Assembly (NCBI GenBank): GCA_027064085.1
Contig: JAMOQH010000084.1
Coordinates: forward strand, 1 to 44,343
DNA from: a bacterium
Lineage (GTDB): Bacteria; UBP6; JAFGXH01
Direction of reading: 5' to 3'
Length of the DNA: 44,343 nt
Below are positions 1 through 44,343 of this stretch, piece after piece. The notes beneath the pieces are model-generated. The model saw only the letters and a list, made by a program, of their open reading frames with translations. It ran no database searches and was not told the DNA's origin. Made by a program: the position numbers and the translations under genes. How positions within the stretch are numbered: position 1 is the first letter of the stretch; each line of letters opens with the position of its first letter.

Positions 1-1
1 A

Positions 2-1666
2 CCAAATTCAGATTCTTTTTTAAGATTGCATAAACTCGAAAAATTTGGAGATAGCTTAAAAAGTTTTAGATTTACAGTAAATGAAGCAAATTCTAAAAAA
101 GAAACAATTATGGGTCTTGAAGAGGGTGTTGCAGGATACGGATTAAGAGTTGTTGCTCCAATGAGCTATAATGGAAAACATATTGGTACTGTAGAATATG
201 GAAGGAAATTTTCAACAGTATTCTTGAATGATTTAAAAGAGTCTCTTGATGGCGAATTTTTTCTCTATACTTTAGATCAAACTAAGGAAAATTATGCTGA
301 AACTAAAGGATTATTAGGAGCAACTTTGGAAAATGATGATTATTATATTGAAAATAATTCATTAGCAAAAATTGCTGAAGGCAAATACTTTTCATTAAAA
401 ACAGCAGATCAATTAAGTACTGTAATTATAATTCCAGTAAAAGATTTTAATGGCAATGTAATTGGATATATTAAAAATATTGTATCAAGGAAATCAATTG
501 TTGATAATTTATCTGCTATAAAACGAAATGCAATATTAATTGGTGTTGCTGGAATATTTCTATTAATGATATTTGTATTCTTAATAGTTTCTTCACTTAT
601 TAAACCTTTAAAAGGTTTAGTTGATGGAACTCAAAAAGTTGCTGATGGTGATTTGACAAGTAAGTTTAACACAAAACGTAAAGATGAAATTGGTGAACTT
701 TCTAATTCATTTGACAATATGATAGATAAATTAAGATTGGTTATTGGTGAAACAAAAGATGCTACAAAGGTTCTTGATGAATCAGTGGTAATTGTTTCAG
801 AATTATCTGGAAATAATTTAAATACTACAACTGAATTAGCTGATGTTATTGAAAATATGTCAAAAGAAGTTGAGGAACAAGTTTCTTATGTGAAGAAAAC
901 AGGTGAAATTGTCGATTCTGTTGCTTATTCAGTTAATGAAATGTCTTCAAATACCGATGGATTAAAGAAATTAATAGCATTAGCTGCAGATGTTGCAAAT
1001 GAAGGAGCCGGTAAATTAAAAGATGTAAGTTATCAAATGGATTTGATTTCTAAAAATGCAGTAGATACAAGTGAGAATATTCAAAAACTTAATCAAAGCT
1101 CAAATGAAATATCTCAAATTATTGGACAAATTTCAGATATTTCAGATCAAACGAATTTATTAGCATTAAATGCTTCTATTGAAGCGGCTAGAGCTGGAGA
1201 ACATGGAAAAGGATTTGCAGTAGTTGCAGATGAAGTTAAAAAATTAGCTGCTGAAACTTTAGAAGCCGCATCACAAATTGCTGAAATAATTAATTATTTT
1301 AAAACAAATATTGAAAAAACAGTAAGTTCAATTAATATTGTAACTGATGATGTTAAGAAAGGTAAAAACTTAGTTGATGAAACAAATATATCTTTTGATA
1401 AGATTACTGATTCAATGACTACAAGTATTGATAATGTTGAAGAATTTGCTGAAGGTGTTGTAGGAGTTTTAGGAACTTCCAAAGAAGGCCAAAAAGCAGT
1501 GTCAGATATTGTTGAAATAATTGAAAGTCTTGCAGCAAAAATTCAAGAAGTTACTGCATCTGTAATTGATGAAAAAGAAGCTATTGAACAAATGGATGAT
1601 GAAATGTCGAAATTTAGTGAGTTATCTAAAAATTTAGAAGAAATTGTTAATACATTTAAACTTTAA
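2..1666 (+). CDS. Methyl-accepting chemotaxis protein, 5' end outside the window
   Basis: This is a membrane chemoreceptor that signals to the CheA/CheW kinase complex. The reading frame is open back to base 2, so the protein is cut by the window edge; a TTG at base 26 is not a convincing start. The visible N-terminal part resembles the membrane-distal/proximal halves of a double-Cache ligand-binding domain ([20 protein letters not shown]). A transmembrane helix ([20 protein letters not shown], about residues 170-193 counted from base 26) is followed by a HAMP linker (about 194-246) and a long coiled-coil signalling domain. The signalling hairpin tip is intact ([20 protein letters not shown], then [15 protein letters not shown]). 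No C-terminal adaptation pentapeptide is present. A terminator follows directly, so it is the last gene of its transcript. The ligand is unknown. Confidence 0.95.
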
Positions 1667-1673
1667 AAATTTT

Positions 1674-1696
1674 GCCCTATTAGGGCATTTTTTTTT
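1674..1696 (+). terminator. Rho-independent terminator after the chemoreceptor gene
   Basis: A GC-rich stem (GCCCT-ATT-AGGGC) is followed by A and nine T residues, eight bases after the receptor stop codon. Confidence 0.9.
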
Positions 1697-1786
1697 GCAG
1701 ATAATTTTATAAAAACTTAATAAATAGTTTGATGATTATTAATATTGAAAGTTTATTATATAGATATTAGAGAAAGTGAGGCGTAT

Positions 1787-4700
1787 ATGAATGAAATACC
1801 AGAATTAAAAGAAAAGAAGAATTTATTAGGTAAATTCTCAAATGTTTTTATTGAAAGATACAGAGTAGCATATTTAGTCGTAATTGCAATATTAATTGTA
1901 GGGGGAATATTTTATCAACAGTTACCAAGAGAGTCGTTTCCAGATGCATCATTTAATGCTGCAGTAATATATTCAGTTTATCCTGGAGCATCGAGTGAGG
2001 ATGTTGAAAAAATAATTGTTGATCCTATTGAAAAAGCACTCAATAGTATTGATGGAGTTAATAAAATTACTTCCACTTCAAAAGAAGGTCTTGGACAAGT
2101 AATAGTACAATATGATTTTGATAAAAATGCTGAAGATATGTTAAGAACATTTCGTGCTGAAACTTCAAAATTACGATTTCCAGATAGTGTAACTGATCCG
2201 GAAATAATTGAATTTACAACTTCTGAAATTCCTGTTTTTAGATTTGCTATTACTGGAGATTATGATATGGCAACTCTTAAAAATATTGGTGAAGATTATA
2301 AAGAAAAATTAGAAGGAATGAATGGTATAACAAAAGTTGATTTAGTAGGTGGATATGATAGAGAAATAAGAGTTGAATTCGACTATGAAAAAATAAGTAA
2401 TTACGGACTTAATTTAAGTAGTATAAAAAACTCAATAGATACAACTAATATTAACCTTCCTGCCGGAACTAAATCGTTAAATGATGAGAATTATTCAATT
2501 AGAATTAATGAAGAATTTGAATCAATTGAAGAATTAAAAAATTTAGTAATAATGTCAAAAGGAAATACTACTGTAAAATTAAAAGATGTTGCAAAAGTAT
2601 CAAATTCATATGCTGATGTTGATAGTTATTCAACTCTTTATGTAAAAGTTAAAGGGAAAGATGATCAATCAAATCCAGCAGTTTATTTATCAGTTTTTAG
2701 AGATGGTGGAACTGATACTGTAGGAATTTGTAATGAAGTAAAAGAAACTATTGAAGATGGAAAAGGCGTACTTTATCCAAATGATATGATGTTTTATATT
2801 ACTCAAGATGATGCTGTTCAAGTAGAAGAGGATCTAAATGGAGTAGTAGACAATGCATTTAGTGGATTATTAGTAGTAATAGTAGTATTATTTTTATTTA
2901 TTGGTTTTAGAGAATCATTAATTGTGGCTACTGTAATTCCGTTATCATTATTAATTAGTATTATTATAATGCATTTTTATGGATTAACATTTAACGAACT
3001 TACATTAATGGGTTTTATTATTGCTCTTGGTATGCTTGTAGATAATGCAATAGTAGTAATGGAAAATATTGATAGATTACGAGATGCAGGGTTAAGTAAA
3101 TTAGAAGCTGCTAAAGCAGGTATTAATCAAGTAGCTCCTGCTGTGTTAGCAGCAACTTTAACCACAGTAGTAGCATTTATACCGTTGACTAGGTTATCAG
3201 GTGCAATGGGACAAATGATAAAGCATTTACCATTAACAATTATTTTTGTGTTAGTGGCATCATTTGTAGTATCTTTGGCAATAACACCTGTTTTATCAAG
3301 TAGATTTTTATCAGATTATAAAATATCAAAACGTGAAAGGAAAAATGATTTTTTTAGTAATGTTAAAAAATATGGATCTGTAGTTTTAATATTTGTTTTA
3401 TCACTTTATGCATTTGAAATTGATGGTAAATTTGGAATGGTTGCATGGATAATAGCAATAGTTTTCTCTGGATTAATGTTATTTAAACAAATATATCTTG
3501 ATAAAAGTTCAGAAAAGTTGGATGAGCACAATTTTATACGAAAATATGAAAAATTTCTTTATAAAATAGTAAAAAGTAAAGGAAAAAGAACTTTAGTTAT
3601 AGTAGTGAGTGTTATAGTGTTTTTAATAAGTTTAAGTGCAATTCCTTTAGGACTTATTGATTTAGAAACTTTTCCTCAAGAAGAAGCAAATAATTTTACA
3701 ATTTCTATTGAAACATCTAAAGGTTATTTACTTGAAGATACAAAGGAAGTTGTTAATGAATTCGAAAAAAAATTATTTCAATATGATGAAATTGAATCAT
3801 ATAATACAGACATTGGAAGTATAACAGATAATGAAGCTTCAATAACTGTTGAACTAGTTGATGAAAAATTAAGAGATAAAAAAACAAGTGAAATTATTAA
3901 TGAACTGTTAATGGATATTAAAAACATACCAGGCGCAAAAGCGAGAATTTCAGAACAAAGACAACGAGGAATGAATGGAGATCCAATTAAAATAGGGCTT
4001 CGTGGTGAAAATATGGATGAGCTTAAGAAATATGCTAATATATACTTAGATATTTTAGAGGATATTGATGGTGTTAGAGATCCATATAGTGATGCATCTG
4101 CAGGTCTAAGGCAAGTTAGAATAAATATTAATAAAGAAAAAGCAGCAAACTTAGGATTAAATACTTATAGTATTTCAAATGATTTAAGAAACAGTTTAAA
4201 TGGTACAAAATTAGGTGTATACAAAGGTGAAAGCGATGAAATAGATATAGTTGGATATGTAAATAATGAAAGAATTAATAGTATTAAAGATTTTGAAAAA
4301 CTAAATTTCACAAATCAAAAAGGTGAACTTGTTAATTTTACAGATGTTTGCAATATATCTTATGAAGAAGGTGTTTCATCGATAAATCATGAAGAGTTAG
4401 ATAGGGTAGTATATATTCAGTCTCAAACATATCAAGGAGCAAATACTAAAAATATTATTGAAGAATTTAATGAAAAAACAAAAGAAATTAACTTGCCAGA
4501 AGGAATCAAAAGATATGATGGCGGTGAAATGGAAAATTTAAGTAATATGGTTAGCGATATGATTAAAAGTTTAGTTATAGCTTTAATGTTAGTTTATATT
4601 GTTTTAGCGCTTCAATTTAATTCGTTATCACAACCTATAGTAATTTTAGTTAGTGTACCTTTAGCGTTTATTGGTGTTATTGCAGGGTTAATAATTACTA

Positions 4701-5065
4701 ATAATCCATTAGGAACTTATGCTATGATGGGTGCAATTGCTCTTGTAGGAATTGCAGTAAATGATGCAATTGTATTGATAGATTTTGCTAATTATTTAAG
4801 AAAGAGTGGAAAAGATAAATACGTTGCTATTACGGAAGCGGTAAAAACTAGATTTATGCCAGTTTTAGCAACTTCATTAACAACAATGGGTGGAGTATTG
4901 CCACTTGCATTAAAAAATCCAACTTTTGAACAGATGGCATATGTAATAATATTTGGTCTTTTTGCATCAACAGTTCTTACGTTGTTTGTTATTCCAAATG
5001 TTTATATAATTAGTGACAATATTACAGGTGTATTTAAGAAAAAAACAGGAATGTTTAATGATTAA
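1787..5065 (+). CDS. RND-family (HAE1/AcrB-type) efflux transporter
   Basis: This is an inner-membrane, proton-driven multidrug or lipophile exporter. I start it at ATG 1787 because AAGTGAGG lies just upstream; the frame also opens at TTG 1745 without a ribosome binding site. At 1092 residues it is slightly longer than typical AcrB proteins. It shows a TM1, a first periplasmic-type porter domain, TM2-6, a second porter domain and TM8-12. In TM4 the proton-relay motif is LVDNAIVVMEN (D419, with Asn in place of AcrB's second Asp), and in TM10 GIAVNDAIVLIDFAN (N992-D993 where AcrB has Lys-Asn). This pattern is common in non-proteobacterial HAE1 pumps. It is followed 11 bp later by its adaptor, and a TetR gene is convergent. 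No outer-membrane TolC-like gene is present, which fits a monoderm cell. The substrate is not predictable. Confidence 0.93.
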   Translation: MNEIPELKEKKNLLGKFSNVFIERYRVAYLVVIAILIVGGIFYQQLPRESFPDASFNAAVIYSVYPGASSEDVEKIIVDPIEKALNSIDGVNKITSTSKEGLGQVIVQYDFDKNAEDMLRTFRAETSKLRFPDSVTDPEIIEFTTSEIPVFRFAITGDYDMATLKNIGEDYKEKLEGMNGITKVDLVGGYDREIRVEFDYEKISNYGLNLSSIKNSIDTTNINLPAGTKSLNDENYSIRINEEFESIEELKNLVIMSKGNTTVKLKDVAKVSNSYADVDSYSTLYVKVKGKDDQSNPAVYLSVFRDGGTDTVGICNEVKETIEDGKGVLYPNDMMFYITQDDAVQVEEDLNGVVDNAFSGLLVVIVVLFLFIGFRESLIVATVIPLSLLISIIIMHFYGLTFNELTLMGFIIALGMLVDNAIVVMENIDRLRDAGLSKLEAAKAGINQVAPAVLAATLTTVVAFIPLTRLSGAMGQMIKHLPLTIIFVLVASFVVSLAITPVLSSRFLSDYKISKRERKNDFFSNVKKYGSVVLIFVLSLYAFEIDGKFGMVAWIIAIVFSGLMLFKQIYLDKSSEKLDEHNFIRKYEKFLYKIVKSKGKRTLVIVVSVIVFLISLSAIPLGLIDLETFPQEEANNFTISIETSKGYLLEDTKEVVNEFEKKLFQYDEIESYNTDIGSITDNEASITVELVDEKLRDKKTSEIINELLMDIKNIPGAKARISEQRQRGMNGDPIKIGLRGENMDELKKYANIYLDILEDIDGVRDPYSDASAGLRQVRININKEKAANLGLNTYSISNDLRNSLNGTKLGVYKGESDEIDIVGYVNNERINSIKDFEKLNFTNQKGELVNFTDVCNISYEEGVSSINHEELDRVVYIQSQTYQGANTKNIIEEFNEKTKEINLPEGIKRYDGGEMENLSNMVSDMIKSLVIALMLVYIVLALQFNSLSQPIVILVSVPLAFIGVIAGLIITNNPLGTYAMMGAIALVGIAVNDAIVLIDFANYLRKSGKDKYVAITEAVKTRFMPVLATSLTTMGGVLPLALKNPTFEQMAYVIIFGLFASTVLTLFVIPNVYIISDNITGVFKKKTGMFND

Positions 5066-5076
5066 GGAGCAAATGA

Positions 5077-6183
5077 ATGAATAAAAAAATTATAGCTATA
5101 GTATTAATGCTAGTTGTTAGTTCGGTAATGATTAGTGGATGTAAGAAAAATGAAGTTCAAAATATAGAAAAAGAAATTGAGATTATTTCAGTTACATCTG
5201 AAAAAATTTCTACAAAAAATATTGATTTAACAACTTATGCAATTGGAAAATTATCACCAGAAGCGACTTATAATGTGGTTCCTCTTACTCAAGGGAATGT
5301 AATTGAAACATATTTTGAAGTAGGTGATAGTGTTAAGAAAGATGATATACTTTTTATATTAGATAAAGATGATTTTAATAAGAACAAAAATACTCAATTA
5401 ACTCAATTAGAAATTTCTTTAAATCAAGTTAAAATTAATTTAGATGATGCAAAGGATGCATATGAAGATAATAAAAAGTTATATGAAATTGAATCAATTT
5501 CAAGTAGTACTTTAAATCGTTCGAAGTCACAGTATGAACAAGCTAAGTTACAATATGATAATGTACTTAGTCAAATTAAATCTTCAAATAATAATTTAGA
5601 GAATCAAGAAGAAAATTTGATAGTGAAATCACCAGTTGATGGAATAATTGTAAACAAATCTATTGAAAATGATATGTTTGCAACAAGTCAAAATGGATAT
5701 ACAATTATTAAAAATAATCCTATAATATTTAAAGCTGGAGTATCTGAAGAATATATAAATATGATTGAGATTGGGCAAAAAACAAATGTATTTATTAATT
5801 CTATTGATAAAGAAATTCAAGGAATAGTTAAATCAGTTTCATTAATAAAACAAGGAAATTCATATCCTGTAGAAATTGAGATAATCAATGATGATTTAGA
5901 ATTAAAGCCAGATATGTATGCAGAAGTAAATATTAAATATGATGTATTAAAGGATAGTGTTGTTGTTCCAACAAAAGCTATAACTGAAATTAACGGTGTT
6001 AATTACATTTATGCAGTTGGCGAAAAAACAGAAAATGGATTTAATGTTAAAAGATTGAAAATTGACATAATTGGTTATGATGGAAAGTATGCTTATATTG
6101 AAAATAAAGAAATGTTAAATACTGAAATTATAGTCGAAGGAAGTAGCTTTGTTAATCAAGAGTCTATTGTAACTATAAAGTAA
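5077..6183 (+). CDS. Efflux RND adaptor (membrane fusion protein), lipoprotein
   Basis: This is the HlyD/AcrA-type adaptor partner of the RND pump just upstream (11-bp gap, same operon). The start is ATG 5077: AAGGAG at 5064-5069 is correctly spaced, whereas the ATG at 5073 hits a stop after three codons. The N-terminus is a lipoprotein signal with lipobox ISGC (Cys22), so the protein should be lipid-anchored on the outer face of the membrane. The order is a lipoyl/barrel-sandwich half (about 60-95), an alpha-helical hairpin rich in Gln/Asn/Ser (about 100-175), the second barrel half (ENLIVKSPVDGIIVNKSIEN), a beta-barrel and a membrane-proximal domain. Its 368 residues are normal for the family. 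In a monoderm, anchoring to the same membrane as the pump would replace the usual periplasmic bridging; that is inference. Confidence 0.92.
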   Translation: MNKKIIAIVLMLVVSSVMISGCKKNEVQNIEKEIEIISVTSEKISTKNIDLTTYAIGKLSPEATYNVVPLTQGNVIETYFEVGDSVKKDDILFILDKDDFNKNKNTQLTQLEISLNQVKINLDDAKDAYEDNKKLYEIESISSSTLNRSKSQYEQAKLQYDNVLSQIKSSNNNLENQEENLIVKSPVDGIIVNKSIENDMFATSQNGYTIIKNNPIIFKAGVSEEYINMIEIGQKTNVFINSIDKEIQGIVKSVSLIKQGNSYPVEIEIINDDLELKPDMYAEVNIKYDVLKDSVVVPTKAITEINGVNYIYAVGEKTENGFNVKRLKIDIIGYDGKYAYIENKEMLNTEIIVEGSSFVNQESIVTIK

Positions 6184-6239
6184 AAAAAGGTGGACCTCCT
6201 TTAGAAATTCACATACAATTGTTGGTTTTTTTCTTGAAA

Positions 6240-6410
6240 CAAATTGAGAATATGGTAGTTGTTACAGAAGAAACTGCTACAGCATCTGAAGAAGTAAATG
6301 CTACAATTGATCAACAAAATGATATTGCAACTGAGATTGGAAATTTAGCAAATACTTTAAAAGAACATGCAAAACAATTAAATGAAGATTTAAGTAAATT
6401 TAAAATTTAA
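6240..6410 (+). pseudogene. C-terminal relic of a chemoreceptor
   Basis: About 55 codons encode the last helix of a methyl-accepting chemotaxis protein (IENMVVVTEETATASEEVNA through a C-terminal NEDLSKFKI). The Glu/Gln- and Ala/Thr-rich pattern (EETATASEEVNATIDQQ) is the usual adaptation-helix signature. No start codon with a ribosome binding site, no sensor, HAMP or signalling tip precedes it. It differs from the end of the receptor at the start of the window (which ends in EEIVNTFKL), so it derives from another receptor, probably lost when the efflux operon was placed here. Confidence 0.75.
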
Positions 6411-6412
6411 TC

Positions 6413-6450
6413 AAAAAGGTGACTCAAATTTATAAAGAGTCACCTTTTTT
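6413..6450. terminator. Bidirectional terminator between the efflux region and tetR
   Basis: AAAAAGGTGACTC and GAGTCACCTTTTTT form a 12-13 bp stem around an 11-base loop (6426-6436). A-run and T-run flank the stem, so it can work on both strands. It overlaps the last codons of the minus-strand regulator gene. Confidence 0.9.
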
Positions 6451-7035
6451 AAATATTGAAATTGTTGTAATAATATCTTTAAGATATTTTTCTTTCATAC
6501 TTTTTTCATCACTTGATATCCAAAAAATGCTCAATCCAAATATTTGCGAAATTATTAAATTTGAAATGAAATCAACTGTGTAATTTCTTATAAATATATT
6601 TTCTTGTAATAATAGATTAACATATTCTTTTATTATTTTAAAAAGAGAATAGTTATAAAATCCAGTTTCACTTAATCCTTGAGAAAGTGCAACGATATAT
6701 ATATTATTAACAAATTTTTTGCCTTTTTTATCAAAATAATCAAGTTGATATGAAATAAGTGAAATCAAATTATCATATGTTGATTTATCATTATTTAATG
6801 AATTATTATATTCAATTATTTCTTTACTTTCCATTTTGACATATTCAATAATTAATTCCTGTTTTGATTTAAAATGATGATAAAAAGTTCCTACACCAAT
6901 ATTTGCTTCTTTGCATATATCTTTTATAGTAATATTTTCATAACCGTTTAAATTAATTAATTTAATTGCTACTTCAAATATTTTCTTTTCTGTATTTATT
7001 CCTTTTTTTGTTTTTTGTTCTTTTAAAATATCCAT
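6430..7035 (-). CDS. TetR/AcrR-family transcriptional regulator
   Basis: A 201-residue one-component repressor. The start is ATG at 7035-7033 with AAGGGG seven bases upstream; a further in-frame TTG at 7068 is less likely. The N-terminal helix-turn-helix is typical (about residues 12-60: KKIFEVAIKLINLNGYENIT, then ICKEANIGVGTFYHHFKSKQ). The variable C-terminal ligand-binding domain is not recognisable by sequence. It is convergent with the RND operon and divergent from the alcohol dehydrogenase-AOR operon. The 146-bp divergent spacer holds two matching palindromes, so autoregulation and control of the dehydrogenase operon are plausible. Control of the pump is also possible because TetR genes often neighbour RND pumps, but no copy of the palindrome was seen before the pump gene. 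Confidence 0.9.
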   Translation of the reverse strand: MDILKEQKTKKGINTEKKIFEVAIKLINLNGYENITIKDICKEANIGVGTFYHHFKSKQELIIEYVKMESKEIIEYNNSLNNDKSTYDNLISLISYQLDYFDKKGKKFVNNIYIVALSQGLSETGFYNYSLFKIIKEYVNLLLQENIFIRNYTVDFISNLIISQIFGLSIFWISSDEKSMKEKYLKDIITTISIFKKGDSL

Positions 7036-7093
7036 AAATTCCCCTTTCTTGATTATATAATACACCAAAAGAATGAAAATGGAAAGTAAAAAC

Positions 7094-7157
7094 AGAATTG
7101 ATTCTATTTTGTTGACTTAAAATTAATAAAGTAGTAAACTATAAATAGAATGTATTC
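7094..7157 (+). promoter_or_regulatory. Promoter bracketed by two matching palindromes (candidate TetR operators)
   Basis: A promoter TTGACT (7112-7117), 17 bp, TAAACT (7135-7140) points toward the alcohol dehydrogenase gene. Upstream lies AGAAT-TG-ATTCT (7094-7105), downstream AGAAT-GT-ATTC (7147-7157). The two sites share the AGAAT-N2-ATTC design and have centres 53 bp apart, about five helical turns. The binding protein is inferred to be the divergent TetR regulator. Confidence 0.6.
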
Positions 7158-7181
7158 GGTTTATAAAAATAGGGGGAAACT

Positions 7182-8390
7182 ATGATTTGGGAAATGAAGA
7201 AGATTTATTACAGAGGTTATCAGAGAGTATTGAACACAGCATTGAATTTAATGACCTATCCAATTCCAGAGTTATTGACTGGAGCGGGAAGTGTAATAAA
7301 ACTACCTAGTGAAATAAAAAAAAGAAATTGTAATAATATATTGATTGTTACAGATAAAATTCTTTATGATTTAGGGCTTTTAAATTCTTTGACTGATGAA
7401 TTAAAAAAACAGAATATTGAGTTTTCAATATTTAATGGTGTTAATCCAAATCCAACAATTCAAAATGTTGAAGATGCATTAAAATTATATAAAAAAGATA
7501 ATTGTTCATGTGTAATTGGTTTTGGTGGAGGCTCATCAATGGATTGCGCAAAAGTGGTTGCTGCAAGAGTTACAAATAATAAAACTGTATCTCAAATGAG
7601 AGGTAATTTTAAATTAAAGAAAAAAACTGCACCATTATATTTAGTTCCAACTACTGCAGGAACTGGTTCTGAAACTACTGTAGCTGCAGTAATTGTGGAT
7701 CCTACTATTCATGAAAAATTTGCAATATGTGATTTTAAAGTTGTTCCAAAAGTTGCTGTTATAGATGCAAATTTAATGCTTGGTTTACCTAAACATATTA
7801 CTTCAACAACTGGAATGGATGCTTTAACACATGCTGTTGAAGCATATATTGGTAAAAGTAGAACTAAGAAAACAGATGAAAATGCAGAAAAATGTGTAAA
7901 AATTGTATTTGATAGTTTGGAGAAAGTGTATGAAGATGGTTCAAATATCAAATTAAGAGAAGAAATGGGAATGGCTGCATTTTATGGTGGTGTGGCATTT
8001 ACAAGAGCATTTGTTGGATATGTACATGCAATTGCACATACTTTGGGTGGATTATATGGAATTCCACATGGACTTGCAAATGCAATTATTTTACCATATA
8101 TGCTTGAGTATTTTGGTTCAAGTATTTACGATAGACTTGCTAAATTAGCTGTTATTACTGATATTGGTTCAGAAAATGAGTCTAATGAAGAACTTTCAAA
8201 GAAATTTATTAATAAAATATGGGAAATGAATAGAAATATGAATATACCAGATGGTTTTAAAGAAATAAAAGAGGAAGATGTAATTTTAATTGCTAAAACA
8301 GCAATAAAAGAGGGTAATCCTGGATATCCAGTACCTAAAATAATGACTCTTGATGAATGTATAACAATAGTGAGGAAATTAATGAGATAG
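7182..8390 (+). CDS. Iron-containing (class III) alcohol dehydrogenase
   Basis: It interconverts an alcohol and its aldehyde with NAD(P)H in the cytoplasm. AGGGGGAA seven bases before ATG 7182 fixes the start. The N-terminal NAD(P)-binding part has GFGGGSSMDCAK (about residues 113-124) and PTTAGTGSETT (about 152-162). The C-terminal all-helical domain contains the metal-binding His series (MDALTHAVEAYIG, HAIAHTLGGLYGIPHGLANA). At 402 residues it is full length. The next gene is an aldehyde:ferredoxin oxidoreductase 8 bp downstream, so the pair probably links acid, aldehyde and alcohol: the AOR handles acid/aldehyde with ferredoxin and this enzyme aldehyde/alcohol. Aldehyde detoxification and alcohol formation are both possible. 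The promoter carries candidate TetR operators. Confidence 0.93.
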   Translation: MIWEMKKIYYRGYQRVLNTALNLMTYPIPELLTGAGSVIKLPSEIKKRNCNNILIVTDKILYDLGLLNSLTDELKKQNIEFSIFNGVNPNPTIQNVEDALKLYKKDNCSCVIGFGGGSSMDCAKVVAARVTNNKTVSQMRGNFKLKKKTAPLYLVPTTAGTGSETTVAAVIVDPTIHEKFAICDFKVVPKVAVIDANLMLGLPKHITSTTGMDALTHAVEAYIGKSRTKKTDENAEKCVKIVFDSLEKVYEDGSNIKLREEMGMAAFYGGVAFTRAFVGYVHAIAHTLGGLYGIPHGLANAIILPYMLEYFGSSIYDRLAKLAVITDIGSENESNEELSKKFINKIWEMNRNMNIPDGFKEIKEEDVILIAKTAIKEGNPGYPVPKIMTLDECITIVRKLMR

Positions 8391-8398
8391 GAGTAATA

Positions 8399-10312
8399 AT
8401 GGAATCAAAATATGGTGGTTATGCAGGAAAAATTTTAAAAATTGATTTAACTAATAGAGAAATATCTGATTATCCATTTACTGATAGAGAACGCGAACTA
8501 TATTTAGGCGGAAAAATCATGGCCTCGAAAATTATACTTGATAATTTGAAAGATGATACAGTTCCTCTTTCAAGTGAAAATATAATTGTTGTTTCAACTG
8601 GTCCTTTTACAAATACAGGTGCTCCTTCTTCAAGTCGCTTTAATATATCTTCACTTTCTCCACTCACAGGATTAATAGCATCATCAAATTGTGGTGGGAA
8701 TTTTGGAATTTATTTAAAAAAAGCAGGTTATGATGCATTAATTATTACTGGAAAATCAACTGAGAAAATATGGATAGAAATAAACGAAAATGAAGTTAGT
8801 TTTAATAGTGCTGATGATTTATGGGGACTTGATACTGAAGAAGTTCAAGAGAAACTTCCTGAAAAAACTGGAAAAATTGTTATAGGCCCTGCTGCTGAGA
8901 ATCTTGTTAGATATGCAGGTATTTTTAGTCAAGAAAGAGCTGCTGGAAGAGCTGGTCTTGGTTCTGTAATGGGATTTAAAAATCTTAAAGCAGTTGTAGC
9001 TAAAGGAAACATTAAAACTAATGTTAAAAATAAAGATAAAACAAAAGAACTTTATAAAAAATGGATATATAAATTAAAAGATAGTTATCTTACAGGTGAA
9101 ATGCTTCCTAAATATGGTACAGCTGGAATTTTAAAACTTATGCAAAAGAAAAATGTGCTAGCAACTAGAAATTTTCAAAAAGGAAATTTTGATGATTTTG
9201 AAATGATTTCTGGTGAAAAACTTGAAGAAAAATATTTAATTAAAAATAGAGGTTGTGTTACATGTCCAATTCAATGTGGTAGACAAGTTGAAATAGATGG
9301 TAAAAAAGTAAAAGGACCTGAATTAGAAACTTTAGGACTTTTAGGAGCAAATATTGAAAATAATGATTTAAAGAAAATTATTGATTGGAATTATCAAATT
9401 GATAAACTCGGAATGGATACTATTAGTCTTGCTGGATCAATTGCATTTGCAATGGAACTTAATGAAAAAGGTCTTTGGGATAATGGTCTTGAATTTGGTA
9501 AAACTGATAATTTATCAGAAATATTTAATGACATTGCTAATAGAAAAGGAATTGGTGATGATTTAGCAAATGGAGTAAAATTTCTTTCTGAGAAATATGG
9601 TGGAAAAGAATTTGCAATTCATTCAAAAGGAATGGAATTATCAGCATATGAACCAAGAGGTTCAGTAGGACAAGGACTTGGCTATGCAGTTTCAAATAGA
9701 GGAGGCTGTCATCTTGGTGCAGGATATGTAATATTATTTGAAGCATTATATATGTCAATGGATCCTTATTCAACTGTTTCAAAAGCTGAACTTACAATGT
9801 TAAATCAAGATATTATGGAAGTTTGTTCAGCATCAGGAATATGCCTTTTTACTTTACAAACAATGATTCCAGAAAAAATTATAAAAAATCCTGATGGAAT
9901 GTTTGCTAAAATTACTAATAACTTAATGACTAAAAATGTTACAGCAGCTGTTTTAAGAAAAGTTAATAAATTAAATGAAGATGGATTAAATGTTAATCTT
10001 CCTAATGTTCCTCATATAAAAGCTCTTGAAAGCTTAACTGGAATGAAAATGGATTTTGGTAAATTTAGAGAAATTGGTGAAAGAGGATATACACTTGATA
10101 GAATGATTAATTTAAGAAGAGGATTAAAAGCAACTGACGATACACTTCCTAAAAGATTAACTGATGTACCACAAGATATAACAAATAAAAATTCAAAAGT
10201 TCCAATTAAAGAATTAAGAGATAAATATTATAGTTGTCGTGGTTTAACTAAAGAAGGAGAAGTTACTGAAGAAAAATTAAAAAGTTTAAAAATGCAGGAA
10301 TACTGCAAATAA
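8399..10312 (+). CDS. Tungsten/molybdopterin aldehyde:ferredoxin oxidoreductase
   Basis: It catalyses aldehyde + water to carboxylate with electrons to ferredoxin, or the reverse, using a bis-pterin W (or Mo) cofactor and one [4Fe-4S] cluster. The start is ATG 8399, preceded by ATAGGAG. The 637-residue protein shows the N-terminal pterin-binding fold (SRFNISSLSPLTG), the second pterin region (AGIFSQERAAGRAGLGSVMG) and the cluster ligands Cys286-x2-Cys289-x3-Cys293 (CVTCPIQCG), with a fourth likely at Cys482 (ASGIC). The usual DxxGLC pterin motif reads SASGIC, so the Asp is not conserved. It is the second gene of an operon with an alcohol dehydrogenase. No cofactor-synthesis gene is adjacent. 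Confidence 0.93.
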   Translation: MESKYGGYAGKILKIDLTNREISDYPFTDRERELYLGGKIMASKIILDNLKDDTVPLSSENIIVVSTGPFTNTGAPSSSRFNISSLSPLTGLIASSNCGGNFGIYLKKAGYDALIITGKSTEKIWIEINENEVSFNSADDLWGLDTEEVQEKLPEKTGKIVIGPAAENLVRYAGIFSQERAAGRAGLGSVMGFKNLKAVVAKGNIKTNVKNKDKTKELYKKWIYKLKDSYLTGEMLPKYGTAGILKLMQKKNVLATRNFQKGNFDDFEMISGEKLEEKYLIKNRGCVTCPIQCGRQVEIDGKKVKGPELETLGLLGANIENNDLKKIIDWNYQIDKLGMDTISLAGSIAFAMELNEKGLWDNGLEFGKTDNLSEIFNDIANRKGIGDDLANGVKFLSEKYGGKEFAIHSKGMELSAYEPRGSVGQGLGYAVSNRGGCHLGAGYVILFEALYMSMDPYSTVSKAELTMLNQDIMEVCSASGICLFTLQTMIPEKIIKNPDGMFAKITNNLMTKNVTAAVLRKVNKLNEDGLNVNLPNVPHIKALESLTGMKMDFGKFREIGERGYTLDRMINLRRGLKATDDTLPKRLTDVPQDITNKNSKVPIKELRDKYYSCRGLTKEGEVTEEKLKSLKMQEYCK

Positions 10313-10327
10313 GGGATAAAAAATAAG

Positions 10328-10367
10328 AAAAGAGCTTATGACAATTTTTCAGTCTATAAGCTCTTTT
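10328..10367 (+). terminator. Terminator of the alcohol dehydrogenase-AOR operon
   Basis: AAAAGAGCTTAT and ATAAGCTCTTTT form a perfect 12-bp stem with a 16-base loop, starting 16 bases after the AOR stop codon. Confidence 0.9.
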
Positions 10368-10398
10368 CATATAAAAAATTGAATGAATTAATTATAAT

Positions 10399-10818
10399 GA
10401 AAAAAGGTATTATTTTAACAAAAGATGCTGTGGAAATTAGAATTCTAAGATAATTTTTGTCAAATTTTGTTAAAGAGGGGAAATTAGTTAGGATAGCACA
10501 TGGTGTATATTCATCGCAAGATGCATTTAATGATGAAATATATATTATTCAAGCAAGAAGTAGTAGAGTTGTTTTTTCTCATGAAACAGCATTATTTCTA
10601 CATGGTTTAACAGATAGAGATCCTACTGAGTGGGTTGTTACACTCCCTTCTGGTTATAATGCAACAAGTCTTAAAAAAACGGTATATATAAAAGTATATT
10701 TTATTAAAAAAGAGCTTTATGAATTAGGAATTGAAGAATCAAAAACTGTTTATGAAAGACGAATTATTATTTATAACAAAGAAAGAACAATTAGCGATAT
10801 AGTTAGAAGTAGAAATAA
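10399..10818 (+). pseudogene. Relic of an AbiEi-type antitoxin (type IV toxin-antitoxin)
   Basis: From ATG 10399 the frame reads MKKGIILTKDAVEIRILR, then TAA at codon 19, then continues without shift through FLSNFVKEGKLVRIAHGVYS and ARSSRVVFSHETALFLHGLT to RTISDIVRSRNN. This is the winged-helix N-terminus and central region of AbiEi antitoxins, which repress their own operon and neutralise the AbiEii nucleotidyltransferase toxin. The in-frame stop and the loss of the C-terminal third make it inactive. A start after the stop codon would lack the recognition helix. The sequence runs straight into an AbiEii fragment, so a deletion removed the 3' end of this gene and the 5' end of the next one. 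Confidence 0.8.
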
Positions 10819-10820
10819 TT

Positions 10821-11012
10821 TCTATGTCTAAATATAAGAATATTTTTATATTAAAAGGTGGAATGTTAGTTGCAGCATTAGTTGGTAATGATATTAGATC
10901 AACAGTAGATATGGATACTACTATTAAAAAATATCCAGTTACTTTAGATTCAATTAAAAATGTATTTGATTTGATTTTATCAATAGACTTAGATGACGGA
11001 ATTACTATGACC
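10821..11012 (+). pseudogene. Relic of an AbiEii nucleotidyltransferase toxin
   Basis: In a different frame from the AbiEi relic, the sequence encodes SKYKNIFILKGGMLVAALVG, then NDIRSTVDMDTTIKKYPVTL and SIDLDDGITM. This is the nucleotide-binding core of AbiEii-type toxins (LKGG and RSTxDxD motifs are seen). The first 30-40 residues and everything after ITM (normally about two thirds of the protein) are missing. The following bases belong to an unrelated gene fragment in the opposite orientation. The toxin cannot be active. Confidence 0.8.
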
Positions 11013-11017
11013 ATAAA

Positions 11018-11430
11018 ACTTCCACCGTTACGTGCTTCAAGTACAGAACGATTTAATGCCCGTTTATATTTATTAATGTTTTCTGGTGTAGATTCATCAG
11101 TTTTATATTCTTGATTATTATAAGTTCCATTATCAAATATTGATAATGGTGGAATTCTAACCATAATAATTGTTGATATTATTCCTACAATTGCTAAAAT
11201 AGCGTAAAATAATAAGAATTTATCTCCAACATTTAATGTATTAGCAATTACTTAACAGAATGGAAGTGAAACTACTTTCTTCGATAAACTTAGGTTTTGA
11301 TGTTTTATAAATAATAGCAGTGATACCTGAAATAATAATTACTCCATAAACAACTTGAAAGCCAAAAGGCTTACAAATACCTTTTACAAAATCAATAACG
11401 TAACCAAGTGGTATGTTTATTGCACCATTT
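11018..11430 (-). pseudogene. Fragment of a membrane protein, possibly YjiH/nucleoside-recognition type
   Basis: Read on the minus strand, one frame encodes INIPLGYVIDFVKGICKPFG and FQVVYGVIIISGITAIIYK, stops at TAA near 11250, and a shifted frame resumes with NTLNVGDKFLLFYAILAIVG, IISTIIMVRIPPLSIFDNGT and so on to EARNGGSFM. Hydrophobic helices alternate with short loops. I recall this layout from the N-terminal half of YjiH-like membrane proteins with a nucleoside-recognition domain, but the assignment is from memory and uncertain. Both ends are missing and the frame is broken, so it is a relic. It abuts the AbiEii relic head to head near 11015. Confidence 0.45.
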
Positions 11431-11439
11431 TTAAATATT

Positions 11440-11511
11440 GGAAAAAAAATAAAAAAAAAATAAAAAAAAATAAGTGACAGACCTTGACAAAAATATTTAG
11501 TGGTGTATAAT
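11440..11511 (+). promoter_or_regulatory. Near-consensus promoter with A-tract UP element
   Basis: TTGACA (11484-11489), 16 bp, TATAAT (11506-11511) is the strongest-looking sigma-A-type promoter in the window. Runs of A at 11449-11471 upstream resemble an UP element. It drives the RAYT-like gene and probably the trxB operon behind it. Confidence 0.8.
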
Positions 11512-11554
11512 AAGGTTATCCTAAAAGGGACACACCTTGAAAAAGGAGGAAAAT

Positions 11555-12340
11555 ATGCCGAGAGAAGCTAGGATAAAATCAGTTTTTTCAACATATTACA
11601 TTTATCAAGAAGGAAATGGTAACAATCTTTTTAAGGATGATGATGAAAAAAATATTTTTTTAGAAGTTTTAAAAAAAATGAAAAAAAAATATAATTTCAA
11701 AATATATGCGTTTTGCCTTCAAGATTATTTTTATAAATTAATAATATTTGATAATGGAAATGACATTACTAAAATTATGAAAAGTATTAATGTTAGTTAT
11801 ACAATGAAAGTTAATAAATTTAGAAATCAAAAAGGTAGGATCTTTGAAAAAAGATTTGTTAGTAAAATAATTGATAAAGCAGATATGCTTATGGAATTCA
11901 GCAAAAACATTCATCTAGATTCAAAAGGTTTAAAAGATTGTTTTAGTAGCTATTGTGCTTATTTTGAAGAAAAGCTTAATGCTGAGCTAATTGATACAGA
12001 GATTATTTTAAAAGGCGTAATTGCAGATAATAAAGCAAAAAGATATCAAATGTTTATTAATGATGAAGATGATATATATGATATTGTTTATGAATATGAT
12101 TTTTGTGAATGTGTAGATAAAAGTAATTGTTTAAAAAGTGTTAAACAAAGTAATGAAAAACTAAATGAGATTCTAAAAAACAAAAATATAAGTTTTGAAG
12201 AAATGTTAAAAAATAAGAAAGTAAGAAATGAATTAATAAAAATATGTAGAAAAAATTCAACGCTTTCTTTAAAAGAAATTGGTAAAATGTTTGGAAATAT
12301 TAGTGAATCAGGAGTTTGTAAGATTCTAAGTAGGGAGTGA
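11555..12340 (+). CDS. RAYT/Y1-transposase-like protein without the HUH motif
   Basis: The first 130 residues align by eye with REP-associated tyrosine transposases of the IS200/IS605 superfamily: a start like MPREARIKSVFSTYYI, a core KIYAFCLQDYFYKLII, and a tail SYTMKVNKFRNQKGRIFEKRF. In active enzymes the core reads DNHxHLL; here both metal-binding histidines are replaced (Phe59, Lys61). A tyrosine (Tyr82) remains in the nuclease helix, but its partner sites are changed. The C-terminus carries a helix-turn-helix-like segment (TLSLKEIGKMFGNISESGVC). The start is ATG 11555 after AAAGGAGG. It lies 4 bp from trxB, behind a near-perfect promoter, so it is expressed with the redox genes. I infer a domesticated nucleic-acid-binding protein, perhaps a regulator; the function is unknown. 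Confidence 0.75.
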   Translation: MPREARIKSVFSTYYIYQEGNGNNLFKDDDEKNIFLEVLKKMKKKYNFKIYAFCLQDYFYKLIIFDNGNDITKIMKSINVSYTMKVNKFRNQKGRIFEKRFVSKIIDKADMLMEFSKNIHLDSKGLKDCFSSYCAYFEEKLNAELIDTEIILKGVIADNKAKRYQMFINDEDDIYDIVYEYDFCECVDKSNCLKSVKQSNEKLNEILKNKNISFEEMLKNKKVRNELIKICRKNSTLSLKEIGKMFGNISESGVCKILSRE

Positions 12341-12344
12341 GAAA

Positions 12345-13307
12345 ATGGGTTTAAATTTTGACTTAGGTTTTGGAAGTAGTAAGAAATTTGATTATGAAAA
12401 AATATATGATTTAATAGTAATTGGTGGAGGACCAGGAGGTTTATCATCAGCTCTTTATGCAAAGCGTAAAGGTATAGATGTTGCAATAATTTCTGGAAGT
12501 ATAGGCGGGCAAGTATCTGATACTAGTTCTGTTGAGAATTATTTAGGAATTGAATCTTTATCAGGTGAAGGTCTTGTTAAACAATTTAAAAGTCATGTTG
12601 AAGCATATGATGTTCCAATGTTAGACCAAAAGAAAGTATTAGAGATTTCTAATGACAAAGTAAAAGAAATTAAATTAGATAGTGGTGAAATAGTAAAAGC
12701 AAAAACTGTTATTGTTGCTACTGGAAGTTTAAATAGAAAAATTGGTGTACCAGGTGAGGATGAATTTTATGGTAAGGGTGTAACTTACTGTGCGATATGT
12801 GATGGACCGTTATTTGAAGGTCTTGATGTAATTGTATCTGGTGGAGGAAATTCAGCTGTTGAAGCTGCTATTGATTTATCAAAGATTGCTAATTCAGTTA
12901 AATTAGTTCAAAGAAGTGTTTTAAGAGCTGATAAAGTTCTAATAGATAAACTTGAATCAATTGAAAATGTTGAAATATTTATTGGTCACCAAATTAAAGA
13001 AGTTAAAGGCGATAAATTAGTTTCAAGTGTAATTGCACTTAATAAAGAAACAAATGAAGAAGTTGAATTTAAAACAAATGCATTATTTGTTGAAATAGGA
13101 TACGTTCCAAATTCAAAATTTGTTGAAAATATTTTAGAGTTAAATAATAAAAAGGAAATTGTTATTAATGAAAAAAATGAAACATCAGTAGAGGGTATTT
13201 ATGCTGTAGGTGACGTAACAAGCGTTCCTTATAAGCAAATTATTATAGCAGCATCTGAAGGCGCAAAAGCAGCTCTTTCAGCAGTAGATTATTTGAATAA
13301 AAATTAG
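12345..13307 (+). CDS. trxB: Thioredoxin-disulfide reductase family flavoenzyme
   Basis: An FAD/NAD(P)H enzyme that reduces a thioredoxin-like partner in the cytoplasm. The FAD site GGGPGG (residues 27-32), the redox-active CAIC (Cys149, Cys152), the NAD(P)H site GGGNSAVE (about 166-173) and the C-terminal FAD motif YAVGDVTSVPYKQIIIAASE are all present. Length (320 residues) is normal for TrxR; an extra N-terminal 20 residues (MGLNFDLGFGSSKKFDYEK) precede the fold. The ribosome binding site GGGAGTGAG overlaps the end of the preceding gene. The next gene, 12 bp downstream, encodes a protein with two thioredoxin folds, so the pair resembles a split AhpF, where the N-terminal double-thioredoxin domain relays electrons from a TrxR core. 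The terminal acceptor (peroxiredoxin or other) is not in the window. Confidence 0.93.
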   Translation: MGLNFDLGFGSSKKFDYEKIYDLIVIGGGPGGLSSALYAKRKGIDVAIISGSIGGQVSDTSSVENYLGIESLSGEGLVKQFKSHVEAYDVPMLDQKKVLEISNDKVKEIKLDSGEIVKAKTVIVATGSLNRKIGVPGEDEFYGKGVTYCAICDGPLFEGLDVIVSGGGNSAVEAAIDLSKIANSVKLVQRSVLRADKVLIDKLESIENVEIFIGHQIKEVKGDKLVSSVIALNKETNEEVEFKTNALFVEIGYVPNSKFVENILELNNKKEIVINEKNETSVEGIYAVGDVTSVPYKQIIIAASEGAKAALSAVDYLNKN

Positions 13308-13319
13308 GAGGAATAAAAA

Positions 13320-13964
13320 ATGAGTTTATTAAATGAAGAGGTAAAAGGTCAATTAAAAGAAGTATTCGGAAATATGAAAAATGAGGTAACAATTGCGTTA
13401 TTTGTAAGTGAAAACAACTGTGAAACTTGTGAAGATACAAAGTCTTATATGACTGATGTTGAAACATTATCAGAAAACATTAAATTAGAAGTTTATGATA
13501 TTAACAATGATAGTGAAAAAGCTGAAGAATTAAATGTTGATAAAGTACCAGCTATTGTATTATTAGATTCAAACAAAAAAGATAATGGAGTTAAATTCTA
13601 TGGTATTCCAGCAGGACATGAAATTAATTCATTTGTTACTGGTATATTAGAAGTATCTGATGCTGGAGAAGAATTACCAGAAGCTATGGTAAATGAAATT
13701 AAAGCAATAGACAAAAAAGTAAATATTAAAGTATTTGTTACATTAGCTTGTCCACATTGTGCTGGAGCAGTTTCTAAAGCTCATAAATTAGCTTTAATGA
13801 ATGAAAACATTACTGGTGAAATGATTGAAGCTCAAACTTTCAATGATTTATCAAATAAATACAATGTAAGTGGAGTTCCAAAAATCGTTATTAACGAAAA
13901 ATACGAATTAGTTGGAAACCAACCAATTGAAAAGTTCTTAGAAGAAATTGCTAAAATTGGATAG
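13320..13964 (+). CDS. Double-thioredoxin-fold redox protein (PDO/AhpF N-domain type)
   Basis: Two thioredoxin-like folds in tandem, each with a CxxC: Cys34-ETC-Cys37 in the N-terminal half and Cys144-PHC-Cys147 in the C-terminal half, followed by the cis-Pro motif SGVPKIVIN. This is the layout of protein disulfide oxidoreductases and of the N-terminal domain of AhpF, in which only the second site is usually catalytic; here both CxxC pairs are kept. The protein should take electrons from the thioredoxin reductase encoded 12 bp upstream and pass them to disulfides or a peroxiredoxin. At 214 residues it is full length. A terminator follows. Confidence 0.9.
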   Translation: MSLLNEEVKGQLKEVFGNMKNEVTIALFVSENNCETCEDTKSYMTDVETLSENIKLEVYDINNDSEKAEELNVDKVPAIVLLDSNKKDNGVKFYGIPAGHEINSFVTGILEVSDAGEELPEAMVNEIKAIDKKVNIKVFVTLACPHCAGAVSKAHKLALMNENITGEMIEAQTFNDLSNKYNVSGVPKIVINEKYELVGNQPIEKFLEEIAKIG

Positions 13965-14015
13965 TAATAACTAAAAGAAAAAAATAAGAAATAGAAAAAA
14001 TAAGAAATAAAACAG

Positions 14016-14049
14016 AAAAGATAATTTCAGAAATGAAGTTATCTTTTTT
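14016..14049 (+). terminator. Terminator of the trxB operon
   Basis: AAAAGATAA, 14-base loop, TTATCTTTTTT. The same GATAATT/AATTATC design recurs at 36902 and 44175, and the flanking TAGTAATAACTAAAA stretch recurs at about 25485. Confidence 0.8.
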
Positions 14050-14185
14050 GTGCAATAAAAATGATTAATTTTATTTCTTCCCTTAAATGTAGTTTTGCTT
14101 AAATGATTTTATGAAAGATGTTTTGCATATGAAAAATTGGATTGATATTATTTAATCTGTTTTTATTAAATCTTCTGAATGAATA

Positions 14186-14281
14186 GCTGCTAGTGAAATC
14201 GCTTATATTACTATTAAAAATGTAAAAGAAAAGAATTTAAAACCATTCCAATATTCAAAGTATTTGTTTGAGAATTTTTAA
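14186..14281 (+). pseudogene. C-terminal tail of an IS66-type transposase
   Basis: The bases encode AASEIAYITIKNVKEKNLKP then FQYSKYLFENF and a stop. This resembles the very end of IS66-family transposases (SIVETAKANGLKPFEYLKYL-like). Only some 31 codons survive, with no start. The rest of the spacer between 13965 and 14487 holds the terminator, a perfect 14-bp palindrome GGTGAAATTTCACC at 14402-14415 inside a meaningless 19-codon ORF, and no other gene that I can see. Confidence 0.55.
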
Positions 14282-14487
14282 AATATCTACCGCGGAAATT
14301 GATGTTTTATTTATTAGTTTTATTGTAATGCTTGTAATGTTTATGATATGATTATAAACAGATAATAATATAATTTTAGTATAAAAATAATGTATGAAGA
14401 TGGTGAAATTTCACCTGTTTTTACACGGAGATTTGTTAAAAAAGAATAATGGTAGTTGGTATGGATAGCGTTTAAGGAGAATTGAAA

Positions 14488-15984
14488 ATGATTACAGGGA
14501 AGTTAAGAAGTGATGTTGATAAAATTTGGGAGATATTTTGGACTGGTGGGATAACAAATCCATTATCTGTTATTGAACAGTTTACGTATCTTTTATTTAT
14601 TAAAGGACTAGATGATAAGCAGATTTTTTTGGAAAAAAATGCAGAAATTTTAGGTATTGAAATTGAAGAAAGTGTTTTTAATGAAGATCAACAGGAATAT
14701 AGGTGGGAAAACTTTAGGCATTTAGATGCTAATAAAATGTATGATTTAGTATCTAGAAAAGTTTTTCCTTTTATAAAAAAAATAGACGAAGAAAAAAATA
14801 AAACTAAAAATAATAGCTCGAAAAAACAATCTGCTTTTACTAAGTATATGGATGATGCAATATTTATGATTCCTACTCCACAAATGCTCGAAAAAATTAT
14901 TACAAATATTCATAATTTATCATTAAAAAATGATGGTGAGGATGATACTAGTGGTGACCTTTATGAATACTTATTATCAAAAGTAGCAACAGCAGGAACA
15001 AATGGACAATTTAGAACTCCTAGACATATTATTAAAATGATGGTTGAATTAATGAAACCGACACCTACAGATATTATTGTTGATCCAGCTGCAGGTTCAG
15101 CAGGTTTTTTAGTTGCTGCAGGTGATTATCTTAAGGAGAATAATGAAGATTTATTTTCGATTAAAGAATTAAAAGACCATTATAATAATGATATGTTTTA
15201 TGGAAATGATATGGACAGAACAATGCTCCGTATTGGAGCAATGAATATGATGCTTCATGGTGTTGATAGTCCTAATATTGAATATAGAGATTCGTTATCT
15301 GAGAAGAATAATGATTTTGAAAAATACACTTTAGTACTTGCAAACCCTCCTTTTAAAGGATCACTTGACTATGATAGTGTAGCAGCTGATTTGCTTAAAG
15401 TAACTAAAACAAAAAAGACTGAACTTTTATTTTTAGCACTTTTCCTTAGGACTTTAAAAAAAGGTGGAAGGTGTGCTTCAATTGTACCGGATGGTGTATT
15501 ATTTGGAAGCTCTAAAGCTCATAAAGCTATAAGAAAAGAAATTGTAGAAAATCATCATCTACATGCTATTATTTCTATGCCTAGTGGTGTGTTTAAACCG
15601 TATGCAGGAGTATCTACTGCTATTATGGTATTCACTAAAACTGGTGCAGGTGGCACAGATAAAGTGTGGTTTTATGATATGAAGGCAGATGGTTTCTCTC
15701 TTGATGATAAAAGGCAACCAGTAGATGCAAATGATATAGATGATATTATCAATAGATATCATAATTTAGAGAACGAAAAAACAAGAAAGAGAACAGAAAA
15801 ATCTTTTTTAGTTGATAAAGCTGAAATTGTAAAGAATGCTTATGATCTTTCTATTAATAAGTATAAAGAAATAATTTATGAAAAAATTGAGTATGATTCA
15901 CCAGATGTAATTATGAAGAAAATAGATGAAATTGATAATGAGATTGTAACTTTGAAGCAAGAGCTTAAGATGTTACTAAATTAG
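14488..15984 (+). CDS. hsdM: Type I restriction-modification DNA methyltransferase subunit
   Basis: It transfers a methyl group from S-adenosylmethionine to adenine N6 within the site chosen by HsdS, and forms M2S and R2M2S complexes. The start is ATG 14488, with AAGGAG at 14474-14479. Domains are an N-terminal helical HsdM domain (residues 5-130) and the methyltransferase core, with motif I DPAAGSAGF (Asp199) and catalytic motif IV NPPF (Asn286). A C-terminal coiled coil (IMKKIDEIDNEIVTLKQELK) should contact HsdS. At 498 residues it is full length. It opens the operon hsdM-hsdS-HEPN-hsdR. Confidence 0.95.
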   Translation: MITGKLRSDVDKIWEIFWTGGITNPLSVIEQFTYLLFIKGLDDKQIFLEKNAEILGIEIEESVFNEDQQEYRWENFRHLDANKMYDLVSRKVFPFIKKIDEEKNKTKNNSSKKQSAFTKYMDDAIFMIPTPQMLEKIITNIHNLSLKNDGEDDTSGDLYEYLLSKVATAGTNGQFRTPRHIIKMMVELMKPTPTDIIVDPAAGSAGFLVAAGDYLKENNEDLFSIKELKDHYNNDMFYGNDMDRTMLRIGAMNMMLHGVDSPNIEYRDSLSEKNNDFEKYTLVLANPPFKGSLDYDSVAADLLKVTKTKKTELLFLALFLRTLKKGGRCASIVPDGVLFGSSKAHKAIRKEIVENHHLHAIISMPSGVFKPYAGVSTAIMVFTKTGAGGTDKVWFYDMKADGFSLDDKRQPVDANDIDDIINRYHNLENEKTRKRTEKSFLVDKAEIVKNAYDLSINKYKEIIYEKIEYDSPDVIMKKIDEIDNEIVTLKQELKMLLN

Positions 15985-16000
15985 ATTTGTAGGGGAGATT

Positions 16001-17065
16001 ATGGATAAGTTTATAGATATTATGATCGACTGCACAAAACATGGTCGGAAGATAAAAAAGGGAGATTATCTTGAAGAAGGCAAATATCCTGTAATTGATC
16101 AAGGACAAAAGCAATGTGTGGGGTATTCAAATGAAGAAGAAGGTTTATTTAATGATGTTCCGGCTATAATATTTGGTGATCACACTAGAGTTATTAAATA
16201 CATAGATGAGCCATTTTTCTTGGGTGCTGATGGTGTTAAGGTTTTGAGGAGTAAAGATAATAATGTGGATTATAGATATCTATATTATGCTCTAAGGAAT
16301 GTAAAAATTGAAAACACAGGATATAACAGGCATTTTAAGTGGTTGAAGGAATCTAAAATAAGATTTCCAGAACTGAATAAGCAACAAAAAATTGCAACAG
16401 TTCTTGGAAAAGTTGAACGAGTTATTGAACTTAAAGAAAAAGAATTGAAAGAGTTAGATCTCCTCATCAAATCCCGATTTATCGAGTTGTTTGGATATCC
16501 AGTATCTAATACAATGAACTGGGATGTCGCTCCAATGGGTGAAGTTGCTCCAACTCAAAAATACAATGGCTCATTCGATGATTCAGTCTGGTTATTAAAT
16601 TTAGATATGGTCGAAGCTCAATCGGGTAAAGTTTTGGATTACAATATTGTTGAAGTTGATGAAGTTGGTAATTCAACAGGAGCATTTGATACATCCAATG
16701 TCTTATACTCAAAATTAAGGCCATATTTAAACAAAGTTGTTATCCCAGAAAGGAAAGGTTTTGCTACATCAGAATTAGTTCCACTGAAACCTAATCAAAA
16801 ATTATTAAATAGAGAATACTTAGCTTACATGTTAAGATCAGATGAGTTTGTTACTATGATAACTGAGAAAGTAGCAGGAGCTAAGATGCCAAGAGTATCA
16901 ATGAATGATTTTAGAGGATTTTCTGTACCTTTACCACCAGCTAATCTACAAAATCAATTTTCTAGAATCGTTAATCATGTTGACAAATTGAAAGTTGAAG
17001 TACAAAAATCATTAGATGAAACACAGTTGTTATTTGATTCATTGATGCAAGAATATTTTCAGTAA
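16001..17065 (+). CDS. hsdS: Type I restriction-modification specificity subunit
   Basis: It sets the DNA sequence recognised by the type I complex. Two target-recognition domains are each followed by a helical spacer: TRD1 about 1-125 with helix QQKIATVLGKVERVIELKEK, TRD2 about 165-310 with helix NQFSRIVNHVDKLKVEVQKS. The 354 residues are at the short end for a two-TRD subunit. TAGGGGAG precedes ATG 16001 and the gene follows hsdM by 16 bp. The last 84 bases are repeated, degenerate, at 17640-17723 beyond the next gene. This suggests past recombination at the 3' end of hsdS, a common way to change specificity. Confidence 0.93.
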   Translation: MDKFIDIMIDCTKHGRKIKKGDYLEEGKYPVIDQGQKQCVGYSNEEEGLFNDVPAIIFGDHTRVIKYIDEPFFLGADGVKVLRSKDNNVDYRYLYYALRNVKIENTGYNRHFKWLKESKIRFPELNKQQKIATVLGKVERVIELKEKELKELDLLIKSRFIELFGYPVSNTMNWDVAPMGEVAPTQKYNGSFDDSVWLLNLDMVEAQSGKVLDYNIVEVDEVGNSTGAFDTSNVLYSKLRPYLNKVVIPERKGFATSELVPLKPNQKLLNREYLAYMLRSDEFVTMITEKVAGAKMPRVSMNDFRGFSVPLPPANLQNQFSRIVNHVDKLKVEVQKSLDETQLLFDSLMQEYFQ

Positions 17066-17113
17066 CATTAATGGAAGTATTAATAGACAAATACTAAGAA
17101 AGCGGGTGATTTA

Positions 17114-17608
17114 ATGCCATTGGTAAAAAAATGGATAAAAGATACTATAGATTTTGATATAGATGAAGGAGACATGAGATTGGGGAGCGATTTTTTGATG
17201 ATTTGGTCGATTTTTGAAGAATCATACAGTGAGACAGGATTCGGTCTACAGCTTATTCGCAATGATAAAACACAAAAGGAATTAACTCTAGTAGAGGATA
17301 GTATACCGAGTTTAAATAATTTGTTTGTTTACTTTTATGATAGATATCAAGATCAGAGTAAGTTAAGAGATTTGAAAGGTAAAGTGAAACATAATTCGAC
17401 ATTTATAGAAGAAATTTTGAAGAAAGATAAATCTCTTATAACTATTGAAGAAAAGGTTACATTACTTTTGTATGTGGTATTTAGGTATCGAAACAACATG
17501 TTTCATGGCAGTAAAGCTTTAAAGGATTGGGCTAGTATATACAAAATACAAATAAATAAGTGCATAGATGCTCTAATGTTGCTATATGGTAATCTAAAAT
17601 TTGTTTAG
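17114..17608 (+). CDS. HEPN-domain protein inside the type I R-M operon
   Basis: A 164-residue, mostly helical protein with Arg126-x4-His131 in YRNNMFHGSK, the R-x4-6-H signature of HEPN RNases. HEPN proteins are frequent in defence and toxin-antitoxin loci, where they cleave RNA or work as regulated partners. AAGCGGGTGA lies upstream of ATG 17114. It sits between hsdS and hsdR and is enclosed by two copies of the hsdS 3' end, which suggests it entered with a duplicated or exchanged hsdS segment. No partner nucleotidyltransferase is encoded next to it. Whether it is an active RNase or an accessory to restriction is unknown. Confidence 0.65.
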   Translation: MPLVKKWIKDTIDFDIDEGDMRLGSDFLMIWSIFEESYSETGFGLQLIRNDKTQKELTLVEDSIPSLNNLFVYFYDRYQDQSKLRDLKGKVKHNSTFIEEILKKDKSLITIEEKVTLLLYVVFRYRNNMFHGSKALKDWASIYKIQINKCIDALMLLYGNLKFV

Positions 17609-17639
17609 AATTAAAAAGCCTTACGGAATATAGATATAC

Positions 17640-17723
17640 ATACAAATTAAAGGTTGAAGTTCAGAAGTCACTGGATTAAACACAGATGTTATTCGATTCA
17701 TTAATGCAAGAGTATTTTGTGTA
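17640..17723 (+). pseudogene. Degenerate second copy of the hsdS 3' end
   Basis: These 84 bases align without gaps to the last 84 bases of hsdS (16982-17065), with about 15 differences. The translation is KLKVEVQKSLD, a stop (GAA changed to TAA), then TQMLFDSLMQEYF. The rest of this second specificity gene is gone. It is a relic of another hsdS or of a duplication spanning the HEPN gene. Confidence 0.9.
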
Positions 17724-17912
17724 ATGAAATGTTTGAGATGCATTAAAAATTTTGCAGAACAAAACATAAATGATTTGAATTCTAATATTCAAGAGATGGT
17801 TGATATGCATGGCTTTGATAGAAATATTGCTCTAACGGTACTTAAAACAACTTGCAGTTCGAAATTTCAAAACCAAAATTTTATAAAAAAAGCTGTATTA
17901 GAGAAACTATAG
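17724..17912 (+). CDS. Small hypothetical protein (62 residues)
   Basis: The ATG directly follows the stop codon of the hsdS relic, and the gene ends 19 bp before hsdR. The product (MKCLRCIKNFAEQNINDLNS...) has an N-terminal CLRC pair and a helical C-terminus. I do not recognise it, and there is no clear ribosome binding site. It could be the tail of a lost gene rather than a functional peptide. Confidence 0.35.
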   Translation: MKCLRCIKNFAEQNINDLNSNIQEMVDMHGFDRNIALTVLKTTCSSKFQNQNFIKKAVLEKL

Positions 17913-17931
17913 ATAATAAGTGGGGGAGTTT

Positions 17932-20900
17932 ATGTGTTATAATTTTGATTTTTTAAAAAAAGAACAGAAGTATAAAGAATTTACATATGCTTGTATTGAA
18001 GCAGAGAAAAGCTTGGTTGTTTCCTATGCTAGTACTACTATTCTTGCTAGAAGAGCTTTAGAATTAGCAATTAAATGGGTGTTTAGTTATGACCAAGATT
18101 TAGTAGCCCCATATCAAGATAATTTGGCAACTTTGATTCATGATCATAATTTTAAGAGTATAATTGATAGCAAATTATTTCCTATGATGATATTTATTCA
18201 AAAATTAGGGAATAAAGCTGTTCATTCTTCTTCGCCTATATCAAGAGAACAAGCAGTTTTATCACTAAATAATCTATTTGAATTTGTATCTTGGATTGAT
18301 TATTGTTATTCAGATGAATATGAAGATATTAAATTTGACGAAAGTATTTTAGGGGATAACGAAAAAGAAAAGAAAACCAGAGAAGAACTAAAAGATCTTT
18401 ATGATCGATTAGGTTCCAAAGATCGTAAACTTGAAGAAGTTATAAAAGAAAATGAATCTTTAAGAAAATTAAATGCAGATAAAAGAAAAAATAATAAGAA
18501 AAACAAAGAGTTTAAAGTTGATGAAATATCAGAATATAAGACTAGGAAGATGTATATTGATTTAGAGCTTGAGCTTAATGGCTGGATAATTGGTAAAGAC
18601 TGTTTAGAAGAAGTTGAAGTAACTGGCATGCCTAATATATCTGGTATTGGTTTTATAGATTATGTTTTATATGGTAATAATGGAAAACCTCTTGCTGTTG
18701 TTGAAGCAAAAAAAACAAGTGTCAATCCTAGAGTTGGACAAGTGCAAGCTCAAAGATATGCAGATTGTTTAGAGAAGCAACATGGAATAAGACCAATAAT
18801 TTTTTATACTAATGGATTTGAATATAATTTATGGGATGATAGAAGTTATCCAGAGCGTATTGTTTCTGGTATTTATACAAAAGAAGAATTAGAGTGGCTT
18901 ATATTTAAGCGTACTAATAAAAGCAATCTTATAGATCCAGTAATTAATGATAATATTACTGATAGATATTATCAAAAGATGGCAATAAATGCAGTATGTG
19001 ATACATTAGATAAAGGTAATAGAAAGTCTTTACTTGTTATGGCAACTGGATCAGGAAAAACTAGAACAGCTATTTCTATTGTGGATGTATTAATTAATAG
19101 AGGCTGGGTTAAGAATATATTATTTTTAGCTGATAGAACTGCATTAGTTAAGCAAGCAAAGAAAAATTTTAAAGCATTATTACCAGAATTATCTCTTTGT
19201 AATTTACTAAATAGCAAAGAAAATCCTGAAAGTAGAATGGTATTTTCTACTTATCCTACAATGATGAATGCAATAGATGATGTAAAAAATAAGAATAATG
19301 AAAAATTATTTACTAGTGGGCATTTTGATTTAATTATTATTGATGAGAGTCATAGAAGTATTTATAAAAAATATCAAGAGATATTTAATTATTTTGATTC
19401 TATTTTATTAGGACTTACAGCTACACCTAAAAATGATATTGATAAGAATACTTATACAATATTTGAACTTGAAAATAATGTACCAACTTATTCATATGAA
19501 CTTGGAGAAGCAATTAAAGATGGTTTTTTAGTACCATATAATACTATGGAAGCAAAACTTAAGTTTATGGAACAAGGTATTCATTATGATGAACTTTCAG
19601 AAGATGAAAAAGATCAATTTGAGGAAACGTTTGATGATGATGTGAAGGATATAAGCGGTGAAGCTTTAAATTCGTTTTTATTTAATGATAATACGGTTGA
19701 TACTGTGGTTCAAAATCTCATGGAAAATGGTTTGAAAGTAGAAGGTGGAGATAAACTTGGTAAAACTATTATTTTTGCGAAGAATAAAAAACATGCAGAT
19801 TTTATTGTTAAGCGATTCAATAGTCTTTACCCAATATACAACGGAGAATTTGCAAAACCTGTATATACTGGAATTAATTATGTAGAAAGTACAATGGATG
19901 ATTTTGAAATAAAAGGGAAAGCACCACAAATTGCAATATCAGTAGATATGCTAGATACAGGAATTGATATTCCTGAGATAGTAAATTTAGTGTTTTTTAA
20001 GAAAATACGATCAAAAACTAAATTTTGGCAAATGATTGGTAGAGGTACTAGGCTATGCCCAGATTTGTATGGTGTAGGTATTGACAAAGAAAATTTTAAG
20101 ATATTTGATTATTGTGGCAATTTTGAATTTTTTAGAGTAAATAAAAATGGTAAAGAAGCCAAGATGATTAAATCTTTGACTGAAAATTTATTTAATATAA
20201 AAATATTAATAATACAAGAATTACAGAAATTAGATTATCAAACAGAGAAATATATTGCTCATAGAGAGGAACTCATTGAGGGTATTATCAAAGAAATATT
20301 GTCAATTGATGAAAGTAAATTCAATGCACGAATGAAACTTAAATATATTCATAAATATAATCAAAGAAATGCTTTTGAAGCCTTAAGTGATTCAGATGTT
20401 AGAGAATTAGAAGAAGAACTAGCTTCTATTGTACCGGCAATTGATGATGATGAGTTAGCAAAACGATTCGATTACTTGATGTATACTATTGAATATGCTG
20501 ATATTAAAGGAAAAATTGCATCAAGACCTAAAAATAAAGTTGTAAGTACAGCAGAAAAATTGAGCTTTAAAGGTAGTATTGAAAAAGTTAAATTACAGGA
20601 AGAACTTATATATAAAGTGCAGACTAATGAACATTGGGACGAAGCAGATATATTTGATCATGAACTTGTACGAGTTGCTTTTAGAGATTTAATTAAATTT
20701 TTAGATAGTAAATCTGGAGAAATTTATTATACTAATTTTATAGATGAAATTATTGAATGTAATGAAAATTCTGGTGAATATTCCGTTAATAATATGCAAA
20801 GCTATAAGAAAAAAGTTAATAGCTATTTTAGAGAACATCAAGATGATATTGTAGTGTATAAATTAAGAAATAATAAGGATATTAGTAAGCAAGATATTAA

Positions 20901-21255
20901 GTACTTTGAAAAATTGTTATGGGAAAAATTAGGGTCTAAAGAAGATTATAAAAAAGAGTATAAAGATGAACCGTTGCTTAAATTAGTTAGTAGCATTGTA
21001 GGAATTGATCCTAAGGCGGCAAATTCTGTGTTTTCAGATTTTTTATCTGATGAAAGTTTGAACATGAATCAAATGGAATTTGTTAAATTGATTGTTAATT
21101 ATATTATTAAAAATGGAAGTTTGGATAAAAGAGTATTAAATGAACATCCATTTAATAAAAAAGGTAATGTTATGAATTTATTTGATGGAAAACTTGATGT
21201 TGTAAAGAATATTATTAAAGCAATTGATAAACTAAATAATAGGTTAAGTGGTTAA
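17932..21255 (+). CDS. hsdR: Type I restriction enzyme motor/nuclease subunit
   Basis: It translocates and cleaves unmethylated DNA as part of the R2M2S complex. The start is ATG 17932, because GGGGGAG at 17922-17928 fits it; GTG 17920 would overlap that site. Order: an N-terminal DUF4145-like helical domain (1-125), a coiled coil, the PD-(D/E)xK nuclease (Asp243 in GFIDYVLY, Glu258-x-Lys260 in VVEAKKT), the superfamily 2 motor (GSGKT 373-377, DESH from Asp471, LTATPK, motif VI QMIGRGTRLCPDL), and a C-terminal EcoEI-type assembly domain. At 1107 residues it is complete. With hsdM and hsdS present the system looks functional. Confidence 0.95.
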   Translation: MCYNFDFLKKEQKYKEFTYACIEAEKSLVVSYASTTILARRALELAIKWVFSYDQDLVAPYQDNLATLIHDHNFKSIIDSKLFPMMIFIQKLGNKAVHSSSPISREQAVLSLNNLFEFVSWIDYCYSDEYEDIKFDESILGDNEKEKKTREELKDLYDRLGSKDRKLEEVIKENESLRKLNADKRKNNKKNKEFKVDEISEYKTRKMYIDLELELNGWIIGKDCLEEVEVTGMPNISGIGFIDYVLYGNNGKPLAVVEAKKTSVNPRVGQVQAQRYADCLEKQHGIRPIIFYTNGFEYNLWDDRSYPERIVSGIYTKEELEWLIFKRTNKSNLIDPVINDNITDRYYQKMAINAVCDTLDKGNRKSLLVMATGSGKTRTAISIVDVLINRGWVKNILFLADRTALVKQAKKNFKALLPELSLCNLLNSKENPESRMVFSTYPTMMNAIDDVKNKNNEKLFTSGHFDLIIIDESHRSIYKKYQEIFNYFDSILLGLTATPKNDIDKNTYTIFELENNVPTYSYELGEAIKDGFLVPYNTMEAKLKFMEQGIHYDELSEDEKDQFEETFDDDVKDISGEALNSFLFNDNTVDTVVQNLMENGLKVEGGDKLGKTIIFAKNKKHADFIVKRFNSLYPIYNGEFAKPVYTGINYVESTMDDFEIKGKAPQIAISVDMLDTGIDIPEIVNLVFFKKIRSKTKFWQMIGRGTRLCPDLYGVGIDKENFKIFDYCGNFEFFRVNKNGKEAKMIKSLTENLFNIKILIIQELQKLDYQTEKYIAHREELIEGIIKEILSIDESKFNARMKLKYIHKYNQRNAFEALSDSDVRELEEELASIVPAIDDDELAKRFDYLMYTIEYADIKGKIASRPKNKVVSTAEKLSFKGSIEKVKLQEELIYKVQTNEHWDEADIFDHELVRVAFRDLIKFLDSKSGEIYYTNFIDEIIECNENSGEYSVNNMQSYKKKVNSYFREHQDDIVVYKLRNNKDISKQDIKYFEKLLWEKLGSKEDYKKEYKDEPLLKLVSSIVGIDPKAANSVFSDFLSDESLNMNQMEFVKLIVNYIIKNGSLDKRVLNEHPFNKKGNVMNLFDGKLDVVKNIIKAIDKLNNRLSG

Positions 21256-21315
21256 TATACGTACTACTTTGAATTGATAACTGTAATAATTGAATTTGAT
21301 GTGTGAGGTGGCTAA

Positions 21316-22893
21316 ATGAAAAAGAAAATATTGGGTATTTTAAAACAATCAGAAACATTACCATTTCTATTTGTTGGCTCAGGATTATCAAGACGATATT
21401 TAGATCTTGAGGATTGGGAAGGGTTACTTAAAAAATTTGCAAAGATGGCAAATGAAGAAGAATTTGCATATGAGGTTTTTTTACAACAAGTTGAGAAAAT
21501 GGGTAATAGGGAAGGAAAATTACCTAAAATTGCTGAGTTAATTGAAAATGAATTTAATCAAAAATGGTATAAAGATACTAAATTTAAATCTAGTAGAGAA
21601 AAACACAGAGAAGATATAAATAATCATATATCCCCATTTAAATTGGAAATTGCAGATTATATGAATATTAAAAGTTGTGAATTAAATGATGAATATAAAG
21701 ATGAACTAAGTATTTTTAGAGAAATAGGTAATAAAGGAATTGCAGGAATTATAACAACTAATTACGATACGTTTTTAGAAAATACTTTTAATAACTTTAC
21801 TACTTATATTGGTCAAGAAGAATTAATCTTTTCACAAATACAAGGCATTTCAGAAATTTATAAAATTCATGGATGCGCTTCTAAACCAGAAACAATAGTA
21901 ATTAATGAGAAAGATTATATTGATTTTACTGAAAAAAATGCTTATTTAGCAGCTAAATTATTAACAATTTTTTTAGAACATCCAATTATTTTTTTAGGAT
22001 ATTCAATTAGTGATAAAAATATTGAGAGTATTTTAAAATCTATTATAAAATGTTTGTCACAAGAACATTTAGAAAAACTAAAAAAGAGACTTATTTTTAT
22101 TGAATGGGACAATAGCGTTGCTGAAGAAATATCTACTTACAGTAAAGCTTTTGAAGGCGAAAAATATATTGATATGACTAGGATTAAGCTTAATGATTTT
22201 AGTGTTCTTTATCAGGCGTTAGTTGAAAACAAAGGTAAATATAATGTGAATATGTTAAGAAGACTTAAAAATGATATTTATGAGTTGGTTTTAACAAATA
22301 AAGCTACAGGAAATATTAGAGTTATAGGTCTTGAAGATGATGACAAATTAGATCAAGTTGAAGTGGTTGTAGGAGTAGGAGTTTTATCTGAATTTGGACA
22401 AAAGGGATATTTAGGTGTATCTGCTGATGAAATATATGAAGATATTGTATTAGATAATGGAGAGTTTGAAATTGAAAGAATAGTTGTTGATACTTTACCT
22501 ATTTTATTAGCTAGAAATAGTAACAGCTTACCAATATATAAATATCTCAGCGACTATGAAGGTGAGGTGCCAGAGAAGGTTAAAACTGGTAAAAAAGAAA
22601 ATTATGATGATTTATTAAGTAATACAATTAAAAAAAATCGTGATAAAGGCACTAATCATAATTATAATAGTACCATTAATTCATTGATCGAAAAATATTC
22701 AACAAAGGAATGTTTGAAAATAATACCACTTTTAAATGTAGAAAATATTATGGTTAAGGAATTACATGAATTTTTAGTAAAGGTTTTTAATGAAAATGAA
22801 AATCCATTAGATAAAAATAATGACGATAAAGGTTTTAGAACAAATTTAAAACGAGTTATCAGAATATATGATTGGTTAAAACATCAAAAATGA
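21316..22893 (+). CDS. SIR2-domain protein, probable NADase-type defence effector
   Basis: The N-terminal 290 residues form a SIR2-like Rossmann fold: FVGSGLS (GSG at 21-23), TTNYDTFLE (Asn149, Asp151), the active-site histidine KIHGC (His185) and IIFLGYSISDKNI. In bacterial defence systems (Thoeris ThsA, DSR, SIR2-HerA and similar) such domains degrade NAD+ on phage infection. The C-terminal 230 residues do not match a domain I know; they contain EVVVGVGVLSEFGQKG and a helical end. It has its own ribosome binding site (GAGGTGG) 60 bp after hsdR, in the same direction, so it is probably co-transcribed with the R-M genes. No HerA, TIR or other partner is adjacent, so I infer a stand-alone effector or R-M accessory. 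Confidence 0.8.
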   Translation: MKKKILGILKQSETLPFLFVGSGLSRRYLDLEDWEGLLKKFAKMANEEEFAYEVFLQQVEKMGNREGKLPKIAELIENEFNQKWYKDTKFKSSREKHREDINNHISPFKLEIADYMNIKSCELNDEYKDELSIFREIGNKGIAGIITTNYDTFLENTFNNFTTYIGQEELIFSQIQGISEIYKIHGCASKPETIVINEKDYIDFTEKNAYLAAKLLTIFLEHPIIFLGYSISDKNIESILKSIIKCLSQEHLEKLKKRLIFIEWDNSVAEEISTYSKAFEGEKYIDMTRIKLNDFSVLYQALVENKGKYNVNMLRRLKNDIYELVLTNKATGNIRVIGLEDDDKLDQVEVVVGVGVLSEFGQKGYLGVSADEIYEDIVLDNGEFEIERIVVDTLPILLARNSNSLPIYKYLSDYEGEVPEKVKTGKKENYDDLLSNTIKKNRDKGTNHNYNSTINSLIEKYSTKECLKIIPLLNVENIMVKELHEFLVKVFNENENPLDKNNDDKGFRTNLKRVIRIYDWLKHQK

Positions 22894-22964
22894 AAAAGAG
22901 CTCCAATTACAGCGAGTATTTAATACACACCTTATTAGAACCCATTTTATATCTTTTAAGTGTA

Positions 22965-23060
22965 CAAACGTTAGGATAGCAAGAAAAACTTCTCACCTCT
23001 AACGAGCACGTATAAACTTAGTTATACGTTTATTATACACTAATTTAGTTGAAAAATCAA
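22965..23060 (-). promoter_or_regulatory. Candidate minus-strand promoter with operator-like palindrome and stem-loop
   Basis: In the 400-bp gap after the SIR2 gene the minus strand has TTGATT (23060-23055), 17 bp, TATAAT (23037-23032). Overlapping the likely start is the inverted repeat ACGTATAA-N6-TTATACGT (23008-23029). The transcript would then form CGTTAG...CTAACG (23004-22969) with an inner AAG-A5-CTT hairpin. Only a 12-codon ORF lies downstream. It could be a small RNA or an orphan leader; it matches no riboswitch I recognise. Confidence 0.35.
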
Positions 23061-23110
23061 TTGAAAATTAAAGAAGAAAATAAATAAAAATAAATCCAAA
23101 ATAGAAATTT

Positions 23111-23176
23111 TAACGGTGTCAGGCTAAATAAACAAACATATTTATTCAAAATCATAAATAAGCATATATAATATGC
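23111..23176 (+). repeat. Degenerate left end of a B-type repeat
   Basis: TAACGGTGTCAGG, then AACAAACATATTTATTC and AAATCATAAA match the left end of the B repeats near 24600 and 36151. A 15-bp palindrome GCATAT-ATA-ATATGC lies at 23162-23176. Confidence 0.5.
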
Positions 23177-23299
23177 GATTTAAAATATCGTTAAATTCTA
23201 ATGGTGCATAGTACCGATGTTCATTTAGTGATATGAAATATTGTAAGACGCTCAGCAACAGATATTGAGAAAATATTTAAGTAATGGAGGTATTTATTT

Positions 23300-23452
23300 A
23301 TGGATGAATTAGATAAAAAATCAATTGAGGAGTTTGTACTAGATATAAATTGTTTGGATAGAATATCAAGGAAAGCAGGTAAATTCAATCCTTTTGAAAC
23401 TTTAGGATTGGTTAATAACGAGAAAAAACATAGTAATGTTTTAGCATGGTAA
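23300..23452 (+). pseudogene. N-terminal stub of a PD-(D/E)xK family 4-like nuclease
   Basis: The gene starts well (TAATGGAGG, then ATG 23300) but stops after 50 codons. The end KFNPFETLGLVNNEKKHSNV-LAW is the conserved N-terminus of PDDEXK_4-type nucleases, in which HSNVLAWLLDP normally follows. The break falls exactly within LAW|LLDP, where TAA and then group II intron-like and repeat-like sequence begin. I did not find the rest of this copy. A second, more complete member of the family lies at 29393-30342. Confidence 0.7.
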
Positions 23453-23483
23453 GAACGTATCGGTGCCTTCCCTGCGCCTAAAT

Positions 23484-23535
23484 CTTAACGTACGGTTCTT
23501 AGGGGAGAATGGGAGAGTAATCTCCCTGACTTACT
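23484..23535 (+). mobile_element. Probable 3' end remnant of a group II intron
   Basis: AACGTACGGTTCTTAGGGG matches the 3' strand of domain V, and the hairpin GGGAGA-GTAA-TCTCCC (23511-23526) followed by CTTAC matches a domain VI end. The 5' strand of domain V, the ribozyme body and the reverse transcriptase are missing; just upstream lies CGGTGCCTTCCCTGCGCC, similar to the palindromic repeats. The recognition is by motif only. Confidence 0.5.
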
Positions 23536-23580
23536 TGACGTGCATATAAACAATCAGAGATAAGTACAACCTGAGTTTGA

Positions 23581-23641
23581 CACTTTAAATACATAAAATT
23601 TATTGAAATATGATTGATTATGCTAGTTTTTTGGTACATAG
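23581..23641 (+). repeat. Degenerate right end of a B-type repeat
   Basis: TTTAAATACATAAAATTTAT, TGAAATATGATTGATTATGC and TAGTTTTTTGG match the right end of the B repeats at 24850-24903 and 34773-34818. Confidence 0.6.
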
Positions 23642-23745
23642 CATAGATATACTTTTAATGTTGCACCGCACAGATAAATTGATATATTCTATGGTAAATG
23701 TGGAATTTCATATAAGTATAGTTTAATATGAGTATGGAGGGTAAG

Positions 23746-24442
23746 ATGAAAGAATTTATTGATTATTATAAGTTACTTGATATTAGTAGTAAAGCCTCTA
23801 TTATTGAAATTAAAAAAAAGTTATAGGGAAAAATCAAAACTATATCATCCTGATATTAGTAACTTAAAAGATGCAAAAGAAAAAATGCAAAATCTAAATG
23901 AGGCATACGAAATATTAAAAAGCCCTTTAAAAAGATACTCTTATGACAAAGAATGTACCGCTTATAATAGTTTGTATTCAGAAAGAAATAAAAATGCAGG
24001 TAGTAGCTATAAAACACAAAATATAAAAGATGATAAGTTGTTTGGTATTGTAATAACTTTATCTTTTATATTTGGATTAGCATTTGTGTTATATTTTGTA
24101 GTATTAATGATTATAAATGATACTTTTTCAATTAGTTATATATTTATTGTTGTATTTTTTGGTTTTTGGATATATGCACTTATAATGCCTATTTTAATAG
24201 GTGGTTTATATATACTAAGAGAAATATTTAGAGATATCAAATATGTTATACGTAGAAAAGGTAAGATTAACTTATCAGATTTATCTTTTTTAAAATATTC
24301 TCTTTTGATAGGATTTATTGTTTTCTTTCCTGTTGGTTTTAAAGAAAGTGGTATTATTAATGGACTTTGGTATGGTTTGAATGGTGCAGGAGCAGGTTTT
24401 TTCTTATGGGCAATGGTTGTTTCAATTTTGAACGAACTCTAA
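23746..24442 (+). pseudogene. Membrane-bound J-domain (DnaJ-like) protein, frameshifted in an A8 run
   Basis: TATGGAGGG precedes ATG 23746. The frame reads MKEFIDYYKLLDISSKASII-EIKKKL and hits TAG just after a run of eight A (23812-23819). The +1 frame then continues as SYREKSKLYHPDISNLKDAK with the J-domain HPD motif, followed by EKMQNLNEAYEILKSPLKRY. One A fewer would join the frames. The second half (about residues 100-230) has about four transmembrane helices (LFGIVITLSFIFGLAFVLYF, YIFIVVFFGFWIYALIMPIL and others). J proteins stimulate DnaK; a membrane-anchored type would recruit it to the membrane. The gene is either recently broken, phase-variable, or affected by a sequencing error. Confidence 0.75.
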
Positions 24443-24452
24443 AAAACGTAAC

Positions 24453-24598
24453 GGTGCCAGTGAAGCCGCCGAAAAAGGTTTATTTTAGAAAAATATGATT
24501 ACTTAAAATTTTGAACCCTTGGGATTACTAAGTTTCGATTTTTAAATGTTTCAATAAATCAGAGTTTTATTTAGTTTTTCGGAGCCTTCCCAGTCACC
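24453..24598 (+). repeat. A-type palindromic element, copy 1 (about 146 bp)
   Basis: The left end GGTGCCAGTGAAGCCGCCGA and the right end TCGGAGCCTTCCCAGTCACC are imperfect inverted repeats. The interior (ATATGATTACTTAAAATTTT, ATTACTAAGTTTCGATTTTT) is shared, in inverted orientation, with the copy at 29095-29239. It begins 10 bp after the J-domain gene. Confidence 0.85.
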
Positions 24599-24599
24599 A

Positions 24600-24903
24600 A
24601 CAAACTAACATATTAGTACAGAAATCATAAAAAAAGAAATTAATAATTATATTTTTATTATATAACGAATTGATACAATTCTAGATCGGGTTACAATAGT
24701 TTGTTTTTAATGGCTTTAGGAGATATTTGTTAGAAGAATTTGGTGTTGGCATTTCATTACTTAGATACGATTGATAATTGCAAAAATTTATATAGTAATC
24801 AATTGAAAGGTGTTAAATTTACTTTTCCAATCAGAAATTCATTTAATTTGAGTGGATTTTAATAAATAAAGTTTATTGAAATATAAATAATTATGTTAGT
24901 TTG
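24600..24903 (+). repeat. B-type repeat, copy 1 (about 300 bp)
   Basis: It starts ACAAACTAACATATT...GAAATCATAAAAAAAGAA and ends GAGTGGATTTTAATAAATAA...TTATGTTAGTTTG. The middle is a degraded version of the Cys-rich ORF seen in copy 2 (GATAATTGCAAAAATTTATA). It also contains AATTGATACAATTCTAGAT (24671-24689), identical to the first bases of the IS1182-type relic at 33100. It is joined directly to A elements on both sides. No functional gene is seen in it. Confidence 0.7.
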
Positions 24904-25043
24904 TTGGTGCCTGCGAAGCCTCCGAAAAACTAATGTTTTTAAAATATACATACCATATACAGAGACTGATATAACAACTCAACACTATATATAGTACCTC
25001 TGGAAAATATTGTACCCTTTTTCGGAGCCTTCCCTGCCACCGG
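24904..25043 (+). repeat. A-type palindromic element, copy 2 (about 140 bp)
   Basis: The left end GGTGCCTGCGAAGCCTCCGA and the right end TCGGAGCCTTCCCTGCCACC are inverted repeats of the same family as copies 1 and 3, but the interior differs from them. The right end is the point where the helicase remnant begins. Confidence 0.8.
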
Positions 25044-25047
25044 TATA

Positions 25048-25461
25048 TTTCATGTAATAGACTTTGAACAAAGAGAAGGTAGAATTAATAGATATAAAAG
25101 TTTGGCAATAAGAAAAAATATTGCGTTAAATTATTTGGAGCTTAAGTTTGTCAAAGATGTTTGGAAAGAATTATTTAGTGTGGCAAATGATGAATACAAT
25201 CAAAATCATTCTGATTTGATACCATTTTGGTGTTTTCATGAAGATCAAAAAGTTAAGATAGAAAGATTTGTTCCAACATATCCGTTTAGTAAAGATGCCA
25301 CTAAATATCAGAGACTAAAGAAAGTTTTATTACATTACAGATTAACTTTAGGGCAAACAATACAGGAAGAGTTATTAGACAATATTTTTAATTCAATTAG
25401 CAGTGAGGAAGAATTAAAGGATATGTTTATCAATCTCAGTCCGTATTATCGAATGGAATAA
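25048..25461 (+). pseudogene. C-terminal remnant of a large helicase
   Basis: The frame is open from the A-element boundary and has no start with a ribosome binding site. It encodes FHVIDFEQREGRINRYKSLA, then IRKNIALNY, WKELFSVANDEYNQ, DLIPFWCFHEDQKVKIERFV and PTYPFSKDATKYQRLKKVLL, ending HYRLTLGQTIQEELLDNIF. QREGRxxRYK is helicase motif VI, and the following PxWxF...IERxxPxYPxSxD block is, as I recall, typical of the C-terminus of large SNF2/DEAD-like helicases in defence loci. Roughly the last 130 residues remain; the motor N-terminal to motif VI is gone. Confidence 0.65.
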
Positions 25462-25585
25462 TATAGTTTCATGTCATAGATAGTAATAACTAAAAAAATA
25501 AAAAATAAAAAATATATAACTGAAAAGATAATTTTAAAATATTTACTTGGAGGTGTTTTATGTACTAAATAATCGCTTAGTAATT

Positions 25586-25652
25586 ATATTGTAAAGTTAT
25601 AATTAGATATATATATTAATAAATCAGAATGTTATAATATATATATAGTTTG
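25586..25652 (+). promoter_or_regulatory. Duplicated promoter module, copy 1
   Basis: It contains an extended -10 element TGTTATAAT (TATAAT at 25633-25638) within 67 bp that match 36963-37029 with three differences. It lies 54 bp before the PH-like gene. The gap 25462-25706 contains no gene; its first part (TAGTAATAACTAAAA, GAAAAGATAATTT) resembles the sequence after the trxB operon but lacks the second terminator arm. Confidence 0.75.
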
Positions 25653-25706
25653 GAATAAAGTTGGCGATGAATATAAAAAGGATAAAAATCAAATAAGGAG
25701 ATAAGC

Positions 25707-26291
25707 ATGAAAAAGTACAATTTACAACCGAACGAATCAATCATAATAAAAAGTGAGAAAGTACTACATGGTGTTGTTATGGCTAAATTCACTGATGAAT
25801 TGATATTGACCAATTTAAATTTAGTATTTGTAAGCAAAGGGGTATTTGGAAATACAAAAAATATTCAAATTTATCCTGTTCGTGATATAAAAGTGTTTGA
25901 TAATCAAGCACAAGTTAAACTAGGAAAACATAGAAATTCATGGCCGCAAGTGGAAGTTTATTTTCTAAGAGGGCAAGAAGCATTTGCATTTGAAAAGAAA
26001 AAAGAAGCAATCAAGTGGATTGATAGTATTAATAAATTACTAACTGGTAGTTCTGCAAAGATTGAGCAGAATAAACTGATGTCTATTCCTGGAACTGAAT
26101 TTATTGCAGAAACATTAAAGGGGACGATAGATACATTTAAGGGAACGTTAGGTATATCATCTAAAAAATTTAAGAAGGAAGTTGAACCTAAAAAGATAGC
26201 AAAAAAATGTGTATCTTGTAGAGCTCCTATAGCAGGAATAAAAGGTTCAGTAGTTACTTGTAAATATTGTGATACAGAACAGATTTTGTAG
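25707..26291 (+). CDS. PH-like/zinc-ribbon protein
   Basis: A 194-residue cytoplasmic protein. Residues 1-110 are beta-rich, like bacterial PH/GRAM-type domains (KVLHGVVMAKFTDELILTNL, then LVFVSKG, QIYPVRDIKVF, EVYFLRGQEAFAFEKKKEAI-KWID). The C-terminus is a zinc ribbon with CVSCRAPI and CKYCDTEQ. AAGGAGATAAGC precedes ATG 25707. The next gene, 14 bp downstream, encodes an SPFH-SHOCT protein, and the two probably act together at a membrane. The promoter is the duplicated 67-bp module. The exact function is unknown. Confidence 0.7.
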   Translation: MKKYNLQPNESIIIKSEKVLHGVVMAKFTDELILTNLNLVFVSKGVFGNTKNIQIYPVRDIKVFDNQAQVKLGKHRNSWPQVEVYFLRGQEAFAFEKKKEAIKWIDSINKLLTGSSAKIEQNKLMSIPGTEFIAETLKGTIDTFKGTLGISSKKFKKEVEPKKIAKKCVSCRAPIAGIKGSVVTCKYCDTEQIL

Positions 26292-26305
26292 AGAAAGGAT
26301 TAATG

Positions 26306-27415
26306 ATGGGGATTTTAAAAGCTTTAACAGATTCAATCGGTGGTACATTATCAGATCAATGGAAAGAAATAATAGTTGCAGGAGACTTTGATGAGCATAC
26401 TGCAGTATCACCTGGAATATTAAAAACTTCTAATAGAGGTAGAGGTAATAATATAGGATCAGATGGGATTATTACTAATAAATCTAAAATATTTGTATCT
26501 GAAAATACTGCTGCTTATATTTTTAGTCAATCAGCTATAGAAAATATAATAGTTTCTCCAGGTGGATATGAGTATCTTGATGGAGAGAAAAGTATATTTA
26601 GTGCAGATAACATAGGTGGTGCGATTTTTAATGAAGTCAAAGACAGAATTGGTTACGGTGGAATATCTGACAAACAAAAAAGAATTGCCTATGTAAATCT
26701 ACGTGAAATAAGAGCTATAAAATTTGGAACAAGAGGACCACAGGTATACAATGATTTATTTTATGGTGTTGATTTGGAAATATTTGCATACGGATCATTT
26801 TCTATAAAAATAACTGATGCCGAGAGATTTATTAGAAATTATGTTCCAGCAAATGTATCATATTACTCTTTCAATAACCCAAAAGTTAGAGCACAAATAC
26901 TTTCTGAATTTATACAGTCATTCGCGGTAGCATTAAATTCAATGTCAACTAATTATCGTATTTCACATTTGCCTTCACATTCAAATGAGATTTCAAAAAT
27001 AATTACTGAAGATTCATTTAATGCAGGTACATGGAGTAATCGTTTCGGTTTTGAAGTAGTTAAAGTAGCTATTGAAAATATTGAGTTGTCTCCAGAATCT
27101 AGGAAATTAGTTAAGGAGTTTTCATCAAATAAAATGAATCTTAAAGCATATGATGATGTTTCAAAAAAATCATCTGATATCGCAGCACAACAAAAAATTG
27201 CTGAAGGTGTACGTGATAATGGATTAGGTGATGGTGGTGGAATGATTTATGGTATGAACTTAGCACAAAATTTAAGCAATCAAACTGATGCGAAACCGGC
27301 GATATCAATTGATAAGCAAATAGAAGCGGTACTGAAATTAAAAGATCTTTTAGAGGCAGGTATATTAACTCAGGATGAATTTAACTTAAAGAAGAAAGAG
27401 ATTATGGGATTATAA
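26306..27415 (+). CDS. SPFH (band 7)-domain protein with C-terminal SHOCT segment, YdjI-like
   Basis: The start is ATG 26306, which has AAAGGA at 6-base spacing; ATG 26303 would be only 3 bases away. An N-terminal segment of about 40 residues leads into an SPFH domain (about 45-260: NKSKIFVSENTAAYIFSQSA, the PGGYEYLDGEKSIF block, YVNLREIRAIKFGTRGPQVY) like that of B. subtilis YdjI and so-called virion core proteins. A Gly-rich linker (GDGGGMIYGMN) follows, then a SHOCT motif at the end (KLKDLLEAGILTQDEFNLKK). SPFH proteins assemble large oligomers or microdomains at membranes. It pairs with the PH-like zinc-ribbon gene upstream; membrane-stress sensing is an inference from YdjI. Confidence 0.8.
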   Translation: MGILKALTDSIGGTLSDQWKEIIVAGDFDEHTAVSPGILKTSNRGRGNNIGSDGIITNKSKIFVSENTAAYIFSQSAIENIIVSPGGYEYLDGEKSIFSADNIGGAIFNEVKDRIGYGGISDKQKRIAYVNLREIRAIKFGTRGPQVYNDLFYGVDLEIFAYGSFSIKITDAERFIRNYVPANVSYYSFNNPKVRAQILSEFIQSFAVALNSMSTNYRISHLPSHSNEISKIITEDSFNAGTWSNRFGFEVVKVAIENIELSPESRKLVKEFSSNKMNLKAYDDVSKKSSDIAAQQKIAEGVRDNGLGDGGGMIYGMNLAQNLSNQTDAKPAISIDKQIEAVLKLKDLLEAGILTQDEFNLKKKEIMGL

Positions 27416-27515
27416 TATTTAGAATACTAAAGATGCATGAATTGTCTGAAAGCAAAGAGATAGAGTAAGTAATATCTACAGTTGAAATAAATACTTTAAT
27501 TATAGGGGATGAAAA

Positions 27516-28769
27516 ATGAAGAAAATTATTGAAATATTTATTGTATGTGTGCTTATCATTATGTTAATAGGGTGTGATGGCAACGCTGATGAACATATAG
27601 GAGAAGCAAAAACACCTTCAGGTTCAAGTATTCAAGAAGGTAGGGATTATAAAGAAGTAATAGAAGATTTTGAAAAAAAAGGATTTATAAATATTAGAAC
27701 AGAAGTGTTAGATGATTTAATTAATGGATGGATAACAAAAGATGGTGAAGTTGAAATGGTAATTGTAGATGGAGATGAAAATTATTCTCCAGATGTTTGG
27801 TATCCTAACGATGTGGAAGTTGTAATAAATTATCATACATTTCCTGTTGACGAAGAAATAAAAGAAGTTCATATTGGTGAAGATACAGAAGAAGTGGAAG
27901 TTGTTGAAGAAACAGAAAAAATAAAACCTCAAAAAAATGGATATGATGAAGCAACAAATCAAATTATTACACTTGATAAATTCAGTTTTCAAGTTCCAAA
28001 GTATTGGCAACAATTATCTAATGAAAATGGATATTATAAGGGATATGCTGAAACTAATGGTAAAGTTGCTCAACTTTATATACAAGGAATGACAGATGAA
28101 GAAGATGCTGTTAATTTTGAAATTCTTAATGAAGAGAAAGAAAAAGAAATGGTTATTTCTAATTTTTTAAATTCGTTTGAAAAATCTGAGTGTTTAGATA
28201 CGACAGTTTTTGAAACCGGTGAAATTAAAGGAATTTTATATAATTTTACTTATTTACTTGATGGTTATTCTGGTTCTGGATCACTATTATGTTTTCCATC
28301 GGAAGATGATAATAAATGGTTTTATGTTACTTTTTTAGAAACTGATAATACTGAATATGCTTATGATGAAGATTTCATAAAAATTATTAATTCAATAAAG
28401 AAAAGTGAAGTTGCTGATGATTATTCGGAGATAAATCAATTAATATATGAGGATTTACTTATGTCACAAGGTTGGGCATTGGGTAAATTAGATGGAAATG
28501 GAGACCCTACAGAAAATGGGACACCTTCTCCAGTATATAAATTTTCTCTTTTTGTTAGCAGAATAACTTACTATGGAGATAAATTAAGAATTAGTGTTAT
28601 ACCTGAATTTAAACAATTAAATGATGATGATAAAACTTATATAGTTACCACGGTTCAAAATATGGTTAATGTACACACTAAACATAAACCATATACTTCA
28701 GTTTTATTAGATGGAGAAATGATAGGTCATTCAAAAGTTACAAATTCTGAAGCTTTTAAATGGAAGTGA
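27516..28769 (+). CDS. Surface lipoprotein with PASTA-like domain
   Basis: A signal peptide with lipobox LIGC (Cys20) anchors the protein outside the membrane. Residues 40-110 (RDYKEVIEDFEKKGFINIRT, then GWITKDGEVEMVIVDG) look like one PASTA-like repeat. An acidic linker (GEDTEEVEVVEETEKIKPQK) joins it to a second domain (150-300, FSFQVPKYWQQLS...), which resembles secreted lipoprotein modules with a PsbP/DUF-like fold. The last 120 residues are unassigned. TAGGGGATG precedes ATG 27516. It lies 100 bp after the SPFH gene and may belong to the same transcript. The function is unknown; PASTA modules often bind peptidoglycan. Confidence 0.7.
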   Translation: MKKIIEIFIVCVLIIMLIGCDGNADEHIGEAKTPSGSSIQEGRDYKEVIEDFEKKGFINIRTEVLDDLINGWITKDGEVEMVIVDGDENYSPDVWYPNDVEVVINYHTFPVDEEIKEVHIGEDTEEVEVVEETEKIKPQKNGYDEATNQIITLDKFSFQVPKYWQQLSNENGYYKGYAETNGKVAQLYIQGMTDEEDAVNFEILNEEKEKEMVISNFLNSFEKSECLDTTVFETGEIKGILYNFTYLLDGYSGSGSLLCFPSEDDNKWFYVTFLETDNTEYAYDEDFIKIINSIKKSEVADDYSEINQLIYEDLLMSQGWALGKLDGNGDPTENGTPSPVYKFSLFVSRITYYGDKLRISVIPEFKQLNDDDKTYIVTTVQNMVNVHTKHKPYTSVLLDGEMIGHSKVTNSEAFKWK

Positions 28770-28779
28770 TAAATTATAG

Positions 28780-28930
28780 CGGTACTTGGTACCGGTTAAT
28801 TAACATATTGGCTTAGAAATCATAATAATAGTAGCAATTGTCTGTAGATATTCTGGCCGTTATTTAGAAGAAAAATAATAATTATATTATATCTAATTGT
28901 TATGAATTCAAAAGTTATAAGAATATGATA
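28780..28930 (+). repeat. B-type repeat, copy 3 (partial)
   Basis: It begins with the palindrome CGGTAC-TTG-GTACCG (28780-28794), then TTAATTAACATATT and AGAAATCATAATAATAGTAG, and a decayed piece of the Cys-rich ORF (TGTAGATATTCTGGCCGTTA, TTTAGAAGAA). The right end is missing. No gene is seen between 28770 and 28976. Confidence 0.6.
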
Positions 28931-28976
28931 ATTTGTAAGTCGATATGTTTAAATAGCTTTACCAAGGAGGATGGTT

Positions 28977-29072
28977 ATGAATTTATTAGAAGTAATAGTA
29001 AAGTTTATAATGGTTTGGGTAATGGTAGTTACGGTTGGTATAATTATATTTTATTTAAGATTAGTTTGGTAA
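28977..29072 (+). CDS. Small 31-residue membrane peptide
   Basis: A strong ribosome binding site (AAGGAGG at 28964-28970) precedes ATG 28977. The product starts MNLLEVIVKFIMVWVMVVTV, continues with GIIIFYLRLVW and stops. It is almost entirely hydrophobic, with one predicted transmembrane helix and a positively charged end. Its features fit regulatory small membrane proteins or type I toxin peptides. No antisense RNA promoter was identified. It lies between a B repeat and an A element. Confidence 0.55.
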   Translation: MNLLEVIVKFIMVWVMVVTVGIIIFYLRLVW

Positions 29073-29094
29073 GTGTCGAAATGTGAAATTAAAA

Positions 29095-29239
29095 CAGTGC
29101 CAGCGAACGCTCGGAAAACTAATAAAAACTCTGATTTATTGAACATTTAAAATCTAAGCTTAGTAATGCCAAGTATTTAAATTTTAAGTAATCATATTTT
29201 TCTGAAATAAGCCTTTTACCGGAGGATTTCCTGGCACTG
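29095..29239 (-). repeat. A-type palindromic element, copy 3 (145 bp)
   Basis: It has perfect 9-bp ends CAGTGCCAG / CTGGCACTG within longer imperfect inverted repeats. The interior (AAAAACTCTGATTTATTGAA, TTAAGTAATCATATTTTTCT) is the reverse complement of copy 1. The bases from 29240 to 29392 show no further feature. Confidence 0.85.
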
Positions 29240-29392
29240 ATAAACATTAATTTGCTTTTATCTGAAAGTTTTAAAATAACGATAGTAAATAAATGACTTC
29301 ACATAAATTCAAATTTGACTTTGGTATTTGATAAACATTTAATGACGTTATTAGTTACTGAATATTATGAAAATTATTGAAAGGTTGATAAA

Positions 29393-30342
29393 ACGAATAT
29401 TTTTAATGCATTAAGTCAAGGAAAAGGTAAGCTTAACGAAGAAAACTTATCAGCAATGTTGGGGTTTTTACTTAATCCTAAAAATGAGTATGGATTAAGT
29501 GATCTTTTTCTAAAAAGATTTATGAAAATTTTATGTGGTGAGATATCATATGATTTCGATAAGATATTAATGAAAGATTATACTTTAGATATTACTTTTG
29601 AATCACCATATGATTATAAAGGTAAAAGAAGGCGAATAGATTTGGATTTAAAATTTTTTATTGATGATAATGAAATGCTTCGTATACTTATCGAAAATAA
29701 AATTAGGACAAATGCAGCTAATGAATATCAGTTATATGATGAATATATGGGCGTTGTATCTAATCTTGAGGATGAAGATCAATTAGATACAGATGTTATT
29801 GTAGTGTTCTTAACACATTCTTCGGAAGATGAAAAACTGAGAAAAGAATATGATGCACTTGAATCAACTAATATGAAAGAAAATCATTTTAAAAGATGGA
29901 TTTATTGGGATGATAATAATAGAAGTGATACTGTAATTCAGGAACTTAAACAAATTCTACTTGATGAGAGTATGATGACTATTAATCCGATTTCAGAGTA
30001 TATTCGTCATACAATAAAAGCGTTTGTATGCTTTATTCAAGATAATATGTCTGCTGTGTCAAAAAACAATTTAAATATAATCCATTAGATAATGATACTT
30101 TAAAAGAAAAGCACGAATTCATTTTAAAGGGTAAAACATATTTAATGAAATGGTATAAGAGCAATGCAATTAAAATATATGAAATTGAAACAGATGAGTA
30201 TGTACCTGCAAAACCGATATTAAGAGAGTTTGTTATTGAATATAATTTAGATATTTCACTAATGTATAATGAAACACAAGTTAAAAATACTAGACAATTA
30301 GGTAGAGAAATAATTAACAAGATTGATGAAATAAAAAAATAG
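29393..30342 (+). pseudogene. PD-(D/E)xK family 4-like nuclease with ACG start and one frameshift
   Basis: The conserved N-terminus NIFNALSQGKGKLNEENLSA begins directly after ACG 29393, where an ATG is expected; GAAAGG sits 8 bases before it. The only ATG in frame that could replace it (29456) lies inside the conserved block. The nuclease core has RRIDLDLKFFIDDNEMLRIL-IENKIRT (Asp, then Glu-Asn-Lys). The frame runs to SAVSKNNLNIIH and stops, while the -1 frame continues QFKYNPLDNDTLKEKHEF...YLMKWYKSNAIKIYEIET to a stop at 30342. The shift lies at TCAAAAAAC (30059-30067). One more A would restore the frame; the site also spells the slippery heptamer A-AAA-AAC. Family members are nuclease-like proteins of defence islands. 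Confidence 0.7.
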
Positions 30343-30461
30343 TGAATTGCATAATCATTAAAAATTGTATAATATTTTCTTCGTTTTAATAAATTGAAGG
30401 ACTATTTTTAAGACTTAAAAACTTATTAAAATTGAAGAATATATTGAGAGGAATGGTGAGT

Positions 30462-30818
30462 ATGAGTAAATATGAGACATTAACTAATTACATAGTAAAA
30501 ATAAACAATGATGGTTCGTATAAACGACCTTTACAGATGCCATTCATTATTTATACTGAAACAATTAATTCTTTTGTAGATGATGTAAATAACTTTATAG
30601 ATATTCATAAGGAAATGGAATTAACAAGTTATGGCGATATCTTAAATGAAAATGAATTAAAATGGGATTATAATTCGATGGCTGGAGCAAATATTAAATT
30701 ACTAGATGAGCAATGTATTATAGCTCTTATAGTAGCAGCAATTCGTGCTGATAGATTTAGTTCGGGAACTTTATTACGTTTTTTTGAAGAGGGTATTATT
30801 TTAAAGTGGCTTGAATGA
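30462..30818 (+). CDS. DUF6508-type protein
   Basis: A 118-residue soluble protein starting MSKYETLTNYIVKI at ATG 30462 (AGAGG ten bases upstream; an in-frame ATG at 30453 is too close). It has the features I associate with DUF6508: QMPFIIYTETINSFVDDVNN, YGDILNENELKWD and the end CIIALIVAAIRADRFSSGTL-LRFFEEGIILKWLE. Function unknown. It lies between nuclease-like genes. Confidence 0.7.
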   Translation: MSKYETLTNYIVKINNDGSYKRPLQMPFIIYTETINSFVDDVNNFIDIHKEMELTSYGDILNENELKWDYNSMAGANIKLLDEQCIIALIVAAIRADRFSSGTLLRFFEEGIILKWLE

Positions 30819-30898
30819 CTGAAAGAGTTTAATAATTGATAACATAAATTTTGAAATTTGATTTTTAGGAATGATTATTATAGGAGGTATTTGGAATT

Positions 30899-31900
30899 AT
30901 GAAAGTACATTATTTTCAAAGATATAGTAGTATGGAAAATGTAGCTACTAATAATACTTTGCTATTATTATCAAGGTTATACTCGTATTCACCAGGATTG
31001 TTTCATAGTTTTTTAGGTGGTTTAGCAGAGAATTCATTTACAAAATTTGATACAGAAATTAGTTTTGAACAGCAAGTTTCTAGTGATAAGTCGGTGCCAG
31101 ATGGTCAAATACTTCAGAGAGGTTTTAATGTGGTTATTGAAGCAAAAATTGTAAAAAAATTTAATATTAATCAGATTAAAAATCATTTGAGTAAATTTAA
31201 AGAAATGGAAGAGTTTCAGATTATGTTAACTTTGAGTCCGTTTGAACTTGAATTAAAGCAAAATGAAGAGATTAAACAAATTATCAAAGATGAAAATAAA
31301 AAAGTAAAACATATTCATACTACATTTAAGGAAATTATTGAAAAATTTTCAGATGTAATCGATGGAAATAGAGATTTTGAAATGAATGATATTTTAGAAG
31401 ATTACAGAGAATACTGTTCTAAATCGAATCTTTTATCAAATGCTGAAAATTTGATGAGAGCAGTTCTTACTGGAGCTACATTTGAAGATAACTTAGATTT
31501 AAATTTATATTATGATCCAAAGGATAGAGGATATTCAGATCATAAATACATTGCTTTATATAAGGATAAAGCTATTAGAGCAGTAGGAGAAATATATGAT
31601 ATTGTTGAGGCCGAGTGTATTGACAACGAGTTGAAGATTATAAACCATAAAAAGGTTATTTCAGATAAGCAAATTGAAAATATAAAAGAAGCAATGCAAA
31701 GAGCTGAAAAGTATAACTATGATATTACAGCAGATCATAAGTTTTTTTTAGTAAAAGAATTTCATAAAACATTTTATGAGAAAAAAACATCTGGCCCTTT
31801 ACGAGGAAAGAAATTTTTTGATATTACCAAAATTTTTCCAAGCATTAATATTAAATCAGCTTTACAATTAGCTGATATGTTATCTGATCAGACATGGTAA
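30899..31900 (+). CDS. Hypothetical protein with PD-(D/E)xK nuclease-like motif
   Basis: AGGAGG lies eleven bases before ATG 30899. The 333-residue product begins MKVHYFQRYSSMENVATNNT. Residues 57-83 contain E57, P67-D68-G69 and E81-A-K83 (SVPDGQILQRGFNVVIEAKI), the order of a PD-(D/E)xK active site. The middle is helical; the C-terminal part (LNLYYDPKDRGYSDHKYIAL and on) may be a substrate-binding domain. Similar proteins occur, to my memory, in defence-rich regions, but no function is established that I know of. It forms a run with DUF6508 upstream and a CoiA-like gene downstream, all in one direction. Confidence 0.6.
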   Translation: MKVHYFQRYSSMENVATNNTLLLLSRLYSYSPGLFHSFLGGLAENSFTKFDTEISFEQQVSSDKSVPDGQILQRGFNVVIEAKIVKKFNINQIKNHLSKFKEMEEFQIMLTLSPFELELKQNEEIKQIIKDENKKVKHIHTTFKEIIEKFSDVIDGNRDFEMNDILEDYREYCSKSNLLSNAENLMRAVLTGATFEDNLDLNLYYDPKDRGYSDHKYIALYKDKAIRAVGEIYDIVEAECIDNELKIINHKKVISDKQIENIKEAMQRAEKYNYDITADHKFFLVKEFHKTFYEKKTSGPLRGKKFFDITKIFPSINIKSALQLADMLSDQTW

Positions 31901-31935
31901 AGATAAATTGAAATTATTTTTTAAGGAGATATTAT

Positions 31936-33003
31936 ATGTTTAAAGCAAATTGGAATGGTAAAATTATATTTTCTTTTGATATAAAAAATATTTATGGATA
32001 TAAGGATTATTCTATAGAAAAAAAATTCAGAGATGCTGGTTATAATAGGGAGTTGAAGTGTGTTGAGTGTGGTGATGATGTAATTCTTAAATCGGGTGAT
32101 AAAAAAGTACCACATTTTGCTCATATATCAAGAAATCATACATGTGAAATTCAGAGTAATGAAAAATTTGAATCCGAAGAGCATAAATTAGGAATTCAAA
32201 AATTGTTTAGTTTTTTCAGATCAAAAGTTGAAATTGATTTAATAGATATTAATTATAGATTTGGTTTTGGTAGAAGAGCAAATATATATATTGAAAATAA
32301 AGATAGTAAAATAGCTATAGAATATGTAGTAAACCCCATGAATTATAATGAATGGGGAAATAAGCACAAAGATTATTTAGATAATAATATAATTCCATTG
32401 TGGGTTTTGAGTAGGAAAAAATTCACAGAAATGAGTGGAAAGGATTATAATTTTTTTGAAAAAACCGTGGAAATAACTAATTCGGTTGGGATTCTTTTTA
32501 CACTTGATACAACTAATGATAGGATATACTTTGCAAAATTTCTTGATTATTTCAAAGAAAATGTAGTTTTTCAAAGAAAAATTTATAAAGAATATTTTTT
32601 GATTTCTGAAGTAGAGTATGATGTAAATAATGGGTTTTCAAGTTGTGAATTTTTAGAAAGATATCAAGAAGAGAAGAATAAATTTAATGAAAAATGTGAT
32701 AAAAAATATTCTGAAATGCTAAAAAATCAGAATGAGAGTAATAAAAAAGTTGAAGAAAAAAATAGAATTAATCAAATGGAAAGCATTAAAAGTGAAAAGA
32801 GAAAAAATATAAATAGAGTAAAAGCTAAGAATTATAGTAAAAATTTAGGATCTGCTAACTCTTTATCAAGAGAAGAAAAGTGGGCATATTGTATTAATTG
32901 TGGTAAATATACAAATGAATGGTGGTATTTTGAACCACCTAATAAATGCAAATGTTACTGTACTATGGAAAAAGGAAGAAATTTGAAAGATGAAAAAAAA
33001 TAA
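31936..33003 (+). CDS. CoiA-like nuclease with two zinc motifs
   Basis: TAAGGAGA precedes ATG 31936. The N-terminal zinc-binding module has Cys42-VEC-Cys45 and the hallmark PHFAH (His60, His63), as in competence protein CoiA and relatives. A nuclease-like domain follows (SEEHKLGIQKLFSFFRSKVE, then FGFGRRANIYIENKDSKIAI-EYV). A long charged coiled coil (residues 245-310) leads to a second zinc ribbon (CINCGKYTNE and KCKCYC). CoiA proteins act in DNA uptake and recombination; relatives in accessory regions are probably DNA-processing or defence nucleases. The extra C-terminal ribbon is unlike the short CoiA form. Confidence 0.65.
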   Translation: MFKANWNGKIIFSFDIKNIYGYKDYSIEKKFRDAGYNRELKCVECGDDVILKSGDKKVPHFAHISRNHTCEIQSNEKFESEEHKLGIQKLFSFFRSKVEIDLIDINYRFGFGRRANIYIENKDSKIAIEYVVNPMNYNEWGNKHKDYLDNNIIPLWVLSRKKFTEMSGKDYNFFEKTVEITNSVGILFTLDTTNDRIYFAKFLDYFKENVVFQRKIYKEYFLISEVEYDVNNGFSSCEFLERYQEEKNKFNEKCDKKYSEMLKNQNESNKKVEEKNRINQMESIKSEKRKNINRVKAKNYSKNLGSANSLSREEKWAYCINCGKYTNEWWYFEPPNKCKCYCTMEKGRNLKDEKK

Positions 33004-33012
33004 TAAACTTTA

Positions 33013-33059
33013 GTATTTATTTTCTCAAATTATTGGGCAGTTTATTGAGAAATAAATAC
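33013..33059 (+). terminator. Long inverted repeat after the CoiA-like gene
   Basis: GTATTTATTTTCTCAA (33013-33028) pairs with TTGAGAAATAAATAC (33045-33059), one bulged T, 16-base loop. The stem is A+T-rich and lacks a T-run, so it may be a weak terminator or a vestigial element end. Confidence 0.4.
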
Positions 33060-33100
33060 ATTGAAATATCCATACAAATTGAAATTCTATAAATTAAGTA

Positions 33101-33682
33101 ATTGATACAATTCTAGATAATGTTAGAAATGTTGGAGATGAAAAAATACTAAAACCATTATTAAAAAAAGTAAAAAATGAAATTGGACTTGAAGCAGAAG
33201 AATTATCAGCGGATAAAGTTTATGGAAAAACAGAAAATAGAGCATTTCTAAAAGATAATAATATCGTTTCAAATATTTTATTTCCAAAAAAATCTAGTAA
33301 AGAAGTAAATTATTTTGGATTAAAAGATTCTGAAATATCAGAAGAACTTGATTACGTAATATGTCCAAATAAAATAAAAACAAAAAAATATAGCGCCCAT
33401 CACGATAAAAGAAATAACCAAGATTTTATGATATTTAAATTTCCTAGAAGCGAATGTGATAAATGTAAACTTAGAGATGAATGTCTACATAAAATTAAAA
33501 AAAGAACTAAAAGAGAAAATTTCAGGAAATTACGTGTATCAACTAGATATGATGCAATTTTAAAAGATAAAGAAAGAAATGAAACAAAAGAATTTAAAAA
33601 AGCAATTAATAATAGATTCATAGTAGAAAGAAGATTTGCTACTTTAGTTAATAATCACGGATTAAGAAGATGTAGATATTAG
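33101..33682 (+). pseudogene. IS1182-type transposase, C-terminal half
   Basis: One open frame without a start (a stop lies just before 33098) encodes a DDE transposase C-terminus: EAEELSADKVYGKTENRAFL, ELDYVICPNKIKTKKYS, FKFPRSECDKCKLRDECLHK with its zinc-like Cys set, DAILKDKERNE and the end FIVERRFATLVNNHGLRRCR-Y. The Cx2Cx4C block and the VERRFATLVRNHGLRRCR ending are the IS1182 signature. The N-terminal half with the first catalytic Asp is missing and the protein stops early at RCRY. An identical 19-bp piece of its start occurs at 24671. Confidence 0.8.
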
Positions 33683-33786
33683 ATTACTAGGGGCAATTTT
33701 AATTTGCCGACCAGAAAATAGTACGGTTTGTTGACCTATTATTATGAATAAATATTCAAATCATAGGTTTTGTTGCCTAAAAAGCC

Positions 33787-33817
33787 TAGTTTTTCGGAGG
33801 CTTCCCTGGCACCGATA
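33787..33817 (-). repeat. Single end of the A/B repeat family
   Basis: TAGTTTTTCGGAGGCTTCCC then TGGCACCGATA. It is the cleanest form of the shared end and matches the right end of B copy 2. Between 33683 and 34042 I see only this repeat, a GGCAA...TTGCC hairpin-like stretch near 33690 and the leader of the next gene. Confidence 0.75.
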
Positions 33818-33980
33818 TACAAGTAAGGAATTTACGAGTTTCTTTGTTGATATCAAAAAAAGAAAGTTGATAAAAGTTTGACATAGTTTTCTCCTTTCAT
33901 GGGAATTTGTTTGTTATTTGTTGATATATAGATACCTATATTGGAGGAAACTATTCTAAATAAATGAAAGAAAGTTGCTG

Positions 33981-34008
33981 ATTGCAATGGATTGTACAGT
34001 TTTGCAAT
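33981..34008 (+). promoter_or_regulatory. Inverted repeat upstream of the HTH gene
   Basis: ATTGCAA (33981-33987) and TTGCAAT (34002-34008), 14 bases apart, 35 bp before the ATG. It is a possible operator; no matching promoter boxes are clear. Confidence 0.35.
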
Positions 34009-34042
34009 TAGCTAAAATAGCTTATTACAAGGAGGGAAAGAA

Positions 34043-34312
34043 ATGACAGAAAAATTAGATTTTTCAAAAACTAAAAATAGTCATATGGAATCATTAGATT
34101 TAGAGACAATTTTAAAAGCTGTGGATGGTGATAATGAGTGTATGATAAAAATTATTAAACATTACAAACCATATCTTGATGAACTTGCAACAATTAAAGT
34201 ACAAGATGAGTTCGGAAATGAAACGCATTATTTAGATGAAACGATCAGAATGCAATTAGAATCAAATTTATTTGAATCAGTATTAAAATTTAAAGTTGAC
34301 CTCAGTAAATAG
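34043..34312 (+). CDS. Tn916-type helix-turn-helix (HTH_16) protein
   Basis: An 89-residue protein with AAGGAGGG before ATG 34043. The sequence LETILKAVDGDNECMIKIIK...HYKPYLDELA, YLDETIRMQLESNLFESVLK and FKVDL matches the small HTH_16 proteins encoded next to the sigma-like factor in Tn916-type conjugative elements. It is complete, but no integrase, excisionase or conjugation gene is nearby, so it is probably a leftover of an integrated element. It could still bind DNA or RNA polymerase. Confidence 0.7.
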   Translation: MTEKLDFSKTKNSHMESLDLETILKAVDGDNECMIKIIKHYKPYLDELATIKVQDEFGNETHYLDETIRMQLESNLFESVLKFKVDLSK

Positions 34313-34448
34313 TGAGGCCATTGAAAAACTATTATACAAAGAATAGAAACCACTTTTGTAGGTTAAAGTAGTATAAAAAAATACTGATAAACCTGAAAAA
34401 AAGTTGCGTTAGAGATAAAGAGAAAAATAATAAATTTAATGTTAGATG

Positions 34449-34475
34449 TAGAGTTGGTACTCTATGTTTTCTTTT
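34449..34475 (+). terminator. Hairpin after the HTH gene
   Basis: TAGAGT-TGGT-ACTCTA (34449-34464) followed by TGTTTTCTTTT. It is a plausible terminator of the HTH gene, 135 bp beyond its stop codon. Confidence 0.55.
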
Positions 34476-34514
34476 GAGTACTAATGCTAAATAACATATT
34501 AAAAAATGTGCTCT

Positions 34515-34843
34515 AATTCTTTCTAATTAACATATTCGTTCGGAAATCATAAAAAAAGAAGCAATTGTTTGTAGATGTTGTGGCCGTGATTTAGAAGAAA
34601 CTGAAGGGTTTCCTTGTATGTATACGGTTGATAATTTCAAAAATTTCATAGTAATCGAATGCTGCAAAAGCAATGAAGCTCAATTTCCAAATACATTATA
34701 TTTGTAATTAGCAGAAAGATGGTAAATTTACTTTTCTAAACAGAAATTTGAACAGTTTAAATTTGAGTGGGTTTTAATAAATAAAATTCACTGAAATATA
34801 AATGATTATGTTAGTTTTTCGGTGGCTTCCTTGGCACCGATAT
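34515..34843 (+). repeat. B-type repeat, copy 2, with Cys-rich ORF relic
   Basis: It starts AATTAACATATTCGTTCGGA, contains an open but startless frame (34522-34707) that reads EIIKKEAIVCRCCGRDLEET, EGFPCMYTVDNFKNFIVIEC and CKSNEAQFPNTLYL, and ends with TTAGTTTTTCGGTGGCTTCC and TTGGCACCGATATA. Two pairs of cysteines (CRCC, ECC) suggest a zinc-binding module. This is the best-preserved copy of the element. Confidence 0.75.
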
Positions 34844-34919
34844 ACATTCTCTTTTATCAGCTGATTCTTCACGATATTAGTAGTTATAATTGTGTATTAT
34901 TAATACCAGGAATTATTAT

Positions 34920-35963
34920 TTAACCTATTAAATTTAACGAAACTCTATTTTTACCATTTGATTTACTCTCGTATAACGCTTTATCTGCTCTCGTTAGTAG
35001 TTCTGTAGCAGAAGATTCCTTTACATAATTAGCTACTCCGATACTTATTGTTTTATCAATGTCAATTTCGTTATTAATTAATGATAATTTTTCACTAAGA
35101 AACTTTAATTTTTCTAACAAATCATTTTGAGATCCATAAAAAATTATAGCGAATTCATCTCCGCCCCATCTCGATATAATGTTTGGTTCTTTAAATATTG
35201 TTTTTGCAATATCAACAAATTCAAAAAGCATTTCATCACCTTTTATATGTCCGAAATTATCGTTTATATATTTAAAATTATCAAAATCAATTAATATAAC
35301 ATATGCTTCTATAGGCAGCCTATTGCTAAATAACTCTGCTAAATACTTATCGAATAATCTCCTATTAGCAGCTGTTGTCAACTTATCATAATTCGCATCA
35401 ATCGCTAGTTTTTCATTCAATATTTTTAATTTGTTAGTGATTTTATCTAAGGCTATTTTCTCATCATTATATGCTACAGCAAATTTTTTAATTAAAAAAT
35501 ATATTGCTGTTAAGACTAATGGCATTTGAATTAATCTATCAATAAACTGTGAATTATTGTTATAAATTTTTAATGTTTCTGGATAATAATATTCCAACAT
35601 CAATAGTCCTTCAAATACTACAATTAGTGAAACTATCAAAGTTGATCTTTGTTTACCTTCAAACAAATACGTTGTTACAATAAGAATAACAAATATATAA
35701 GCAATTGTATTATTACTACTTCCACCCGAATCAATCCATCCAAAAGGAGTAAAAATAAGAATAATAAATAAAAAATAAAAAAACTTAGATTTTTCTATTC
35801 CATTATTATAAAGCATATATGATACTACTGTAATCACTGCTAAAAAAATCCATTTTATTTGTACGGAAAATGGAAAGCCTGCAAAAATATTACCAACTAT
35901 ACTTACTGTTGATAATATAAATGCTATAATTAAAACAATTTTATAAATTTTATTTTCTAACAT
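34920..35963 (-). CDS. Membrane diguanylate cyclase (GGDEF)
   Basis: It makes cyclic di-GMP from two GTP. TTGGAGG precedes ATG 35963. The N-terminal 170 residues have about five to six transmembrane helices (IYKIVLIIAFILSTVSIVGN, WIFLAVITVVSYMLYN, FLFIILIFTPFGWID, IFVILIVTTYLF, LIVSLIVVFEGLLM, LVLTAIYFLIKKF) with a short Ser/Gly/Asn loop, a MASE-like sensor I cannot name. A coiled linker leads to the GGDEF domain: DKLTTAANRRLFDKYL, IDFDNFKYINDNFGHIKGDE, and GGDEF at 267-271. The RxxD product-inhibition site is absent (KEPN at its position). It is one of very few minus-strand genes in the region and has no operon partner. Motility or biofilm control is inferred. Confidence 0.92.
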   Translation of the reverse strand: MLENKIYKIVLIIAFILSTVSIVGNIFAGFPFSVQIKWIFLAVITVVSYMLYNNGIEKSKFFYFLFIILIFTPFGWIDSGGSSNNTIAYIFVILIVTTYLFEGKQRSTLIVSLIVVFEGLLMLEYYYPETLKIYNNNSQFIDRLIQMPLVLTAIYFLIKKFAVAYNDEKIALDKITNKLKILNEKLAIDANYDKLTTAANRRLFDKYLAELFSNRLPIEAYVILIDFDNFKYINDNFGHIKGDEMLFEFVDIAKTIFKEPNIISRWGGDEFAIIFYGSQNDLLEKLKFLSEKLSLINNEIDIDKTISIGVANYVKESSATELLTRADKALYESKSNGKNRVSLNLIG

Positions 35964-36150
35964 ATTTTCCTCCAATTTAATAATATTAATCACGATACAT
36001 TATAATCTATAATATTTTATAAGAAATTCATATTTATTCAAAATTAATTATGTATTATTCTTATTTTGTTTATTTTTATATTATATATCTAAAACTGCTA
36101 TATGGAGAAGCTTTTATGAAATAAATAATAATTGCTATCAGAATTAAGAC

Positions 36151-36190
36151 TAACGGTGTAAGGTAACAACAAACTAACATATTCATTTAG
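36151..36190 (+). repeat. Degenerate left end of a B-type repeat
   Basis: TAACGGTGTAAGG, then AACAACAAACTAACATATTC resembles 23111-23147 and the start of B copy 1. No gene is visible between 35964 and 36354. Confidence 0.45.
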
Positions 36191-36307
36191 TGGATAAATG
36201 AATTAGATTTGGTATTATAATGAATTAATCATAGAGGTTATGAAATATACGTTGGCAAAACAATAAAGGAAGTTTGGTGCTTTTTATTAGCATCTAACTA
36301 TAATAAA

Positions 36308-36316
36308 TGGTATAAT
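36308..36316 (+). promoter_or_regulatory. Extended -10 promoter of the DUF1456 gene
   Basis: TGGTATAAT is an extended -10 (TGnTATAAT), 39 bp before the ATG. No good -35 box is present. A 10-bp palindrome CTCATATGAG (36325-36334) follows it in the leader. Confidence 0.5.
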
Positions 36317-36354
36317 TGCGGAAGCTCATATGAGTGTATATCTATGGAGGGATT

Positions 36355-36831
36355 ATGAAGAATGCTAAAATATTAATGAAAATTAGTGAGGCCCTAGATT
36401 TTGAAGCTGTTGATTTAGTTAAAATATTTAAATTAGATCAGATAGAGATATCAGAAGCTAAAGCCGAATTATTATTACTAGGAGAGAGTGAAAAACCTTT
36501 AAAATATGAAGATTTAGAATCATTTCTAAATGGTTTGATTGTATTGTTTAGAGGAGAAAAACCTTTAAAGGATGGACAAGAAAAAAGACAACCAACATTA
36601 GTTGAAGATGATAAAAGTATTAACAATGTTGTGCTTAAAAAAATGAAAATCGCGTTATCATTAAATAGTGAAGATATGTTAGACATGTTTAAGTCAGTGC
36701 AAGTTGAAATCTCAAAGGATAAATTAACTACACTATTTAGAAAAGAATCGCATAAAAATTATAAATACTGTAGAGATATATATGTGATTGGATTTTTAAA
36801 GGCTGTATCAGAAAGAAACTTTAACCTGTGA
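36355..36831 (+). CDS. DUF1456 (YehS-like) protein
   Basis: A 158-residue protein made of two related DUF1456 halves: MKISEALDFEAVDLVKIFKL with ESFLNGLIVLFRG, and MKIALSLNSEDMLDMFKSVQ with YVIGFLKAVSERN. TGGAGGG precedes ATG 36355. The family is small, cytoplasmic and of unknown function. It is a single-gene unit with its own promoter and terminator. Confidence 0.85.
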   Translation: MKNAKILMKISEALDFEAVDLVKIFKLDQIEISEAKAELLLLGESEKPLKYEDLESFLNGLIVLFRGEKPLKDGQEKRQPTLVEDDKSINNVVLKKMKIALSLNSEDMLDMFKSVQVEISKDKLTTLFRKESHKNYKYCRDIYVIGFLKAVSERNFNL

Positions 36832-36901
36832 TAAGCACCAATAAACTAGGTGTAATATCAAACTAAGAGGTAAAAGATTAACTAAAAAAATAATAATTAA
36901 T

Positions 36902-36935
36902 AAAAGATAATTTTTTCAAATGAATTATCTTTTTT
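36902..36935 (+). terminator. Terminator after the DUF1456 gene
   Basis: AAAAGATAATT (36902-36912), loop, AATTATCTTTTTT (36923-36935). It is the same stem as at 14016 and 44175. Confidence 0.8.
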
Positions 36936-36962
36936 AATGCAAAAAAGAATGGTTTGGCAATA

Positions 36963-37029
36963 ATATTGTAAAGTTATAATTAGATATTTATATTAATGAA
37001 TTAGAATGTTATAATATATATATAGTTTG
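36963..37029 (+). promoter_or_regulatory. Duplicated promoter module, copy 2
   Basis: A 67-bp match (three differences) to 25586-25652, including the extended -10 TGTTATAAT. Here it lies 31 bp before the serpin gene. Confidence 0.75.
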
Positions 37030-37060
37030 AAATTAAAGATATTTACAGGGAGAAATGAAT

Positions 37061-38377
37061 ATGAAAAAAATATATGTAATTATAGCATTAATCATAGTAG
37101 TACTTATGATGGGGTGTAATGATAAGAATAATGAAAAAGATGTTCATCAAGAGGTTGCATCTACTACTAATGACAGTACTGAATTAGAAGAAGCATTAAT
37201 ATTGAAGGTAGAATATCCCGAATCAGTAGCTTTTGATGATTATGATAGTAAACGATTAGTATTTACTGAGAATGTTATAGATGATGAATATGGAGGGATG
37301 CTAGCGAATTTTTCATATGAATCAGCATCAAGAATATTATATAAATCTGATGAGAATAAATGTTATTCGCCAATAAGTTTATATATGGCATTATCACTTT
37401 TAGCTAGTGGTGCTAGTGAAGAAAGCGAAGAAGAGATGCTTACTTTACTTGGTATACCTAATAAAGAAAAATTAGCTGAAGAAAATGCAAAGATTTTTAG
37501 AAGGTTATATAAAGATAATAAAATTGAAAAACTTAAAATCGTAAATTCTTTATGGATGAGCGATGAATCTTTATTTCATGATGATTTTATAAATAATGCT
37601 AAAGAGAATTATTACGCATCTTTATTTAGTGTAGATTTTAATGAGAAAATAACAAATGATTTAATGAGCACTTGGGTTTATGATAATACTAATGAGATAA
37701 TCTCACCAAAGATTACAACAAATCCTGATCAAGTTATGGCAGTATTAAATACACTATATTTTAAGAATGAATGGTCTGATAAATTTAATAAGGATGCTAA
37801 TACTATTAGTGAATTTTATTTAACTGATGGTAAAGAAGTTGAATGTGAATATATGAATATTACTTATGATGCTAGAGAGTTTATTCGTGGTGATAATTTC
37901 ACAAGTGCATCACTAAACTTAAAAGGTGGCAGTAGAATGATGTTTGTTCTTCCAGATAAGGAAGTTAGTGTAGATGAACTTGTATCCTCTCCGAAACTAT
38001 TTGCTTCAATGCTTACAAAAAAGAGTGATAATTATGGAAAAGTAATTTTTCAAGTTCCGAAGTTCTCTTATGATGATAATAGTAAAATGAAAGATATGTT
38101 AATTGATATGGGGATGAAATCACCATTTGAGTTTGGAAGTCAGTTTAAGGATATAAGCAATGGTATTACATTTATATCAAATATTTCTCAAGATACACAT
38201 ATATCTATAGATGAAAACGGAGTTGAGGCAGCAGCATTTACTCAAATAGACTTAGCTGGAGCTATGCCACCTACTGAAAATATTGCTGAAATGATATTAG
38301 ATAGACCTTTTATATATGTTGTATATGATCGTGGTGTAATATTATTCACTGGTATTGTAAATAATCCATCAAAATAA
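37061..38377 (+). CDS. Lipoprotein serpin (serine protease inhibitor)
   Basis: It traps serine or cysteine proteases by a suicide-substrate mechanism. I start it at ATG 37061 (AGGGAG eight bases before); ATG 37055 is too close. A signal peptide with lipobox MMGC anchors it to the cell surface. After a 50-residue spacer comes a complete serpin fold (NFSYESASRILYKSDENKCY, SPISLYMALSLLASGASEES, LNTLYFKNEWSDKF, RPFIYVVYDRGVILFTGIV). The hinge of the reactive loop is ENGVEAAAFT (from Glu385), inhibitory in type; counting P17-P1 puts P1 at Ala401 and P1' at Met402, suggesting an elastase-like target. It is driven by the duplicated promoter module. It may protect against host or competitor proteases (inference). 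Confidence 0.92.
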   Translation: MKKIYVIIALIIVVLMMGCNDKNNEKDVHQEVASTTNDSTELEEALILKVEYPESVAFDDYDSKRLVFTENVIDDEYGGMLANFSYESASRILYKSDENKCYSPISLYMALSLLASGASEESEEEMLTLLGIPNKEKLAEENAKIFRRLYKDNKIEKLKIVNSLWMSDESLFHDDFINNAKENYYASLFSVDFNEKITNDLMSTWVYDNTNEIISPKITTNPDQVMAVLNTLYFKNEWSDKFNKDANTISEFYLTDGKEVECEYMNITYDAREFIRGDNFTSASLNLKGGSRMMFVLPDKEVSVDELVSSPKLFASMLTKKSDNYGKVIFQVPKFSYDDNSKMKDMLIDMGMKSPFEFGSQFKDISNGITFISNISQDTHISIDENGVEAAAFTQIDLAGAMPPTENIAEMILDRPFIYVVYDRGVILFTGIVNNPSK

Positions 38378-38427
38378 TGAGTTAAATTAACAGTGTTAAG
38401 GAGAACTTAGATATATGCATATTAGTT

Positions 38428-38519
38428 AAGTCTAAAAATAGCAAAAATTAATGTTTTAAAAGTCTAAAAATAGTAAAAAACTCCACTTTTTTGACTTAAT
38501 ACAATTTAAGAGATATAAT
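38428..38519 (+). promoter_or_regulatory. Promoter with upstream direct repeats
   Basis: TTGACT (38491-38496), 17 bp, TATAAT (38514-38519). Upstream lies a 20-bp direct repeat with one difference (AAGTCTAAAAATAGCAAAAA at 38428 and the T variant at 38460), exactly 32 bp apart, or three helical turns. It suggests a regulator binding on one face of the DNA. Confidence 0.65.
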
Positions 38520-38539
38520 ATTATCGAGGGGTGGTTAAA

Positions 38540-39841
38540 TTGTTAAGAAAAAATATGGAGTATTTAGTAAAGTGGAAAAACAAAAAAAATAAATTGCCTA
38601 TAGTTTTATTAGGGGCTAGGCAAGTTGGTAAAACATATCTTATAAAAGAATTTGCTAAAAAGCACTATGAGGATTATATATATTTGAATTTTGAATCAGA
38701 TAGTTATTTAAAAGAATTATATGAAAAAGATTTAGATCCAAAAAGAATACTTAGTGAAATAGAATTATATTTAAATAAAATTGTTGAACCTGAAAAAACA
38801 TTAATAATATTTGATGAAATACAGATAGCTGAAAAAGCTATTACGGCATTAAAATATTTTGCAGAAGAATTACCTGAATATGATATTATTTCTGCTGGTA
38901 GTTTACTTGGAGTTGCTGTTCAAAGAGAAAACTTTTCATTTCCAGTTGGAAAGATTGAATTTATGTATTTATATCCATTTATGTTTGATGAGTTTTTAAT
39001 GGGTGTTGGAAAAGGTATATATATTGATAAAATTAATAGTTGCTACGAAAATAATGAAGCAATGCCTTTACCTATACATGAGAAATTAAATAATTTTTAT
39101 AAACATTATTTATGTATTGGTGGTATGCCAGCTGCAATAAATGAATATAAATATAAAGAAATGAATTTACAACATTTTGATAGAAATGTTCATCAAAATA
39201 TAATAAATGCATATATTGCAGATATGAGTAAATACTGTAGTGGTACTGAATCTGTTAAAATACAAGCAATATATAAATCAATCCCTGAACAATTAGCTGG
39301 AGATAATAAGAAATTCAAGTATAGTGTTGTTAAAAAAGGATCTAAAGCATCAGAATTTGGTAGTTCAATAGAGTGGCTTATGCTTAGCAACTTAAATATT
39401 GAGTGTTCACTTATAAAAAGAGCTGAATATCCACTTTCAGTATATAAAGAAAAAGGATTCTTTAAAGTTTATTTAAGTGATGTAGGATTATTAATGTCAC
39501 TTTCTAAAATGCCTTTTAAAAAAGTATTACTTGAAAATGAACATAATTTATTCAAAGGCGCAATTACAGAGAACTATGTTGCACAGCATTTAAAAATTAA
39601 TAATAAAGAATTATACTACTGGAAGAAAAATTCTTATGAAGTAGATTTTTTAGTAGATATTAATGAAGAAATTATACCTATGGAAGTAAAAAGTTCTGCT
39701 AATACTCGATCTAAAAGCTTAAAAGAATATATTAGAAGTAATAATCCGGAGTATGCAATAAGACTTTCAACTAAAAATTTTGGATTCGATGGTAAAATAA
39801 AAGCTATACCATTATATGCAGCATATTGTATTAATAATTAA
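38540..39841 (+). CDS. AAA_14/DUF4143 ATPase
   Basis: A 433-residue P-loop protein common in accessory regions of bacteria and archaea. I start it at TTG 38540, eight bases after GAGGGG; GTG 38531 overlaps that site. Walker A GARQVGKT (residues 25-32) and Walker B LIIFDE (Asp92-Glu93) belong to the N-terminal AAA_14 domain. A winged-helix segment follows, and the C-terminal DUF4143 has a PD-(D/E)xK-like fold (YYWKKNSYEVDFLVDINEEI, then IPMEVKSS: Asp...Glu-x-Lys). The role is unknown. An HD-domain gene begins 15 bp downstream, likely in the same operon. Confidence 0.88.
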   Translation: MLRKNMEYLVKWKNKKNKLPIVLLGARQVGKTYLIKEFAKKHYEDYIYLNFESDSYLKELYEKDLDPKRILSEIELYLNKIVEPEKTLIIFDEIQIAEKAITALKYFAEELPEYDIISAGSLLGVAVQRENFSFPVGKIEFMYLYPFMFDEFLMGVGKGIYIDKINSCYENNEAMPLPIHEKLNNFYKHYLCIGGMPAAINEYKYKEMNLQHFDRNVHQNIINAYIADMSKYCSGTESVKIQAIYKSIPEQLAGDNKKFKYSVVKKGSKASEFGSSIEWLMLSNLNIECSLIKRAEYPLSVYKEKGFFKVYLSDVGLLMSLSKMPFKKVLLENEHNLFKGAITENYVAQHLKINNKELYYWKKNSYEVDFLVDINEEIIPMEVKSSANTRSKSLKEYIRSNNPEYAIRLSTKNFGFDGKIKAIPLYAAYCINN

Positions 39842-39856
39842 TAGAGGAGGCGAATC

Positions 39857-40762
39857 ATGTCTATGATTTACGAGGCAATTACTTTTGCAACAAAAATGCA
39901 TGAAGGGCAATATAGAAAGAAAACAGATATACCATATATCGTTCATCCATTTAGTGCGATGTATTCATTGAAAGATTGTGGTATTGAAGATGAAGAAGTT
40001 TTAATTGCAACTCTGTTACATGATGTTATTGAAGATTCTGGCGTTACATATGATGATATCAATGCTAAATTTGAAAAGCAAGTAGCTAATCTAGTAAGTA
40101 GTGTATCTGAAAATAAGGCATTATCATGGGATGAAAGGAAATTACATACGGTTGAAGATTTAAAATCTTCTTCATATGAAACGAAGTTGATAATTCTTGC
40201 AGATAAATCAAACAATCTAAGCACTATTGTAAAAGATTATAATGAAATTGGTGATCAATTATGGAATCGTTTTAATAGAGGATATCTTTATCAAAGATGG
40301 TATTATACACGATTATATTTTCTTTTGAAATCTGATATTCAAATTAATTCATTGAGTTTATTTGAAAAGTACGAGAAATTAATAATTGAACTGTTTAAAG
40401 ATTTATATCCTACGCCTGTTTTAAGTTTGCCTAATGAAAATCCTGGTGAAAAGACAATTTGCTACGGTGAAGGTATTCTTTCAAATGGAATTCTATATTT
40501 ATCAGAATATTGGTTTGTAGATGGAATATCTAATTATACATATTACTTTGGTGATGTTTTTAATGAAAATGTTTCTGATGAAAGTGTTATGAATTTATTG
40601 ATTAAAGACGGACTTGTTGAATTCTATACTGAGAAGCAATTTTATAGTTTGAGAATGATAAAAGATATAAATGGAAATGATGCATACACTATGAATATAG
40701 TTATTGGTGATGATGAGAATACATTTGCTAATGCTAATTCTTTAGTAAAAAGGTCAATATAA
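39857..40762 (+). CDS. HD-domain (RelA/SpoT-like) phosphohydrolase
   Basis: GAGGAGG precedes ATG 39857. Residues 1-150 form an HD_4 domain as in the hydrolase half of (p)ppGpp synthetases/hydrolases: ATKMHEGQYRKKTDIPYIVH (His30), TLLHDVIED (His55-Asp56) and LADKSNN. No synthetase, TGS or ACT domain follows; the C-terminal 130 residues are unlike SpoT and contain YWFVDGISNYTYYFGDVFNE. A stand-alone nucleotide hydrolase is likely, perhaps of (p)ppGpp or a related alarmone, as in small alarmone hydrolases. It follows the AAA/DUF4143 gene in an apparent operon. Confidence 0.82.
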   Translation: MSMIYEAITFATKMHEGQYRKKTDIPYIVHPFSAMYSLKDCGIEDEEVLIATLLHDVIEDSGVTYDDINAKFEKQVANLVSSVSENKALSWDERKLHTVEDLKSSSYETKLIILADKSNNLSTIVKDYNEIGDQLWNRFNRGYLYQRWYYTRLYFLLKSDIQINSLSLFEKYEKLIIELFKDLYPTPVLSLPNENPGEKTICYGEGILSNGILYLSEYWFVDGISNYTYYFGDVFNENVSDESVMNLLIKDGLVEFYTEKQFYSLRMIKDINGNDAYTMNIVIGDDENTFANANSLVKRSI

Positions 40763-40837
40763 TAAAATTTAATCAGTTAAATTTAAACTTTGAAAATCTT
40801 TTAATCTTAAATTTTATGAATCTAAAGAAGTTTTACT

Positions 40838-40883
40838 AACATTGCCAAGGAAGCCTATTTTTAGTGACTTTCTTGGCAATGTT
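40838..40883 (+). repeat. Short palindrome related to the A/B repeat ends
   Basis: AACATTGCCAAG and CTTGGCAATGTT form a perfect 12-bp stem with a 22-base loop. GCCAAGGAAGCC inside it resembles the repeat-family end. It may also act as the terminator of the HD gene, although no T-run follows. Confidence 0.65.
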
Positions 40884-40921
40884 ATATTTCAAGTTAGATT
40901 TTGAACCACATGTGATGGCAA

Positions 40922-40993
40922 TTAACCTATAAGGTTAATATTAATTGCGTAAAATATAACGATATGTTATAATAAAATTACCTTAGAGGTTAA
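40922..40993 (+). promoter_or_regulatory. higBA promoter with two operator palindromes
   Basis: TTGCGT (40945-40950), 17 bp, TATAAT (40968-40973, extended by TG). Upstream is the perfect palindrome TTAACCT-ATA-AGGTTAA (40922-40938). Downstream is ATTACCT-TAG-AGGTTAA (40977-40993), five of seven bases matching in the left arm. Centres are 55 bp apart. Autoregulation by the HigA-type antitoxin encoded downstream is the natural reading. Confidence 0.75.
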
Positions 40994-41015
40994 TTAAATA
41001 AATCGAGGTGAAAAA

Positions 41016-41319
41016 TTGCTTAATATTCTATATAGAACTAATAGTCTGGAGAAAATGTGTACATACAGACTATTCAAAAGCACAAAAGAAATATAGCGTT
41101 GATATAGCGACTAAAATTCATCAACGTATTGATGAAATTCAATCTGCTACTTCAGTTGAGATGTTAGTGCATTATAGTATTGGTCGATGTCATCAATTGG
41201 CAGGGAATCGTAAGGGTGAGTATGCAATGGATTTAGTACACCCTTATAGAATAGTTTTTGAACAAGTAGATGGGGAAATTGAAGTTGTTAAGATAATAAA
41301 AATTGAAGATTATCATTAA
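41016..41319 (+). pseudogene. higB: HigB/RelE-type toxin, frameshifted by a TACA duplication
   Basis: From TTG 41016 (GAGGTG five bases upstream) the frame reads MLNILYRTNSLEKMCT, the normal N-terminus of HigB-like mRNA interferases, then goes out of frame at TACATACA (41060-41067). Removing one TACA joins it to DYSKAQKKYSVDIATKIHQR and on to YAMDLVHPYRIVFEQVDGEI and the stop at 41319. The repaired protein would be about 99 residues, full length. A GTG at 41008 opens the second frame but gives an unrelated N-terminus (MKNCLIFYIELIVWRKCV) that lacks the first beta strand. The antitoxin behind it is intact. Confidence 0.8.
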
Positions 41320-41348
41320 TAATGCGTTTGATTCTAGGAGGGGACGAA

Positions 41349-42398
41349 ATGATGCATAGTAAAAAAACAATTGCAATTCCACCTGGTGCAACTATTAAGG
41401 AACAGTTAGAAACCAGAGGAATGAAGCAAAAGGAATTTGCAATAAGAATGGATTTATCAGAAAAACATGTTAGCAGATTAATTAATGGACAAGTTGAGTT
41501 GACTAAACCTGTAGCAATTAGATTAGAAGCTGTTTTAGGATTGCCAGCAAATTTTTGGAATAGTCTTGAATCAAATTATCGTGAAAAGCTTGCTCGAGTA
41601 ATAGATGAAAATGAGCTTGAAAAAGATGCACAAATAGCAAAACTATTTCCATATGCAAAGGTTGCAAAACTTGGATGGGTACCTGAAACTAGAAAAGCTG
41701 AAGAAAAAGCAATTCATTTAAGACGCTTTTTTGAAGTAGCTAAATTAGAATTACTAGAACTATTAAAGACACCTGGTATAGCATATAGAAAAGTAGGTTC
41801 AAATGGAACCGCTGATTATAGTCTTGCTATTTGGGCTCAAAAAGCCAAAGTAGATGCAAGAAATTATGAATTATCACCAATAAATATTAGTAAATTAGAA
41901 GAAGTTATTCCTACAATTAGAGAAATGACTCTTATGGAACCTAATGAGTTTTGCAAGGAGTTAATTCAAATACTATCAAAATGTGGTATAGCATTGGTAT
42001 TTTTACCTCATATAGGAGGATCATTTCTACATGGTGCAAGTTTTTATGATGGAAAACATATTGTGCTAGGATTAACAGTTAGAGGTAAGACTGCAGATAA
42101 GTTTTGGTTTAGTTTATTTCATGAATTATATCATATATTATCGGGTCATATAAATAATCCTGAAGGAACAAATGATATAGATGAGCAAGAAGCCGACAGT
42201 TATTCTAAAAATGTGTTAATCCCAAAAGAACGGTTTGATGAATTTAGAAGAAATGAATGTTATTCAAGAGAATGTATTATCCAATTTTCAAATGATGTTA
42301 ATATTTCTTCTGGGATTATATTGGGTAGATTACAGAAAGAAAACTATGTGCCTTATAATCGATATAATGATTTAAAGGAAAATTATGTTATTTCATAA
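41349..42398 (+). CDS. higA: HigA-type antitoxin fused to an ImmA/IrrE-like metallopeptidase
   Basis: The start is ATG 41349 (AGGAGGGG before it; ATG 41352 is equally possible). The N-terminal XRE/HigA helix-turn-helix (PGATIKEQLETRGMKQKEFA, then MDLSEKHVSRLINGQVELTK) should bind the two palindromes of the promoter. The C-terminal half is an ImmA/IrrE-type peptidase domain with His258-Glu-x2-His262 (SLFHELYHILSGHI) and a downstream Glu (DEQEADSYSKNVLIP). The 349-residue length is normal for this long HigA class. The peptidase may cleave the regulator itself or a partner repressor on stress. The neighbouring toxin gene is frameshifted, so the antitoxin may now be an orphan regulator. Confidence 0.9.
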   Translation: MMHSKKTIAIPPGATIKEQLETRGMKQKEFAIRMDLSEKHVSRLINGQVELTKPVAIRLEAVLGLPANFWNSLESNYREKLARVIDENELEKDAQIAKLFPYAKVAKLGWVPETRKAEEKAIHLRRFFEVAKLELLELLKTPGIAYRKVGSNGTADYSLAIWAQKAKVDARNYELSPINISKLEEVIPTIREMTLMEPNEFCKELIQILSKCGIALVFLPHIGGSFLHGASFYDGKHIVLGLTVRGKTADKFWFSLFHELYHILSGHINNPEGTNDIDEQEADSYSKNVLIPKERFDEFRRNECYSRECIIQFSNDVNISSGIILGRLQKENYVPYNRYNDLKENYVIS

Positions 42399-42473
42399 AT
42401 GGTACTATGTGTAACTGGAATATAGATATCTGAATTCAAATTATAAAAAGTATATATATAGATGGGAGAGCTT

Positions 42474-42912
42474 ATGAAATATATTCATTATATAGCAGCA
42501 GAAATGTATGGTTATAGTTATGGACGTTATGCAGATAAATTAGAAATTCGACATATAAGATTTACTAAAATTATGCCAAATACAATAAGAACAATGCAAA
42601 AGCAGAAAAAGAAAATTGGGATAATTCCAGATTGGCATCCAAACTAGAAGTAGAGATAGATGATATAGAAAAAATGAAGCAAGCACTTGATAGAGCAATT
42701 AAAATTGTGGATAATTCAAATGCAGGGGAAATATTTATTGCAGGTATTAAGCAATCAATTAAAAATGCTATGGATAAAGGACTAGACTAGTTACTGAATC
42801 AGATATTGATGCTTTAATATTACAAATTTGTTATAGAGTATCAGATTTTGGATTTTTGTTAAATGAAGAGGATAAATCTATAAGTGATTACGATGAATTA
42901 CTTAAAGCATAG
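42474..42912 (+). pseudogene. Unrecognised gene broken by frameshifts, including an ACTAG duplication
   Basis: GGGAGAG precedes ATG 42474, and the frame reads MKYIHYIAAEMYGYSYGRYA to IIPDWHPN and stops at 42647. A shifted frame from about 42575 gives NKNNAKAEKENWDNSRLASK, LEVEIDDIEKMKQALDRAIK and IKNAMDKGLD, stopping inside ACTAGACTAG (42781-42790). Removing one ACTAG connects it to LVTESDIDALILQICYRVSD, FGFLLNEEDKSISDYDELLK and the stop at 42912. The product is helical and soluble; I do not recognise it. The gene runs into the rhuM relic with a 9-bp gap, so the two were an operon. Confidence 0.55.
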
Positions 42913-42921
42913 AGGAGTATT

Positions 42922-43165
42922 ATGGACAACAAAACTGATATTTTAATTTATCAAACAGTAATATAAATATTGATGTTAGACTAGAAAATGAAGCTGTATG
43001 GATGACTCAAAAATAAATTGCAAAATTATATAAAAGAATCTAAGAACGATAAATGATCATATTAAAAATATTTATGAAGAGGGAGAATTATAAGAGAAAG
43101 CAACTATCCGGAAAAACCGGATAGTTCGAAACGAAGGCAACAGGAGAGTTCCTGAGAAAAATATA
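42922..43165 (+). pseudogene. Relic of a RhuM-family virulence/DNA-associated protein
   Basis: AGAGGAG precedes ATG 42922. Across several frames the sequence spells MDNKTDILIYQT, NINIDVRLENEAVWMTQK, IRTINDHIKNIYEEGEL and EKATIRKNRIVRNEGNRRVP, the N-terminal segment of RhuM-family proteins. At least three frame changes and stops interrupt it, and about two thirds of the gene is missing. An 8-bp perfect stem (CTATCCGG/CCGGATAG, 43104-43124) falls within the coding remnant. Confidence 0.75.
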
Positions 43166-43209
43166 GTTTGGAAAAAGATGATTTTCTTTAAGAGAATTGG
43201 GGGAATATA

Positions 43210-44058
43210 ATGACGGGAAATAATAAAAGTATGATATTTAACAGAATTACAGCTTTGATAATACTAATCGCAATTGCAGCAGTTTCGTTTGCTTATGTAT
43301 CTAAATTGGTGACTAAGCCAGAATTCAATGCGTCAACAATAGAATCTTTGGATGAAAAAAAAGAAACGGTTATGAAACTTGCAGTAGCAGCAGCTGCATC
43401 TTCTACAGCTTTATCGTTGATTCCTGGTGATACTGCTATGCCAGTTGCGAATCAAATTGCGAAGTTATCTTCATATTTCATTGTTATTCTTGCAGCAATT
43501 CTATTGGAGAAGATGTTAATTGCAGTAGTTGGCTATGTATCATTTACTTATATTATTCCATTTGCATGTTTTTTGGGGATTTTGTATGTGTATACTAAGA
43601 AAGAACTTTTATTGAATATGGCAATAAAACTAGCGATATTTGGAATTGTTATATTTCTAGCAATTCCGGCAAGTGTACAAGTAAGTAACTTAATGGACGA
43701 ATCATATCAAGTTTCATTAAATCAAAATTTAGAAGCTGTGGAACAAAGTGAAGAGTATATCGAAGAAAAAGATAATGAGACATCAGAAGAAGATAAAAAT
43801 TGGAAGGAAAAAATAGGTGGTTATGTATCTAAAGTTACTACTAAGGTTACTTCTAAAGTAGAGAATAAGCTGACTGAAACGGTTAACAAAGGAGAAGAAA
43901 TACTTGCTACATTTTTAGATGCTATTGCAGTTTTGATTATTACCTCATGTGTAGTTCCGATAGTTGTAATATTGATTTTTCTTGGGAGTGTAAAAATTTT
44001 ATTTGGTTTTGATGTTAAAGCGATATCTACCCTTTTTCAGAAAAATCGAATAAACTAG
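43210..44058 (+). CDS. Multi-pass membrane protein of unknown function
   Basis: A 282-residue protein with GGGGGAA before ATG 43210. Helices: an N-terminal one (ITALIILIAIAAVSFAYVSK), then after an extracytoplasmic loop (KLAVAAAASSTALSLIPGDT) a cluster (LSSYFIVILAAILLEKMLIA, YIIPFACFLGILYVYTKKEL, LAIFGIVIFLAIPASVQVSN), a long acidic then Lys/Thr-rich loop with coiled-coil character (190-240: SEEYIEEKDNETSEEDKNWK, VSKVTTKVTSKVENKLTETV), and a last helix (VLIITSCVVPIVVILIFLGS). Similar proteins occur in Clostridia as I recall, without a known role. It is a single-gene unit ending at repeat and terminator sequence. Confidence 0.75.
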   Translation: MTGNNKSMIFNRITALIILIAIAAVSFAYVSKLVTKPEFNASTIESLDEKKETVMKLAVAAAASSTALSLIPGDTAMPVANQIAKLSSYFIVILAAILLEKMLIAVVGYVSFTYIIPFACFLGILYVYTKKELLLNMAIKLAIFGIVIFLAIPASVQVSNLMDESYQVSLNQNLEAVEQSEEYIEEKDNETSEEDKNWKEKIGGYVSKVTTKVTSKVENKLTETVNKGEEILATFLDAIAVLIITSCVVPIVVILIFLGSVKILFGFDVKAISTLFQKNRIN

Positions 44059-44073
44059 TATTGTAATACAAAT

Positions 44074-44170
44074 GGGACCATGAAAGCTACTAAGAATAAC
44101 ACATTTCAAGAAAAGTATGATTTTTCAAAACTCAAACCATTGGTATAACTAAATTTCAGTTATTAATAAA
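44074..44170 (+). repeat. Degenerate A-type element
   Basis: GGGACCATGAAAGCTACTAA, AAGTATGATTTTTCAAAACT and ATTGGTATAACTAAATTTCA align by eye with the left end and interior of A copy 1 (24453-24540). The right end is lost. Confidence 0.5.
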
Positions 44171-44174
44171 CATA

Positions 44175-44204
44175 GAAGATAATTTCTAAAAGAATTATCT
44201 TTTC
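44175..44204 (+). terminator. Terminator after the unknown membrane protein
   Basis: GAAGATAATT (44175-44184), loop TCTAAAAG, AATTATCTTTTC. It is a third occurrence of this stem sequence in the window. Confidence 0.75.
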
Positions 44205-44305
44205 ATTTTTTTGATAAAATCTGACTGCACACTTTTGACTTCAGTCATGAGTTAAGTCAGAAAAAAAGTTTCTTTTTTTAAAATATTATAAAATAAAACC
44301 TTTAC

Positions 44306-44331
44306 AAAAACCAGCTCTGAACTGGTTTTTT
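44306..44331 (+). terminator. Rho-independent terminator at the window end
   Basis: AAAAACCAG, loop CTCTGAA, CTGGTTTTTT. With its A- and T-flanks it could serve either strand. The preceding 100 bases hold TGACTT...AAGTCA inverted repeats but no gene. Confidence 0.8.
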
Positions 44332-44343
44332 AAGCACATCCAT

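Follow-up and report, generated by a model that had tools for sequence, protein, structure and literature searches.

The locus lies in a window of 44,343 nucleotides (the whole stretch of DNA analysed) and consists of three forward-strand genes, the first of which encodes a 261-amino-acid protein resembling the TIRYT/TnpA_REP transposases but without their HUH motif. The features are as follows, operator-like copies being named after the family motif described below.

11474..11487, + strand: operator-like copy 1, GTGACAGACCTTGA, a degenerate form of GGGACGG[T/A]ACTTGA overlapping the −35 box
11484..11511, + strand: sigma-70 promoter, TTGACA-16-TATAAT, 12/12 match
11527..11540, + strand: operator-like copy 2, GGGACACACCTTGA, repeating copy 1 in direct orientation 53 bp further on and immediately preceding the ribosome-binding site
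11543..11549, + strand: ribosome-binding site AAGGAGG, by sequence
11555..12340, + strand: HUH-less TIRYT/TnpA_REP-like protein, 261 aa, intact open reading frame, proposed TIR-derived autoregulator
11729..11737, + strand: former H-x-H metal site, now F59-Y60-K61 (alignment with closest relatives)
11906..11908, + strand: former catalytic Tyr position, now N118 (alignment with closest relatives)
11939-11956, + strand: C129 and C134, 5′ of the linker cluster (alignment)
12104..12130, + strand: linker cysteine cluster C184-x-C186-x5-C192 (alignment)
12224..12322, + strand: C-terminal helix–turn–helix (HTH), Bac_DnaA_C-like, residues 224-256 (profile match, AF2)
12345..13307, + strand: trxB-like flavoprotein gene, matching the AhpF C-terminal part and TrxR, under both curated cutoffs
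13320..13964, + strand: double-thioredoxin protein disulfide oxidoreductase (PDO), TIGR02187, 261 bits, over the cutoff, with CETC and CPHC

The preliminary description of this DNA had credited the gene with the best promoter in the window, a strong ribosome-binding site and a position 4 bp from trxB. The latter two were confirmed, the trxB-like gene beginning 4 bp past the stop codon, and the promoter ranked first within the interval that was ranked, 10000-15000. Upstream, at 10457-11114, lies a remnant resembling an AbiE-type toxin–antitoxin system, with a frame without a Pfam match followed by a truncated AbiEii (PF08843) match, and 3′ of the operon, at 14482-21255, are genes whose translations read like a type I restriction–modification system.

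The protein matched Y1_Tnp (Pfam) with 26.2 bits, over the cutoff, and its AF2 model (mean pLDDT 88) had its elements in the Y1 order, with added helices at the C-terminal end. The best PDB match was E. coli TnpA_REP with a REP hairpin, 4er8 (Foldseek E 1e-5; Z 15.8, rmsd 2.3, 143 residues), and the claimed retention of the Y1/RAYT fold was thus borne out. Alignment with the closest relatives placed Phe59 and Lys61 at the His pair of N-H-x-H-L, as had been described, and N118 at the catalytic Tyr, the NPV motif being gone, so that, of the features of TIRYT/TnpA_REP subclass 2.1, the protein lacks both the HUH motif and the Tyr. It contains one histidine, H120, from which no HxH site could be rebuilt elsewhere, and relocation of the active-site histidines within the fold was ruled out on this ground. 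With both HxH and Tyr lost, HUH-Tyr cleavage should not work, in agreement with the earlier claim that the usual strand-cleavage chemistry is impossible. The HTH-like end that had been noted, which in subclass 2.1 is of Bac_DnaA_C/HTH_23/HTH_28 type, was seen as a weak Bac_DnaA_C match in the window protein (E 0.0056, below the gathering cutoff), as stronger matches elsewhere in the alignment and as C-terminal helices in the AF2 model. In the former nuclease domain, identity between the window protein and its seven closest relatives was 0.40-0.49, compared with 0.53-0.83 among those relatives; in the C-terminal part the values were 0.33-0.51 and 0.36-0.79, the window protein being about as close to most of them as they are to one another. 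The C-terminal identity was thus kept, and that of the Y1 domain dropped. Two other Y1_Tnp proteins of the same genome (L001 and L002, on contigs C32 and C182) have HxH (DHIH and NHVH) and are only distant kin.

Used as the sole query, the window protein found no homologue in a scan of 85,000 genomes; two alignments gave no match in viral contigs, and the 28 genomes of the window's own phylum held no relative closer than ~28%. An alignment minus the HUH region uncovered a family, comprising five HUH-less proteins in clostridial MAGs, each encoded directly 5′ of trxB, and of PDO where the contig was long enough, and 30 further proteins from 394 genomes of a single order, searched with a profile. 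The 36 HUH-less proteins collected, mostly from one clostridial order, reflect a sampling of one genome per species with one order in depth, and more distant HUH-less relatives could be missed because the queries included the window protein and HUH-positive relatives. In a tree of 87 sequences (IQ-TREE), the 36 proteins formed one clade with support 100/99, the placement of the window protein inside it being weakly supported (84/23). HxH was present in 0/36 HUH-less and 50/50 HUH-positive proteins, and Tyr118 likewise in 0/36 and 50/50. Position 60 was Tyr in 35/36 HUH-less proteins and mostly Val, Ile, Ala or Leu in the HUH-positive ones; the second His was retained in 20/36, so that the former active site differs within the clade. 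One candidate member, L225, was rejected, being HUH-less by regular expression only. HxH is also lacking in L257 (G647:C11:36334-37056; CLMDKAYHLV), a RAYT-like protein that does not group with the trxB-linked clade and has no trxB next to it, and that represents an independent loss of the motif.

The preliminary description had proposed looking for clustering of HxH-less homologues next to trxB and double-thioredoxin genes. Directly downstream of 35/36 HUH-less genes came trxB-PDO, with trxB on the same strand, compared with 0/47 of the HUH-positive relatives with enough downstream sequence (Fisher p ~1e-22). In the sole exception, L236, the gene is closely followed by an IS-like element, and no trxB was found within ~10 kb. 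No RAYT neighbour was found within 1.5 kb of trxB relatives from other phyla, and gene content beyond the three-gene unit varied among the HUH-less loci. The dN/dS ratio (NG86, close pairs with unsaturated dS) was 0.04-0.20, indicating purifying selection, and was lowest in the former nuclease domain, at 0.02-0.08 in all pairs except one. Distances of the RAYT-like proteins and of trxB were correlated (r 0.79, Mantel 0/2000), a correlation that shared ancestry alone can yield. The window copy taken alone, with 22% G+C and its catalytic residues gone, would fit a decaying transposon insertion that came to lie in front of trxB by chance. The comparative data refute this and leave it practically no probability, the homologues being neither scattered, frame-broken nor unlinked to trxB but forming a single clade with synteny in 35 genomes, intact frames and the low dN/dS given above. 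Loss of the catalytic residues, purifying selection and conserved host synteny together characterize an exapted transposase, and the domestication proposed in the preliminary description is upheld.

In the HUH-positive relatives, of TIRYT type, GGGGACGGTTCTT flanks the gene on either side in inverted orientation, and the terminal inverted repeats (TIRs) of the TIRYT-type element are given as GGGGACGG. Upstream of 34/36 HUH-less genes we found GGGACGG[T/A]ACTTGA (≤3 mismatches, 15-mer), with the −35 box beginning at its TTGA; for the majority of members a −10 box follows at 15-18 bp past the −35, and the start codon ~20 nt further. Across these 34 genes, 13/14 positions of the motif vary in ≤2 sequences. 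The exact motif occurred in 31/36 genomes, almost always as one copy, compared with 2 hits in total for a reversed control pattern. At 16/35 HUH-less loci an inverted copy was also kept downstream, in the stretch that separates the gene from trxB; it is missing in about half of the members, the window included. In the window, the operator-like sequence has 5 mismatches to the 15-bp family consensus; its two copies are alike at 15/18 positions, 0/300 shuffles being as good, and exact matches to them occur nowhere else in the whole assembly. A search for further targets in the genome of the window gave only a site with 1 mismatch, which falls within an open reading frame. Judged by sequence, the ancestral TIR is thus retained, fused to the −35 box of the operon, at about one copy per genome, and this operator-like sequence further supports the reading of the protein as a nucleic-acid-binding regulator.

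Additional copies of the motif were seen at G696:C1:30213, G696:C39:185935 and G680:C124:69671 (L293, L292 and L294), preceding a BASS-like transporter gene (G696, G680) and a gene for a small 4Fe-4S protein (G696), names read from the sequence. They again form the −35 of promoter-like sequences and have the same T-to-A variant as the respective own operon, and may represent a small regulon. In G562, a second copy lies ~340 bp before that of its own operon.

Since the motif is part of the promoter, another factor could be its reader. Like other nucleic-acid binders of Y1 fold, the protein might instead act on RNA, namely the operon leader or mRNA, the upstream repeat then being no more than a promoter left behind by the transposon. 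Single strands in folded form are bound by TnpA_REP proteins (PMC8266576), and dN/dS is lowest in the Y1 domain, both consistent with action on RNA; however, in most members the motif is 5′ of the predicted transcription start and hence absent from the mRNA, and a promoter needs no selection on the 10 bp outside the −35 hexamer, making this reading distinctly improbable. Somewhat better placed, though still unlikely, is a role as a class II-type activator, with RNA polymerase recruited by the protein bound at the site that overlaps the −35. The position of the motif, which abuts and overlaps the −35, together with weak TTGAAT −35 boxes in several members, would suit such an activator, but many members, the window included, have near-consensus promoters that need none, and copy 2 of the window is 3′ of the −10, a better fit to repression. 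Repression is thus favoured by the placement of sites at the −35 and, for the window, past the −10 as well.

The HUH-less proteins have also gained cysteines. Cys192 is present in 36/36 HUH-less proteins and in 0/50 HUH-positive relatives, and the linker before the HTH holds 3-7 cysteines in the former and 0-2 in the latter (p ~3e-16, the sequences being non-independent), the mean total being 7.2 and 2.3, respectively. Conserved cysteines of this kind are those expected of a redox-sensing transcription factor. Common arrangements in the clade are C-x2-C-[IL] and C-x6-C-x5-C, with C-x5-C also found, and the window protein has CxCx5C; given this difference in spacing between members, one defined cofactor site is no more than a possibility. 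The gain of cysteines beside a thiol-repair operon suggests a sensor based on thiols, zinc or Fe-S. An autoregulator acting through the TIR-derived operator might, however, carry its cysteines for structure, for example in a zinc site stabilizing the linker, and respond to another signal, or it might be a plain negative-feedback repressor. With about four cysteines and CxxC, the linker of each protein looks like a metal site, though of varying spacing, and the evidence for the operator is independent of the cysteines; against this, the cysteines were gained together with the linkage to a thiol-reduction operon, and C192 does not vary. We regard this alternative as possible, and the strongest of those weighed here, but not probable. 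Three findings were absent from the preliminary description, namely the gained cysteines, the missing catalytic Tyr and the operator-like sequence.

Considering these results, we propose a single exaptation, in which a TIRYT-type transposase became the leading gene of a trxB-PDO operon and an autoregulator binding its own TIR, a reading to which we assign a probability of roughly 75%. The loss of HxH and Tyr, a single origin, purifying selection, fixed trxB-PDO linkage, gained linker cysteines and the TIR sequence kept at the −35 box are what the sequences themselves establish, and the proposed autoregulator of the thiol-repair operon would probably be redox-responsive. In the proposed scenario, trxB-PDO would have received a TIRYT element ahead of it, the upstream TIR of which supplied or became the −35 region, and the transposase would have lost catalysis and kept TIR recognition, turning into an autoregulator. 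The protein may recognize the TIR-derived sequence as duplex DNA, the proposed target being the GGGACGGTACTTGACA duplex, via its HTH and/or Y1 domain, and may block RNA polymerase at the −35 (autorepression), possibly bridging two sites. If the cysteine cluster were oxidized or lost its metal, the protein would leave the operator, and the encoded TrxB/PDO pair would then restore the reduced, repressing form. A fuller version, in which the whole transposon (gene and TIRs) was converted in place into a redox-sensing autorepressor and its operators, the protein pairing two TIR-derived sites in the manner of the transposase, now looping the promoter, and having acquired a Cys4 metal or Fe-S site that its own target, the thioredoxin system, would reset, is put forward tentatively, with the odds somewhat against it.

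For eukaryotes it is a classic idea that transposases and their TIRs were exapted, the former as factors and the latter as binding sites, and to our knowledge there are few clear bacterial cases. Both halves are visible here, namely HUH-positive relatives with paired TIRs and a monophyletic inactive clade with the TIR in a host promoter. This suggests that, in many anaerobic bacteria, a regulator arose from a jumping gene and the operator from the ends of that element. The analysis offers a candidate regulator for the thioredoxin/PDO operon in anaerobes, and would mean that an annotation as REP-associated transposase can stand for a regulator. No description of the HUH-less, trxB-linked family was found in the open-access literature. 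The E. coli TnpA_REP (RAYT) is often termed a domesticated transposase. It shares the fold and is the best structural match of the window protein, but unlike the HUH-less clade it keeps catalysis, works on REP hairpins and has no part in operon control, and the 4er8 chain of 165 residues is without the HTH tail present in the window protein. TIRYT proteins have all been reported with HUH and Tyr, and their elements with a GGGGWSAS core (PMC3733652; PMC6006769). The HUH-less clade shares with TIRYT/TnpA_REP subclass 2.1 the Y1 fold, the C-terminal Bac_DnaA_C/HTH extension, ~40% identity and, at least upstream of the gene, GGGGWSAS-type repeats, GGGGACGGTTCTT of the HUH-positive relatives matching the core, but differs in the loss of HUH and Tyr, the gain of cysteines, the fusion of the TIR to a host promoter and the trxB-PDO operon.

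TldR proteins are derived from TnpB, whereas the HUH-less clade stems from a Y1 transposase. They are described as RNA-guided transcription factors (PMC13418256). TldR represents a transposon-encoded nuclease turned bacterial transcription factor, a course that the HUH-less proteins would share, relying on a TIR-derived operator instead of an RNA guide. The proposed regulator may also be compared with thiol or Fe-S redox-sensing regulators such as SoxR, the Rrf2 family and OxyR. The CxCx5C of the window protein resembles the last three cysteines of SoxR, and, with no homology to these regulators, the HUH-less clade may share their logic of a cysteine cluster beside an HTH that governs a redox-repair operon.
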